A stretch of 64,000 nt of DNA from contig NZ_CP059209.1 of NCBI RefSeq assembly GCF_014252075.1, positions 544,818 to 608,817 of the forward strand, in the 5' to 3' direction. The notes beneath the pieces are model-generated. The model was not told the DNA's origin, ran no database searches, and saw nothing but the letters and a program-made list of their open reading frames with translations. Origin of the DNA: Blattabacterium cuenoti (GTDB lineage: Bacteria > Bacteroidota > Bacteroidia > Flavobacteriales > Blattabacteriaceae). Shown in pieces: positions 1 to 64,000 of the stretch. A program made the position numbers and the translations under genes. How positions within the stretch are numbered: position 1 is the first letter of the stretch; each line of letters starts with the position of its first letter.

Positions 1-1496
1 AAGCTCAAATACGTTTATCTGAAAAATTATCCAAAAAAAATAAATTTTTTTTTGAAGATCAAGAAGAAAAAATAGAAAAATCAGAAAATGAATTTTTCAA
101 AAAAGAACTTTTTTCTTTTTCTTACGAAAAAATTGAAAAAATTTACAATGATTTTTTAGAAAAAAAAACTAGATCTATTCAAGAAAAAATTATCTTAAAT
201 AATTTCAAAAAAAAATTTTTAACAGAAGAAAAAATAGAAAAAGAAAAAAAAGAAGCTATCATTGATCAATTTTATGAAGAAATCAAAAAAAAAGTAACCA
301 GAAATTTGATTTTAGAAAAAGGAATTCGATTGGATGGTAGAACTAATAAACAAATACGTCCAATATATAGTGTTGTAGATTACTTACCAGGAGTCCATGG
401 TTCTGCTTTATTTTCTAGAGGAGAAACTCAATCACTCACAACTGTCACTTTAGGGTCATCTTTAGATGCTAATAAAATAGATAATGTTGTTGTGGAAAAT
501 CAGGAAAAATTTTATCTACATTACAATTTTCCACCTTTTTCAACAGGAGAAATACGTCCAATCAGGGGGGTTTCTAGACGTGAAGTTGGTCATGGTAATT
601 TAGCTCAACGTGCATTGAAAAATATTATACCTGATAATCCATATACGATACGTGTTGTATCAGACATTTTAGAATCTAATGGATCTTCTTCTATGGCTAC
701 AGTTTGTGCTGCAAGTTTAGCTTTGATGGATGCTGGTATTTCTATTAAAAATCCAGTTTCTGGAATTGCAATGGGATTATTGATGGAAAAAGAAAAAAAA
801 ATTATTATATCGGATATAATAGGTGAGGAAGATCACTTTGGAGATTTAGATTTTAAAATAACGGGAACCCAGTATGGAATTACAGCTTGTCAAATGGATG
901 TAAAAAAAACACATGGATTAACATATGATCTTTTAAATCAAATTTTGATGCAAGCTTTAGAAGGACGAATTTTCATCTTAAAAAAAATGATAGAAGTCTT
1001 ACCAAAATATAGAAAAAAAATGAAACCTAATGCTCCAAAAATATACACTTTTAATATTCCCAAAGATTTCATTGGATCAGTCATAGGACCAGGAGGGAAA
1101 GTTATTCAAGAAATACAATCATACACAAACACTAACATACTAATTGAAGAAAAAGGAGATTTTGGTTACATTGAAATTGTCGGTAAAGATTATGAAAAAA
1201 TAGAAAAAGCTATTGATAGAATTAAACAAATTACTTTCGTTCCAGAATTAGGAAAAGTTTATAAGGCAAAAGTGAAATCTATAAAAGATTTTGGAGCTTT
1301 TGTTGAAATAGCTAAAGGGGTAGAAGGATTACTACATATTTCAGAAATCAGATGGAAAAGATTGAATCGCATAGAAGAAGAGTTACATATTGGTGACATT
1401 ATTGATGTAAAATTTATGGGAATGGATGAAAAAAATAAAAAAATGAAACTTTCTAGAAAAGTTCTTTTTCCTCGTCCAGGAAAAAAAAATGATTAA
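1..1496 (+). CDS. pnp: Polynucleotide phosphorylase, C-terminal part (5' end outside window)
   Basis: The reading frame is open from base 3 without a stop, so the gene enters from outside the window and its start is not visible. The TTG at 306 is only an internal codon. PNPase is a phosphorolytic 3'-5' exoribonuclease and works in RNA turnover. The visible part holds the linker helices (lysine- and glutamate-rich, to about base 300), the second RNase PH-like core domain beginning at the motif GIRLDGR, a KH domain (IGPGGKVIQEI, near base 1085) and an S1 domain (GKVYKAKVKSIKDFGAFVEI, near base 1250). The stop overlaps the first bases of an upstream in-frame extension of rpoD, so the two are probably co-transcribed. 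Identification is secure. Confidence 0.95.
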   Translation, partial: AQIRLSEKLSKKNKFFFEDQEEKIEKSENEFFKKELFSFSYEKIEKIYNDFLEKKTRSIQEKIILNNFKKKFLTEEKIEKEKKEAIIDQFYEEIKKKVTRNLILEKGIRLDGRTNKQIRPIYSVVDYLPGVHGSALFSRGETQSLTTVTLGSSLDANKIDNVVVENQEKFYLHYNFPPFSTGEIRPIRGVSRREVGHGNLAQRALKNIIPDNPYTIRVVSDILESNGSSSMATVCAASLALMDAGISIKNPVSGIAMGLLMEKEKKIIISDIIGEEDHFGDLDFKITGTQYGITACQMDVKKTHGLTYDLLNQILMQALEGRIFILKKMIEVLPKYRKKMKPNAPKIYTFNIPKDFIGSVIGPGGKVIQEIQSYTNTNILIEEKGDFGYIEIVGKDYEKIEKAIDRIKQITFVPELGKVYKAKVKSIKDFGAFVEIAKGVEGLLHISEIRWKRLNRIEEELHIGDIIDVKFMGMDEKNKKMKLSRKVLFPRPGKKND

Positions 1497-1515
1497 AAAA
1501 AAATATGATAAAACT

Positions 1516-2379
1516 ATGAGACAACTTAAAATTACTAAACAAGTAACAAATCGTGAATCTGAATCATTGGATAAATACCTTCATGAGATAGGAAAAATTC
1601 CATTACTAACGCCAGAAGAAGAAGTAGAATATGCTCGTAGAGCAAGAGAAGGAGATGCATCTGCTATAAATAAACTTGTAAATGCAAATTTACGTTTTGT
1701 AGTATCTGTCGCTAAACAATACCAAAATCAAGGATTAAGTTTATGTGATTTAATTAATGAAGGAAATTTAGGTTTGATAAAAGGAATATTGCGCTTTGAT
1801 GAAACAAGAGGTTTTAAATGTATATCCTATGTTGTATGGTGGATAAGACAAGCAATTTTACAAGCCATAGCTGAACAATCACGTTCTATTAGACAACCCA
1901 CAAACAAATTAGCTTTATTAAATAAAATTTTAAAAACTCTTGCTCAATTAGAGCAAGAATTGCAAAGAACTCCTTCTTCCAGAGAAATAGCAGAACATCT
2001 AGATATGAATGAAAAAGATGTAGAAGAATCTATTAAAAATTCAGGAAGACATGTTTCTATGGACGCTCCTTTAATCGAAGGAGAAGATTCCAATTTATAT
2101 GATTTGGTAAGATCTGATGAATCTCCTCGTCCAGATGAACATTTGGAAAAAGAATCTCTCCGTAAAGACATAAAAAGAATCTTAGAAACTTTAAGCGAAA
2201 GAGAACGTCGTGTTATTATTTTACATTTTGGATTAAATGGATCTCCTCCAATGACTTTAGAAGAAGTAGGGCAATCTTGCGATTTAACAAGAGAAAGAGT
2301 AAGACAAATAGAGAGCATTGCCCTAAAAAGACTCAAACATTCTTCTAGAAGCAAAATTCTTAAACCTTATTTAGGGTAA
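1516..2379 (+). CDS. rpoD: Primary sigma factor RpoD (sigma-A, short Bacteroidetes form)
   Basis: This is the housekeeping sigma factor, 287 residues. An in-frame ATG at 1489 would add nine residues, but the family normally starts MRQLKI, so I chose 1516. Region 1.1 is absent, as in other Bacteroidetes sigma factors. Region 1.2 (SLDKYLHEIGKIPLLTPEEE), region 2 (FVVSVAKQYQNQGLSLCDLI and the aromatic FKCISYVVWWIRQAI that melts and reads the -7 element), region 3 and the region 4.2 helix-turn-helix (TLEEVGQSCDLTRERVRQIE) are all intact. It follows pnp at 19 bases. It is expected to read the TTTG/TAnnTTTG promoters seen elsewhere in this window. Confidence 0.96.
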   Translation: MRQLKITKQVTNRESESLDKYLHEIGKIPLLTPEEEVEYARRAREGDASAINKLVNANLRFVVSVAKQYQNQGLSLCDLINEGNLGLIKGILRFDETRGFKCISYVVWWIRQAILQAIAEQSRSIRQPTNKLALLNKILKTLAQLEQELQRTPSSREIAEHLDMNEKDVEESIKNSGRHVSMDAPLIEGEDSNLYDLVRSDESPRPDEHLEKESLRKDIKRILETLSERERRVIILHFGLNGSPPMTLEEVGQSCDLTRERVRQIESIALKRLKHSSRSKILKPYLG

Positions 2380-2392
2380 ATTTAGGAAAACA

Positions 2393-2466
2393 CGACCTCG
2401 AAGGGACTCGAACCCATAACCTTCTGATCCGTAGTCAGATGCTCTATCCAATTAAGCTACGAGGCC
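2393..2466 (-). tRNA. tRNA-Arg (anticodon ACG)
   Basis: On the minus strand the sequence folds into a cloverleaf. The acceptor stem is GGCCTCG/CGAGGTC with one G-T wobble, the anticodon stem is TCTGA/TCAGA with loop CTACGGA, and the T loop is TTCGAGT. The anticodon is ACG (arginine CGN codons, presumably A34 to inosine by TadA). The T stem (ATGGG/CCCTT) has one U-U mismatch. The discriminator is G and CCA is not encoded. It lies between the convergent ends of rpoD and tpiA. Confidence 0.95.
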
Positions 2467-2476
2467 TATAAAGAAA

Positions 2477-2484
2477 CAAATATA
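2477..2484 (-). promoter_or_regulatory. Candidate -7 element for tRNA-Arg
   Basis: Reading the minus strand, TATATTTG matches the Bacteroidetes -7 consensus TAnnTTTG. It ends about 10 bases upstream of the tRNA-Arg 5' end, which is a suitable distance. I see no good TTTG at -33; that position would already lie inside the end of tpiA. Confidence 0.4.
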
Positions 2485-2486
2485 TA

Positions 2487-3245
2487 TCAAGATTGAATAA
2501 TTTTTAAGAAATTCTCGATTTTAAGTGAGGATTTTCCTACAAGACCTCCATCTATGTCTTTTTGTAAAAAAAAATCTCCTGCATTAAGATTATTTATACT
2601 CCCTCCATACAGAATGGGAATTCTATTTGAAATACTTTCTCCATATTTTTCCAAAAATAAAGATCGAATGAATTTATGCATTGTTTGAGCTTGTTCATAC
2701 GTCGCGTTTTTTCCTGTTCCAATAGCCCATATTGGTTCATATGCTATATAAAAAAAACCAATTTCATCTCGAGTACAATGAAAAATAGTTTCTTTCAATT
2801 GATTTTTCACAATGTAAAATTGTTGATCTCTATTTCTTTCAAAAGAGGTTTCTCCTACACAAAAAATGATATCTAATCCATATTTCAATGCTATTTTTAT
2901 TTTTTTGAATAAAATATCATTATTTTCAAAAAATAACTCTCTACGTTCACTATGTCCTAATATTACTTTAGTAATTCCTATAGATTTTAACATAGAAGCT
3001 GATACTTCACCTGTATATGAACCTTTGTCCATTTGATAGATATTTTGAGCAGCAATCTTCAAAGTAGTTCCTTGTAAAATCTGATTTGAAATATGTAAAA
3101 AAGGAAAAGAAGGAGCAATAATAATTTCTTTGTTATGATTTATTTTTTTCTCTAAAAGAATTTTCAAAAAATTCCTAAGAAAAAAACTCGTTTCATGAAA
3201 ATCATGATTCATTTTCCAATTTGCGATGACAATTTTTTTCCTCAT
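2487..3245 (-). CDS. tpiA: Triosephosphate isomerase
   Basis: Interconverts glyceraldehyde 3-phosphate and dihydroxyacetone phosphate, here probably serving gluconeogenesis together with PckA. It has 252 residues, the normal length. The catalytic residues are visible: Lys11 in ANWKMN, His98 in GHSERR and Glu170 in the signature YEPIWAIGTG. The phosphate-binding GGSI lies near the C terminus. The neighbours DUF1599 and folP match the flavobacterial arrangement. It starts at ATG 3245, 20 bases after the DUF1599 gene that is read in the same direction. Confidence 0.97.
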   Translation of the reverse strand: MRKKIVIANWKMNHDFHETSFFLRNFLKILLEKKINHNKEIIIAPSFPFLHISNQILQGTTLKIAAQNIYQMDKGSYTGEVSASMLKSIGITKVILGHSERRELFFENNDILFKKIKIALKYGLDIIFCVGETSFERNRDQQFYIVKNQLKETIFHCTRDEIGFFYIAYEPIWAIGTGKNATYEQAQTMHKFIRSLFLEKYGESISNRIPILYGGSINNLNAGDFFLQKDIDGGLVGKSSLKIENFLKIIQS

Positions 3246-3265
3246 AAGATATAAACATTTTTAGA

Positions 3266-3760
3266 TCAAAAATTTTTTTTTAACAAAAAAATGGTTTCAA
3301 TTAACATTTTAAGATAAAATTTTTCTAATTTTTTGAATGCAACTTTTCCTTCATTTTTTTTCAAGTATAAAATATTTTCTAGAATATTCTTAATAGAAAT
3401 TATCTTATTTTTGGAATTTTTATGAATACAATTTTTGATTTTTTCAAATTTTTGATTATAAATAAAAATAACATCACAACGTGATATTGTATCAATATTT
3501 AATATAAAAAAAATATCCAATTTAATTAATATAATTATTATATAATTTATAATATCCATATATGTATCTGTTATTTTTTCTTCTTTAATTTCTTGATATC
3601 CTTTTGATTGAATATTTTTTATTCGAACTACTTTAATAAGAATTTGATCTATTATAGAAGAATTTTTTAAAAATTTCCATGAAAGATCATAATCTATTAA
3701 TTTATCTAAAAATAACTTTCTACATTTTTGAAAAATAAAATTAATAGAAGGACGACTCAT
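3266..3760 (-). CDS. DUF1599 (nucleotide-modification-associated domain) protein
   Basis: A 164-residue protein. The open frame continues upstream to 3823, but MSRPSINFIFQKCRKLF at 3760 is the natural start and avoids overlap with folP. The motif CRKLFLDKLIDYDLSW followed by SSIIDQILIKVVRIKNIQ and INYIIIILIKLD is typical of Bacteroidetes DUF1599 proteins, which sit next to folP in many flavobacteria. The C-terminal half (ILENILYLKKNEGKVAFKKL and MLIETIFLLKK) looks like a diverged second copy of the first. Function is unknown. The all-helical, hydrophobic make-up might suggest a nucleotide-pyrophosphohydrolase-like fold, but I see no clear metal-binding motif. Confidence 0.75.
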   Translation of the reverse strand: MSRPSINFIFQKCRKLFLDKLIDYDLSWKFLKNSSIIDQILIKVVRIKNIQSKGYQEIKEEKITDTYMDIINYIIIILIKLDIFFILNIDTISRCDVIFIYNQKFEKIKNCIHKNSKNKIISIKNILENILYLKKNEGKVAFKKLEKFYLKMLIETIFLLKKNF

Positions 3761-3816
3761 GTTATTTAATTTTATTATATGTATATGATAATATATTACA
3801 AATAAATAGTTTTTAA

Positions 3817-4650
3817 ATGACAATTAATTGTGCAGGATCCTTATTACATTTAAAAGAACCCAAAATTATGGGAATAGTGAATTTAACTCCTGATTCTTTC
3901 TACGATGGTGGAAAATTAAATTCTGAAGCTAGCATACTGAAACACGTAGAAAATTTATTAAACGAAGGTTCTGACTTTATAGATATTGGAGGTTGCTCTA
4001 CTCGTCCAAAATCAAAATTTATAACAGAAAAAGAAGAAATAAAAAGAGTCATAAAACCTATTCGCGCTATCATAAGAAATTTTCCAAACATTAGAATTTC
4101 TATAGATACTTTTCGCAGTGAAGTAGCAAGAATAGCTGTTGAAGAAGGAGTCGTAATGATAAATGACATATCAGGAGGAAAATTGGATAATAATATGTTC
4201 CCTTTGCTCGGAAAACTTAAAATTCCATATATATTAAATCACATGAAAGGGATCCCTGAAAATATGCAAGAAAATCCATACTATGAAAATAATGTAATCA
4301 CAGAAATAAATAATTTTTTTTCGAAAAAAATTTTCCATTTAAAAAAAAACGGAATTCAGGATATTATCCTGGATCCAGGATTTGGTTTCGGAAAAACATT
4401 AGAACAAAATTTTCAATTATTAAAATACTTGTCTTTATTAGGATTTCAAGATCATTTAATATTAATAGGAATTTCTAGAAAATCTATGATTAAACATCTT
4501 CTACAAATTTCTTATGAAGAATCATTAAATGCTACATCAGTCATTCATACTATAGCACTATTGAATGGATCTAAACTATTGCGAGTACATGACGTTAAAA
4601 AAGCAGTGGAATGCATTAAATTAGTACAATATTACAGAAATATTTTCTAA
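3817..4650 (+). CDS. folP: Dihydropteroate synthase
   Basis: Condenses p-aminobenzoate with the pterin diphosphate in folate synthesis. 277 residues as a TIM barrel. Signature 1 is MGIVNLTPDSFYDGG (from residue 18), with the pterin-binding region GGCSTRPKS, then SIDTFRSEVA, NDISGG, the DPGFGFGKT loop near residue 187 and the C-terminal GISRKS with its conserved Arg221. It is divergent from the DUF1599 gene with a 56-base gap and is followed by cdaA at 24 bases. No sequence defect is visible. Confidence 0.97.
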   Translation: MTINCAGSLLHLKEPKIMGIVNLTPDSFYDGGKLNSEASILKHVENLLNEGSDFIDIGGCSTRPKSKFITEKEEIKRVIKPIRAIIRNFPNIRISIDTFRSEVARIAVEEGVVMINDISGGKLDNNMFPLLGKLKIPYILNHMKGIPENMQENPYYENNVITEINNFFSKKIFHLKKNGIQDIILDPGFGFGKTLEQNFQLLKYLSLLGFQDHLILIGISRKSMIKHLLQISYEESLNATSVIHTIALLNGSKLLRVHDVKKAVECIKLVQYYRNIF

Positions 4651-4674
4651 TTCCCTAATAATTTTATATTACTT

Positions 4675-5469
4675 TTGTATGAATCCTTTTTTTCATTATT
4701 ATATTCTTTGAAAATTTCTTTCATCGATATTTTAGATCTATTCTTGGTGGGGATTATTTTATTCCAAGTCTATAGATTGGTTTATAGAACTGCTGCTCTG
4801 AACATTTTTTATGGAATCATTGCAACATTTATTTTCTGGAAAATAGTAGAGATTTATGAAATGAAACTCCTTAGCATAGTTATAAGTGCTTTTTTCAAAG
4901 GAGGGTTTCTAGCACTAATTATTGTGTTTCAACCAGAAATTAGAAAATTTCTACTCATAGTAGGAAGCAGAATATTTTTCAAAAAATTTATATTTTCTCT
5001 TTTCTTCAAAAAATCAAATGTTTCAATCAAAACTGAAACTATAGATAGTATTGTAAAATCTTGCGCTATTTTTTCAGGAGATAAAACAGGTGTTTTAATA
5101 GTCATTCAATTACATCAAGATCTTAAAGAATTTATTCAAAATGGAGATGAAATGGATGCTAAAGTTAATATTCCTATTCTAGAAAGTATTTTCTACAAAA
5201 ATAGTCCATTACATGATGGAGCTGTGGTTGTTATAGGAAATAGAATAGTGAAAACAAGAGCTATCCTTCCTGTATCTTACAACAAAGAAATCCCATCACG
5301 TTTAGGATTACGTCATAGATCTGCTATTGGTTTATCTGAAAAAACAGATGCTATATGCCTTGTTATTTCTGAAGAAACAGGTTATATATCTTATATTAAA
5401 GATCAAAAAAGAATTGTTATAACCAATATTAACAATCTAAAAATGAAACTTGAAGAAGATTTACTTTAA
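4675..5469 (+). CDS. cdaA: Diadenylate cyclase (c-di-AMP synthase), CdaA type
   Basis: Membrane-anchored enzyme that makes cyclic di-AMP from two ATP. 264 residues, with three predicted N-terminal membrane helices (roughly 15-35, 42-60 and 65-85) followed by a DisA_N (DUF147) domain. The catalytic DGA motif (Asp181) and the RHR motif near residue 213 (LGLRHRSAIGLSE) are both intact. No ATG is available at the right place and TTG 4675 is the likely start. The order folP-cdaA is the usual one in flavobacteria, and murF follows after 12 bases. The family controls osmolyte uptake and wall homeostasis. Confidence 0.9.
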   Translation: MYESFFSLLYSLKISFIDILDLFLVGIILFQVYRLVYRTAALNIFYGIIATFIFWKIVEIYEMKLLSIVISAFFKGGFLALIIVFQPEIRKFLLIVGSRIFFKKFIFSLFFKKSNVSIKTETIDSIVKSCAIFSGDKTGVLIVIQLHQDLKEFIQNGDEMDAKVNIPILESIFYKNSPLHDGAVVVIGNRIVKTRAILPVSYNKEIPSRLGLRHRSAIGLSEKTDAICLVISEETGYISYIKDQKRIVITNINNLKMKLEEDLL

Positions 5470-5481
5470 TTTGATTAAAGA

Positions 5482-6786
5482 ATGAACATTCAAAACATAT
5501 ATCAATTATATACGATTTCTTCTGGGGTAGAAACAAACAGTAAAAAAGTTAAAAAAGGATCTATTTTTATAGCTTTAAAAGGAAAAAATTTTGATGGAAA
5601 CCAATTTGCTCATGAAGCCATTTCAAATGGAGCAATCCTAGCGATAGTAGATGATAATAGGGGCCTTTCCTCTAAAAAAATTGTTCATGTAAATAACACT
5701 TTATACTTCTTACAAAAATTAGCTATGTATCATAGATATCAATTACGTCATATCCCAATTATAGCTATTACAGGGAGTAATGGAAAAACCACCACAAAAG
5801 AGCTTACGAAAGCTATTCTTTCCAGAAAATATGAAAGAGTTCATTCTACTAAAAATAATTTTAATAATCATATAGGAATTCCATTAACTATACTTTCCAT
5901 GCCTATTAATACAGAAATATCTGTCATGGAAATTGGAGCTAATCACGAGAAAGAAATAGAAAAAATGTGTTCTATCATTAAACCGGATTATGGATATATA
6001 ACTAATTTTGGAAAAGCTCATTTAGAAGGATTCAAAAGTATAGATGGAGTTATCCGTGGAAAACTTGAATTATATAACTTTTTAAAAAAAAATAAAAAAG
6101 TAGTATTTGTAAATGGAGATGACTCTATTCAATTAAATAATAGTATAGGGATGAATAGATACGTTTTTTCGGAAAAAAAGAATAAAAAATCAGATGTAAA
6201 AATTGAATATTTGTGGGATGGACACAATTTGGAATCAATTTTATATATTGAAAAAATGAAAATAAGTTCTTCTTTAATAGGGAATTATAATCTATATAAC
6301 ATAGCTTCTGCTATATCCATTGGAAAATATTTTAAAATATCTTTAGAAAAAATAAAAAAAGCAGTAGAAGAATACATTCCAAAAAATCATCGTTCTCAGA
6401 TTTTGAATAAAAAAAATATCAAAATTATTATAGATTGTTATAACGCCAATCCTACTAGTATGATAAAAACTCTTACCTTTTTTAGTAATCATGTGAAAGG
6501 AAATAAAATTGCTATATTGGGAGATATGTTGGAATTAGGATTTTATTCTTATCATGAACATGAAAAAATAATTTCTTTTATAGAAAAAAGCAACATAAAT
6601 ATAACATTCTTGATTGGAGATATATTCTTTAGAAATAATCTAAAAACTTCTCAAAAAATAAAAAAATTTATAGATAAAAAAGAATTCATTGAATGGATCA
6701 AAAAACAATCCTTTCAAAAAGTTGATTATGTACTCATTAAAGGATCCAGGAAAGTTGCCTTGGAAAGCCTTATTGATTTAATTTAA
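5482..6786 (+). CDS. murF: UDP-MurNAc-tripeptide--D-Ala-D-Ala ligase
   Basis: Adds D-Ala-D-Ala to the peptidoglycan precursor in the cytoplasm. 434 residues with the three Mur ligase domains: an N-terminal substrate domain (ISSGVETNSKKVKKGSIFIA), the central ATPase with P-loop GSNGKTTTKE (about 98-107) and NNFNNHIGIPLT, MEIGANHEKEI and a C-terminal domain containing DCYNANPTSM and LGDMLELG. It sits 12 bases after cdaA in the same direction. Its presence implies that the cell still makes a peptidoglycan wall. Confidence 0.96.
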   Translation: MNIQNIYQLYTISSGVETNSKKVKKGSIFIALKGKNFDGNQFAHEAISNGAILAIVDDNRGLSSKKIVHVNNTLYFLQKLAMYHRYQLRHIPIIAITGSNGKTTTKELTKAILSRKYERVHSTKNNFNNHIGIPLTILSMPINTEISVMEIGANHEKEIEKMCSIIKPDYGYITNFGKAHLEGFKSIDGVIRGKLELYNFLKKNKKVVFVNGDDSIQLNNSIGMNRYVFSEKKNKKSDVKIEYLWDGHNLESILYIEKMKISSSLIGNYNLYNIASAISIGKYFKISLEKIKKAVEEYIPKNHRSQILNKKNIKIIIDCYNANPTSMIKTLTFFSNHVKGNKIAILGDMLELGFYSYHEHEKIISFIEKSNINITFLIGDIFFRNNLKTSQKIKKFIDKKEFIEWIKKQSFQKVDYVLIKGSRKVALESLIDLI

Positions 6787-6792
6787 TTATTC

Positions 6793-6823
6793 TTTGTAGA
6801 TTGAATCTTAAAGATTAAATTTG
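6793..6823 (+). promoter_or_regulatory. Bacteroidetes-type promoter of pdhA-pdhC
   Basis: TTTG at 6793-6796, a 19-base spacer and TAAATTTG at 6816-6823. This fits the Bacteroidetes consensus TTTG-N19-TAnnTTTG exactly. Transcription should begin near 6830, leaving a leader of about 25 bases before the pdhA ATG at 6856. It is the best promoter match I found in the window. Confidence 0.7.
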
Positions 6824-6855
6824 CATACGATAGATAATCTCATAAATTTTTTCTT

Positions 6856-7878
6856 ATGAAAGAAATTACCACAGAAACCTATCTCAAGTGGTTTAAGGAT
6901 ATGTCTTTTTGGAGAAAATTTGAGGACAAATGTCGTTCACTATACTTGAAACAAAAAATTAGAGGATTCTTACATTTATATAATGGACAAGAAGCAGTTC
7001 CTGCAGGATTAACTCATGCAATGGATATGTCTAAAGATAAAATTATAACAGCTTATAGATGTCATATTTTACCCATATCTATGGGAGTAGATCCAAAAAA
7101 AGTTATGGCAGAACTTTTAGGGAAAAAAACAGGAACTTCTTATGGGATGGGTGGGTCCATGCATATTTTTAGCAAAAAACATCGTTTTTATGGAGGTCAT
7201 GGAATTGTAGGAGGACAAATACCATTAGGTGCTGGAATCGCCTTTGCTGATAAATATTTTAATAGAGACGCAGTCACTATAACTCTTATGGGAGACGGTG
7301 CTGTAAGACAAGGATCTTTACATGAAACGTTTAATATGGCTATGATATGGAAACTTCCTGTTGTATTTATATGTGAAAACAATAAATATGCTATGGGAAC
7401 TTCTGTAGAAAGAAGTACAAACATGGAAGAAATTTATAAAATAGGTTTATCATACGGAATGCCTTCTCATCCTGTAGATGGAATGGATCCTGAAAAAATA
7501 GCACAAGCAGCTTCTATTGCAATAGAAAGAGCTAGAAAAGGTGAAGGAGCTACTTTTTTAGAGATTAAAACATATAGATATAGAGGGCATTCCATGTCAG
7601 ATTCCGAGTCATATCGAAGCAAAAAAGAAGTCCATTCATATAAAAAAAAAGATCCCATTTTAAAATTAAAAAATATTATTATACAAAATAAATGGGAAAC
7701 CATGGAAAATCTGAACACTATAGAAAATGAAGTAAAAAAAGAAGTAGAAACATGTGTAGAATTTGCAGAAAAATCGGATACACCTTCTTTAGAAGAAATG
7801 TATAATGTTGTTTACAACGAAACAAATTATTCTTTTTTAGATAAATTAGACCATCGTAAGATCAAAAAAAAACCTTAG
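6856..7878 (+). CDS. pdhA: Pyruvate dehydrogenase E1 component, alpha subunit
   Basis: Thiamine-diphosphate-dependent decarboxylase half-subunit of the pyruvate dehydrogenase complex. 340 residues. It shows the entry region YNGQEAVPAGL, GMGGSMHIFSKKHRFYGGHG, the thiamine diphosphate motif beginning GDGAVRQGS at residue 146 and ending CENN, and the phosphorylation-loop-like YRYRGHSMSDSESYRSKKE. The beta subunit (pdhB) is not adjacent; E1-alpha is followed directly by E2, as in flavobacteria where pdhB lies elsewhere. A consensus promoter sits 33 bases upstream. Confidence 0.96.
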   Translation: MKEITTETYLKWFKDMSFWRKFEDKCRSLYLKQKIRGFLHLYNGQEAVPAGLTHAMDMSKDKIITAYRCHILPISMGVDPKKVMAELLGKKTGTSYGMGGSMHIFSKKHRFYGGHGIVGGQIPLGAGIAFADKYFNRDAVTITLMGDGAVRQGSLHETFNMAMIWKLPVVFICENNKYAMGTSVERSTNMEEIYKIGLSYGMPSHPVDGMDPEKIAQAASIAIERARKGEGATFLEIKTYRYRGHSMSDSESYRSKKEVHSYKKKDPILKLKNIIIQNKWETMENLNTIENEVKKEVETCVEFAEKSDTPSLEEMYNVVYNETNYSFLDKLDHRKIKKKP

Positions 7879-7882
7879 AATA

Positions 7883-9019
7883 ATGGCAGAAATAATATCT
7901 ATGCCCCAATTAAGTGACACAATGGAAGAGGGGACTGTAATCAAATGGAATAAAAAAATAGGAGATAAAGTTTCGGAAGGTGATATTTTAGCTGAAATAG
8001 AAACAGACAAAGCTACTCAAGATTTTGAAATAGATATCAGTGGAGTTTTGCTTTTTATTGGGGTTAAAGAAGGAGAAAAAACACGAGTGAATGATATCTT
8101 AGCGATTATAGGAGAAGAAGGAGAAGATATCAGTCATATCATTTCAAAATCAAATAAAAGAGATACAAAATATCAAAATAATAAACAGGATAGAATATTT
8201 ATTTCTCCTTTGGCAAAAAATATGGCTAAAAGTATAGGAGTTTCTATAAGTGACATCAAGGGAAAGGGAAGTGGAGAATATGGAAGAATCGTAAAAAGAG
8301 ATATTGAATACTATGAAAAAACGAACTTAAAGGAAGTTAATCAAAAAATCGCTCATTCTTCCATGAGAAGAAAAATAGCAAAACATTTAACTTTTTCTAA
8401 ATTGTCTGCTCCACATTATTATTTGTTTAGTGAAATAAATGTGGATAAATTGATTGAATTCAGGAAAAATTTAAACAATAAACTTTCTTTGGAAGAAAAG
8501 ATATCATTTAATGATATTATTATAAAAGCAGTAGCTCAATCTTTGAAAAAACATCCTGACATAAATATATCTTGGAAAGAAGAAGAAGTTATACTTCATT
8601 CACAGATTCATATTGGAATAGCTGTAGCAGTAAAAGATGGATTAATAGTACCAGTTATTAAAAATGTAGATAAAAAATCACTATTACAAATATCCAAAGA
8701 AATCAAAGATAAAGTCTTACGTTCAAAATCAAAAAAAATACAACCAGAAGAAATAGAAAACAGTACATTTACAGTTTCTAATCTGGGAATGTATGGAATA
8801 GAATCTTTTACTTCCATTATTAATACCCCTAACTCTTCTATTTTATCTGTAGGATCTATTATGAAACGACCAATTATTAAAAATTCTAAAATAGAAATAG
8901 GGAATGTCATGAAAATTACTTTGTCTTGTGATCATAGAATTATAGATGGGGCTATAGGAAGTAGCTATATTCATTCTCTTAGGAAGTTTTTAGAAGATCC
9001 TATAACCATATTATTTTAA
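7883..9019 (+). CDS. pdhC: Pyruvate dehydrogenase E2, dihydrolipoamide acetyltransferase
   Basis: Core acetyltransferase of the pyruvate dehydrogenase complex. 378 residues: one N-terminal lipoyl domain with the lipoylated Lys43 in ETDKATQ, a peripheral subunit-binding domain (ISPLAKNMAKSIGVSISDIK, then GSGEYGRIVKRDIE) and the catalytic domain ending in the active-site CDHRIIDGA (His351, Asp355). Many bacteria carry two or three lipoyl domains; only one is present here, with short linkers. It starts 4 bases after pdhA. Its last 4 bases overlap the end of the convergent terC-like gene. Confidence 0.95.
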   Translation: MAEIISMPQLSDTMEEGTVIKWNKKIGDKVSEGDILAEIETDKATQDFEIDISGVLLFIGVKEGEKTRVNDILAIIGEEGEDISHIISKSNKRDTKYQNNKQDRIFISPLAKNMAKSIGVSISDIKGKGSGEYGRIVKRDIEYYEKTNLKEVNQKIAHSSMRRKIAKHLTFSKLSAPHYYLFSEINVDKLIEFRKNLNNKLSLEEKISFNDIIIKAVAQSLKKHPDINISWKEEEVILHSQIHIGIAVAVKDGLIVPVIKNVDKKSLLQISKEIKDKVLRSKSKKIQPEEIENSTFTVSNLGMYGIESFTSIINTPNSSILSVGSIMKRPIIKNSKIEIGNVMKITLSCDHRIIDGAIGSSYIHSLRKFLEDPITILF

Positions 9020-9723
9020 TTTTTTATGATTTTTTTTACCCATGAAAAAAAAATGGGAAAAGCGAATATAGAAAAAGTGAGGAATGAGAACATTCCCTCG
9101 GATGGGAAAAAACTATAATTTTTAAAAGAAGAAAAAATAAGTTTGATTCCGAGAACAATAATTATGAAAAAAGAAGAATTTTTTAATTCTGGAATCCTTT
9201 CCATTAATTGAATAAAAAATTGAGACATCAATCTCATTGACAAAATTCCTATAAATACACCTAAAAAAATTAATATAAAGTTTTCTGAAAGAGCAACAGA
9301 AGCGAAAATATTATCAATAGAAAAAGACAAATCCATAATTTCTATGAATAGAACAATTTTCCAAAAAGAATCTTTTTTTTTTACATTTTTTGAATCTTTT
9401 AATAAAAAATTTCTTTTTTTTAAGAAATGATTTAATCCCAAAAAAATTAAATATAAGCCACCTAATGGTTTCAACCACCATATTTTTATTAATACAGAAG
9501 CAAACAGTAAGCATAATCCTCTAAAAAAATAAGCTCCAATAATTCCATATTTTATAGCTTTTTTTCTATCTTCTTTTTTTAAATTCATAATCATAGAAGC
9601 CAATATTGCTGCATTATCTATGGATAAAATACTTTCTATTAAAAATAGATTTCCTATAATGGAAATAGATAAAACAGGATGATCAAAAATTTCTGTAATA
9701 GATTTTACAAGATTCATTTTCAT
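9016..9723 (-). CDS. TerC/Alx family integral membrane protein
   Basis: 235 residues with about seven hydrophobic segments. The TerC signature acidic residues within membrane helices are present: IESILSIDNAAILASM near residue 30 and IEIMDLSFSIDNIFASVAL in the middle. Family members are linked to tellurite resistance, metal (manganese) export and membrane protein handling; the role here is not known. The gene is monocistronic, convergent with pdhC (4-base overlap) and divergent from secDF across the large non-coding island. Confidence 0.88.
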   Translation of the reverse strand: MKMNLVKSITEIFDHPVLSISIIGNLFLIESILSIDNAAILASMIMNLKKEDRKKAIKYGIIGAYFFRGLCLLFASVLIKIWWLKPLGGLYLIFLGLNHFLKKRNFLLKDSKNVKKKDSFWKIVLFIEIMDLSFSIDNIFASVALSENFILIFLGVFIGILSMRLMSQFFIQLMERIPELKNSSFFIIIVLGIKLIFSSFKNYSFFPSEGMFSFLTFSIFAFPIFFSWVKKIIKN

Positions 9724-9799
9724 TCAAAAACTTTAACATCATTAGATAATCTAGGGATTAAATTTTCTATCATTTCTAATATTTTTAACGATAAAAGTT

Positions 9800-9825
9800 A
9801 TTATGTTCAGATATTATGTTCAGAT
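9800..9825. repeat. Exact 13-bp tandem repeat (two copies)
   Basis: The unit attatgttcagat occurs twice back to back (9800-9812 and 9813-9825) without a mismatch. It could be a double binding site or a recent slippage duplication. Confidence 0.9.
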
Positions 9826-10033
9826 TAAAAAATATTCTTTCAAATATCGAAAAATATTTCTGATTAAAAAAAGGAAGATGACAAAAGAAAAAAAATAAAT
9901 ATTTTTTTCGTATTTATCTGATAATGTTTTTATATAATAAAAAAATATTTTATGATAAAATCAAAAAAACTATTAAAATAATTAAAAAATGTTGTTTTAT
10001 TTTCGTTCTTGTAAGATTCAAGTAAAATTACTA

Positions 10034-10052
10034 ATACAGGTGAAATCTGTAT
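10034..10052. repeat. Inverted repeat upstream of secDF
   Basis: ATACAG (10034-10039) and CTGTAT (10047-10052) form a perfect 6-bp dyad around a 7-base spacer, about 120 bases before the secDF start. It could be an operator or an RNA hairpin. The short arms make chance occurrence possible. Confidence 0.4.
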
Positions 10053-10170
10053 CCATTGAAAATCAAAAATTCAGAATATAGCATAATATGTTTATATTAT
10101 CGAAATAATCATTTCACATTTAATTTTTATATTTTTACTATGCAAATCTGAAAATATTTAGAAAAATAAA

Positions 10171-12900
10171 ATGCGTATAGGAAACTTTTTTACGGTTTTT
10201 ACAACCATAATATTAACTGCAATTTGTTTATATTATATACATTCCAGCGTATTTAAAAAATATAATCAAAAAATTCTAAATCTAGGTTTAGATTTGAAAG
10301 GAGGAATTAGTATAATTTTGGATATATCTGAAAAAGATTTATTGAAAAAATTTTCTGAAAATTCTAAAAATCCTTTTTTTATAAAAGGATTAGAATATGC
10401 GGATAAGAAAAAAAAAGAAAATCCAAATGAAGATTATTTATCATTTTTTATTAATTTTTTTAATCAACTAAACATTAGTTTATCTTCTCCAGATTTATTT
10501 GGAAATAGAATCAATATAGAAAAAATTGATTCTAACAGTTTAAATTCAGAAATAGAGACTTTTCTTAGAAAAAAAATAGAATCATCTATTATTTCTATTC
10601 AAAATATATTAAGATCTAGAATAGATCAATTTGGAGTCCTACAACCGAATATACAACGTATAAAAAATTCGAATCGAATTTTGATAGAATTATCTGGAAT
10701 TAAAGATCTAGATAGAATAAAAAAAATTTTAGAAAAAAAAGCAGAACTGCATTTTTTTGAAACTTATAACTTCCAAGAAGTTTTTCCATATTTTAACGAA
10801 ATAAACAAATTTTTTCATAGAAAATTAAATAAAAAAAAATCTTTTATAGATCTTTTGAATATTTCTAACTTAAAGTCAAACAATATAGTAGGATTAGTTC
10901 ATAAAAAACATAAAAAAGTAGTTTCTGAATTTTTAAATTCAATAGAAGCATCGGAAGCTTTACCATATAATTTACATCATGTAAAGTTTTTGTGGGGAGC
11001 TAAAAGTCTTTTAAATAAAAATTTTTTGCAATTATTTGCTGTAAAAATAAATAATGAAGAAAAATCTACATTCTTGAATGGAGATATTGTGACTCGTGCC
11101 TATAAATCTTTTGGGGCTTTTAATGAAATATCTATTAACATAAAAATGAATCAAGAAGGAACTAAAAAGTGGAAAATGTTTACTGAAAAGAATATAGGTC
11201 AAAATATAGCAATAGTTCTTGATGATTTAGTCTATGCAGTTCCTTTAGTTCAATCAGTTATTCCAAATGGAATGTCTCAAATATCTGGGAATTTTTCAAT
11301 ACAAGAATCAAATGATTTAGTTAATGTATTGAATGCAGGAGAATTTCCTACTTCAGTAAACATTGTCCAAACTGATATGGTAGGACCTTCTTTGGGAAGA
11401 GAATCAATTCAAAAGGGAGTAAAATCTTTTTTAATTGCCTTATTTTTTGTATTCTTTTGGATGATTTTTTATTATTCAATTCCAGGATTGTATTCTGATA
11501 TAGTTTTAATTTTCAACATAATATTTATTTTTGGGATTCTTATTTCCATGAACGCCGTATTAACTTTTCCTGGTATTGCAGGAATTATATTGACATTAGC
11601 CATGTCTATGGATGCAAACATTCTGATTTATGAAAAAATTAAAGAGAATATAAAAAATAAAATTTCTATTTTCAAATCTATTCATAACAGTTACACGTTA
11701 CAAGGGGCATTATCTTCAATTATAGATGGACAAGTTACCACTTTGTTGTGTGGAATTATTTTGTTTTATTTTGGAACAGGACCTATTCAAGGGTTTTCCA
11801 CAACTTTAATTATTGGGATCATAACATCTGTGTTTACTTCTACTTGTTTAGGAAAATTGTTATTAGAATGGCATTTAAAAAGATATCAAAATATTATTTT
11901 TAATAATAAAATGATGTTTATGAATGTTTTTCATAAAATTCAAAACATACAATGGGATTTTTTATCTAAAAGAAAATGGTCTTATGTTATTTCTTCTTTT
12001 ATTTTGATAGTCAGTATTTTTTCTCTGAATTTTCAAGGGTTAAACCTTGGATTAGATTTCGTTGGAGGACGTTCTTATGTCATTATTTTTGATCGAAAAA
12101 TAAACCCTGAAAAAATTTCTGAAATTTTATCAAAAACATTCATAGAAAAAGAAAAGCCTTCATTTCCAAATGTCTTTACATTTGGAAATGAAAAGCAACT
12201 GAAAATAGTAACTAAATACAAAATATGGGAAGATAATAATAAAGTAGACGAAGAAATTTTGCAGAAAATGTTCATATCTTTAAAAAATTATTTTCCCGTT
12301 CATTTTGATTTTAAAGATTTTAAAAATATAGAAAAAAATAAATCTTTAGGAATTTTATCTTCCGAAAAAGTGGAACCTTTAATAGCTAAAGATATGAGAT
12401 ATAAATCTTTTATATCAATTATTCTTTCTTTAATAGGAATATTTTTATACATTTTAATAAGATTCAAAAAATGGCAATTTGGATTAGGAGCTGTAGTTTC
12501 TTTAATTCATGATTCAGTAATTGTTCTTGGAATATTCTCTTTTTTTTATAGAAAATTTTCTATTCTAGAAATCAATCAATCTTTTATAGCGTCGTTATTA
12601 ACCATAATTGGTTATTCTATTAATGACACTGTAATTGTTTATGATCAAATTAGAAAAATATCAAAAATAACAATGTTTTCAACAATGAAACAAATTATTA
12701 ATACAGGTATTTCTAGTTCTCTAACAAGAACTATAAATACTTCATTTATCACTCTATTAGTAATTTTTATCATTTTTTTATTTGGAGGAACAACTCTTCG
12801 TAGTTTTATGTTGTCTTTATTTATTGGAGTAAGTATTGGAACTTATTCTTCTATATTCATCGCCCCATCTATAGTATACGATTTTTGTAAAAAAATATAG
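10171..12900 (+). CDS. secDF: SecD-SecF fusion protein translocase subunit
   Basis: Proton-driven accessory motor of the Sec translocon; it pulls preproteins through SecYEG on the periplasmic side. 909 residues, a natural SecD+SecF fusion with about twelve membrane helices. The SecD half has a first helix at about 10-30, D1 motif LGLDLKGG and the D4 region MSMDANILIYEKIKENIKN. The SecF half begins near residue 600 with LGLDFVGGRSYV and carries GYSINDTVIVYDQIR. The fusion is usual for Bacteroidetes, and here the periplasmic loops are somewhat short. It is followed by tatA after 4 bases. The SecF periplasmic region contains the perfect hairpin at 12159-12192. Confidence 0.95.
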   Translation: MRIGNFFTVFTTIILTAICLYYIHSSVFKKYNQKILNLGLDLKGGISIILDISEKDLLKKFSENSKNPFFIKGLEYADKKKKENPNEDYLSFFINFFNQLNISLSSPDLFGNRINIEKIDSNSLNSEIETFLRKKIESSIISIQNILRSRIDQFGVLQPNIQRIKNSNRILIELSGIKDLDRIKKILEKKAELHFFETYNFQEVFPYFNEINKFFHRKLNKKKSFIDLLNISNLKSNNIVGLVHKKHKKVVSEFLNSIEASEALPYNLHHVKFLWGAKSLLNKNFLQLFAVKINNEEKSTFLNGDIVTRAYKSFGAFNEISINIKMNQEGTKKWKMFTEKNIGQNIAIVLDDLVYAVPLVQSVIPNGMSQISGNFSIQESNDLVNVLNAGEFPTSVNIVQTDMVGPSLGRESIQKGVKSFLIALFFVFFWMIFYYSIPGLYSDIVLIFNIIFIFGILISMNAVLTFPGIAGIILTLAMSMDANILIYEKIKENIKNKISIFKSIHNSYTLQGALSSIIDGQVTTLLCGIILFYFGTGPIQGFSTTLIIGIITSVFTSTCLGKLLLEWHLKRYQNIIFNNKMMFMNVFHKIQNIQWDFLSKRKWSYVISSFILIVSIFSLNFQGLNLGLDFVGGRSYVIIFDRKINPEKISEILSKTFIEKEKPSFPNVFTFGNEKQLKIVTKYKIWEDNNKVDEEILQKMFISLKNYFPVHFDFKDFKNIEKNKSLGILSSEKVEPLIAKDMRYKSFISIILSLIGIFLYILIRFKKWQFGLGAVVSLIHDSVIVLGIFSFFYRKFSILEINQSFIASLLTIIGYSINDTVIVYDQIRKISKITMFSTMKQIINTGISSSLTRTINTSFITLLVIFIIFLFGGTTLRSFMLSLFIGVSIGTYSSIFIAPSIVYDFCKKI
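12159..12192. repeat. Perfect 14-bp inverted repeat inside secDF
   Basis: Arms TTCATTTCCAAATG (12159-12172) and CATTTGGAAATGAA (12179-12192) are exact reverse complements around a 6-base loop. It encodes residues about 663-674 in the variable periplasmic part of SecF, so the protein frame is kept. No T-tract follows, so it is not a terminator. Confidence 0.85.
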
Positions 12901-12904
12901 GGAA

Positions 12905-13156
12905 ATGAAAAATTTTTTATTTATTAGTATTGAAGAAAGTTTTTTTATCATTTTAATAGCTATTATTGTTTTTGGACCGAAAAAAATACCGGAGATAGCT
13001 CGTGGGTTAGGAGAAGGGATCCGATATTTAAAAAATGCTAAGGAAAAAATAAAAAATGAAATTCTTATGCAGGATGATCAAAAAAAACAAACTTCTATTT
13101 TTCAAAAAGAAAAAAAAAAAAAGAAAAATATACCCCCTTATTCTGTTAAACGCTAA
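12905..13156 (+). CDS. tatA: TatA/E family twin-arginine translocase subunit
   Basis: 83 residues with the TatA plan: a short N terminus, one membrane helix (about 7-24), the hinge FGPKKIPEIARGLGEGIRYL, an amphipathic helix and a charged tail. It would form the Tat pore together with TatC, which is not in this window. It lies 4 bases after secDF and its stop overlaps the end of the convergent ppiD-like gene by 4 bases. The tail contains an A13 tract (13110-13122), prone to frame errors, but only the dispensable lysine-rich end would be affected. Confidence 0.88.
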   Translation: MKNFLFISIEESFFIILIAIIVFGPKKIPEIARGLGEGIRYLKNAKEKIKNEILMQDDQKKQTSIFQKEKKKKKNIPPYSVKR

Positions 13157-15264
13157 ATATTTTTTCTATAATCTTTAATTCTTGATTTTCCAATTAAGAC
13201 ATCTCCTAATTTTTCTAAAACGTTTCTCCTTAAGTCAGAATTTAAAAATTCTATTTCAGAAGAAAAATAAGAAGGTTTTCTAGATGTGTTAAAACGTTTT
13301 AATGATCTTACAAAAAAAACCCCTTTCTTCCCTAATATGGGTTTAGAAGTTTTGTATAATTTTGAAGAAAAAGCATATCCTACTACTTTAGGCTCTTTGT
13401 ATTCACCAATCATAGAATCATAAAAATTAATTTGACAATATTTATTGATTTTTTTAGAAAAATGAATAGCTATATTTTCTAAACTATTAGAATTATTTAT
13501 CATTTTAGAAAAATCAATAAATATTTTTCTATTCATTAATAAAGGAATCAAATTATTTTTTATTTCTTCAATAGGATATCCCTTTTTTTGAATTTCAGAC
13601 AGAAATACTATAATGTAATCTCTGTTTGAAGTGTAAAAAATTTTAAGATCTCCTTTTTTTCTATTCTTTTGGTAAGACCAATTTATGATTTCTTTATCTA
13701 ATTCAGTATTTAATCCATGGATATTCCATTGATGATTTTTTACTGTTTTTAGAAATATAGTTTCGTATCTTTTTTTTCTTGCATTATTAATAAATGTATT
13801 CAAATTGGAATTTTTATTTTTTTTCACAAATTGAACAACATTTTTATGAAGTATATCTTCCGTTTTTTTTGATGGAATAAGTGTTTTTATGATTATAGAA
13901 AATTGATATACAGGCTGTAATTCTTTTTGTTTTTCTATTCGGATAATATGATATCCAAATTTAGTTTCAGTAAAAATTATTATTCCTTTTTTGTTTTCTG
14001 ACGAAAAAATATCGAATTTTTTTACATCATTTTGTTCTTCGTATTTCATCCATCCTAAACTTCCTTTATTTTTTTTCGCATTAATGAAGTCATCAGATTT
14101 TTTCATAACTAAAGAATCAAATTGAGAAGGACTTTTTTTAACAATATTGTATATTTTTTTTGCTAGATTTTCAGCCTCTTTTTTTGTTCTATGATTAGAA
14201 GATCGTATAGCTTTTTCGTGCGAAATCAATATATGACTGGATAAAACAGAATTGTATACCATTTTTTTTCCAGTTAATTTAGCCATAATATAAATATTGT
14301 TTTCTTTCACAGGACCAAACATGCTTCCAATCTTATTCTTTTTTTCAACAAAATTTTGGAAAATAGGAGGAAGATTTTTTTTTAAATAAAAATTAGAATC
14401 AAAAGGTCTTTCAGATTGATTAGAAACAATCATAGAATGATGATCAGAAGATTTAAATTTTTTAAATAACTTACTGATTTTATCATCCATATTTTTCTCA
14501 TCATTCAAAGATGGATGAGAACGTAAAATAACGAAACTAAGATTTCTTAAATTTTCTGTTTTATAAACAAATTTGTTCTTTTTAATGTAATCATAAATCT
14601 CATAATTTTTTATTGGTCTATATCTTTTTTCTATCTCTGAATAAGGAATCAAAACATAATCAATGATAGAAAAATAATTTTTATTTCTGTAATTTAATTC
14701 AGCTTCTATAAAAGAAGTATTCAATCCATACATCAACATTTCTACATATTTTTTTGCAACAATTCTTTTTATAATATTATTTTTCTCATAAGACCAAATA
14801 TTTTTTTCTTCTTCAAATTGAGGAGTTTTATTAGATAATTTTTCTAAATTTTTTAAATATAATCTAAATTTATCTAGATCCATTTTTCCATTTTCATTTT
14901 GAAATTCAGGAATTTGACTATATATAGATTGTTTTTCTATAGCTTTCCAAAAATCTTTTTTTGTGCTTTGTATTCCTAATTTTTCCGCTTGTTGGGTTAA
15001 TACTTTTTCATGAATTAACAATTTCCAAACATCATTTTTTAATGATGAATCAGATTCTGATTCACGAAATCGTTTCAAAAATTGAATGTTTTCAAAATAT
15101 TCTTTGAGAAAAATATTATCTCCATTGACTTTTCCTATCACATTAGAATTTTCAGAAAAAAATTTTAACAAAATATTAGGATCTAATACAAAAAATACTA
15201 AAAAAACCCCTATAAATAAGAAAATTAACCACGTTTTTTTTCTGATTTTTTCTAAAAAACTCAT
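13153..15264 (-). CDS. PpiD/SurA-like membrane-anchored peptidyl-prolyl isomerase
   Basis: 703 residues. One N-terminal membrane anchor (about 12-30) is followed by a SurA_N-type chaperone region starting IGKVNGDNIFLKEYFE, a parvulin-type domain in the middle (SHILISHEKAI, then a KGSLGWMKY loop and FGYHIIRIEKQKE) and a long C-terminal region. PpiD-type proteins help newly secreted proteins fold at the Sec exit. It is the last gene of a block lptC/CorC-like/PpiD read together on the minus strand, and it overlaps the CBS protein gene by 4 bases. That gene order is a flavobacterial one. Confidence 0.88.
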   Translation of the reverse strand: MSFLEKIRKKTWLIFLFIGVFLVFFVLDPNILLKFFSENSNVIGKVNGDNIFLKEYFENIQFLKRFRESESDSSLKNDVWKLLIHEKVLTQQAEKLGIQSTKKDFWKAIEKQSIYSQIPEFQNENGKMDLDKFRLYLKNLEKLSNKTPQFEEEKNIWSYEKNNIIKRIVAKKYVEMLMYGLNTSFIEAELNYRNKNYFSIIDYVLIPYSEIEKRYRPIKNYEIYDYIKKNKFVYKTENLRNLSFVILRSHPSLNDEKNMDDKISKLFKKFKSSDHHSMIVSNQSERPFDSNFYLKKNLPPIFQNFVEKKNKIGSMFGPVKENNIYIMAKLTGKKMVYNSVLSSHILISHEKAIRSSNHRTKKEAENLAKKIYNIVKKSPSQFDSLVMKKSDDFINAKKNKGSLGWMKYEEQNDVKKFDIFSSENKKGIIIFTETKFGYHIIRIEKQKELQPVYQFSIIIKTLIPSKKTEDILHKNVVQFVKKNKNSNLNTFINNARKKRYETIFLKTVKNHQWNIHGLNTELDKEIINWSYQKNRKKGDLKIFYTSNRDYIIVFLSEIQKKGYPIEEIKNNLIPLLMNRKIFIDFSKMINNSNSLENIAIHFSKKINKYCQINFYDSMIGEYKEPKVVGYAFSSKLYKTSKPILGKKGVFFVRSLKRFNTSRKPSYFSSEIEFLNSDLRRNVLEKLGDVLIGKSRIKDYRKNI

Positions 15265-16535
15265 TTTAAGTCAAGATTTTTTTTAAGAAAAACTTCTTCT
15301 ATTTTATTTTTAGATACTTTTTTAATTTCAATAAAAAAATTTTTATTAATGACAATTTTCTCTCCATATTTAGGAATATTTCCTGTATAAGTCACAATCA
15401 ATCCTCCTAAAGTTTCATATTTTTCGGATTTTGGAAGATCTAAATCATACTTAGCATTAATAAAATCGATTTCTAAACGTGCAGAAAATAAAAATTCGTA
15501 ATCATTTAATCTTTTATCTAATAAAATATTTTCATCATGCTCATCTTTTATATCTCCAAGAAATTCTTCTAGAATATCTTCTATAGTTATCATACCTGCC
15601 GTTCCTCCATATTCATCTAAAACTATAGCTATGCTTCTCTTTTTTTTAATTAAAAGATCCATGATCTCTCTCACAGGTGTGGTAATATAAACTAATTCTA
15701 CAGATCTAATTAAAGATTCAATATTTTTTGGTTTTTTCAAAAGTTCTAAATAATGAATGTATCCTATAATATTGTCTATATTATTTTTATAAATCACTAT
15801 TTTAGATAATCCACTTTCTGTGAAAAGATTACGAATATTATCCACAGAAGAAAATGTAAAATTAGAAGAAACTATTTCTTTTCTAGGGACCATACACTCT
15901 CGTGCTTTTTTTTCTGAAAAATCCAAAGCTTTATGAAAAATTTCAATTTCAGATTCTATAAGATCTTTTCCCTTAATATTGTTTTCCATATTCTCTGATA
16001 GGAAATAGATTAAATCTTCTTTATCAAAAATTTTTTTTTTATTATTTTCTTTTTCTCCTAAAATTTTTAGAAAAACATTAGAAATCCAAATAACAGAGTT
16101 AGTAATAGGAGAAAAAATTTTACATATAATATATACGGGAACAATAAATAAACTCAATAATTCATTTGAATATACACTAAATATTATTTTAGGAATAAAT
16201 TCTCCAATAATTAAAATAATAGTAGCGGAAAAAACCGTTTCTAAAAAAATTATCCATAAAGAATTATCCAAAAATTCTTTTGGTAAAATCGAAAAAAATA
16301 ATTTTCCCATATAAATCCCATATATGACTAAAGATATGGTATTTCCAATTAGCATTGTAGTTATAAATTTTTTAGGATTACTAATGCTTTTAGAAAGAAT
16401 TTTAGAACGAAAAGATCCTCTTTTCTTCTCCAATTCTATTTGAAATAGACTAGAAGAAATTAAAGCCATTTCCATCCCAGAAAAGAAAGCAGATATAAGT
16501 ATAGTAATAAAAACTATACTAATATGAAAAATCAT
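15261..16535 (-). CDS. CNNM/CorC (HlyC)-type membrane protein with CBS domains
   Basis: 424 residues: an N-terminal DUF21/CNNM domain with four hydrophobic helices (1-190), a paired CBS domain region (MVPRKEIV, VYITTPVREIMDLLIKKKRS, VLDEYGGTAGMITIEDILEE) and a C-terminal CorC_HlyC transporter-associated domain (FSARLEIDFINAKYDLDLP, ETLGGLIVTYTGNIPKYGE). The family is associated with magnesium or cobalt homeostasis. The old name hemolysin is misleading. Gliding protein GldE is a relative, but the gldE neighbours are absent. It sits 6 bases after lptC. Confidence 0.88.
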   Translation of the reverse strand: MIFHISIVFITILISAFFSGMEMALISSSLFQIELEKKRGSFRSKILSKSISNPKKFITTMLIGNTISLVIYGIYMGKLFFSILPKEFLDNSLWIIFLETVFSATIILIIGEFIPKIIFSVYSNELLSLFIVPVYIICKIFSPITNSVIWISNVFLKILGEKENNKKKIFDKEDLIYFLSENMENNIKGKDLIESEIEIFHKALDFSEKKARECMVPRKEIVSSNFTFSSVDNIRNLFTESGLSKIVIYKNNIDNIIGYIHYLELLKKPKNIESLIRSVELVYITTPVREIMDLLIKKKRSIAIVLDEYGGTAGMITIEDILEEFLGDIKDEHDENILLDKRLNDYEFLFSARLEIDFINAKYDLDLPKSEKYETLGGLIVTYTGNIPKYGEKIVINKNFFIEIKKVSKNKIEEVFLKKNLDLK

Positions 16536-16541
16536 ATTATA

Positions 16542-17036
16542 TCAAATCAAAGGTAAAGTCCCACTAATATTTTTTAATTTTATTTTTTTGAAATTTTCAG
16601 AAGCTTCTATTCCATTTATTGCATGTAATATAGTTCCATCTGAATTATATATCATTGTATACTTTTCATTAAATATTTTTTTCTGTTTTCTATTCCAGAA
16701 AATTTCTTCAGTTTTCACAAAGTATCCATTAGAATTCATAATTTTAATATTTCCTTTAATATGATAAATTATTTTTCCAATTGATTTAACCCAATCAGCT
16801 TTAAGATAAGTATATTTATTGGTATTATTTTCATAAATAAACAAACAAAAACCATTTGGAAATAAGGTGTAATAAGTATATTCTTTTATGAGAGGTGAAT
16901 ACATGAAAGTTTTCAGTAAACCATTTTCTTTGTATAAAAGACTTGTTTTAATGAAAATTCTTTTAGGAATTTTTATTTTATTTTTTTTTATTAAAAATTC
17001 TTCTTTTTTGCAAGAAAAAATAAACGAAATTAACAA
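16542..17036 (-). CDS. lptC: LptC-like lipopolysaccharide export lipoprotein
   Basis: About 164 residues from the TTG at 17036. It begins with a lipoprotein-like segment (LISFIFSC, Cys at residue 9) and continues with the LptC (YrbK/DUF1239) beta-jellyroll pattern of Bacteroidetes: KTFMYSPLIKEY, YTLFPNGFCLFIYENN, WVKSIGKIIYHIKGNIKI, TEEIFWNRKQKKIFNEKYT and GIEASENFKKIKLKNISG. LptC bridges the inner-membrane LptBFG ABC transporter and LptA. No ATG is possible. The frame is open back to about 17063 with only ATC/ATA codons, so the true start may be non-standard and give a longer signal peptide. Confidence 0.8.
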   Translation of the reverse strand: MLISFIFSCKKEEFLIKKNKIKIPKRIFIKTSLLYKENGLLKTFMYSPLIKEYTYYTLFPNGFCLFIYENNTNKYTYLKADWVKSIGKIIYHIKGNIKIMNSNGYFVKTEEIFWNRKQKKIFNEKYTMIYNSDGTILHAINGIEASENFKKIKLKNISGTLPLI

Positions 17037-17058
17037 AAAAAATATGATTGTGTAACTT

Positions 17059-17088
17059 TTTGATTTATTACTTATTATTGTATTTTTG
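17059..17088 (+). promoter_or_regulatory. Bacteroidetes-type promoter of tRNA-Phe
   Basis: TTTG at 17059-17062, an 18-base spacer and TATTTTTG at 17081-17088, a match to TTTG-N19-TAnnTTTG within one base of spacing. It ends 7 bases before the tRNA 5' end, so transcription would start almost at the mature 5' base. Confidence 0.65.
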
Positions 17089-17095
17089 TTTGCAT

Positions 17096-17168
17096 GGTAT
17101 CTTAGCTCAGTAGGTAGAGCAAAGGACTGAAAATCCTTGTGTCCCCGGTTCGATTCCGGGAGATACCA
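17096..17168 (+). tRNA. tRNA-Phe (anticodon GAA)
   Basis: Complete cloverleaf: acceptor GGTATCT/AGATACC, D arm GCTCAGTAGGTAGAGC, anticodon stem AAGGA/TCCTT with loop CTGAAAA (anticodon GAA) and T arm CCCGG/CCGGG. The discriminator is A, and only CC follows, so CCA is not fully encoded. It stands alone between the divergent lptC and the convergent skp gene. Confidence 0.97.
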
Positions 17169-17172
17169 CCTT

Positions 17173-17673
17173 TTATATTCCTAATTCTTTTTTAACTTCC
17201 TCTGTTATATCTTTTCCTTTATTAAACAAAACTCCTTTTCCAGGACTACAATCATCAACTCTTATAATATTTTTATCTTTTTCTATTACTTTATGAATTG
17301 CATTTTCTATTCTCCTATATATAGGATTTAATAATTTATTTTGTTTTTTAGTTAAATCATCAGATGCTGTTTTTTGATATGCATGAGCTCTTGCTTGCAA
17401 AATTTCTAGTTCTTTTTTAAGAATTGGATTTCTATTTTTTTGAAATTTTTCTGCTTTCTTGTGAAATTCTTTTGCTAATTTATCTAGTATATTCTCATGC
17501 ATTTTACTAATCCTATCTAATTCTCTCTGAGCAGTAGAAAATTCTGGCATTTTTTCTATAATAAACATACTATTAAGACAAACTATTTTTTGTTGACATT
17601 CTTTAGAATAAGAGTATGAATATCCAAATAAAAAGAAAAATAATAAAAAATAAAAAACTGTATTTTTTTCCAT
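17173..17673 (-). CDS. skp: OmpH/Skp family periplasmic chaperone
   Basis: 166 residues with an N-terminal signal peptide (VFYFLLFFFLFGYSYS) and a long lysine-rich coiled coil (about 45-120), then a conserved end (YRRIENAIHKVIEKDKNI, GKGVLFNKGKDITEEVKKEL). Skp/OmpH trimers hold unfolded outer-membrane proteins in the periplasm. The gene follows bamA by 21 bases on the same strand. Flavobacteria often have two skp copies here; only one is left. Confidence 0.9.
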   Translation of the reverse strand: MEKNTVFYFLLFFFLFGYSYSYSKECQQKIVCLNSMFIIEKMPEFSTAQRELDRISKMHENILDKLAKEFHKKAEKFQKNRNPILKKELEILQARAHAYQKTASDDLTKKQNKLLNPIYRRIENAIHKVIEKDKNIIRVDDCSPGKGVLFNKGKDITEEVKKELGI

Positions 17674-17694
17674 ATGATTTTTATATTTTGTTAA

Positions 17695-20196
17695 TTACAA
17701 ATCTTTTCCTATAATGAAATGAGTTCTCCATTTTGATTGAGTTTTATCTGCAATATCTAGAGGGTATCCAAAATCCACTCCTATAAATCCTATTGGATTC
17801 CAGAATAAACGAAATCCAAATCCAAAAGATTTATTCATTGTGAATGGATGAAAGTTTTTATAAGAATCGCTGACATTTCCTCCTTCCATAAAAAAAGTAG
17901 TCCAAATTTTTAAATTTGAAAAATCCTTAATTAAATAACGCATTTCCAAAATAAGTTTATTGTAAATGACTCCTCCAGAACTTGGAATTGAATATCTAAA
18001 ATTCTTTGTTAGAAAAGAATACCCCCTTAAAGGAATATGATCTCTATCTTCTAATTTTGATCCAAACAAATTATTTTGGACTCCCCCTATATAAAATTTT
18101 TGAAATGGAAACAATTCTTTTGAATCATCATATTTTCCTAGATATCCAAATTCTCCTCCTATTTTTAATACCATATTTTCTATAATTTTTTTATACCAGA
18201 GAAAAATTATTTTCAACTTATAATACTCCATCCATTTCATTTTATTTTGATCATTCTCCTTTAAAATTATAGAATATGGAAGAGTGAATATATTATTCAA
18301 TTGTATTTTTGATCCTCTAAATGGAAATATGATATCGGGTTCAGTAGAAAGTCTTTGTAACGAAATTAAAAAGCTAAGATTATGAAATTTATGTTTTTGA
18401 TACGAATCGATTTCTTTAATATCGTAAATAAATTTATCGTAATCTATAGATGTTAAAATTTTTGAATAAGGATCTAAAAAAGTTAAAAACTTATTTAAGT
18501 TAACAGAAATTCCTATTTTTTCTAAAGATTGTTTTTCTTCTATTTTAGCATTTTTATATATTTGAGATAAAAAATAAAAATCTTCCTCTTTTTTGATTTT
18601 TTTTGTTGAATAATCTCCTTTCAAAGTTAGGGATGTCGGATTTGTTTTTTCTATCCAAGGTTCTGTGAAAGAAAACCCATAAGACTTAAAATCTTTTCCT
18701 AATTGACTAAAAATAACTAATTTTTGCCCCTCTCCTTGAGGAATAGGATTCCAGAATTTCCATTTAAAAAAGTTTTTAGAAGAAAAGTTTCCAAAGTTTA
18801 ACTTAAAATATCCAATAATTTTTTTAAAATCTTTTCCTCCAAATCCTCCATGAAATTGAAATTCATTAGTATTTTTTTCTACAACATGCCATTCTATATC
18901 TGCAGAATTATTTTCTTGATTTGGCTTAATTTCAGAATGTACTTTTTCGAAAAGATTTAAATTTTCCAAATTTAATAAACTATATTTCATATTTTTAGGA
19001 GAAATCAAATCCCCTGGATAAGTTTTTAATTCTCTTCTAATTACATGATCTTTAGTTATTGAATTCCCTAATATTTCAACTTTATTTATATATACAGGTT
19101 GATTTTCTGTAATTTTTATCTCCAAATCTATTTTATTGTCTATGATTCTCTTTTCTATCGGAATTATATTAACAAATAAATAGCCTAAATCTAAATAAGT
19201 ATATAGAATGCTGGAAGGAAAATAAGTATTTAAAATATTTTTTTCAATTTCAATTTTATTGTAAATATCTCCCTTTTTGTAGAAAAAAATTTTTTTTAGA
19301 TAATTTGTTTTTAATTTTTTATTTCCTAAAAAATCTACATTTCCTAAATAATATCTATTCCCCTCAATCACTTTTATTTTCATTCCATAATTTCCAGATT
19401 TTTCTTTCCAAACAGAATCTAATAATACTTGAATGTCAATAAAACCCATAGATTGATACTTCTCTGCGATATTCTTTAAATCTTTTCCTATATTCTCTTG
19501 AACAAAGAGATAAGTAGATTTTTCTACAATTGGAATATAAAAACTTTTTTTTGTTTTGATCATTAGACTGATCAATTCTTTATCGTTAATCACATTGTTC
19601 CCTTCAAATAATATCTTTTCGATTTCAATTTTTTTTCCTTTATCAACAAAAAAATATAATATATTTTTATTGTTTTCTCTGATTATTTCATTTTTTATAT
19701 TAATTTCATTATATCCTTTTTTTCTGTAATACTCTTGAATATCGTTTTTTATAATTTGAATAAAATCATCAGAAATTTTATCTCCAGATTTAATTTTCTT
19801 TATATTAGGAAATTGTTCTTTTCTAATTCCTATTACTTTAACTTCATGAATTTCTATTAAATCTTCCAGTTCAAAAAATATATCTATTTCATTTTTAGAT
19901 ACATTTTTTTTATAAATAGATATATTTCTAAACAGATTGCTTTTCCACAATTTTTGGATAGCATTATCTATTCCATAAGAATCAATTAAATCTCCAGAAT
20001 AAATTCCAGATAAATCGGAAATAAAATGACTATCATATTTTGTTTTTCCCATTACATGAACTGATTTAACAACGGAATTTGAATTTTGATTTATTGAAAT
20101 ATTAAAATTTTCTTTAGAAGAGTAACCTTGTTGTATTTGCATTATCATTAATATTAATAAATAAAAAATGCTTCTTAGAAAAATGTTTTTTTTCAT
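17695..20196 (-). CDS. bamA: BamA (Omp85) outer-membrane protein assembly factor
   Basis: 833 residues: a signal peptide (1-25), a series of POTRA domains (for example SVVKSVHVMGKTKYDSHFIS, KIEIEKILFEGNNVINDKEL, VYINKVEILGNSITKDHVIR) and a C-terminal 16-strand barrel from about residue 440, with the lid-lock region GSKLEDRDHIPLRGY and the end GVDFGYPLDIADKTQS. It inserts beta-barrel proteins into the outer membrane. It is flanked by uppS upstream and skp downstream in the standard order. An intact bamA means an outer membrane is still assembled. Confidence 0.95.
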   Translation of the reverse strand: MKKNIFLRSIFYLLILMIMQIQQGYSSKENFNISINQNSNSVVKSVHVMGKTKYDSHFISDLSGIYSGDLIDSYGIDNAIQKLWKSNLFRNISIYKKNVSKNEIDIFFELEDLIEIHEVKVIGIRKEQFPNIKKIKSGDKISDDFIQIIKNDIQEYYRKKGYNEINIKNEIIRENNKNILYFFVDKGKKIEIEKILFEGNNVINDKELISLMIKTKKSFYIPIVEKSTYLFVQENIGKDLKNIAEKYQSMGFIDIQVLLDSVWKEKSGNYGMKIKVIEGNRYYLGNVDFLGNKKLKTNYLKKIFFYKKGDIYNKIEIEKNILNTYFPSSILYTYLDLGYLFVNIIPIEKRIIDNKIDLEIKITENQPVYINKVEILGNSITKDHVIRRELKTYPGDLISPKNMKYSLLNLENLNLFEKVHSEIKPNQENNSADIEWHVVEKNTNEFQFHGGFGGKDFKKIIGYFKLNFGNFSSKNFFKWKFWNPIPQGEGQKLVIFSQLGKDFKSYGFSFTEPWIEKTNPTSLTLKGDYSTKKIKKEEDFYFLSQIYKNAKIEEKQSLEKIGISVNLNKFLTFLDPYSKILTSIDYDKFIYDIKEIDSYQKHKFHNLSFLISLQRLSTEPDIIFPFRGSKIQLNNIFTLPYSIILKENDQNKMKWMEYYKLKIIFLWYKKIIENMVLKIGGEFGYLGKYDDSKELFPFQKFYIGGVQNNLFGSKLEDRDHIPLRGYSFLTKNFRYSIPSSGGVIYNKLILEMRYLIKDFSNLKIWTTFFMEGGNVSDSYKNFHPFTMNKSFGFGFRLFWNPIGFIGVDFGYPLDIADKTQSKWRTHFIIGKDL

Positions 20197-20208
20197 GAAT
20201 GCAAAAAT

Positions 20209-20940
20209 TTATTCAACGTTTCCAAAACGACGTTTTCTTTTTTGATAATTGATGATGGCTTCAAAGAAATCTTTTTTTCGAAAATCAGGCCACAAAATAT
20301 TTGTAAAATACAGTTCTGCATAAGCAGACTGCCAAAGCAAAAAATTGCTAATACGTTGTTCTCCACTAGTTCTGATGATTAAATCGACATCTGGTAAATC
20401 TTTAGTGTATAAATGATCTTGAAAAATAGAATCATCTATATCTCTTAATGAAAATAAACCATCGCAAATTTTTTTAGCAATGTTTTTCGTTGCTCTTAAA
20501 ATTTCTCTTCTAGCACTATAACTTAGTGCGAGTATCAAGGTTCCTGATGTATTATGTTTGGTTTTTTTCATGAAAAAAAATAGTTCTTTTTGAATAATTT
20601 CGGAAAATCTTTCAATTTCTCCTATTGTAATAATTTTCACATCTTTCTCATGAATTTCTTTTAAATGAATTTTTAAATTCGTATGAAATAAACGCATTAA
20701 ATCATCTATTTCTTTCTTTGGTCTATTCCAATTTTCATAAGAAAACACATATAAAGTCATATAAGGAATTCTCAATTCTTTGCATCCGTTTATAGTTTCT
20801 CTTACTGATTGTATTGCTTTTTCATGACCAAATGTTCTTAATTTTCCTTTTTTTTCGGCCCAACGACCATTTCCATCCATAATAATAGCTACATGATGAG
20901 GAATATTATTATGATCTATTTTTTTTAATAAATTTTCCAT
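20209..20940 (-). CDS. uppS: Undecaprenyl diphosphate synthase (isoprenyl transferase)
   Basis: Cis-prenyltransferase that makes the C55 lipid carrier for peptidoglycan and LPS sugars. 243 residues. It has the catalytic Asp22 in IIMDGNGRWAEKKG, FGHEKAIQSV, the hydrophobic cleft TLYVFSYENWNRPKKEI and the C-terminal RTSGEQRISNFLLWQSAYAE and WPDFRKKDFFEAI. It starts 59 bases after nadK and is 12 bases before bamA. Its substrate supply depends on the isoprenoid pathway to which the frameshifted mevalonate kinase nearby belongs. Confidence 0.96.
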   Translation of the reverse strand: MENLLKKIDHNNIPHHVAIIMDGNGRWAEKKGKLRTFGHEKAIQSVRETINGCKELRIPYMTLYVFSYENWNRPKKEIDDLMRLFHTNLKIHLKEIHEKDVKIITIGEIERFSEIIQKELFFFMKKTKHNTSGTLILALSYSARREILRATKNIAKKICDGLFSLRDIDDSIFQDHLYTKDLPDVDLIIRTSGEQRISNFLLWQSAYAELYFTNILWPDFRKKDFFEAIINYQKRKRRFGNVE

Positions 20941-20999
20941 AAAAAATCATAAATACATCTTTGACAAAGATATAAATAAAAAATAAAGATTTTTTACAT

Positions 21000-21884
21000 T
21001 CAATTTCTTTGATCCATTCCCCATAAAAGTTTTTCTCGCAATGTTTTATAATAAGTATTCTTTCCTTCCTGAAGAAGATAAATATAAAAGGGAGCTTTTT
21101 GAATATACAATTCATTCTCCTTATTTAGAGAAGTAAGTCTAGTATCCATAGATAAAGAATAAGATTTAACACGACTATGTATTTTCAAATGAACTTTTTG
21201 ATGATCTGATATAATTAGTGGACGTGAAAATAGATTATGTGGAGATATAGGTGTAAGAACAAAATTTTTATTATCAGGACTGATAATAGGACCTCCACAA
21301 CTCAAAGAATATCCAGTTGATCCAGTCGGAGTCGAAATAATCAATCCATCCGCCCAATAAGAAGTTAGAAATTCATTATCAATATAAGCATCTATGGTGA
21401 TCATAGAAACTGTTTCCTTGCGAAGAATCACAATCTCATTTAGGGCAAAATTAAAAAACTGATGATGATCAGTTCTTGAAGTTTTCAACCACAATAAACT
21501 TCTAGGCATTATATGAAGCTTTTTATTGAAAATTTGATCTATTTTTTGAATAAATACATCTTTGTTGAAAGTAGCCAAAAAACCGAGATTTCCTGTATTT
21601 ACTCCAACTATAGGGATTCCAGAATCCCTGATCAATGTGATAGCAGATAAAATAGTTCCATCCCCTCCAAAAGTAAACATTAAACTGAAATCCTTAGTTA
21701 ATTCTTTATAATGAGAAAATACAGGAAAATCTAAATTTTTAAATTTCTCAAAAGAGGACAAAACATCAAAAAATGATTTTTCAATATGAATTTCTATTGA
21801 ATGACTACATGCATAGCCTATGAACTGATTTAAATATGGTATATTTTTTTCTCCAAATTTCTGTCCATATACGGCTATTTTCAT
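21000..21884 (-). CDS. nadK: NAD kinase
   Basis: Phosphorylates NAD to NADP. 294 residues with the GGDGT motif at 73-77 (FTFGGDGTILSAI), NTGNLGFLA and the glycine-rich signature TPTGSTGYSLSCGGPII. The C terminus is full length. It begins the nadK-uppS-bamA-skp minus-strand run. In relatives further genes (for example a DUF6089 protein) separate nadK from uppS; here only 59 bases remain. Confidence 0.95.
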   Translation of the reverse strand: MKIAVYGQKFGEKNIPYLNQFIGYACSHSIEIHIEKSFFDVLSSFEKFKNLDFPVFSHYKELTKDFSLMFTFGGDGTILSAITLIRDSGIPIVGVNTGNLGFLATFNKDVFIQKIDQIFNKKLHIMPRSLLWLKTSRTDHHQFFNFALNEIVILRKETVSMITIDAYIDNEFLTSYWADGLIISTPTGSTGYSLSCGGPIISPDNKNFVLTPISPHNLFSRPLIISDHQKVHLKIHSRVKSYSLSMDTRLTSLNKENELYIQKAPFYIYLLQEGKNTYYKTLREKLLWGMDQRN

Positions 21885-21990
21885 TTTAATTTTTCTTAAA
21901 AAAACTAAAAGAAAATTACGAAATTAAATATTTAAAAAAAATTAATTCAGTTTTTATTAAATTTGTTTCCTAAAAAAGAAAAAAAATAAT

Positions 21991-22919
21991 ATGAAAGAAT
22001 CTTTATTTTCTGCAAAAGTTTTGTTATTTGGAGAATATGGAATTCTAGAAAACTCAAGTGGCCTTTCTATCCCTCACAATTTTTATAAAGGAACTTTAAA
22101 ATTTAATTCTGTACTTAATAAAGATATTTTATGTTCTAATCATGAAATTAAAAAATATTATAATTTTTTATCTGTTTTAGAAAAAAAAAACTAATTTTAA
22201 CAAAATTAGATCTAAAAAAACTACGTTTAGATATACAAAGAGGGTTATCTTTTCATTCAAATATCCCTCAGGGATATGGAATAGGAAGTTCTGGAGCATT
22301 AGTTGCAGCCATTTATGACAAATATGCAAAAGATAAATTCAAAAAATTTTTGAAAAATGAAAATATAATAATTTTGAAAAAAATATTTAGTCAAATGGAA
22401 TCTTTTTTTCATGGAAAAAGCTCCGGAATAGATCCTTTGATTTGCTATTTAAATTTGCCTCTACTTATTCGTTCAGAAACAGATATATCCATAATCGGAC
22501 TTCCCAAAAAAAACAAAGGAGAAGGAGCTGTTTTTTTATTAAATTCTGGAGTTCCTAGAAAAACTTCTTCTATGATAGAATTTTTCTTTGGAAAATTAAA
22601 ACATGATAAATTCAAGAAAATTCTAAGAGAAGAATTTATAAAATACAATGAAAAATGTATTGAATCTTTTTTAAAAAAAGATTTCAAAATTTTATTAAAA
22701 AATGTTAAAAAACTTTCTACTTGGGTTTTTCATCATTTTCGTCCTATGATTCCAAAAAATTTCCGGAAAATATGGAAAGAAGGAATATTTAATAATATTC
22801 ATTATTTAAAATTGTGTGGATCTGGAGGAGGAGGATTTATTTTGGGATTTACTCCAAATTATGACCTTTCGAAAATAAAATTGGAAAAATATACAATGGA
22901 AGTCCTCTTTCGTTTTTAA
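21991..22919 (+). pseudogene. Mevalonate kinase (GHMP kinase), split by a frameshift at an A10 tract
   Basis: Two frames together give one mevalonate-kinase-like protein of the flavobacterial type. The first frame (21991-22194) begins MKESLFSAKVLLFGEYGIL and ends in a stop right after ten A's (22181-22190). The second frame is open from about 22191 to 22919 and contains the ATP-binding PQGYGIGSSGALVAAIYDKY, then SQMESFFHGKSSGIDPL and the C-terminal CGSGGGGFILGF. One extra A (A11) or two fewer (A8) would restore a protein of about 309 residues. No other damage is seen, so the gene may be a very young pseudogene, a sequencing error, or functional through transcriptional slippage. It would phosphorylate mevalonate for isoprenoids. 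Confidence 0.85.
22181..22190 (+). other. A10 homopolymer at the mevalonate kinase frame break
   Basis: Ten consecutive A's directly before CTAA. In the first frame the TAA is read as stop; with one more A the frame runs on into the GHMP ATP-binding motif. A-tracts of this length are known slippage sites for RNA polymerase in AT-rich endosymbionts. Confidence 0.85.
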
Positions 22920-22932
22920 TTTTTAATTTTCT

Positions 22933-23643
22933 ATGCATCATAATAAAATTAGACTAAATCATTACTTATCTAATGCAGGAGTTTCTTCCAGAAGAAAAGC
23001 CGATAAACTTATTAGATCTGGTTCTATAGAAGTTAATGGAAAAACTATTTATAAATTAGGGACTATTATTCATACAAATGATATTGTAAAATGTCATGGA
23101 TCAAAAATTAAAATTCAAAATAAAATTTATATATTACTTAATAAACCCAGAGGTTTTATCACTACAACAAAAGATCCATTTAACAGAAAAACAGTAATGA
23201 ATTTAATTCCAAATTTTTCTAAATACAGAATTTTTCCCGTAGGAAGATTAGATTATTCGACTACTGGAGTCTTGCTTCTCACAAATGATGGATTTCTAGC
23301 TGAAAAACTAACTCACCCAAAATATAATGTCAGAAAGACATATCATGTTTCATTAAACAAAGAAATTAAAAATGAAGATTTAGATAAAATCAGAAAAGGA
23401 AAAATTCATTTAAAAGAAGGAAGGGTTAAAGTGATTTTTGTAAATAAAAGTCATTCAAAAAATAAAATTAAAATAGGATTATATATCGGATGGAATAGAA
23501 TTATTAAACGCATTTTTAAAAAATTAGATTATAAAGTCATTCAATTGGACAGAGTCTGTTTTGGTGGATTCTCCAAAACAAATATTCAAGTAGGGAACTG
23601 GTGCTTTTTAAATCAAAAAGAAGTAAAAAATATAATAACATGA
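22933..23643 (+). CDS. rluB: 23S rRNA pseudouridine synthase, RsuA/RluB family
   Basis: 236 residues: an N-terminal S4 RNA-binding domain (IRLNHYLSNAGVSSRRKADK) and a pseudouridine synthase domain with the catalytic Asp in GRLDYSTTGVLLLTNDG and KTYHVSLNK. It modifies large-subunit rRNA; RluB is the probable subfamily, but RluE/RsuA specificity cannot be settled by eye. It starts 13 bases after the mevalonate kinase gene and overlaps aroQ by 4 bases (ATGA). Confidence 0.88.
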   Translation: MHHNKIRLNHYLSNAGVSSRRKADKLIRSGSIEVNGKTIYKLGTIIHTNDIVKCHGSKIKIQNKIYILLNKPRGFITTTKDPFNRKTVMNLIPNFSKYRIFPVGRLDYSTTGVLLLTNDGFLAEKLTHPKYNVRKTYHVSLNKEIKNEDLDKIRKGKIHLKEGRVKVIFVNKSHSKNKIKIGLYIGWNRIIKRIFKKLDYKVIQLDRVCFGGFSKTNIQVGNWCFLNQKEVKNIIT

Positions 23644-24071
23644 AAAAAATAACCATTGTAAATGGTCCTAATTTGAATCTTTTAGGAAAACGAGAACCAG
23701 AATTATACGGAACTGAAAATTTTCTAGATTATCTTAATAAGATAAGAAAAAAAAAACTTTTCTCTAATATAGAAATTATTTACTATCAAAATAATAGTGA
23801 AGGTAAAATTATAGATATTTTGCATTCTTTAGGATTTCAATCGGATGGTATTGTATTGAATGCAGGTGCCTACACTCATACTTCTATAGGAATTGCTGAT
23901 GCAATCAAATCTATACCAGCTCCGGTTATAGAAATTCATATTTCCAATATTCATTCAAGAGAATCTTTCAGAAAAAAATCATTCCTTTCTCCAGTGTGTA
24001 AAGGAACTATTTTTGGTTTTGGTTTAAAATCCTATGAATTAGGAATAATTAGTTTTTGTTTACAGGATTGA
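23640..24071 (+). CDS. aroQ: 3-dehydroquinate dehydratase, type II
   Basis: Third step of the shikimate pathway. 143 residues from the ATG at 23640, which overlaps the rluB stop; a longer frame from 23601 is read-through. The family pattern is intact: NGPNLNLLGKREPELYG with catalytic Tyr23, NAGAYTHTSIGIADAI, and EIHISNIHSRESFRKKSFLS with the catalytic histidine. It forms a dodecamer in other bacteria. The last 40 bases overlap the 3' end of engB on the other strand. Confidence 0.95.
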   Translation: MKKITIVNGPNLNLLGKREPELYGTENFLDYLNKIRKKKLFSNIEIIYYQNNSEGKIIDILHSLGFQSDGIVLNAGAYTHTSIGIADAIKSIPAPVIEIHISNIHSRESFRKKSFLSPVCKGTIFGFGLKSYELGIISFCLQD

Positions 24072-24661
24072 TAAAAATCATTTAGTTTTTTTTTAATATA
24101 TCTAATAATATTATCTCTTCCATATTTTTTCTTTGCGGAAATTTTAAACCATACCGGCATAATTAAACCGTTTTTTTCAATTTTTTCGATACAAAAAGAA
24201 ATATTTTTTTCAATAAATTGATGATTTAATTTGTCTATTTTTGTAAAAACAATGCAAAAATTTATTTTTGTACTGTTTAATCTTTGCATGAAATCCAAAT
24301 CTATTTGTTGTATCACATATCTAGAATCTATTAACAGAAATAAACAAACAAGATTTTTTCTATGAAAAATATAATCTACAATTAATTTTTGTGTTTTTTT
24401 TTTATTTTTTTTTTCTGAAAAAAATCCATATCCCGGTAAATCGATCAAATACCATTGATCATTGATCAAAAAATGATTGATATATTGAGTCCTTCCAGGA
24501 TAAGAAGAAACTTTAGCTATTTTTTTTCTTCCAGTTATGCAATTTATTAAACTGGATTTTCCAACATTAGAACGTCCTGCAAAAGCATATTCAGGAAAAT
24601 CATCAATCAACATGTTGATCCTTCTTGAACTTCCTTTAAATTTTACAGAAAAAATTTTCAT
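24032..24661 (-). CDS. engB: Ribosome biogenesis GTPase EngB (YihA/YsxC)
   Basis: 209 residues from MKIFSVKFKGSS (24661); four residues more are possible from 24673. GTPase motifs: G1 GRSNVGKSS, switch region SSYPGRTQYINHF, G3 DLPGYGF and G4 TKIDK, with a C-terminal SAKKKYG. It acts in 50S subunit assembly. The start overlaps the end of the upstream hydrolase gene by 26 bases, and the end overlaps convergent aroQ by 40 bases, which is unusually long. Confidence 0.94.
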   Translation of the reverse strand: MKIFSVKFKGSSRRINMLIDDFPEYAFAGRSNVGKSSLINCITGRKKIAKVSSYPGRTQYINHFLINDQWYLIDLPGYGFFSEKKNKKKTQKLIVDYIFHRKNLVCLFLLIDSRYVIQQIDLDFMQRLNSTKINFCIVFTKIDKLNHQFIEKNISFCIEKIEKNGLIMPVWFKISAKKKYGRDNIIRYIKKKLNDFYQSCKQKLIIPNS

Positions 24662-25436
24662 GATTAAAATCAAATTTAGAAAGCCATTTTTCTAATATTT
24701 CTATAAATTTTTTAGGATGTTCCATCATAGGAACATGTCCACATTTATCTATCCAATGTAATTCAGAATCAGGCAACAATCTATGAAATTCTTCCGCAAC
24801 TTCTGGTGGAGTCACATGATCTTGTTTCCCCCAAATTAAACAAATAGGTTGTTGAATAATAGATAAATCTTTAGACATATTATATTTCATAGCACTTTTA
24901 GCAATATATAAAGTTTTAATTCCCCTTTTTTTATCATTGACAATATGAAACACTTCATCTACTAATTCTTTGGTCGCTATTTTAGGATCATAAAATACTT
25001 CTTGTGATTTTTTTCTGATATATTCATAATTTTCTCTTTTGGGGAAAGCATCTCCAAAAGCTTTTTCAAACAAACCTGAACTTCCCGTAAGAACTACAGA
25101 ATGGACTAAATCTATTCTTTTTTTTGCTATAATTAAAGCAATATGTCCTCCAAGGGAATTTCCTACTAAAGTAGCTTTTTTAATTCCTATTTTCATCAAA
25201 AATTGGATAATATATTTAGATAAACTAGAAATATTTGTAAGAAATAATGGCATATTATAAAGAGGTAATGAAGGGATAATTACTTTATAACCTTTTTTTG
25301 GAAAAAAATCTAAAAGAGCTTTAAAATTACTTAATCCTCCCATTAACCCATGAAGCAAAATCAAAGGATGCCCACTTCCCTCTTTTATATGAGGAAATTT
25401 TCTTTCTTTTTTATCAAAATTAAGCATATTAAGCAT
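24636..25436 (-). CDS. Alpha/beta hydrolase
   Basis: 266 residues with an alpha/beta hydrolase fold: oxyanion-region HGLMGG at 29-34, the nucleophile elbow GNSLGG with Ser94, acid Asp206 in WGKQDHVTPP and His234 in CGHVPMMEH. The full triad suggests an active esterase or C-C hydrolase, but the substrate is unknown. It lies next to engB in flavobacteria as well. Start ATG 25436 or three codons later (25427). Confidence 0.85.
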   Translation of the reverse strand: MLNMLNFDKKERKFPHIKEGSGHPLILLHGLMGGLSNFKALLDFFPKKGYKVIIPSLPLYNMPLFLTNISSLSKYIIQFLMKIGIKKATLVGNSLGGHIALIIAKKRIDLVHSVVLTGSSGLFEKAFGDAFPKRENYEYIRKKSQEVFYDPKIATKELVDEVFHIVNDKKRGIKTLYIAKSAMKYNMSKDLSIIQQPICLIWGKQDHVTPPEVAEEFHRLLPDSELHWIDKCGHVPMMEHPKKFIEILEKWLSKFDFNHENFFCKI

Positions 25437-25440
25437 CCTA

Positions 25441-26175
25441 TTAAGTATTATTTTTTATACATTTTTTTTGAACAAGAAAATAAGCAGCTTTTGCAGCCAT
25501 CTCCTCCGATTTTTTTTTTGAAGTTCCTTTTCCTTCAGCTTGAATTCCACATTCTAATACGGTCAACTCAGATAAATAAATAATTATGTTTTTATTTTCT
25601 ATTTCTCTAAAAGTTTTAAAATTTATAATAAATTTATTTTTTTGAGACCATTCAATCATCCATACTTTATAACTAAAAATTTCATTTTGCAACTTCGTAA
25701 TATTTACATAAGTATGCAATATTTTCTGATGTACGAAATCTTTACAACCTTGATATCCTATTTCTAAATAAATAAATCCTATTAAAGCTTCAAGTGTATT
25801 TCCCAATATGTTATCAGATATGACTGATTTATTAAAAATAATATCTGTAAGAGTTAATTTTCTAGAAATATCATTCAAATTTCTTCTGCATACTATTTTA
25901 GATCGTATTTGAGTTAACTCTCCTTCTTTTTTATCAGGAAGTTTTTCACATAAAAAATGTGAGATAATAGAATTTAACACAGCATCTCCTAAAAATTCGA
26001 GTCTTTGAAAATTAACAGAATAATTTTGATTCAAATTTTTTCTTTTTGGAGAAAAACTATAAATGAATACTTCCTTTAAAAATTTCGTGTTTTTTGGACA
26101 AAACCCTAATATATTTATTAATTTTTCGACTAGAATAGAATCTTCATCTTTTTCAAAAGTAGTATTAGACAACAT
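25441..26175 (-). CDS. rnc: Ribonuclease III
   Basis: Double-strand RNA endonuclease for rRNA and mRNA processing. 244 residues: a nuclease domain with signature RLEFLGDAVLN (Glu60, Asp64) and a C-terminal double-strand RNA-binding domain (ECGIQAEGKGTSKKKSEEMA). Relative to the E. coli enzyme, the position of Glu38 is Gln57 and the position of metal-ligand Asp114 is Asn126 (ILGNTLEALIG), while Glu117 is kept as Glu129. It is the third gene of acpP-fabF-rnc and overlaps fabF by 11 bases. Confidence 0.93.
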   Translation of the reverse strand: MLSNTTFEKDEDSILVEKLINILGFCPKNTKFLKEVFIYSFSPKRKNLNQNYSVNFQRLEFLGDAVLNSIISHFLCEKLPDKKEGELTQIRSKIVCRRNLNDISRKLTLTDIIFNKSVISDNILGNTLEALIGFIYLEIGYQGCKDFVHQKILHTYVNITKLQNEIFSYKVWMIEWSQKNKFIINFKTFREIENKNIIIYLSELTVLECGIQAEGKGTSKKKSEEMAAKAAYFLVQKKCIKNNT

Positions 26176-27430
26176 TTATTTTTTTGAATAAAATACAAAC
26201 ATTGTGTCCTCCAAATCCGAAAGTATTACATATACTAATTTTTACTTCTCTTTTTATAGATTTATTTGGAGTAAAATTAATTTTTGGATCTATATTTCTA
26301 TCTATATGAAATAAATTTATAGTTGGAGGGATTATTCCTTTTGTTAAAGGAAGTATAGAAGCAATAGCTTCTATTGCTCCTGCAGCACCTAATAAATGTC
26401 CTGTCATAGATTTTGTAGAATTAATATCTATATTATATATATTTTTATTAAAAACTTTTTGAATAGCTTTTACTTCTGCAAGATCTCCCAACTGAGTAGA
26501 AGTTCCATGAGAATTAATATGATCAACTTCTTCACATTTAATTCCTGCATCTTGAATAGCCGTCTTCATCGCTAAAACAATTCCTTTTCCTTCTGGATGA
26601 GGTGCCGTAATATGATAAGCATCTCCAGACATTCCTACTCCTCCTATTTCAGCATATATATAGGCTTCTCTTTCTTGAGCATGTTTATATTCTTCAAGTA
26701 TAAGACATCCGGATCCCTCACCTAATACAAAACCATCTCTATCTTTATCAAAAGGACGTGATGCTGTTTGATAATCTTCATTTCTAGTAGACAAGGCATG
26801 TAAAGCATTAAACCCTCCTACTCCACTTTGGGTTATAGCAGCTTCAGAACCTCCTACAACCATTATATCTGCTTTTCCTAAACATATTAAATGATAAGCA
26901 TCTACAATCGCATTAGAAGAAGAAGCACAAGCAGATACTGTTGCGTAATTTGGACCATGAAGGCCATAATTCATAGAAATAAAACCAGCAGTGATATCTA
27001 TTAGCATTTTAGGAATAAAAAAAGGACTAAATCTAGGATATCTTCCTCCATTTACATAATCAGAAATAGATTCTTCCAAATTGAGGAGTCCTCCAATTCC
27101 TGAAGCCCAAATCACTCCAATTCTTTCTCTTTTTTCTTTTAAAAAATTAATTCCACTATTTTTTATGGCCTCTTCAGAAGCAACTATTCCATATTGTGCA
27201 CAGGGGTCTAATTTTCGTCTTTCTTTTTTATTGAAAAAAAGACTCGGATCATAATTTTTTAATTCACAAGCAAATTTAGTCTTATATTTTTTAGTATTAA
27301 AATAAGTGATAGGAGCACATCCACTTTTTCCATTAATAAGAGAAATCCAATATTCTTTTACATTATTTCCTATCGGGGTAATAGAACCAATACCAGTAAC
27401 TACTACTTTTTTTAATTTCTCCATATTCAT
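26165..27430 (-). CDS. fabF: 3-oxoacyl-[acyl-carrier-protein] synthase II
   Basis: Elongating condensing enzyme of fatty acid synthesis. 421 residues. Cys168 lies in ATVSACASSSNAI, and the two histidines of the active site lie in INSHGTSTQLGD and SMTGHLLGAAGA; the C terminus is the typical NTFGFGGHNVCILF. The start is ATG 27430 or 27424. It follows acpP by 21 bases and precedes rnc, the classic order. Confidence 0.96.
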   Translation of the reverse strand: MNMEKLKKVVVTGIGSITPIGNNVKEYWISLINGKSGCAPITYFNTKKYKTKFACELKNYDPSLFFNKKERRKLDPCAQYGIVASEEAIKNSGINFLKEKRERIGVIWASGIGGLLNLEESISDYVNGGRYPRFSPFFIPKMLIDITAGFISMNYGLHGPNYATVSACASSSNAIVDAYHLICLGKADIMVVGGSEAAITQSGVGGFNALHALSTRNEDYQTASRPFDKDRDGFVLGEGSGCLILEEYKHAQEREAYIYAEIGGVGMSGDAYHITAPHPEGKGIVLAMKTAIQDAGIKCEEVDHINSHGTSTQLGDLAEVKAIQKVFNKNIYNIDINSTKSMTGHLLGAAGAIEAIASILPLTKGIIPPTINLFHIDRNIDPKINFTPNKSIKREVKISICNTFGFGGHNVCILFKKINVV

Positions 27431-27451
27431 ACATACATAAAAAAATGCTAA

Positions 27452-27712
27452 TCAGATTTTTTTATCAATATTCTTATCAATTAAAAGATCTTCTATAGCC
27501 TGTATGGCTTCGCCTACTGTTGTTATTTTTTCTGCCTTTTCATCAGAAATACTAATGTTAAATTCTTTTTCAAATTCCATGATAAGTTCTACTATATCTA
27601 AGGAATCTGCTCCTAAATCATTAGTGAAACTAGCAGTAGGAACAATTTCGCTTTCATCTACACTTAATTTATCTACAATAAGAGCATTGACTCTGGATGC
27701 AATGTCAGACAT
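27452..27712 (-). CDS. acpP: Acyl carrier protein
   Basis: 86 residues starting [16 protein letters not shown] at 27712; the open frame extends upstream to 27763 but the extension is not ACP-like. Ser37 in [11 protein letters not shown] receives the 4'-phosphopantetheine arm. The C terminus has a short extra lysine/asparagine tail. It heads the acpP-fabF-rnc unit and is divergent from pckA. Confidence 0.97.
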
Positions 27713-27736
27713 AGGATCATAATTTTTTTTATTGTA

Positions 27737-27744
27737 CAAAATTA
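27737..27744 (-). promoter_or_regulatory. Candidate -7 element for acpP operon
   Basis: Minus-strand TAATTTTG fits TAnnTTTG, 24 bases upstream of the acpP start codon. No clear TTTG is found at the -33 distance. Confidence 0.45.
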
Positions 27745-27766
27745 GTAAACTTTTGTAAATCATATA

Positions 27767-27774
27767 TAAATTTG
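27767..27774 (+). promoter_or_regulatory. Candidate -7 element for pckA
   Basis: TAAATTTG fits TAnnTTTG, 46 bases before the pckA start. A TTTG exists at 27752-27755 but only 11 bases away, so the -33 half is not convincing. Confidence 0.4.
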
Positions 27775-27820
27775 CTATATGCAGAAATAGTATATAATTA
27801 CAGAAATCACAGAAGAATAT

Positions 27821-29404
27821 ATGATGCCTCTTTCTCTAGAAAATTACGGAATATTGAATTCTTATGACTATTATCAGTTAAATCCTTATGAATTACAAAA
27901 CATAATTATTCAAAACGGAATGGGTGTAGAAACTAAATCAGGAGTTTTAGCAATAAATACTGGTTTATTCACTGGAAGATCCCCTGAAGATAGATTTATT
28001 GTAAAGGACAGTGTCACAGAAAAAAAAGTTTGGTGGGATGAGAAATTTAATCGATCTTTTAATCCAGAAAAATTTGATCATTTATATCGAAAAGTAGTTC
28101 GATACTTATCTGGAAAAACATTATACATTAGGGATGGATATCTTTGTTCTGATAAACGTTATCAGTTTAATGTTCGTTCTATTAGTGAATATCCATGGTC
28201 CGATTTATTTATTCATAATCTTTTCCTAAGGATTCCAAAGATTGGTAAAATTTTACCAGATTGGTTATTATTTTGTGCTCCAGGATTTCAAGCTGATCCT
28301 ATGGAAGATGGAACACGTAAAAAAAATTTTTCTATATTGAATTTTTCCAAAAAAATAGTTTTGATTGGAGGGTCAGGATATACAGGAGAAATAAAAAAAT
28401 CTATCTTTTCTGTCCTAAATTTCATACTACCTGTATACAAAAATGTATTCCCCATGCATTGTTCTGCAAATGTAGGAAAATATGAAAAAGATACAGCTCT
28501 TTTTTTTGGATTATCTGGAACAGGAAAAACGACTATATCCAATGATATCAACAGAAATTTGGTGGGAGATGATGAACATGGATGGACTTATGATAACATC
28601 ATTTTTAATTTTGAAGGAGGATGTTATGCAAAAATATTAGGTATTTCTAGCGAAAAAGAACCTATGATATATCATGCTATAAAAAAAGGAGCTATGTTAG
28701 AAAATGTCATTTTAAAAAAAGAAACCAAAGAAGTTGATTTTTTAGATGATTCTATTACTCAAAATATTAGGATAAGCTATCCTATTCATTTTGTAAATAA
28801 TATTGAGAAAAAATTATTATCTTCTAATATCAAAAATATTTTTTTTCTTACATATGATGCTTTTGGTGTTTTACCACCCATAGCTAAATTAAATAGAGCA
28901 CAATCTTCTTATTATTTTTTATTAGGATATACATCTAAAGTTGCTGGAACTGAACTAAATATAGTTAACCCGAAAGCTACTTTTTCTTCTTGTTTTGGAG
29001 CTCCGTTCATGCCTTTACATCCTGTTCAATACACAAATATGCTAATGAAAAGATTAGAGAACACTAAAATAAATGTTTGGATGGTTAATACAGGATTAAT
29101 ATCAGGAGGATATTCATCCGGATATCGTATCAAATTAAATGATACTCGAAAAATAGTAAAAAGTGCTTTAGATGGTTTTTTATTAGAGGTCCCTTACGAA
29201 AAATATCCAATTTTTAATTTTAAAATCCCAAAATATTGTCCAGGAATATCTTCTCATATATTAAATCCAAAAAATTCATGGAAAAATGAAAAAATATATC
29301 AATATCAAGTCAAAACACTTGCTAGAAAATTTATTAACCATTTTAATATGTACAAAAAATATACAGACAAAAATATTTCATCTGGAGAACCTATTTTAGA
29401 ATAA
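27821..29404 (+). CDS. pckA: Phosphoenolpyruvate carboxykinase (ATP)
   Basis: Converts oxaloacetate and ATP to phosphoenolpyruvate, the entry to gluconeogenesis. 527 residues, full length. Motifs: [12 protein letters not shown], the substrate region MHCSANVG, the kinase P-loop [11 protein letters not shown] (about 230-240), metal-site VGDDEHGW and the C-terminal [15 protein letters not shown]. It is transcribed alone; the last 14 bases overlap the 3' end of ribE. With TpiA it suggests sugar synthesis from amino-acid-derived carbon. Confidence 0.96.
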
Positions 29405-29999
29405 ACATATCATTATAATTACTGATATATTTACTAATATATTTTCCTAATATATCAAACTCTACATTCACAATATCTCCTACTTTCATAAGGTTAAAAT
29501 TTGTTTTCTTATAAGTATAAGGAATAATGGAAACGCTAAATATATAGTGATTACATGTTCTAATAGTAAGACTTATTCCATTTATAGCAATGGATCCTTT
29601 TTCTACAACTGTGTGATTTAATTTTTTTTTAGATCTAAAAAAAAATATCCAACTACCATTTCTATTTTCTATTTGAATAATTTCAGCAGTTGTATCTACA
29701 TGTCCTTGTACTACATGTCCATTTAATCTTTCAAACATCATTAATCCTCTTTCTAGATTTACTTCATCTTTAATTTTTAAAAAATTTAAATTAGTACATA
29801 AAAAAGTTTCTTCAGAAGCTATAACTGAATAAGTTTTTTCATTAATATCTATAATAGTAAAACATATTCCATTATGACAAACACTTTCATTTATTCTAAT
29901 TTCATCTAAAAATGGATTAATGAAAGTAATACAAAGATTATTTTTATCACGATTGAATTGATATACTTTTGTTGTACATTCTACAATACCAGTAAACAT
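29391..29999 (-). CDS. ribE: Riboflavin synthase, alpha subunit type
   Basis: Dismutates two 6,7-dimethyl-8-ribityllumazine molecules to riboflavin. 202 residues as two lumazine-binding barrels: the first starts MFTGIVECTTKV and the second contains LNGHVVQGHVD and SIAINGISLTIR. It is convergent with pckA (14-base overlap) and divergent from pdxA (34-base gap). RibF, which uses its product, is encoded 3 kb away. Confidence 0.94.
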   Translation of the reverse strand: MFTGIVECTTKVYQFNRDKNNLCITFINPFLDEIRINESVCHNGICFTIIDINEKTYSVIASEETFLCTNLNFLKIKDEVNLERGLMMFERLNGHVVQGHVDTTAEIIQIENRNGSWIFFFRSKKKLNHTVVEKGSIAINGISLTIRTCNHYIFSVSIIPYTYKKTNFNLMKVGDIVNVEFDILGKYISKYISNYNDMFILK

Positions 30000-30033
30000 A
30001 ATTATTTATAATTTTTATCAAATTAAATATTAA

Positions 30034-31077
30034 ATGAATTATAGAAAAAAAAAAATTAGAGTGGGAGTTACCACAGGGGACATTCACGGAATAGGGATAG
30101 AGATTTTTTTAAAAGTATGTCGTAAAAAAAGACTTCTAGATTTTTTTACACCAATATTATTTGGATCTACTAAATTATGTTCTTATTATAATAAAATCTT
30201 AAATCTGGAGATAAATCATATCCGAGAAGTAAAAAATTTTAAAGAAATTATTGATTACAAAATCAATGTATTCAATATATGGAAAGAAGAACCCAAGTTT
30301 GATTCTATAAAAATCAATCATCCAGATTCAGGAAAATATCCTATTTTATCTTTAAAAAAAGCTGTGAAAGCTTTAAAAGAAGGAAAAATTGACGTACTTG
30401 TAACAGCTCCAGTCAACAAAAAATATATGAATTTGAAAGGTTTCTCATTTTTTGGACATACTGAATATTTACAAAATGTTTTGGAAGGAGAATCCCTAAT
30501 GATAATGATTCATGATATTTTGAAAATAGCTTTAGTAACTAATCATTTGCCTTTAAAAAAAGTCTCTTCAGAATTAAACATAAAAAAAATAATAAAATCA
30601 ATAAAAATTCTACATCAATCCCTTATTATTGATTTTTCTATAGAAAAACCAAAAATCGCAGTTTTAGGATGTAACCCTCATTCAAGTGATAATGGATTAA
30701 CAGGAGATGAAGAAAAAACAAAAATTAAACCTGCTGTTGATTGTTTATTTCAAAAAAAAGGATGGCTGGTTTTTGGCCCTTATTCTTCAGACAGTTTTTT
30801 TGGAAATCAACTCTACCGTAATTTTGATGCTGTTTTAGCTATGTATCATGACCAAGGATTAATTCCTTTTAAAACATTAACTTTTAATCACGGTGTGAAT
30901 TTTACAGCAGGTCTTTCCCACGTACGAACTTCTCCAGATCACGGTGTTGCCTATGATATAGCTAAAAAAGGAATTGCTAATCAAAATTCTTTTGAAGAAG
31001 CTATTTTTAGCGCTATAAAAATATTTAAAAATAGAAAAGAGTACATGAAACTCAGTTCTTATAAATCATCAAAATCA

Positions 31078-31083
<6 letters not shown>
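30034..31083 (+). CDS. pdxA: 4-hydroxythreonine-4-phosphate dehydrogenase
   Basis: Vitamin B6 synthesis in the DXP-dependent route. 349 residues. The pattern is GVTTGDIHGIGIEIFLKV at the N terminus, VTAPVNKKYMNLKGFSFFGH with a metal-site His, GCNPHSSDNG, and AMYHDQGLIPFK with TSPDHGVAYDIAKKG near the C terminus. An A11 tract lies at codons 4-8 (30045-30055) and is in frame. The last 6 bases overlap convergent atpC. Confidence 0.95.
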
Positions 31084-33824
<2,741 letters not shown>

Positions 33825-33841
<17 letters not shown>

Positions 33842-36497
33842 TCAAATCATTCAACACCTATTATTGTCAAAAAAAAAGAATCAGAAATATATATTAATAT
33901 CAAAAGAAGATCCTGTTATAGAATATATAAAAAATAAATATAAATCAAAATTTAGCTTAGAGACTGAATTTTTTACAATTGAAAAATTTTTCGAAAAAAT
34001 TTCCGGATTAAAAATTTTAGACAATCATTTTATTCTTCTTTATTTCTTTTCTATCTTAAAAAAAGATGATTTTTTAGAGAAAAATTTCAATAATTTTTTT
34101 AATTGGGGCCCTAAAATATTGAACGACTTTCAAAATATAGATATCAATATGATTGATGTGGAACGCTTTTTTTCTTCTATTATCTCTACAGAAAAAATAA
34201 AAAAGTGGAATTTTAATATTTTAGAACAAGAAAAATTTCTTTTTTGGGAAAAGATTCATGAATATTATTATACACTGCAATCTCAACTTTTAAAAAAAGG
34301 AATCACTTATCAAGGAATGCTTTTCAAAATAGCTATTTCTCGTTTTGGTTTTTTTTTATCTGAAAATTCACGTACAAAAATTTTGTTGTTTATAGATCTT
34401 ATATTGAATAAATGTGAAAAAATTTTTGTTCAAAAAATCATTCAATATAGTCATGGATTAGTCTATAACTTATATGAATATGAAAATAAGATCCAAAAAA
34501 ATATCCTTGAATCTAAAAATCAAAATAAAATTTATAAGACACATAAAAGATTTAATAATTTAAAAGTAATTGAAGTTTCAAAAGAAATAGAACAAGTAAA
34601 GATTGTAGAAAATATAGTATACAAATTGCTCAAAAAAGGAAAAAAACCCTACAGTATACTCATAATACCAGGAGATAAATGTTTATTTATACCGTTGTTA
34701 GATTCTATGAAAAAATTAGGAGTAAACATATCTATAAATATAGATTACTCCTTCAAAAATATTCCTATTTATTATACTTTTTATTCCATATTCCAATTAT
34801 TATTAAGAAAAGAGAAATTTAACAAATTCACTAAAAAAGATGTTATTAGAGTTCTGTCTGATGGATATATTCAAAAGTTTTTTCTTAAAAAAAATTCTTT
34901 ATTAAAAATATTGAAAACTGAAAACGATTCAGATTTTATTTCCGAAGATTTCATAAAAAAATATCTACTAAAAAATGATTTATGGATCATTTTTCAAATT
35001 TCAACTCACAACACAAGAATTATTCTTCTAAGTCTTATTGGTTTTATCAGAAAATTAAAAAAAATGCTTTTTTCAAATATGAATAAACATTTTATAGAAT
35101 TAAAATTTCTTTTTAAACTAGAAGTTTATATCTACAAACTAAAAATAATAGTTAGAAAGAAGAAAAATTTATTTTTCGGAATAAACGACGTTTTTAATAT
35201 ATATGAACAATTCGTGAAAACAAAAAGTATACGATATATACATAAAAATAAAAGAGGGTTATACATAACAGGTTTTATGGATATTTTTTTTAAAAATTTC
35301 GATGTAGTGATCATTACCTCTTTTAATGAAGGAATTATTCCTCCAAAAAATCATGAAAAAAACTATTCTTTTATTCCTTTTGATCTTCGTCAAGGATTAA
35401 AAATGAAGGATTTTAATAATAAAGATTTTAATAATGATGTTTATTTTCATCATTTTATAAGAATTTTTCAATCTTCTGCAGAAACATATTTAATATATAA
35501 AAATCAACCAGATGAAATTAATTCTGGAGAAAAAAGTCGTTTTCTACATCAAATGGAAATGAATTATAAAATATCAACAGAAAAAATAAACAATCCATTT
35601 ATTCCTATCAACTTACTAAAAGTCCCTATTGTAATTGAAAAAACAAAACCTATCATTTATCGTTTGCATGAATTAATTGTTCAAGGACTATCTCCTTCTT
35701 CTATTCATTTATATAATTACAACCCTCTTTTATTTTATTACAAAAAAATACTTAGTTTAAATGATCCAGAAGAAATTTCCTTTAAGAAAAAAGTAGGAAA
35801 AGTCATTCATCAGATATTAAAAATTTTATATTATCCCATAAGAGAAAATTTTATAACAATTAATTGTATTCACAATATGAAAAAAATTTCTGAATCTATT
35901 GTTAAAAAAGTTCTTTTAGAAAAACAAAAAACGATTGAAGGAAAAAACATGTTATTTTATTGTATAATAAAAACTTATATAGAAAATTTTATTTCATGGG
36001 ATGAAAAATGCATTCAAAATGGACACAAAATCTTTGTGAAAGAAATAGAATGCAAAGTTTCTGCAATATTAAATGTAGGATCAAAACAAGTAAATCTACA
36101 TGGAATCATCGATCGTATAGATGAATATGATGGTGTTCCTCGTATTCTTGATTACAAAATAGGATTTCAAAAAATTAAAGAAATGAATGTTTCTCTAAGA
36201 AATATTGAAAACATTTTTCATGATCCAAATTATGCCAATACTATGCAATTACTTATTTATGTTTATTTGTGGTTTAAATCCCCTATTTTTTTTGGAAATA
36301 AAAAAAGACCTCCTTCCATAGGAATTCTTTCCCCTGAAAAGAACGGAGAAATATCGAAAATTCCTATAAATTTTTTTCAGAAAAAAAAAATAAATATTAC
36401 GTACGAAGATTATAAAAAAAATTTTCTTCCATTTCTTATTAAAAGGATATTAGAAATATTAGATCCAAAAAAGCCAATTATAGAAAAAATTTATTGA
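33825..36497 (+). CDS. AddB-like protein with PD-(D/E)XK nuclease domain
   Basis: 890 residues from GTG 33825. The long N-terminal part resembles an inactive UvrD-like helicase (as in AddB): the first residues lack a Walker A motif, and SFNEGIIPPKN and RFLHQM occur in the middle. The C terminus (from about 615, GLSPSSIHLYNYNPLLFYYK) is a RecB/Cas4-type nuclease with GKVIHQIL and HGIIDRIDEYDG followed by DYKIG at about 775. Cysteines expected for the AddB iron-sulfur cluster are not present. It probably works in double-strand break repair with an AddA-like helicase, which is not adjacent. The end overlaps convergent leuB by 7 bases. Confidence 0.78.
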
Positions 36498-37552
36498 TTT
36501 TGAATATATTTTTCTATATAATTTCCCACTTCTTCAGTGGTTGAAAAAAACTCTGATTCGATAATATCTGGTGTACATACTTTCTCTTCAATAGATTTTC
36601 TCACAGCTTTTTCTAAAAGATTTTTTTCTTTATGCATTCCAAAATATTCTAACATCATAGCCCCTGAAAGAATACATCCCAAAGGATTTGCTATATTTTT
36701 TCCCTTCGCTTGGGGGTAAGATCCATGTATGGGTTCAAACATAGATTTATGATTTCCTATAGAAGCTGAAGGCAATAATCCTAAAGAACTTGTAATTACA
36801 CTAGACTCGTCTGAAAGAATATCTCCAAACATGTTATCTGTTAGAATAACATCAAATCTTCTAGGATTCATAATAATTTGCATAGCAGCATTATCTATAT
36901 ACAAAAAATCCAGATTTACACTTGGATAATCCAATGCTATTTTTCGAATAACTTCTCTCCATAATCTGGAAGTTTCTAATACATTTGCTTTATCCACTAA
37001 TGTTACTTTTTTTTTTCGTCGATAAAGAGCTGCTTTAAAAGCCATCTCTCCAACTCTTTCAATTTCTTTTTTTGAATAAAAACAATAATCATAAGCTTCT
37101 TCTCCATTTTTAGAACGACCTTTTTCTCCAAAATAAATTCCTCCTGTCAATTCACGGTATATTATAAAATCAACCCCATCCAATAGTTCCTTTTTTATAG
37201 GTGATTTATTAACTTCTGAATAAACCATTATAGGACGAATATTGCAATATAAATTCATTCTTTTTCTTAATTTTAATAATCCATCTTCAGGCCTTTTCCC
37301 TCTTGGATTATGATCATATTTTTCGTCTCCTATACAACCAAATAAAACAGCATCTGATTTTAAACAAGTATCTATAGTTTTTTCCGGCATTGGATCTCCA
37401 AATTTTTCTATGGCTATAGATCCAGCTATAGTTTTATGATAATAAAAATCATGATTATATTTTTTTGCTATAGAGTTTAAAACTTTTATTGTTTGTTTCA
37501 TGATTTCAGGACCTATTCCATCTCCTTCTATTACAGAAATATTTTTTTTCAT
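36491..37552 (-). CDS. leuB: 3-isopropylmalate dehydrogenase
   Basis: Third enzyme of leucine synthesis, oxidative decarboxylation of 3-isopropylmalate. 353 residues. Motifs: [13 protein letters not shown] at the start, [40 protein letters not shown] and [18 protein letters not shown]. It is the last gene of leuACDB and overlaps leuD by 4 bases. Confidence 0.97.
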
Positions 37553-38145
37553 AGAATATTTTTTCTATTTTTTTCAAAATTTTCTACATCTTTTCTTATG
37601 GAAACTAGAAAATCTATATCATCATAACCATTTAAAAAACAATTTTTTTTGTATGGATGCATATAAAATTTATCAAATTCTCCTGTTTCCATTATTGAGA
37701 CCTTTTGATTGATTAAATCAACTTTTATTTTAATTTTCGGATTTTTTCCAATTGTTTCAAACAATATTTTCAAAAAATTTTCAGAAACTTCTACAGTTAG
37801 TAATCCATTGTTCAATGCATTTTCTCTAAAAATATCAGCAAAAAAACTAGATATTACAACTTTAAATCCATAATCGTAAATAGCCCATGCTGCATGTTCT
37901 CGACTGGACCCGCAACCAAAATTTCTTCCTGATAAAAGGATTTTTCCACTAAAATTAGAATTATTTAATATGAAATCTTCATTTAAAGATCCATCTTTTC
38001 TATAACGCCAATCTATAAAAAGGTTTTTCCCACATTCTTCACGTTTAATTTCTTTTAAAAAACGAGCTGGAATAATCTGATCTGTATCTATGTCCTCTAT
38101 AGGCAATGGAATTGCTTGGCTAGTTAACATCGTAAATTTTCTCAT
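37549..38145 (-). CDS. leuD: 3-isopropylmalate dehydratase small subunit
   Basis: Swivel subunit of isopropylmalate isomerase. 198 residues with [35 protein letters not shown] and [15 protein letters not shown]. Works with LeuC. It overlaps leuC by 26 bases and leuB by 4, so translation of all three is likely coupled. Confidence 0.97.
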
Positions 38146-39514
38146 GAATATATTTATTTACATCTACAATTTTTCCTTCAATAGCTATAACAGCAGCTGT
38201 TAAAGGACTTGCTAATAAAGTTCTAGATCCTGGGCCCTGTCTTCCTTCAAAGTTTCTATTAGATGTAGAAACACAATATTCTCCTGAAGGAATTTTATCC
38301 TCATTCATTCCCAAACAAGCAGAACATCCTGGTTGACGAAATTCAAATCCACAACTTTTAAAAATTCTATCTAATCCTTCTTCTTTAGCTTGTTTAACAA
38401 CTTGATTTGACCCAGGAACTATCATTACACGAACATGATTCGCTTTCTTTTTCCCTTTTACTATAGAAGCAACTAATCTTAAATCTTCTATTCTAGAATT
38501 AGTGCAACTTCCTATAAAGATATAATCAATTTTTTTTCCTATTAAAGAATCTACATTAGATAATCCCATATAATTTAAAGATTTTAGATCTGTCTCTAAT
38601 TTTGGAATAGATTCAGAAATTTTTATTGCCATACCAGGATTTGTTCCATAAGTTATCATAGGTTGTATTTCTTCAACATTAAAAACATACTCTTTATCAA
38701 ATGTTGTATTCTCATCTGTTATTAAATGTTTCCAATATTCTATCATTTTATCCCCTTTTGATTTCTTGAAATATTTGCATTTTTTAATGTAATCAAAAGT
38801 AATTTGATCTGGAGCAATTAATCCTCCCTTTGCTCCCATTTCAATACTCATATTACAAATAGTCATTCTTCCTTCCATGCTCATTTTTTGAATAGAAGAT
38901 CCTGTATATTCTATAAAATGACCGATTCCCGCATCCACTCCTAATTTTGAAATAATATACAAAATGACATCTTTTGGGGTGACTCCTCTCTTTAAATTTC
39001 CATTTAATTGAATTCTCATTTGTTTCGGTTTGGATAATAATAAACATTGACTAGCCATAACCATGGTTACTTGACTAGTTCCAATTCCGAAAGCTATACA
39101 TCCAAAAGCCCCATGAGTAGAAGTGTGACTGTCTCCACAAACTATTGTCATCCCTGGTAAAGTATAACCTAATTCAGGACCAATCACATGGACTATTCCA
39201 TTATTTTTATGACCTAGTTGATATAACGTGATTCCAAATTTTCGGCAATTATCTGTTAACAAATTGATTTGTTTTCTAGACAAAGAATCTAAAACAGGTA
39301 GATGTTGATTTATTGTAGGAACGTTATGATCCGCAGTTGCTATAATTTTCTTAGGTCTTAAAACAGAAAAATTCCTTTTTTCTAATTCTAGAAAAGCTTG
39401 AGGACTCGTTACTTCATGTATATAATGTCTATCAACATAAATAACATATATTCCGTTTTCTAATTCTTTGACTATATGAGACTCCCAAATTTTATCAAAT
39501 AATGATTTTGACAT
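38120..39514 (-). CDS. leuC: 3-isopropylmalate dehydratase large subunit
   Basis: Aconitase-family subunit carrying the 4Fe-4S cluster. 464 residues. Key segments: [20 protein letters not shown], the cluster cysteine region [15 protein letters not shown], and [15 protein letters not shown] with the other two cysteines, then [16 protein letters not shown]. It is 2 bases from leuA. Confidence 0.97.
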
Positions 39515-39516
39515 TT

Positions 39517-40731
39517 TTACAAAACATTTATTCTTCTGTTAGCATTATTAGTAGAATGCAATATTTTATTATTTGCATTTAAATTAGCTTTTTTCAATAT
39601 CGTTCTTAATTCCATATCAGTAATTTCTTTCTTTTCATCTGCATATTTTAAAAAAATAGAATAAACCAAATCTAAAGAATTTTTACTCAAAAAATGACCC
39701 AATTTTTTATAACGATAAGACAAAGCGGCTCTACCACTTCTAGCTGTTAGAATAATTGAAGATTGATCTATTCCAACATCTTCTGGATTAATACTTTCAT
39801 AAGTTTCCCTCTTTTTTATTACTCCATCTTGATGAATTCCTGATGAATGAGAAAAAGCATTAATTCCTACAATAGCCTTATTAGCTTGAACTCTCATTCC
39901 TGTACATTCAGATACTAGATGACTTGTGGAATAAATAAGTTTTGTATTTATATTAGTAAATAAATTCAAATGAGAATTTTGTTTCATAATCATAACTATT
40001 TCTTCCAAAGAAGTGTTCCCAGCTCTTTCTCCAATCCCATTAATAGTACATTCCACTTGTTCTGCTCCATTCATTATTCCAGATAAAGAATTAGCCGTAG
40101 CTAGTCCCAAATCATTATGACAATGAGTAGATAACTTAATTTTATGAATCCCTTTAACATTCTCTTTTAAAAATCGTATTTTATTTCCATATTCTTTCGG
40201 AAGACAATACCCTGTAGTATCAGGGATATTAATAACCGTAGCTCCATATTTTATCACATTTTCACATATTTTTGCCAAAAATTCATTTTCTGTACGCCCC
40301 GCATCTTCCGCATAAAATTCAACATCTTCTACAAAACTCTTTGCATATTTTACTGCAAGAATAGCTCTTTCTATAATTTTATCCGGAGTGCTATTGAATT
40401 TATAACGTATATGACAATTTGAGGTTCCTATTCCCGTATGAATCCTTGGTCTTTTCGCATGTTGTAACGCTTGTCCTGCTATCTCTATATCTTTTTCTAC
40501 TGCTCTAGATAATGCACAAACTACAGTTTTTGAAACTGATCTACAGATTTCTTGAACAGATTGATAGTCTCCTGGACTAGAAGTAGGAAATCCTGCTTCA
40601 ATAACATCCACTCCTAAAGATTCTAATCTTTTAGCTATTTTTATTTTTTCTTTAGTATTTAATTTGCATCCAGGAACCTGTTCTCCATCTCGCAAAGTTG
40701 TATCAAAAATTTGTATTCTTTTCTTTTCCAT
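39517..40731 (-). CDS. leuA: 2-isopropylmalate synthase, catalytic form without regulatory domain
   Basis: First committed enzyme of leucine synthesis. 404 residues, against about 500-520 in enterobacteria. The catalytic TIM barrel is complete ([15 protein letters not shown] at the N terminus, [25 protein letters not shown]), and part of the following accessory region is present ([18 protein letters not shown]). The C-terminal LeuA dimer domain that binds leucine is missing, so feedback inhibition is unlikely. A similarly short form is found in flavobacteria. It heads leuACDB. Confidence 0.95.
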
Positions 40732-40874
40732 ACCATTGGATTATTTGATAATCTCAAAACTATTTTTTCCAAGAAAGAAATAGAAATGAATTATTTTAAT
40801 ACTTACAATGTTCAATTAATAAAATTATTCTATATTTTTCTATTTATCAAACTAAATATTATTATAAAATTACA

Positions 40875-42428
40875 ATGTCTAACTACAATAAATCAGATAA
40901 TCTTCTTTTATTGATTCAAACTTTGTCAAAATCAGAAAAAAGAAATTTCAAACTTTATGCTAGTCGCATAAAAAAGAATAAATGTGCCAAGTTTATGAAA
41001 CTTTTTGAAATCATGAGCAAAATAAATTCTTATGATGAAAAAAAAATATTAAAATCACCTATAAGCAAAGTGCAACTATCCAATGTAAAAGCTAATTTAT
41101 ATAAGAAAATTTTGATTAGTCTTAAGTTACAACACACTGAAGAAAATTATGATATACAAATACGTGAATATTTAGATTTTTCTAAAATATTGTATAACAA
41201 AGGTTTATATATACAAAGTTTAAAATTATTAGGAAAAGCAAAAATTATTGCTAAATGTTATGAATATAACACAATTCTTTTAGAACTAGTAGAGTTTGAA
41301 AAAATGATAGAGTCTCAACATATAACTAGAAGTCTTTATTCTAGATCCGGAGAATTATCAGCAGAATCTAAAGAATTAATTGAAAAAATACAATGTAATA
41401 ATGCTTTATCTAGCCTTTCTTTGGAATTATATGGTTTATATTTAAAAGTAGGATATGTCAGAAATGAAAAAGACAAAATATTTATAGAAACATATTTTCG
41501 TACAAATCTTCCAAAATTTGATATTGAAAAACTTAGTTTTTACGAAAAATTGTTTCTATATCAGGCTCAAGTTTGGTATCATTACATACGACAAGATTTT
41601 ATTATGTGCTATAGATCATCTTATAAATGGGTAGAATTGTTTCAAAATCATACAAAAGAAAAGAAAATAGCTCCTGTCAATTACTTAAAAGGATATCATT
41701 ACTTATTAGATACTTTATTTTATTTGAATCATTACTCAAAGTTTACTAATGTATTAAAGCAATTTGAAAAAGAAGTCAAAAATGGAGAAATACTTATAAA
41801 TGGAAATACCAGAATATTAATTTTTATGTATACATATACTAATCGTATTAACAAACATTATATGGAAGGTAGTTTTTCAGAAGGAGTGAAAAAAGTCATT
41901 CCATCATTATTTATGGATTTCAAAAAAATTCATAATCGTTTAGATTCTCATTATATTATGGTTCTTTATTACAAAATTGCTTGTTTATATTTCGGAAGTG
42001 GAGATCATGAAAAAACCATTCTATATTTGTCAAAAATTATGGAAAATAAGAAAAAAAATTTACGACAAGATTTACAATGTTTTGCCAGACTCCTACATTT
42101 AATTGCTTGTTACGAAAGTGGATTAGATGAAAATATGGATCAAAAGATTCAGTCTGCATACAAATTTTTTATTCAAATGGACGATTGGTATATTGTGCAA
42201 AAAAAGATTATTCATTTTTTTAAAAATTTGGGAAATGTATATCCACATCAAATCAAAGGTCAGTTTAAAAAATTAAGAGATAAATTAATTAAATATTATG
42301 ATCATCCTTATGAAAAGAGAACTTTCCTATATCTAGATATTATTTCTTGGCTAAATTCTAAAATAGAGAATAAACCAGTAGAAGTCATTATAAAAGAAAA
42401 GTTTCTAAAAAATAACCCTCAAAAATAA
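40875..42428 (+). CDS. Conserved helical-repeat protein of unknown function
   Basis: 517 residues; I do not recognise a named family. It has no signal peptide and no membrane segment. The sequence is almost wholly helical, with TPR-like pairs (for example LYNKGLYIQSLKLLGKAKII, LYYKIACLYFGSGDHEKTIL and LHLIACYESGLDENMDQKIQ), and begins LLLLIQTLSKSEKRNFKLYA. Proteins of this look, with an N-terminal segment ending in SEKRNF, occur in Bacteroidetes as hypothetical proteins. Its retention in so reduced a genome suggests an important scaffold role. It is divergent from leuA across 143 bases. Confidence 0.75.
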   Translation: MSNYNKSDNLLLLIQTLSKSEKRNFKLYASRIKKNKCAKFMKLFEIMSKINSYDEKKILKSPISKVQLSNVKANLYKKILISLKLQHTEENYDIQIREYLDFSKILYNKGLYIQSLKLLGKAKIIAKCYEYNTILLELVEFEKMIESQHITRSLYSRSGELSAESKELIEKIQCNNALSSLSLELYGLYLKVGYVRNEKDKIFIETYFRTNLPKFDIEKLSFYEKLFLYQAQVWYHYIRQDFIMCYRSSYKWVELFQNHTKEKKIAPVNYLKGYHYLLDTLFYLNHYSKFTNVLKQFEKEVKNGEILINGNTRILIFMYTYTNRINKHYMEGSFSEGVKKVIPSLFMDFKKIHNRLDSHYIMVLYYKIACLYFGSGDHEKTILYLSKIMENKKKNLRQDLQCFARLLHLIACYESGLDENMDQKIQSAYKFFIQMDDWYIVQKKIIHFFKNLGNVYPHQIKGQFKKLRDKLIKYYDHPYEKRTFLYLDIISWLNSKIENKPVEVIIKEKFLKNNPQK

Positions 42429-42435
42429 ATTCTTT

Positions 42436-42795
42436 TTACATCAATAGAAAAAAAATTCTAAAAAATAGAATCATAAAATATGAAAAAGTGAAATTTGCAA
42501 AAGCTGTTAATAAATTAGAAAAATCATCATATTCAATCATTAAGAATACAAAAATAAAAACACAAAAAAATAACTTAATTGTACCACATAGTAGATAAAC
42601 ACATACAGTTAATTTGGTTTTTTTTATACTTGCAAGTAAACAAATAAAAAACAAAAAACTACTGAAAGGCAACAAAAAGATATATATTCTTAATATGAAA
42701 AAAAAATCCATTCTGAAAAAAACGGCATTAAAAATGACGTGCATTAAACTAAAAAATAAAGTGAAAGAATTATATCCTATAATCTTTTTTCTCAT
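42436..42795 (-). CDS. Small hydrophobic membrane protein, unknown
   Basis: 119 residues with four predicted membrane helices (about 10-30, 33-55, 64-86 and 93-117) and few charged residues. The helix pattern resembles small flavobacterial membrane proteins of the DUF6168 type, but I am not sure. It is the only gene between the convergent 517-residue protein and divergent tyrS. The opposite-strand frame at the same place is lysine-rich and looks like a shadow. It could also be a decaying gene. Confidence 0.55.
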   Translation of the reverse strand: MRKKIIGYNSFTLFFSLMHVIFNAVFFRMDFFFILRIYIFLLPFSSFLFFICLLASIKKTKLTVCVYLLCGTIKLFFCVFIFVFLMIEYDDFSNLLTAFANFTFSYFMILFFRIFFLLM

Positions 42796-42817
42796 TAAAT
42801 AATATCACTTTTAATAC

Positions 42818-44095
42818 ATGCAACAAAATATCATTGACGAACTATCATGGAGAGGTTTAATAAAAGATAAAGTTTCTGGTATAGAAAATCAATTAAAAAA
42901 ACCTACCACAATATATACAGGTTTTGACCCGACATCTGATTCTCTTCACTTAGGAAGTTTGCTTCCTATTATTATTCTCATTCATTTTCAAAAAATGGGA
43001 CATAAATCCTTAGCATTGATTGGGGGAGCTACAGGTTTTATAGGAGATCCTTCTGGGAGAAAAGATAACAGGATTTTTCTTAGTCAAGAAATTTTACAAA
43101 AAAATACAGAATTCATAAAAAATCAAGTTATAAAACTTATGAAGTTCCATTCAGAAAAAATAGAATTATTAAATAATTTAGATTGGATTCAAAATGTTTC
43201 TTTTTTGGAATTTATTCGTGAAATTGGAAAATATTTTACTGTAAATTATATGATATCTAAAGATTCTGTGAAGAAAAGAATTAATAATGAAAAAAACGGA
43301 ATTTCCTTTACTGAATTTTCTTATTCTCTGATACAAGGATACGATTTTTTATATTTAAATCAAATGAAAAATTGTTTATTACAAATAGGTGGATCTGATC
43401 AATGGGGAAATATAACAACAGGGATAGAACTGATCAAAAAAAAAACAGGAAAAAAAGCATATGGATTTACTTTTCCTTTAATAACAAAACCGAATGGGAT
43501 TAAATTTGGAAAAAGTGAAAAAGGAGAAAATATATGGTTGGATAAAAATAAAACTTCTCCATATAAATTTTATCAGTTTTGGATCAATATATCGGATTTT
43601 GAAATTGAAAAATACATAAGAATATATACTTTTTTTTCTAAAGAAAAAATTGATGAATTAATTATTCAACATAGAAAAAATCCAAATAAAAGATTTTTAC
43701 AAAAGAAATTAGCTCATGAAATTACGAAATGGGTTCATGGAAAAGAAATTTCCGAAAAAATCATAAAAATCACACATATATTATTCAATAAAAAAAATAA
43801 AATTTTACAATTATTAAATGAGGAAACTTTCATTTCCATATACAATCAAATTCCACATATGCTTCTATCTTGTGAAGAATTTGAAAAAGGAATTTTTTTA
43901 TTAGATATTTTAAAAAAAAGTGGATTTTTTTATTCTAAAAGTGAGGCTAGTCGTGCTCTAAAATCAAATTCAATTTATTTAAATAAAATTCTAATAAAAG
44001 AAAATATTTTGCTCCAAAAAAAGAATATTATAGGAAAAAAGTACATTTTACTCCAATTTGGAAAAAAAGAATTTTTCATCATAAAAATTGAATAA
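42818..44095 (+). CDS. tyrS: Tyrosyl-tRNA synthetase
   Basis: 425 residues, class I synthetase. YTGFDPTSDSLHLGSLLP contains the HIGH equivalent HLGS (44-47), GGSDQWGNITTGIELI is the tyrosine site, KFGKSEKGENIW (229-240) is the KMSKS loop and the C-terminal S4 domain has SKSEASRALKSNSIYLN. An A10 tract (43436-43445) lies in frame. The stop lies 2 bases from convergent era. Confidence 0.97.
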   Translation: MQQNIIDELSWRGLIKDKVSGIENQLKKPTTIYTGFDPTSDSLHLGSLLPIIILIHFQKMGHKSLALIGGATGFIGDPSGRKDNRIFLSQEILQKNTEFIKNQVIKLMKFHSEKIELLNNLDWIQNVSFLEFIREIGKYFTVNYMISKDSVKKRINNEKNGISFTEFSYSLIQGYDFLYLNQMKNCLLQIGGSDQWGNITTGIELIKKKTGKKAYGFTFPLITKPNGIKFGKSEKGENIWLDKNKTSPYKFYQFWINISDFEIEKYIRIYTFFSKEKIDELIIQHRKNPNKRFLQKKLAHEITKWVHGKEISEKIIKITHILFNKKNKILQLLNEETFISIYNQIPHMLLSCEEFEKGIFLLDILKKSGFFYSKSEASRALKSNSIYLNKILIKENILLQKKNIIGKKYILLQFGKKEFFIIKIE

Positions 44096-44097
44096 AT

Positions 44098-44976
44098 TCA
44101 GTATCCAAAAAATTTTAATTTTTTGTAATCATGCCTCCAATTTGGACAAACTTTCACATTAAGCTTTAATTTGATCTTTTTTTTCAAGAAAGACTCTATG
44201 CTTTTTACAGAAAAGAATTTCAATTTTTTAAGAGTCTCTCCTCTCTTTCCAATTAAAATTCCTTTTTGAGAATTACGTTCTACATATACACAAGATAATA
44301 TATCTATGAAAGTTTTTTCTTTTTTAAAAAGGACTGTATTTATTTCTACTGAGTAGGGTATTTCTTTTTTGTATAGAAAAAATATTTTTTCTCTAATTAT
44401 TTCATTTACAAAAAAACGTTTAGATCTATTACTTAAAAATTCTTTGGGATAATAAGGAGGGTGTTCAGATAATAAAGTTATAATTTTATTCATCAAAAGA
44501 TCTTGATTGGTTTTTTTTAATGCAGATATTGGTAATATTTCTGAATTAGGAAATAATTTATGCCAATAATCAATTGCATGATATAATATATTTTCTTTGA
44601 ATTTTATTCCTATTTTATCAATTTTATTAATCAATATAATAATGGGAGCCTTTTTTTTAATTTCATTGAATATTGGAAAGTATTCTAGTTTTCCTATTTC
44701 TGTTATTAACAAAATAATATCTGCATCTTCCAATGATTTTTCCACATATTGCATCATAATTTTTTGCATAGGGTAAACAGGGTGAATTATTCCTGGAGTA
44801 TCAGAAAATATGATCTGAAAATTCGATTCATTAATAATTCCCAATATTCTATGACGAGTAGTTTGTGGTTTATATGTTATAATGGAAAGTCTTTCTCCTA
44901 CTAAAGAATTCATCAAGGTAGACTTTCCTGTATTAGGAAATCCTATAATATTAACAAAACCAGATTTATAAATCAC
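44098..44976 (-). CDS. era: GTPase Era
   Basis: Binds 16S rRNA and helps 30S maturation. 292 residues: G1 GFPNTGKST (12-20), effector region YKPQTTRHRILG, G3 SDTPGII, G4 NKIDK and a C-terminal KH domain with GILIGKRGETLKKLK. It is complete. It lies 5 bases after clpB on the same strand. Confidence 0.97.
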   Translation of the reverse strand: MIYKSGFVNIIGFPNTGKSTLMNSLVGERLSIITYKPQTTRHRILGIINESNFQIIFSDTPGIIHPVYPMQKIMMQYVEKSLEDADIILLITEIGKLEYFPIFNEIKKKAPIIILINKIDKIGIKFKENILYHAIDYWHKLFPNSEILPISALKKTNQDLLMNKIITLLSEHPPYYPKEFLSNRSKRFFVNEIIREKIFFLYKKEIPYSVEINTVLFKKEKTFIDILSCVYVERNSQKGILIGKRGETLKKLKFFSVKSIESFLKKKIKLKLNVKVCPNWRHDYKKLKFFGY

Positions 44977-44981
44977 TATTA

Positions 44982-47609
44982 TTATTGAATATTAACATTT
45001 TCTAATTTTTCTGATTGACGAAAGACAATTCCTTGTTCTTTAAAAAAATCGATCAATATTTTATGATTTTTCTGTATTTTTTCTCCAATAATTTCTTTGG
45101 AAAGATTATTTAAAATTTCATTTTGAATTACTCTTTTTAAAGGTCTAGCTCCAAAATGAGGATCGTATCCTTTTTCCGATAAATATTCTATAGCTTCATG
45201 AGTAGATTCTATATGAACATTTTTCTTATTTAAAAGTAAATCACTTAATTTTTTCATTTGCAATTTGACAATACTTCTAATTTCTTTTCTAGAAAGAGGT
45301 TGAAACAAAATAATTTCATCAATACGATTAATAAATTCAGGTCTTACAATATTTTTTAATAAATCTATTAAAGCTTTTTTTGTAGCTTCCATTCTATTAG
45401 AAGATATTTCTTGATCTAAATTTTCCTGAATAATATCTGATCCTATATTGGAAGTCATAATAATAATAGTATTTGTGAAATTAACTGTTCTTCCTTTATT
45501 ATCTGTCAATCTTCCATCATCCAAAACTTGCAAAAGAATATTAAAAACATCTGAATGTGCTTTTTCTATTTCGTCTAGTAAAATAACACTATAAGGACGT
45601 CTTCGTATAGATTCTGTTAATTGTCCACTTTCATCATAACCTATATATCCAGGAGGAGCTCCTATAAGCCTGCTGACAGAATGACGTTCTTGATATTCGC
45701 TCATGTCTATACGAACCATATTGTTTTCATCATCAAACAGATATTCTGCCAATGTTTTAGCTAGTTCTGTTTTTCCTACTCCAGTGCTTCCCATAAAAAG
45801 AAAAGATCCTATAGGTCTTTTTTCATCTTGTAATCCAGCTCTAGAACGTCGTATTGCATCTGCTACAGATTGAATAGCATCATTTTGTCCGATCACTCTT
45901 CTGTGTAATTCTTTTTCTAGAAACAATAATTTTTCTCTTTCAGTTTGCAACATTTTAGTAACGGGAATCCCAGTCCATTTGGATACTACTTGTGCTATAT
46001 CTTCTTTATATACTTCTTCTTGTATCATTTTTTTTCCATTATCTTCCTGTTTTTTTAATTTCTCTTTAAATGCTTTTACTTTATTTTCCTCTTCTTTTAT
46101 TTTTCCATATCTTAATTCTGCCACTTTACCATAATCTCCTGATCTTTCAGCTTGTTCTGCTTCAAATTTAAAATTTTCTATTTTATCCTTAGATTTTTGT
46201 ATTCCTTCAACTAAATCTTTTTCACTTTGCCATTGAGCTTGTAATTGCATTTTTTTTTCATTTAATTTGGACAATTTATCTTTTAAAGGAATCAACTGTT
46301 TTTCATCATTTTCTCTTTTCAAAGCTTCCATTTGTATTTCCATATGCATTATTTTTCTTTGTAATACATCTAATTCTTCTGGTTTTGAATTAATTTCCAT
46401 TCTTAACTTTGAAGCAGCTTCGTCGATAAGATCTATAGCTTTATCAGGTAAAAAACGTTCATTAATATAACGTTTTGACAACTCTACAGCTGCTATAATA
46501 GACTCATCTTTAATTCTTACTTTATGATGACTCTCATATTTTTCTTTAATACCACGCAAAATGGATACAGCGTCAGTAACAGAAGGTTCATCAACGTATA
46601 CTTGTTGAAACCTTCTTTCTAAAGCTTTATCTACTCTAAAATATTTTTGATATTCATTTAAAGTTGTAGCACCTATAGCCCTCAGTTCTCCTCTTGCTAA
46701 TGCTGGTTTTAAAATATTTGCAGCATCCATAGAACCTTCTCCTCCTCCTGCGCCAACCAAGGTATGGATCTCATCAATAAACAAAATAATTTCTCCATCT
46801 GAAGATGTGACTTCTTTGACGACAGCTTTAAGACGTTCTTCAAATTCTCCTTTGTATTTTGCTCCTGCAATTAAAGATGCCATATCTAAAGAAAAAACTT
46901 GTTTATTTCTTAAATTTTCCGGAATATCTCCACTAATAATACGATGTGCTAATCCTTCAGCAATAGCTGTCTTTCCTACTCCTGGTTCACCAATTAAAAT
47001 TGGATTATTTTTTGTTCTTCTAGATAATATTTGCAAAACTCTACGTATTTCTTCATCACGTCCAATAACGGGATCTAATTTTCCTTTGTTAGCCCATTCG
47101 TTAAGATTTTTTGCATATTTGCCCAAAGCATTGTAGCTGTTTTCAGCTGTAGTAGAAATCACATTTCCGCTTTTTTTTCTAATATTTTCAATTATATCTT
47201 TAATTTTTTTATCCGTGATTTTCTGATTTTTAAGTATTTGAGAAACATTATCTGAACTCATAAAAATTCCGTAGAAAATATGTTCTACAGAAATGAATTC
47301 ATCTTTTAATGTTTTAGCATAATCTTCCGCTATACTTAACATTTTTGTTACATGTGAACTCAAATGTTGAGTAAAAGATCCACTTATTATTTTTGGATAA
47401 GAAGAAATAATACGGTCTAATCCTGTTATTATTGACTGACGGTTGACTTTTAATTTATTTAAGATAAAAGGTATTATATTTTCCTCTATTTTTAAAATAG
47501 ATTTCAAAATATGTGCATTTTCAATAGACTGTTGATGGTTCTTTAGTGCAATGTGTTGTGCTTCCTGTATTACTTCTTGAGATTTTATAGTAAACTTATT
47601 AGAATTCAT
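44982..47609 (-). CDS. clpB: ATP-dependent chaperone ClpB
   Basis: Disaggregase working with DnaK. 875 residues from [18 protein letters not shown] at 47609; an open frame to 47687 adds 26 non-homologous residues. Two N-terminal Clp repeats, AAA-1 with [14 protein letters not shown] and arginine-finger region RALERRF-like ([10 protein letters not shown]), the long middle coiled coil (about 410-530) and AAA-2 with [14 protein letters not shown] and the C-terminal [11 protein letters not shown]. The middle domain is intact, so it is ClpB rather than ClpC. Confidence 0.96.
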
Positions 47610-47716
47610 ATGAAAATGAAATTTTTTGTTCCAATTAGGTTTGATTCTATTCTGAATTGTAATATAAAAAAAATTTATGATCAGCATAGTTTTTGAAAAA
47701 TATTTATTTTCGTACT

Positions 47717-48814
47717 ATGATAAAAAAAGAAGAGGTTCAATCTATTTCAGAAAGAATTCATAAAATTCATGATATTCTAAAAATTGATAAAATCAAAGCG
47801 TCTCTTGAGAAAGAACAAAAAAAAAATACAAATTCTAGTTTTTGGAAGAATTATAAAAAAGACAAAAATTCCATAAGATATATACATAATTTGAAAAAAT
47901 GCATCAATGATTTCATGGAATTAAAAAACGCTTTAGAAGAATTAGAGATTATATTTTCTCTTTCTAAAGAAGAAAATTTAGAAAAAGAATTTGAAATACA
48001 ATTGTATAAAACTAAAAAATTGCTTTCAAATATAGAATTGAAGAATCTTCTATCAGAAAAAGAAGATTCATTCAACGCTATTTTGCAAATTTCTTCTGGA
48101 GCAGGAGGAACTGAAAGTTGTGATTGGACTTCCATGTTAATGAGAATGTATTTTATGTGGGCTGAGAAACACAATTATTTCGTTAAGAAAATCAATTCCA
48201 TATCTGGAGACATTACTGGAATCAAGTCTGTTACTTTAGAAATCGATGGAATTTATGCTTTTGGATATTTGAAAGGAGAAAATGGAGTCCATAGATTAAT
48301 ACGTCTATCACCATTTGATAGCAATTCGAGACGTCATACTTCTTTTTCTTCTGTTTATGTTTATCCTATGATAGATGACAATATAGATATAGAGATTAAA
48401 ATTCCTGATCTCCAATGGGAAACTTTTCGTTCTAGTGGAGCAGGAGGACAAAATGTAAATAAAGTAGAAACAGGAGTTAGGTTACGTCATCATCCAACAG
48501 GAATTACGATAGTAAATACAGAATCTCGTTCTCAAATGCAAAACAGACAAAAAGCTTTACAACTTTTAAAATCTAGATTATTTGAAATAGAAATGATTAA
48601 AAGAAACGAAAAAAAAGATCAAATAGAATCTGAAAAAAAAAAGATAGAATGGGGGTCTCAAATTCGTAATTATATTATGCATCCTTACAAACTAGTAAAA
48701 GATTTAAGAACAGGTTATGAAACTACACAAATTCAATCCGTAATGAATGGTGAAATAGACGTTTTCTTAAAAAAATTTTTGATGTATAAAAAAAACAAAG
48801 AAAATCAAATTTAA
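47717..48814 (+). CDS. prfB: Peptide chain release factor 2
   Basis: Terminates translation at UGA and UAA. 365 residues from ATG 47717; an upstream in-frame TTG (47693) is less likely. The SPF anticodon-like tripeptide ([15 protein letters not shown]) marks it as RF2, and GGQ at 243-245 ([13 protein letters not shown]) catalyses release. The place where many bacteria have the programmed +1 frameshift (CTTTGAC) reads CTA AAA ATT (47777-47785) without a UGA, so autoregulation by frameshifting is absent. An A10 tract lies at 47817-47826. Confidence 0.95.
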
Positions 48815-48827
48815 CTATTTTATTCAA

Positions 48828-50219
48828 ATGAAAATTCGTTATGCTGATCTTATAGATCAAACTTTTGATTTTCCCACTGAGGAGTTTTCTATTAAAAATA
48901 ATCTACTAGAATTTCATGGAATTCCATTAATGGATCTGATCCAAAAATATGGAACTCCGTTAAAATTTACATATTTACCAATAATATCTCAAAACATAAA
49001 AAAAGCTAGAATATGGTTTGAAAAAGCTATTCGTTCTAATCAATATAACAATAAATATACTTATTGTTATTGCACAAAAAGTTCTCATTTTTCTTTTATA
49101 TTAGAAGAAGCTTTGAAAAATAATATAAGCATTGAAACTTCATATGCTTATGATATAGAAATTGTAAAAAATCTTTATCAAAAAGGAAAAACTAATAAAA
49201 AAATTGAGGTAATATGCAATGGATTTAAAACAAAAAATTACATTGAAAATATATCAGAATTGATAAATAACGGTTTTTATAACACAATTCCTATATTAGA
49301 TAATTCAGATGAATTAGAAAAACTAAATTTAGTTATCAATAATCCTTTTAAATTGGGTATACGTATAGCTTCTGAAGAAGAACCAAAATTTGAGTTTTAT
49401 ACTTCTCGATTAGGAATAGGATATAAAGACATTATTATTTTTTATTTAAACAAAATAAAAAACAATCCTAAAGTGGAACTAAAAATGTTACATTTTTTCA
49501 TTAATACAGGAATAAAAGATACTGCTTATTATTGGAATGAACTTTTTAAATGTTTGCATATTTATGCTAGTTTGAAAAAAATAGCACCAGAATTAGAGAT
49601 CCTGAATATAGGAGGTGGTTTTCCAATTAAAACATCGATGTCTTTCAATTATGATTATGAATATATGGTTAATGAAATTGTTTATCAAATAAAAAAATTT
49701 TGTCAAGAAGAGAATGTTTCAGAGCCACATATATATACGGAATTTGGTGCTTATACAGTAGGAGAAAGTGGAGGTATTTTATATAAAATACTTAATCAAA
49801 AACGTCAAAATGATAGAGAAAAATGGAATATGATAGATAGTTCTTTTATGACTACACTTCCTGATACTTGGGCGATCAGTCGAAGATTTATTATGATGGC
49901 TATTAATCGTTGGAATGATTGTTACGAAAGAGTTTTTTTGGGAGGATTAACATGTGATAGTGATGATTATTATAACTCAGAACAACATATGAACGCTATA
50001 TATCTTCCTTGTTTTCGTGAAAAAACTCCACTTTATATCGGTTTTTTTAATACTGGCGCTTATCAAGATACAATTAGTGGATATGGAGGAGTCCATCATT
50101 GTTTAATTCCACAACCTGTTCATGTATTGATAAATCATGACGAAAAAAATAATTTGGTATATAGAATATTTCGTCAATCACAGAGACCTGAGGAAATATT
50201 AAAAATATTAGGTTATTGA
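48828..50219 (+). CDS. speA: Arginine decarboxylase, biosynthetic
   Basis: Decarboxylates arginine to agmatine, first step of polyamine synthesis. 463 residues, the shorter fold-III PLP enzyme found in Bacteroidetes. The PLP lysine is probably Lys84 in YCYCTKSSHFSFI; ILNIGGGFPIK binds the cofactor phosphate and GGLTCDSDDYY carries the second active-site cysteine/aspartate. It is coupled to speB, whose TTG start overlaps the stop codon. Confidence 0.9.
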   Translation: MKIRYADLIDQTFDFPTEEFSIKNNLLEFHGIPLMDLIQKYGTPLKFTYLPIISQNIKKARIWFEKAIRSNQYNNKYTYCYCTKSSHFSFILEEALKNNISIETSYAYDIEIVKNLYQKGKTNKKIEVICNGFKTKNYIENISELINNGFYNTIPILDNSDELEKLNLVINNPFKLGIRIASEEEPKFEFYTSRLGIGYKDIIIFYLNKIKNNPKVELKMLHFFINTGIKDTAYYWNELFKCLHIYASLKKIAPELEILNIGGGFPIKTSMSFNYDYEYMVNEIVYQIKKFCQEENVSEPHIYTEFGAYTVGESGGILYKILNQKRQNDREKWNMIDSSFMTTLPDTWAISRRFIMMAINRWNDCYERVFLGGLTCDSDDYYNSEQHMNAIYLPCFREKTPLYIGFFNTGAYQDTISGYGGVHHCLIPQPVHVLINHDEKNNLVYRIFRQSQRPEEILKILGY

Positions 50220-51091
50220 AAATTTTATATGAAAAAAAAACTTTTGCAGGAATATCTAAAAAATATGCTACAATTGAAAAATCTAAAACGGTATTAATTC
50301 CTGTTCCATATGATTCCACTCAAACATGGAAAAAAGGTTCTAAAAAAGGTCCTGAAGCTTTTTTAGATGCATCTGAACATATAGAATTATATGATATTGA
50401 AACTAATTCAGAAGTATATAGAAAAGGGATTTTTATTGCACCTCCTGTTGCAAATAATTCAACATCTTCTAAAAAAATGGTTCAAAAAGTATACAATGTG
50501 ACAAAAAAATACCTTTTTAAAGAAAAATTTGTAACTCTTATAGGAGGAGATCATTCTATATCAATAGGAAGCATTAGAGCTTTTGGAGAAAAATATCCAA
50601 AATTAAGTATTCTTCATATGGATGCTCACATAGATTTACGTCCTACATACAAAGGAAATCCGTATAATCATGCTTGTTCTATGCATGAAGCTTCTAAAAA
50701 ATATACCTTAATACAAATAGGTATTCGTAGCATGGATATACTTGAAAAAAAATTTCTTCAAAAAGGAAACGTTTTTTATATGCATGAAATTTATCAAAAC
50801 GATTTATGGATGCATAAATCCATTCAAAAATTGTCAAAATATGTATTTATTAGTATAGATATAGATGTTTTTGATCCAAGTATAGCCCCTTCTACTGGAA
50901 CACCAGAACCAGGTGGATTAGATTGGTATACTACTTTAAAATTTTTCAAAAAAGTTTTTGAAAAAAAAGAAATCATAGGTTTTGATATTGTTGAACTTTT
51001 GCCTAATGAAAAAGAATCTTCTACAGATTTTTTAGCTGTCAAACTTTACTATAAATTACTATCATATAAATATGAACTAACTACATCATAA
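50216..51091 (+). CDS. speB: Agmatinase / arginase-family ureohydrolase
   Basis: 291 residues from TTG 50216 (ATTGA overlap with speA). The binuclear manganese ligands are visible: GGDHSIS, MDAHIDLR and SIDIDVFDPSIAPSTGTPEP. With speA upstream the likely reaction is agmatine to putrescine and urea; arginase activity cannot be excluded by sequence alone. Released urea could feed the urease known from this symbiont group. cmk follows after one base. Confidence 0.88.
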   Translation: MKILYEKKTFAGISKKYATIEKSKTVLIPVPYDSTQTWKKGSKKGPEAFLDASEHIELYDIETNSEVYRKGIFIAPPVANNSTSSKKMVQKVYNVTKKYLFKEKFVTLIGGDHSISIGSIRAFGEKYPKLSILHMDAHIDLRPTYKGNPYNHACSMHEASKKYTLIQIGIRSMDILEKKFLQKGNVFYMHEIYQNDLWMHKSIQKLSKYVFISIDIDVFDPSIAPSTGTPEPGGLDWYTTLKFFKKVFEKKEIIGFDIVELLPNEKESSTDFLAVKLYYKLLSYKYELTTS

Positions 51092-51092
51092 T

Positions 51093-51800
51093 ATGAATCG
51101 TAAGATTATTATAGCTATAGATGGATATTCTTCATCTGGAAAAAGTACTTTGGCAAAAGAAATTTCCAAAAGACTAAAATATAAATATATAGATACCGGA
51201 GCTATGTATAGAGGAATTACTTTATTAGCTATTAGAAAAAAAATTTTTAATAGCGACTTGTGGAATATACGAAATTTTATTCCTGTTCTAAGAGATATTA
51301 ATTTTAAGTTTAGATGGAACAGAAAACTCAATGAAACAAATATTTTTTTAAATGAAGAAAATATACAATCTGAGATAAGGTCTTTAAACATTACAAAAAA
51401 AGTTAGTTTAATAGCTCAAATTCCTGAAATTCGTGAAAAATTAACTTTTATACAGAAAAATTTTGGAGAAAAAAAAGGAATTGTTATGGATGGAAGAGAT
51501 ATTGGACATTCTATTTTTCCCAAATCAGAATTAAAAATATTTATGAAAGGATCTATAGAGGTTCGTTCTTATAGAAGATATCAAGACCTCAAAAAAAAAG
51601 GAGAAAAAGTTTCTTATGAGGAAGTTCAAAAAAATATTATTCATAGAGATATTATGGATACTTCCAGAAAAATTTCTCCACTCAAAAAATCCATAGATTC
51701 TATAGAAATAGATAATACGTTTTTAAGCATAGAAGAACAATTAAATTTGATCTTTCAATTAATAAATAAAATCATAAAAAATAAACACATTATTGTATGA
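51093..51800 (+). CDS. cmk: Cytidylate kinase
   Basis: Phosphorylates CMP and dCMP. 235 residues with P-loop DGYSSSGKSTLAKEI, KYIDTGAMYRG, VMDGRDIGHSIFPKSELKIF and RRYQDLKKKGEKVSYEEV. It is in a tight run speA-speB-cmk-fabG-menD and overlaps fabG by 4 bases. Confidence 0.96.
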   Translation: MNRKIIIAIDGYSSSGKSTLAKEISKRLKYKYIDTGAMYRGITLLAIRKKIFNSDLWNIRNFIPVLRDINFKFRWNRKLNETNIFLNEENIQSEIRSLNITKKVSLIAQIPEIREKLTFIQKNFGEKKGIVMDGRDIGHSIFPKSELKIFMKGSIEVRSYRRYQDLKKKGEKVSYEEVQKNIIHRDIMDTSRKISPLKKSIDSIEIDNTFLSIEEQLNLIFQLINKIIKNKHIIV

Positions 51801-52531
51801 AATTATTAAATGGAAAAATAGCTATAGTAACAGGAGGTTCAGGAGATATAGGGAAGTCTATTGTAAAAACTTTTGCAAGACATGGAGCTAATGTTATTTT
51901 TACATTTTATTCCTCAATAAATGAAGCGAAAAAATTGGTTTTAGAACTCAAAGATTCGGTAGAAGCATATCAAATTGATCTTTCAGATTTAAATTCTTCA
52001 GAAAATTTAGTTGAAAAAGTCATAAAAAAATACGGAAAAATAGATATATTAGTAAATAATGCTGGCGTGGTCAAAGATAATTTTTTACTTAAAATATCGA
52101 AAGAAGATTGGGATTTCGTGATAAAAACCAACCTTTATTCTGTTTTCAATTTAACTAAATATACCATTTATCCTATGATGAAACAAAAAAAAGGAAGTAT
52201 TATTAATATGAGTTCTGTTATAGGATTAACAGGAAATATTGGACAATCCAATTATGCAGCATCTAAAGCAGGAATTATTGGATTTACCAAATCAATAGCT
52301 AGAGAATTAGGAAAAAAAAATATTCGTTGTAATGCTATAGCCCCTGGATATATTGCTACAAAAATGAATTCTCATTTTCAATATAAAATAAAAGAAAATT
52401 GGATAAATAATATTCCATTAAAAAGGCCAGGTTCTCCTCAAGAGATAGCTAATTGCACTTTATTTCTTGCTTCAGATTTATCTAGTTATATTACTGGTTC
52501 TGTATTAAATGTAAATGGAGGATTAATTTAA
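51797..52531 (+). CDS. fabG: 3-oxoacyl-[acyl-carrier-protein] reductase
   Basis: Ketoreductase of fatty acid synthesis, NADPH-dependent SDR. 244 residues: cofactor loop VTGGSGDIGKSIV, NNAG motif at about residue 88, the catalytic Ser (INMSSVIGL), Tyr and Lys in SNYAASKAGII, and IAPGYIATKM. It starts inside the last codon of cmk (ATGA). Confidence 0.94.
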   Translation: MKLLNGKIAIVTGGSGDIGKSIVKTFARHGANVIFTFYSSINEAKKLVLELKDSVEAYQIDLSDLNSSENLVEKVIKKYGKIDILVNNAGVVKDNFLLKISKEDWDFVIKTNLYSVFNLTKYTIYPMMKQKKGSIINMSSVIGLTGNIGQSNYAASKAGIIGFTKSIARELGKKNIRCNAIAPGYIATKMNSHFQYKIKENWINNIPLKRPGSPQEIANCTLFLASDLSSYITGSVLNVNGGLI

Positions 52532-52540
52532 ATTATCTTA

Positions 52541-54226
52541 ATGTATTCAAACAAAAAAGTGGTACAAAGTTTAGGTGAGATTTTAAAAAAAAAATCCATA
52601 TTCAATATCGTCATATCTCCAGGATCTAGAAATGCTCCTATTATTATCCATTTTACACAAAATAAAGATTTTCAATCTTATAGCATTGTAGATGAACGTT
52701 GTGCAGGTTTTTTTGCTTTAGGAATAGCACAACAAATCAGAAAACCTGTAGTCATTAGTTGTACTTCTGGATCTGCTGTTGTCAACTATTATCCTGCAGT
52801 AACAGAAGCTTTTTATCAGAAAATTCCACTTATTTTAGTAACTGCAGATCGTCCAAAAGAAATTATAGATATTTTTGAAGGACAATCAATTCATCAGGAA
52901 AATATTTTTCAAAAACATGTAGAAACATCTGTTCAACTAACAGAAGATGAATCTCAATCAGGAATATGGTACAATGAAAAATTAATTAATGAATCCATAA
53001 ACAAATGCATTTTAAAAAATAAACCTATACATATTAATATTCCTTTTTCAGATCCACTTTATAAAACAACAAATCAATTACAAGTAAAACCTAAAATCAT
53101 AAAAAGTATACCTGTAAAAAATTGTTTTCTTGAAACATCCAAATCTTATAAAAGAGAACAATCTATGTGGAAAAAATATAAAAGAAAAATGATTTTATTA
53201 GGACTACATTATCCAGAGAAAAATATGGAAAAGATTTTGAGAGAATTAAGCCTAGATCCATCTATTATTATTTTGACAGAAACAACATCTCATGTATCCG
53301 GAAAATTATTCTTCTCAAATATAGATCTACTTATTTTTAATATGACTGTTAAAGAGTGGATCAGTTTAAAACCTCATATTCTATTAACTATTGGAATAAA
53401 TATTATATCCAAAAAAATAAAGTTTTTTTTGAGAAAATACCCTCCAATATATCATTGGCATATAGGAGAAAATTATGAAAATTACCCAGATACTTATTAT
53501 AAATTAACTACTTATTGGCCTATAACTTCAGAATCATTTTTTAAAATTTTTAAAAATTATAATCTATCTGCTTCAGATTATAGATATAAATGGGAAAAAT
53601 TAAAAAAAAAAAGAATCAAAAAACATAAATTTTTTTTTAAAAAAGAAAAAAGTTTTTCTGATTTAAAAGTTTTATTTTTTGTATTTAAATCCATTCCTAA
53701 TAATTCAATTCTACAATTAGGAAATAGTATGATAATTAGATATTATGAACTTTTTAATCAAAAAAAATGTTCTATTCAATCTTATTGTAATCGTGGAACA
53801 TCAGGAATAGATGGGTGTGTTTCAACAGCTATAGGTTCTTCCGTAAGCAGCAAAAAAGTAGTCACATTAATCATTGGAGACATAAGTTTTTTTTATGATA
53901 GTAATGCTTTATGGAATAATTATGTTCCAAAAAATTTTCGTATTATACTCATCAATAATGGAGGTGGAAACATTTTTAGATTTATTTCAAAAACCAAATT
54001 CCCTGAAAAAATTTTCAATTTTTTTGAAACAAAACATATTTTTTCTGCAGAAAAAATATGCGAAATGTATAGTTGGAAATACGAAAAGGTGTCTAATCAA
54101 CACACTATGAAAAATAGTTTGTCTTCTTTTTGGAAAAAATCAGAAAGACCTTGTCTTCTAGAGATAGATACTCATAAATACAAAAATGCAGAAATTTTGA
54201 AAAAATACTTATCTTATCTATCCTGA
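52541..54226 (+). CDS. menD: SEPHCHC synthase (menaquinone synthesis)
   Basis: Thiamine-diphosphate enzyme joining 2-oxoglutarate-derived succinic semialdehyde to isochorismate. 561 residues: N-terminal SPGSRNAPIIIHF and VDERCAGFFALGIAQ, SCTSGSAVVNYYPAVTEA, and the C-terminal thiamine diphosphate motif GDISFFYDSNALWN with NNGGGNIF. An A11 tract (53602-53612) is in frame. It implies menaquinone as respiratory quinone. The end overlaps the convergent sanA-like gene by 9 bases. Confidence 0.95.
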   Translation: MYSNKKVVQSLGEILKKKSIFNIVISPGSRNAPIIIHFTQNKDFQSYSIVDERCAGFFALGIAQQIRKPVVISCTSGSAVVNYYPAVTEAFYQKIPLILVTADRPKEIIDIFEGQSIHQENIFQKHVETSVQLTEDESQSGIWYNEKLINESINKCILKNKPIHINIPFSDPLYKTTNQLQVKPKIIKSIPVKNCFLETSKSYKREQSMWKKYKRKMILLGLHYPEKNMEKILRELSLDPSIIILTETTSHVSGKLFFSNIDLLIFNMTVKEWISLKPHILLTIGINIISKKIKFFLRKYPPIYHWHIGENYENYPDTYYKLTTYWPITSESFFKIFKNYNLSASDYRYKWEKLKKKRIKKHKFFFKKEKSFSDLKVLFFVFKSIPNNSILQLGNSMIIRYYELFNQKKCSIQSYCNRGTSGIDGCVSTAIGSSVSSKKVVTLIIGDISFFYDSNALWNNYVPKNFRIILINNGGGNIFRFISKTKFPEKIFNFFETKHIFSAEKICEMYSWKYEKVSNQHTMKNSLSSFWKKSERPCLLEIDTHKYKNAEILKKYLSYLS

Positions 54227-54799
54227 TTTTTTTAAAATCAAAAAAATATCCCATAAGGCTTTAATTCTAGCAAAAAATTCTCTAATTTGTATTTTACTGT
54301 CAAAAGAAAGACTTTGAGCGTTAAACCCAATAACATCTAATCCTAAACAATTTCCAATAAAAATAGCTCTTTCATTGTGAAACTTTTGAGATATAATTGT
54401 AAACCTTTTTTGATTAAAAATTTTATAAACTCTTAAAACAGAATGCAAAGTATTAATTCCATGAAAATCTTCATATATAAAATAAGAAGGGATCCCTTTT
54501 CTTATTAATTCCTTCTTCATCATTTTTGGTTCATTGTAATTTTTTTCTCTATTATCTCCACTTACAATGATATAACGTATTTTTTTATGATAAAAAAGAT
54601 AAAATGCAGCATCAATTCTATACTTAAAATAAGCATTTACTCCTCCTCCATGTAAATATTTAGAAGTGCCTAAAACTACACCAAATGTATTATATGGGAC
54701 ATAATCTATACAATCATAACTTTTTCTTGTTGACCATAAACTTATTCCAAGATAACAAGAAAGAAAAAATAAAATTATGAAAAAAAATATACGTTTTAT
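54218..54799 (-). CDS. SanA/YdcF-like (DUF218) membrane protein with non-standard start
   Basis: About 193 residues. The frame is open between stops at 54806-54808 and 54218 and encodes a full SanA-like protein: an N-terminal membrane helix (IFFFIILFFLSCYLGI), FGVVLGTSKYLHGGG, FKYRIDAAFYLFYHKKI, YIIVSGDNREKNYNEPKMM, IYEDFHGINTLHSVLR and IISQKFHNERAIFI. No ATG, GTG or TTG occurs before the mid-protein ATG at 54523, which would delete the first half including GTS and GDN motifs. ATA 54799 or ATA/ATT codons just after are the only possible starts. SanA-type proteins affect envelope permeability. The start may be non-standard, or the gene may be decaying. Confidence 0.72.
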   Translation of the reverse strand: MKRIFFFIILFFLSCYLGISLWSTRKSYDCIDYVPYNTFGVVLGTSKYLHGGGVNAYFKYRIDAAFYLFYHKKIRYIIVSGDNREKNYNEPKMMKKELIRKGIPSYFIYEDFHGINTLHSVLRVYKIFNQKRFTIISQKFHNERAIFIGNCLGLDVIGFNAQSLSFDSKIQIREFFARIKALWDIFLILKKSG

Positions 54800-54824
54800 T
54801 TTTGATTAATACAATCGTATTGTT

Positions 54825-57800
54825 CTAAAAAGAATCATCCTCTATAACCCATTCGCCCTGTTCTAAAAGAAACTCGGCTTGTTTAAATTTAATATTCTTC
54901 GTTTCTCCTGTAATTAAATGACGAATGTTAATTCTATTATTTCTACCCAATTTTTTTCCACTTTTACTTTTCATTAAAAAATCCATTTTTATATTATTTT
55001 TTGGAATACATAAAATATCACCTCTCATTATGGTAGATTTAAGCAAAAAAGAAACAATTTTTTTATTGATATCATAAACTCTTTCTTGAAATAAATTAAA
55101 AGCATTTTGTTTATAAACGATCAGAGGATCTTTTTGTTCAAAAACTGCATTTTGTACAGAATATCGCAAACTATCCATATCACGTAAATGTTCCTTCCAT
55201 TTTTCATCCATAAAACATAATATAGTCTTTTTTTCAAATATTGATAATAAAGATCGTCCTTGGGTATTATAAAAGACCTTCAAATCTGATACAGAAACTA
55301 CATTTTGCAGTCCATCAGTGAAAATAACTTGTATTTGATAATCTTCCTGATTTTTTACAATAATATTAGATATAATTGGAATGATATCTATATCAATCAT
55401 TTTTTTCTTTTTTTTATCATAAAAATTGATAATGATATCATGAAGTTGATTCACACAATCACGTTCTTTATAAGATAAAAACTCTCTCTCATGAAACGGA
55501 AATTTCATATCAAAAATTTGAAGAAATTCATATTCCAAATTTTTAAAATCGTTTAGAGATTTATTGACCGAGATCATCACATCTAATAAAACATAAACCA
55601 TATTAGAAATATCTAAACTCAATTCGTTACCACATAATGCATTCTTTCGCTTTTTATAAATAAATTCTCTTTGTTTATTAATTACATCATCATAGTCCAA
55701 CAAACGTTTTCGCATGCTAAAATTATTATCTTCTATTTTTTTTTGTGCTTTTTCAATAGATTTTGTTAACAAAGGATGTTGTATAATATCCCCTTCTTTA
55801 TGACCAAATCTATCCATAAGTTTTGAAAGTCTTTCTGAATCAATAAATAAACGAATTAGATTATCTTCTAATGAAACATAAAATTGAGAACTTCCTGGAT
55901 CTCCCTGACGTCCAGATCTACCTCTTAATTGATTGTCAACTCTTCTAGAATCATGCCTTTCTGTACCTAAAACTGCTAATCCTCCATTTTTTATGACCTC
56001 TTTTGAAAGTTTAATATCTGTCCCTCTACCTGCCATATTAGTCGCTATAGTAACAGATCCAGATAATCCTGCTTTTGCTACAATATCTGCTTCTTTTTCA
56101 TGCAATTTTGCATTTAAAACATTATGCGGTATTTTCCTGAATTTTAAAGCCCTACTTAAAAATTCTGAAACCTCAACAGAGGTTGTTCCAACAAGAACTG
56201 GACGTTTTTCATGTCTAGACAAATGAATAATTTTTTCTATGATTGCATTATATTTTTCTCGTTTTGTTTTGAAAACAAGATCCTGCAAATCTTTTCTTTG
56301 TACAATCCTGTGTGTAGGGATAACGACCACATCCAGTTTGTAAATATGCCAAAATTCTCCGGATTCCGTTTCCGCTGTCCCCGTCATTCCAGATATTTTT
56401 CTATACATTCTAAAATAATTTTGCAAAGTAATTGTCGCAAAAGTTTGACTGGAAGATTCTATCTGTACATTTTCTTTCGCTTCTATAGCTTGATGCAAGC
56501 CATCTGAATAACGTCTTCCTTCCATAATACGACCAGTTTGTTCATCTACTATTTTTATTTTACCACCCAAAACAACATAATCCACATCTTTCTCAAACAA
56601 AGTAAAAGCTTTAAGAAGCTGATTGATAGTATGTATTCTTTGCGATTTAATAGAAAAATTTTTCAAAAGTTTTTCTTTTTCCTTGATTTCTTTTTCTTTA
56701 GGAAGTTTATTTTTTTCTAAATCAGCAAGTTCCATATTCACATCTGGCAATACAAAAAAACTTGCATCTTCCACATTTCCAGATAAAAACTCAATTCCTT
56801 TATCTGTTAATTCTACTGTGTTATTTTTTTCATCAATCACAAAATAAAGATCTTTGTCTACTTTATACATTTCTCTTCCATAATCTTGTAAATACTGATT
56901 TTCAGTTTTTTGTAAAATCAAACGTATATTATCTTCACTCAAAAATTTAATTAAGGACTTTTTCTTTGGTAATCCACGATGAGCCTGAAATAATTTTAAT
57001 CCTCCTAATTTTTTATTTCCATTTTTTATCAAATTTTTTGTTTCCTGCAAAAAACTATTAACTATTATATTTTGTTTATTAACAAGGTCTTCGACTTTTC
57101 CTTTAAATAATTCAAACTCCTCTTTATTATCTTTTTTAGGGTCTACAGGTCCAGATATAATCAAAGGAGTACGTGCTTCATCTATCAATACAGAATCAAT
57201 TTCATCTATAATGGCATAATTTAATTCTCTTTGAACTAATTCTTCTTGAGAAGAAGCCATATTATCTCTCAGATAATCAAATCCAAACTCATTATTTGTT
57301 CCATAAGTAATATCTGCTTGATATGCTATCTTACGTTTTTGTACATCAGAAGATGAATAATTATCAATACAATCAACCTTTAATCCATGAAACTCCATTA
57401 AAGGGGCCATCCATCCCGTATCTCTTCTAGATAAATAATTATTAACTGTGACAATATGCACTCCTCTTCCAGATAAAGCATTTAAATAAGCAGCTAAAGT
57501 AGCTACAAAAGTCTTTCCTTCTCCTGTTGCCATTTCAGCTATTTTTCCTTGATGTAATACGACCCCTCCCATTAATTGAACATCGTAATGGACCATATCC
57601 CAAACTATTGATTTTCCATATGCATCCCACTTATTTTTCCAAATAGATTCATTTTCATCCAAAAATACATAAGACTTTTTTTCGGATAATTTTTGGTCGA
57701 AAGAGGTCGTTTTTACTACAAGTTTCTCATTTTTTTTTAAACGTTTGGCCGTTTCTTTAATTAAAGCAAAGGCTTGAGGTAAAATATTCATCAATTCTTT

Positions 57801-58109
57801 TTGTTCTATACTATAACGTTTTTCTCTAATTTCTTCTATACTAAAGTATATTTTTTGCAAAACGCTAATAGAACAAAATTTTTCTTGTATTTTTTTTAAC
57901 AAATTTTTTTCCTCTTCATCAAATTTTTTTATAGACTCTTTTATAATTTTCTTAAAATTATAAGTTTTATTTCTCAATTCATCATCAGACAATAAAGAGA
58001 TCTTTTTTTCCTCTTCTTTGATTTGAACCAAAAATTTTCTAACCTCTTTAAGGTCCCTTTCACTTTTGTTAACTAATAATTTATTTAATATTTTTCTGAT
58101 AAAACTCAT
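54825..58109 (-). CDS. secA: Preprotein translocase ATPase SecA
   Basis: Motor of the Sec pathway. 1094 residues, a Bacteroidetes-length SecA with an insertion between the N-terminal helicase parts. Motifs: MATGEGKTFVATLAAYLNAL, DEIDSVLIDEARTPLIISG, GTTSVEVSEFLSRAL, TNMAGRGTDIKLS and GRSGRQGDPGSS. The C terminus (GETKNIKFKQAEFLLEQGEW) has no zinc-binding cysteine cluster, so SecB-type recognition is not expected. SecDF is encoded 42 kb away. Confidence 0.97.
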   Translation of the reverse strand: MSFIRKILNKLLVNKSERDLKEVRKFLVQIKEEEKKISLLSDDELRNKTYNFKKIIKESIKKFDEEEKNLLKKIQEKFCSISVLQKIYFSIEEIREKRYSIEQKELMNILPQAFALIKETAKRLKKNEKLVVKTTSFDQKLSEKKSYVFLDENESIWKNKWDAYGKSIVWDMVHYDVQLMGGVVLHQGKIAEMATGEGKTFVATLAAYLNALSGRGVHIVTVNNYLSRRDTGWMAPLMEFHGLKVDCIDNYSSSDVQKRKIAYQADITYGTNNEFGFDYLRDNMASSQEELVQRELNYAIIDEIDSVLIDEARTPLIISGPVDPKKDNKEEFELFKGKVEDLVNKQNIIVNSFLQETKNLIKNGNKKLGGLKLFQAHRGLPKKKSLIKFLSEDNIRLILQKTENQYLQDYGREMYKVDKDLYFVIDEKNNTVELTDKGIEFLSGNVEDASFFVLPDVNMELADLEKNKLPKEKEIKEKEKLLKNFSIKSQRIHTINQLLKAFTLFEKDVDYVVLGGKIKIVDEQTGRIMEGRRYSDGLHQAIEAKENVQIESSSQTFATITLQNYFRMYRKISGMTGTAETESGEFWHIYKLDVVVIPTHRIVQRKDLQDLVFKTKREKYNAIIEKIIHLSRHEKRPVLVGTTSVEVSEFLSRALKFRKIPHNVLNAKLHEKEADIVAKAGLSGSVTIATNMAGRGTDIKLSKEVIKNGGLAVLGTERHDSRRVDNQLRGRSGRQGDPGSSQFYVSLEDNLIRLFIDSERLSKLMDRFGHKEGDIIQHPLLTKSIEKAQKKIEDNNFSMRKRLLDYDDVINKQREFIYKKRKNALCGNELSLDISNMVYVLLDVMISVNKSLNDFKNLEYEFLQIFDMKFPFHEREFLSYKERDCVNQLHDIIINFYDKKKKKMIDIDIIPIISNIIVKNQEDYQIQVIFTDGLQNVVSVSDLKVFYNTQGRSLLSIFEKKTILCFMDEKWKEHLRDMDSLRYSVQNAVFEQKDPLIVYKQNAFNLFQERVYDINKKIVSFLLKSTIMRGDILCIPKNNIKMDFLMKSKSGKKLGRNNRINIRHLITGETKNIKFKQAEFLLEQGEWVIEDDSF

Positions 58110-58131
58110 TCTAAGTCAAAAAATAAATAAT

Positions 58132-58365
58132 TTAAAGTTCATATTCATCTCTATTCCAATAAAAATCTTCATCGTCACGTGGATAATCGGCCCATATATC
58201 TTCTATAGATTCAAAAACCTCTCCTTCTCCATTTTCTAATTGTTGAAGGTTTTCAACCACTTCCAAAGGGGCTCCAGTACGAATAGCAAAATCAATCAAT
58301 TCTTCCTTTGTTGCAGGCCAAGGGGCATCTTCTAAATGAGAAGCTAATTCTAAAGTCCAATACAT
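58132..58365 (-). CDS. DUF2795 domain protein
   Basis: 77 residues starting MYWTLELASHLEDAPWPATK at 58365; the longer frame to 58443 adds a low-complexity leader that overlaps the neighbour. The acidic domain (TKEELIDFAIRTGAPLEVVE, then NLQQLENGEGEVFESIEDIW) is well conserved in Bacteroidetes, but its function is not known. It lies 22 bases before secA on the same strand, which may reflect a link to export or simply a shared promoter. Confidence 0.85.
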   Translation of the reverse strand: MYWTLELASHLEDAPWPATKEELIDFAIRTGAPLEVVENLQQLENGEGEVFESIEDIWADYPRDDEDFYWNRDEYEL

Positions 58366-58502
58366 ATATTGATATTTTCTATATTTAATATTAAAAAAAA
58401 TCAAAAAAATGATATTTTTATATATTTGATTTTCAAAAATCAATGAACTTTTTCATAAAATTACAAGATAAAATTAGTGAATTTAAATTACAAATAAATT
58501 AC

Positions 58503-59459
58503 ATGAAAAAGTTTCCAAAAATTGTATTCATAGGGTCAACAAATTTTTCACTTTTCTCTTTAAAAGAATTATACATGAAACAATATAATATAGTAGGGGT
58601 AATTACAAGTCCTGATAATCCCATTCATAAAAATGAAAAATATTTTTCTCCTGTAAAAAAATATGCATTGGAAAATAATATTCCTTTTTTACAACCTGGA
58701 AATCTTCTTGATGATACCTTTTTAAAAAATCTGAAAGCATGGAATGCAGATATACAAATTGTTGTTTCTTTCAAAATTTTACCTAAAAAAGTGTGGGATT
58801 TACCTAAAATGGGTTCTTTTAATTTACATGCATCTCTTCTTCCACAATATAGGGGGGCTGCTCCTATCAATTGGGTCATTATTAATGGAGAAAATAAAAC
58901 TGGATTAACAACTTTTTTCATAGAAGAAAAAATAGACTCTGGAAAAATTCTTTTCCAAAAAGAAATAGAAATAGGAAAAGAGGAGACTGCAGGAGAATTA
59001 GAATATAAACTCAAAAAAATGAGTGGATCTATGATTATAAAAACTTTAGAAAAAATTATGAAAAAACAAATAAAACCTATTGATCAAAAAAATATAAATT
59101 CTTTAAAGTATGCTCCAAAAATATCTACTAAAAATTGTAGAATACAATGGGACGATCCTTCTATTGAATCCATTTATAATAAAATAAGAGGATTAAGCCC
59201 TCATCCTGCTGCATGGACTTTATTATTTTTTCATAAAAAGAAATTTGTGAGATTCAAAATTTTTGTCGTAAAAAAAATACTCAAAAAACATTCTATTCCT
59301 ATTGGATTAATATTCAATATATCATCATCTGAAATGCGAATATCCGTTAAAGAAGGTTTTATATCTATTATTGAAGGACAAATAGAAGGAAAAAAAAGAA
59401 TGAATATAAAAAACTTAATTAATGGAATAAAAATAAGAAAAAATCTTTTTGTTCGGTAA
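58503..59459 (+). CDS. fmt: Methionyl-tRNA formyltransferase
   Basis: Formylates initiator Met-tRNA. 318 residues from ATG 58503, where KIVFIGSTNFSLFSLKEL begins; the upstream ATG (58443) would add 20 unrelated residues. The folate and catalytic region FNLHASLLPQYRGAAPINW and DSGKILFQKEIEI are intact, and a C-terminal OB-type domain follows (CRIQWDDPSIESIYNKIRGL). Confidence 0.95.
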   Translation: MKKFPKIVFIGSTNFSLFSLKELYMKQYNIVGVITSPDNPIHKNEKYFSPVKKYALENNIPFLQPGNLLDDTFLKNLKAWNADIQIVVSFKILPKKVWDLPKMGSFNLHASLLPQYRGAAPINWVIINGENKTGLTTFFIEEKIDSGKILFQKEIEIGKEETAGELEYKLKKMSGSMIIKTLEKIMKKQIKPIDQKNINSLKYAPKISTKNCRIQWDDPSIESIYNKIRGLSPHPAAWTLLFFHKKKFVRFKIFVVKKILKKHSIPIGLIFNISSSEMRISVKEGFISIIEGQIEGKKRMNIKNLINGIKIRKNLFVR

Positions 59460-59506
59460 AACAATATTTTTATTAGGTTGTATCTATTTATCCTTTATAA
59501 ATATTT

Positions 59507-59514
59507 TATATTTG
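59507..59514 (+). promoter_or_regulatory. Candidate -7 element for hup
   Basis: TATATTTG fits TAnnTTTG and lies 60 bases before the hup start in the 115-base gap after fmt. A -33 TTTG at normal spacing is not present. Confidence 0.4.
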
Positions 59515-59574
59515 CTATCGTTAATTATAAGATTGTTTTATAGTTAATTAAAATTAAATTAATTATACAAATTC

Positions 59575-59841
59575 ATGAACAAAACGGAATTGGTTAATTC
59601 AATAGCTGAAAAAACTGGAATAACAAAAATAAAAGCTAAAAATGTTACAGATGCATTTATTGAAACAGTAATTGAATCATTAAAAAAAGGAGATAAGGTA
59701 ACCCTCGTAGGATTCGGAACCTTTTCTGTTGTAGAAAGACATCCTAGAAACGGAGTAAATCCTAGAACAGGAAAAAAAATACACATTCCAGGAAAAAAAG
59801 TGGCTAAATTCAAAATAGGAGCAGAATTAACAAAATTGTAA
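59575..59841 (+). CDS. hup: HU family DNA-binding protein
   Basis: 88 residues, a nucleoid-structuring dimer. It starts MNKTELVNSIAEKTGITK, has the core GDKVTLVGFGTFSVVERHPR and the DNA-gripping arm NGVNPRTGKKIHIPGKK with its intercalating proline. It is transcribed alone between a candidate promoter and a strong terminator. Confidence 0.96.
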   Translation: MNKTELVNSIAEKTGITKIKAKNVTDAFIETVIESLKKGDKVTLVGFGTFSVVERHPRNGVNPRTGKKIHIPGKKVAKFKIGAELTKL

Positions 59842-59850
59842 ATTTCTTAG

Positions 59851-59887
59851 AAGATAAAGTTTGTTTTCTCTATACAAACTTTATCTT
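59851..59887. terminator. Strong hairpin between convergent hup and pdxH
   Basis: Arms AAGATAAAGTTTG (59851-59863) and CAAACTTTATCTT (59875-59887) are exact complements, a 13-bp stem with an 11-base loop. It lies 10 bases after the hup stop and 3 bases after pdxH ends, so it can serve both genes. A long U-tract is lacking, but the A/T ends of the stem would give a weak hybrid. Confidence 0.75.
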
Positions 59888-59889
59888 AT

Positions 59890-60543
59890 TTATGGAGACA
59901 ATCTATACAAAATCCATTTTTTTTCTTTTTCTAGACTGTAAACTAATCTGTCATGAAGTCTATTGGGTTGCCCCTGCCAAAATTCCATATTATAAGGTTT
60001 TATAATATATCCACCCCAATAAAAAGGACGTTTTATAATTTTTTTATCAAAAAAATTATTCCATTTATTATATTGTTTTAATAAATATTCTTTGGATGAA
60101 ATGGTCGTACTTTGTTTAGACGCCCAACATCCTATTTGATTTTTTTTAGGTCTTTTTTGAAAATATTCATCCGATTTTTCTTTTTTTATTTTAGATGTTA
60201 TTCCTTTAATAAGAATTTGTCTTTCTGTATTTTTCCAATAAAAAGAAATACATACTTTAGGTATGTTTTGAATGGATCTTCCTTTAAAACTATAATAATT
60301 TGTATAAAAAACAAATCCTTTTTCAGAATATTCTTTAAGCAAAACAATTCTAGTTTCTGGACCACCGTCTTTTCCTATAGTGGAAATAGACATAGCGTTA
60401 ATTTCCTCATTATTTTTTTTATGGAAAAGCTTTTCTTGTTGAAACCAATTATGAAACAATTGAAAAGGGTCCTTTGGAATTTCAGATTCTAATAAAGAAT
60501 TTTTATGATAATTTTTTCTATAATTACTTAAATCAAAAGTCAT
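59890..60543 (-). CDS. pdxH: Pyridoxamine 5'-phosphate oxidase
   Basis: FMN-dependent oxidase that makes pyridoxal 5'-phosphate; final step for PdxA products. 217 residues. Motifs: AMSISTIGKDGGPETRIVLL, GFVFYTNYYSFKGRSI, QIGCWASKQST and the C-terminal signature region FWQGQPNRLHDRLVY ending WILYRLSP. Its FMN comes from RibE/RibF in this window. Confidence 0.95.
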   Translation of the reverse strand: MTFDLSNYRKNYHKNSLLESEIPKDPFQLFHNWFQQEKLFHKKNNEEINAMSISTIGKDGGPETRIVLLKEYSEKGFVFYTNYYSFKGRSIQNIPKVCISFYWKNTERQILIKGITSKIKKEKSDEYFQKRPKKNQIGCWASKQSTTISSKEYLLKQYNKWNNFFDKKIIKRPFYWGGYIIKPYNMEFWQGQPNRLHDRLVYSLEKEKKWILYRLSP

Positions 60544-60621
60544 AATTTTTTTTTAAAAGGTATAAAACAAAAATATACTAACTTTATTATGGTGTTATGT
60601 GTTTTTTAAAAAAAAATATCA

Positions 60622-60695
60622 GGCGTGATAGCTCAGTTGGTCAGAGCGTTGGATTCATAACCCAGAGGTCGGGGGTTCAAATCCCCCTCACGCTA
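60622..60695 (+). tRNA. tRNA with CAU anticodon (elongator Met, or Ile2 after lysidine)
   Basis: Cloverleaf of 74 bases: acceptor GGCGTGA/TCACGCT with a terminal G-T wobble, D arm GCTC/GAGC, anticodon loop TTCATAA and T arm GGGGG/CCCCC. The anticodon stem lacks three G-C pairs and its 31-39 pair is A-C, so it is not the initiator. Elongator methionine is most likely. A lysidine-modified isoleucine tRNA cannot be excluded by eye. CCA is not encoded. Confidence 0.9.
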
Positions 60696-60729
60696 TTTAT
60701 ATTCAGATATTAGTTAAAACACAAAAAAT

Positions 60730-61890
60730 ATGTATTTCTTTGTTTCTAGTCATTTTCTATTACAAAAATTACATACTTTATATAAAATTGTAAATTCTGA
60801 AAATTCAAGTTCAAGATATTTGATTTTTGAAATCATAGAAAATCAATTGAAAATTATTGCTTTCAGTGATTCAGAAAATATAATTAACACTTCTATCAAG
60901 GTTTATGCAAAAAAATATACAAAAGAAAAAGTAGTCGTATCTACTAAATTTATGATAGATATTTTAACCACATTTCCGAATGAAACTCTTCTTTTTAAGA
61001 AAAAAAAAAATGCACTGAATATTTTTTCTGAACAAGGATCTTATAAAATACCTATCTTTTTTCATGAGGAATCAATTGATTTTTTTCAGAAAAAAAGATC
61101 CATATTGAGATCATCTACTATGAAAATAACTTTATTTTCAAATCTTCTTTCAAAGATATTAAATCAAACGTTATTCGCTGTTGGAGATAAAAAATTTCAA
61201 ACAATCCTGAATGGAGTTTTTTTTAAATTTTCTCCTTATGAAGCAAATTTTGTAGCAACAGATACTTTTCGTCTCGTGAAATATACTATCAAAAATTTGA
61301 AATTTGATAAATCTATTGAATTTACTATTCCAAAAAAATCTCTTGATATAATTAGAAAAATTTTAAAAGAGGAAAAAAAGAGCAATGTCATCATTGAATA
61401 CAACAATGAGATTGATATAGTCTTTCATTTTCAAAATCATATTTTTTCATGTAGATTAATCAATGAAAAATATCCAGATTACAATTCTGTTATTCCTAAT
61501 AATAATCGTGACGTTTCTCTTGTTATCAATAGACTTTTATTATTAAATACCATCAGAAGAATTTCTATTTTTTCTAAAAATAGAAAGAATTTTATTCGAT
61601 TTCACTTAAATCATAATAAATTGAAAATACGTGAACAAACCTCTGTTAATAATGATAATTTTGAATCTGAAATTCAATGTAAACCGATTTTTGATGATTT
61701 AAAAAAAACAAAAAGTATAAAAATGGGTTTCAATTCTAAATTTTTAATTGAAATTTTATCTTCTTTAAATGAAAACTTTATTTGTTTCGAACTGTATCAT
61801 TCAAATAAAATAGGTATTTTAAAACCTTTTTCTAATGAAGAGAGTAAAAAAGAAGAATCCATTTCTATATTGATTATGTCTACAATATGA
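60730..61890 (+). CDS. dnaN: DNA polymerase III beta subunit (sliding clamp)
   Basis: 386 residues; three clamp domains. The start MYFFVSSHFLLQKL matches the family start, and KILNQTLFAVGDKKFQTILN and GVFFKFSPYEANFVATDTFR lie in domain 2. It carries an A11 tract (61000-61010) that is in frame. It is 34 bases after the tRNA and overlaps pheT by 4 bases. dnaA is not adjacent, so this is not a standard dnaA-dnaN origin block. Confidence 0.94.
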   Translation: MYFFVSSHFLLQKLHTLYKIVNSENSSSRYLIFEIIENQLKIIAFSDSENIINTSIKVYAKKYTKEKVVVSTKFMIDILTTFPNETLLFKKKKNALNIFSEQGSYKIPIFFHEESIDFFQKKRSILRSSTMKITLFSNLLSKILNQTLFAVGDKKFQTILNGVFFKFSPYEANFVATDTFRLVKYTIKNLKFDKSIEFTIPKKSLDIIRKILKEEKKSNVIIEYNNEIDIVFHFQNHIFSCRLINEKYPDYNSVIPNNNRDVSLVINRLLLLNTIRRISIFSKNRKNFIRFHLNHNKLKIREQTSVNNDNFESEIQCKPIFDDLKKTKSIKMGFNSKFLIEILSSLNENFICFELYHSNKIGILKPFSNEESKKEESISILIMSTI

Positions 61891-63965
61891 AAATATCATT
61901 CAATTGGTTAAAAAAATATATATCTATTGATATTAATGCAGAAACAGTATCTGGTATTTTAACTGATATTGGGTTACCAGTAAAAAGTATAAAAAAAATA
62001 TTCAATGAGGATGAAATAGAAGACTCTATTTTAGATGTGGAAATAACCCCCAATCGTACGGATGCTATGAGCCATTATGGAATAGCGCGTGATTTGTATG
62101 CCTTTTTAAAATTACGTAAAGACACAGTCTATTTATCCAAACCTATAATCATAAATGATGATGTATATCATCATAATAAATATCACGTTCAAGTTTTTAT
62201 ACAAGAAAATAAAAAATGTATCAGATATTCCGGAATGTCAATTTATGGAATAAGAATAGAACCTTCTCCCTATTGGTTAGTTTCTAGACTAGAATCTATA
62301 GGGATAAAATCTATCAACAATGTTATGGATGTTATAAATTTTGTGATGTATGAATTAGGGCAACCTATCCATGTTTTTGATATGGATCAAATAGAAGAAA
62401 AAAAAATTATCATAAAAAATGCGGAAAAAAATACATATTTTCAATCTTCAGATTGCATTAAACGAAAACTTGATGAAGAAGATCTAGTTATCTGTGATAC
62501 AAAAAAGCCATTGTCTATTGCTGGAGTAATTAATAGTATTCAGTCTGATATTCATGTAGAAACTAAAAATATTTTTCTTGGAAGTGCTTGTTTTAGCCCT
62601 GTTATTATCCGTTTAATTGGAAGAAAACACTTAATAAAAACAGAATCACAATATCTTTTTGAAAGAGGGGTAGATCCGAATCAAACTGTATTTGCTTTAC
62701 AAAGAACTGCCTTTATTATAAAAAGCATAACAAAAAGAAAAATATTTTTTCATATTATTGATGTTTATCCTAGTCCGATTTATCCTTCAACAATCAAACT
62801 CAGATATAATAAAATTAGAAATGTTCTAGGAAAAAAAATATCCAGAAATAAAATTAAAAAAATTTTATCATTATTGGAAATTGTAATTCATTCTGAAAAT
62901 CACAAATGTTTATTTGTCTGTGTCCCCCTTTACAGAATAGATGTTAAAAGAGAAATTGATTTAATCGAAGAAATATTGCGTATCTATGGCATAAACAAAA
63001 TTAAAATATCTGATCAAGTAAAAATATCTCCAATTCCTGACTTTTTTTACAAAACAGAACATAAAATACAAAAAAAGCTTTTCGAACAATTAATTTGTTA
63101 TGGATTTCAGGAAATTATTTCTTCCACTATGAGATATGAAGATCAATATTCCACTTTACTAAATTCTTTTTTTAATAGAGAAAAAATTAGAATTATTAAT
63201 CCAATTAATCAAAATTATAAATTTATGCGTTCCAGTTTATTATTTGGTATGATAGATTGTATAGAATATAATTCTAACAGAATCAATTATTATAATTCCA
63301 ATATCAAATTTTTTGAAATAGGAAAAATATACTATAAGCAGAATGATAAATTTTTTGAAAAAACATATCTCGGAATTATTATATCACAAAAAATAGAAAA
63401 AAAATATGTTGGATTTCAGACTTTTTTTTATTTAAAAGGAATTATTGAACAAATTTTTCAAAAAAGCGGAATAAACAATTACAGTCAAATATTTTCTAAA
63501 CATCCTTTATTAGAAAATAGTATTTCTATGTTATATAAAAACAAAAATCTAGTTGTACTAGGAAAATTTAAAAATAATTTTTTGAAAAAAAAAGAGATTT
63601 TTTATGCGGAAATTGATTGGGAATATTTAATTTCTATTATTCAAGAAAAAAAAATAATTTATGTTCCGTTTTCTAAATTTCCTACTTCAAGAAGAGATTT
63701 ATCTTTATTAGTCGATAAAACTATTTCTTTTGAAAAAATCAATCAATTAATAAAGAAAGAAAAAAACCATGTGATTAAAAAAATTAAAATATATGATTTC
63801 TATGAAGGAGAAAATCTGCCAAAATCAAAAAGATCCTATACTGTAAGTTTCTTTTTTGAAAGTAAAAAAGAAACATTGACTGACAAAATTATTAGAAATT
63901 CCATGAAAAAAATTGAATTTTTCTTAAAAAAAGAATTGAAAGCTGAAATCAGAGAAAAAAAATAG
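61887..63965 (+). CDS. pheT: Phenylalanyl-tRNA synthetase beta subunit lacking the OB domain
   Basis: 692 residues against about 790-800 in most bacteria. B1 starts MKISFNWLKKYISIDI, but from about residue 40 the sequence passes directly to SILDVEITPNRTDAMSHYGI. The EMAP-like tRNA-binding (B2 OB-fold) domain of about 105 residues is therefore missing. The later parts are present: B3/B4 region with WLVSRLESIGIKSINNVMD and HVFDMDQI, B5 DNA-binding-like fold, core region and C-terminal FDX-ACB domain (PFSKFPTSRRDLSLLV). The frame is intact to TAG 63963. It starts inside the dnaN stop (ATGA). Confidence 0.93.
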   Translation: MKISFNWLKKYISIDINAETVSGILTDIGLPVKSIKKIFNEDEIEDSILDVEITPNRTDAMSHYGIARDLYAFLKLRKDTVYLSKPIIINDDVYHHNKYHVQVFIQENKKCIRYSGMSIYGIRIEPSPYWLVSRLESIGIKSINNVMDVINFVMYELGQPIHVFDMDQIEEKKIIIKNAEKNTYFQSSDCIKRKLDEEDLVICDTKKPLSIAGVINSIQSDIHVETKNIFLGSACFSPVIIRLIGRKHLIKTESQYLFERGVDPNQTVFALQRTAFIIKSITKRKIFFHIIDVYPSPIYPSTIKLRYNKIRNVLGKKISRNKIKKILSLLEIVIHSENHKCLFVCVPLYRIDVKREIDLIEEILRIYGINKIKISDQVKISPIPDFFYKTEHKIQKKLFEQLICYGFQEIISSTMRYEDQYSTLLNSFFNREKIRIINPINQNYKFMRSSLLFGMIDCIEYNSNRINYYNSNIKFFEIGKIYYKQNDKFFEKTYLGIIISQKIEKKYVGFQTFFYLKGIIEQIFQKSGINNYSQIFSKHPLLENSISMLYKNKNLVVLGKFKNNFLKKKEIFYAEIDWEYLISIIQEKKIIYVPFSKFPTSRRDLSLLVDKTISFEKINQLIKKEKNHVIKKIKIYDFYEGENLPKSKRSYTVSFFFESKKETLTDKIIRNSMKKIEFFLKKELKAEIREKK

Positions 63966-64000
63966 AATTATATAAAATCAGATAGTTTTTTTAAAATTTT

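Follow-up and report, generated by a model that had tools for sequence, protein, structure and literature searches.

A GHMP kinase gene, probably that for mevalonate kinase, is split at a run of ten A's in Blattabacterium, a symbiont of cockroaches, and we consider it highly likely that the gene is functional and that its frame is corrected at the level of expression. In support of this reading, the tract and its phase are conserved, both halves of the gene are under selection, and the frame has been repaired repeatedly among relatives. The break is unusually widespread in the genus and probably old.

The split kinase gene

The window, the whole stretch of 64,000 nucleotides that was analysed, belongs to a Blattabacterium genome of 636,273 bases (G000). 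The upstream frame of the kinase gene (21991 to 22194, plus strand) begins with an ATG at 21991, ends with a TAA at 22192-22194 and encodes 67 amino acids that align with the N-terminus of intact orthologues. The remainder of the kinase, 246 amino acids, is encoded by the downstream frame (22179 to 22919, plus strand, stop at 22917-22919), which lies in the -1 frame relative to the first. The two overlap at an A10 tract (22181 to 22190, plus strand), the presumed slippage site, which is read in the upstream frame as GAA AAA AAA AAC TAA and includes A_AAA_AAA; one additional A or two fewer would join them. An initial annotation made from this sequence had taken the two frames for one kinase split at the tract, and the frames and the orthologue alignment both agree, a single intact orthologue of 315 amino acids spanning the two pieces. 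With such an orthologue, and with 17 of the 49 species broken at this very position, the split gene is not a product of chance. The same annotation had described the motifs on both sides as preserved, with no second lesion. This also holds: GEYGIL, GIGSSGA, HGKSSGID and GSGGGGF are all found across the two frames, and the G000 gene carries no lesion besides the A10 break.

Both frames are open from 22164 to 22194 (plus strand; TTTTTTATCTGTTTTAG-A10-CTAA), and the change of frame must fall within this stretch. In a relative, G018, sequence comparison reduces the shared open stretch to AAAAAAAAACAAATTTTAA, which points to the A run as the site of the frame change. Directly 3' of the tract, at window positions 22191-22209, there is a perfect 8-bp inverted repeat, CTAATTTT AAC AAAATTAG, of which G011 alone among the broken relatives has a full copy.

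The break across the genus

We searched 49 Blattabacterium genomes and compared all 49 kinase loci, a comparison of the tract that the initial annotation had itself proposed and that revealed the same break in other species, selection behind it and its repeated repair. The gene is kept in every genome, intact in 32, split in 17 and lost in none. All split kinases share one phase, with a length of 2 modulo 3, that is, one base short; 15 of them have an A10 tract and the other two A11, and no second lesion was found in any of the 17. Thus, the kinase shows a single indel in an A/T tract of at least nine bases and is otherwise intact, and the break is common to related species without decay. In free-living flavobacteria the position of the tract is an ordinary hydrophilic stretch, and many of the intact Blattabacterium kinases have no tract comparable to it. 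On a tree built from three genes neighbouring the kinase, the split kinases are distributed over one clade of 24 species and two single lineages, G002 and G060.

Within the affected clade, nine relatives have regained the frame, and they did so by different changes, whose sizes are our reading of the aligned sequences. The ten-A run is kept in G016, G061 and G022, which carry changes of +4, -8 and -2, respectively, upstream of it, and in G063, the sister of the split G001, where 2 nt were lost downstream. The run is A8 in G059 and G012, A7 in G006 and A11 in G056, and in G005 an A12 is accompanied by the loss of one T. Where the A10 is unchanged and the compensation lies outside it, some ancestor must have been out of frame, and its gene must still have merited repair. 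A two-rate model that allows repair reaches a log likelihood of -26.3 versus -37.3 for irreversible loss (11 log units better) and assigns P = 0.94 to a split gene in the common ancestor of the 24 species. Because homopolymer lengths mutate fast, repeated toggling of the tract is possible, similar states can arise repeatedly and single breaks are hard to date; in either case, the kinase escapes decay in its split state. If the 24-species clade corresponds to Blaberoidea, the ages of the hosts would put the break at possibly more than 100 million years.

These comparisons also bear on the possibility that the genome really contains A11 and that the break is an error of sequencing or assembly, which the initial annotation had held to be equally likely. 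Although runs of ten bases are error-prone on some platforms, an identical call and phase recur in 17 separate genomes, other genomes have in-frame calls of A11, A12 and A13, and the compensating changes outside the tract in G016, G061 and G063 make sense only with a real A10. We therefore regard an error as very improbable.

Selection behind the break

Behind the tract, dN/dS is 0.16-0.32 in six pairs of broken genes versus 0.09-0.23 in intact pairs. The downstream frame of G000 compared with its two nearest broken relatives gives 0.20-0.25, and one broken-broken pair at a dS as high as 0.6 gives 0.16. One-sided tests for dN<dS behind the break yield p values from 8e-4 to 4e-17, with the pairs within G000, G011 and G018 not being mutually independent. 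The region behind the break is thus under purifying selection, and the relaxed selection and accumulation of lesions that characterize a pseudogene are not seen in the kinase. The expectation of the initial annotation that a dead gene should have collected stops is borne out by a neutral simulation on the tree of G000, G011 and G018, which produced a mean of 8.3 stops and in 0 of 60 runs none at all, versus the observed 0.

A gene that did die is found 12 kb from the kinase. Between terC and secDF (window 9769-10052, minus strand), G000 contains a remnant of an ABC-transporter gene with two stops. G057, G049 and G059 carry this gene at full length, whereas the copy of G018 is interrupted by five stops and gaps and nothing of the gene is left in G011; it is a true pseudogene, decayed in all three of G000, G011 and G018. 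At the same divergence, then, a dead gene is shredded whereas the kinase is clean, which makes it unlikely that the kinase is dead.

A true pseudogene inactivated too recently to look damaged would be in keeping with the listing of mvaK as a pseudogene in a genome of the same genus, that of the symbiont of Periplaneta fuliginosa (PMC6039017), and with the fact that mvaD is split as well in G000. Very recent splits would show a low dN/dS in any case, and single tips of the tree may be dead. For the kinase as a whole, however, this explanation needs up to 17 independent recent deaths, all in one phase and with no later lesion, and it has to accommodate nine regained frames. The pair that has a dN/dS of 0.16 at a dS of 0.6 and the fate of the truly dead gene, shredded or gone in the three genomes, argue further against it, and we give it little credence.

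It is also conceivable in principle that the two frames yield two polypeptide chains which come together as a single enzyme, and the conservation of both halves would agree with this. In G000, however, the ATP-binding motif GIGSSGA (22278-22298, plus strand) precedes the first ATG of the downstream frame (22395-22397, plus strand), so that an independently started fragment would be without the motif. The first Met lies 3' of the motif in nearly all split kinases, and in 13 of the 17, G000 included, no ATG, GTG or TTG occurs between the tract and the motif. The segment from the tract to the first Met is itself still under selection (pN/pS 0.14-0.33, with two of the six tests weak at p 0.05 and 0.14). 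A fragment with a start of its own would not account for the conservation of this segment, and we consider an enzyme of two chains hardly credible.

Proposed correction of the frame

The initial annotation had suggested rescue by slippage. The comparison strongly supports rescue over death, and that the slippage is one of RNA polymerase is a step that we infer. Polymerase slippage on A runs of at least nine bases is established in bacteria, and we think it the probable main route of correction. RNA polymerase would slip on A10 and add one A in a fraction of transcripts, whose A11 would join both frames and allow a full-length kinase to be made; the remaining transcripts would give a useless 67-amino acid peptide. 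Selection would then preserve both halves, and the break could persist over long periods, the tract having the length that slippage requires. Correction in the RNA, the addition of a single A and the efficiency of the process are what we propose here. Among symbiont genes broken at poly(A), corrected transcripts are reported to amount to 12-50% (PMC5009743), and in Buchnera, homopolymers account for 151 of 157 insertions in transcripts versus only 16 of 57 deletions (PMC5574713). Polymerase slippage in Buchnera thus mostly adds bases, which fits the one-base-short phase of the kinase.

A bias toward the -1 phase is expected from ribosomal -1 slippage as well, and therefore cannot distinguish polymerase from ribosome. 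In that case, ribosomes would shift on the A run (A_AAA_AAA or A_AAA_AAC before the stop) and produce the full-length kinase from unedited mRNA. Each of the 17 broken kinases needs exactly a -1 shift, and in nearly all of them the codons of the upstream frame are GAA AAA AAA AAN, with a slippery heptamer among these letters. As in programmed -1 frameshifting of the dnaX type, a slippery A run is followed shortly by a stop. Unlike in the dnaX type, we found no conserved stimulators, and only one kinase product would be useful. A conserved stimulatory hairpin was considered and rejected: the fold in G000 is good (z -3.5) and is not shared by the other split kinases. G000 and G011 have an 8-bp stem directly 3' of the tract that the remaining broken kinases lack or form far less stably, and no fold after the tract is common to the 17, which speaks against stimulated ribosomal frameshifting. 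No Shine-Dalgarno-like site was seen by eye upstream of the tract.

Splits at A tracts in other genes have a similar bias, the -1 phase predominating by about 17 to 1 in our count of independent events, as ribosomal -1 slippage would also predict. In this phase are split aroQ in G016, G041, G054, G058 and G063, engB in G016 and G058, an era-like gene in G011 (A10), a murF-like gene in G057 (A13) and a pckA-like gene in G063 (A9). mvaD is split in seven of the 49 genomes, in five of them in the -1 phase. In the two others, G000 and G011, mvaD has a +1-phase split, a kind that ribosomal -1 slippage cannot repair. Together with the established status of polymerase slippage on A tracts of at least nine bases, this leads us to rate ribosomal frameshifting as improbable. 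Added single A's would not repair a +1-phase mvaD either, and for this reason a loosening of selection on the pathway is conceivable. The mvaD break of G000 lies outside the window (G000:C1, about 298100) at A9 and A11 runs.

Other runs at these loci deserve mention. In the window, aroQ has an in-frame A10 at 23747-23756, and the same place holds A9-A13 in the five genomes where the gene is split; the aroQ of G022 has an odd split near an A8 run. On the minus strand, engB contains two ten-base runs at window positions 24394-24414 that are in frame in G000. The engB of G018 has a run of N at the equivalent place, and the splits of G016 and G058 are nearby.

Two further candidate signals were discarded. 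A mutational bias toward deletion as the source of the single phase found no support among changes in run length, where gains numbered 12 versus 6 losses; this count covers A/T runs of at least seven bases in three relatives and changes not divisible by three, is small, includes changes that are not all true indels, and used an unreliable coding mask. The lack of AAG inside the tract is uninformative, since only about 5-9% of Lys codons are AAG here.

A last alternative to polymerase slippage places the variation in the DNA, with A10 and A11 chromosomes generated by replication slippage in a multi-copy symbiont and the A11 copies supplying the enzyme. Symbionts of this kind are often polyploid, and tract length varies from A8 to A13 between close relatives. 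Against this, A10 is the consensus in 15 of the 17 broken genomes, and a stable A11 minority would be needed in many lineages, so that we think mixed chromosomes most unlikely. Mixed chromosomes or ribosomal -1 slippage would leave almost the same trace as slippage of RNA polymerase.

Identity of the kinase and its pathway

The initial annotation had named the product mevalonate kinase. The second piece contains the GHMP kinase N-terminal domain (PF00288, GHMP_kinases_N; 30.3 bits, cut-off 22.3) with its GxGSSGA motif, and a profile of the intact relatives matches the mevalonate kinase of PDB 2x7i (E 1.6e-7). The domain, the motifs and the 2x7i match are those of a mevalonate kinase of the GHMP family. 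Unlike the mevalonate kinases of TIGR00549, the intact relatives score only 60-72 bits versus a cut-off of 163, and the homologue from a free-living flavobacterium likewise falls under this cut-off. Thus, we consider the identification as mevalonate kinase probable, and the exact substrate is not proved. An AlphaFold model of an intact relative is weak (mean pLDDT only 65.6); in it the counterpart of the tract covers the last part of a helix and the adjoining loop.

Neither IspH of the MEP route nor HMG-CoA reductase was found in the G000 genome, which leaves the lower mevalonate route, and mvaD is present in 49 of 49 genomes. This gene content fits a published model in which mevalonate is supplied by the host (PMC3819652). 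The kinase would be needed for undecaprenyl phosphate and menaquinone. As the initial annotation had pointed out, uppS, which uses the product of the pathway, is encoded about 1 kb from the kinase gene (20209 to 20940, minus strand).

Relation to known systems and significance

The type of rescue proposed here is already known. Frameshifts at poly(A) in Buchnera and Blochmannia are rescued by transcriptional slippage (Tamas et al. 2008, doi 10.1073/pnas.0806554105, as related in PMC5009743 and PMC3017870), and ancient homopolymer frameshifts under selection were described in Blochmannia (Wernegreen et al. 2010, doi 10.1093/molbev/msp290, as related in PMC3017870). The kinase resembles the first cases in that an AT-rich insect symbiont has a single indel in a long A tract of an otherwise intact and undecayed gene. 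It differs from them in the gene concerned, in belonging to Bacteroidota and in that its evidence is comparative, whereas corrected transcripts (12-50%) were measured there. With the Blochmannia cases it shares a break that is common to several species in a gene that is not degraded, and it differs in that 49 genomes are compared here, of which 17 are broken in one and the same phase and nine have regained the frame. The phylum, the breadth of 49 species, the series of repairs and the single phase are what is added. We found no paper on slippage in Blattabacterium itself in a literature coverage that is incomplete. A bolder reading would make the A10 break an old selected device: most of a large clade would have been out of frame since its ancestor, slippage in RNA or at the ribosome would set a low and possibly regulated enzyme level, and the genus would filter its breaks down to the one-base-short phase that slippage can repair. 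We offer this as a speculation that is more probably wrong than right by a wide measure.

The kinase is very probably active, to judge from its sequence across the genus. Annotation labels such genes as pseudogenes, and metabolic models rest on such labels; the call made on mvaK (PMC6039017) should be re-examined in view of the present comparison in other genomes. The mvaK tract in 49 genomes constitutes a natural experiment on how long a frameshift is tolerated, by which routes it is repaired and whether slippage selects a single phase. If the proposed correction is true, rescue by slippage would extend from gammaproteobacterial symbionts to Bacteroidota.
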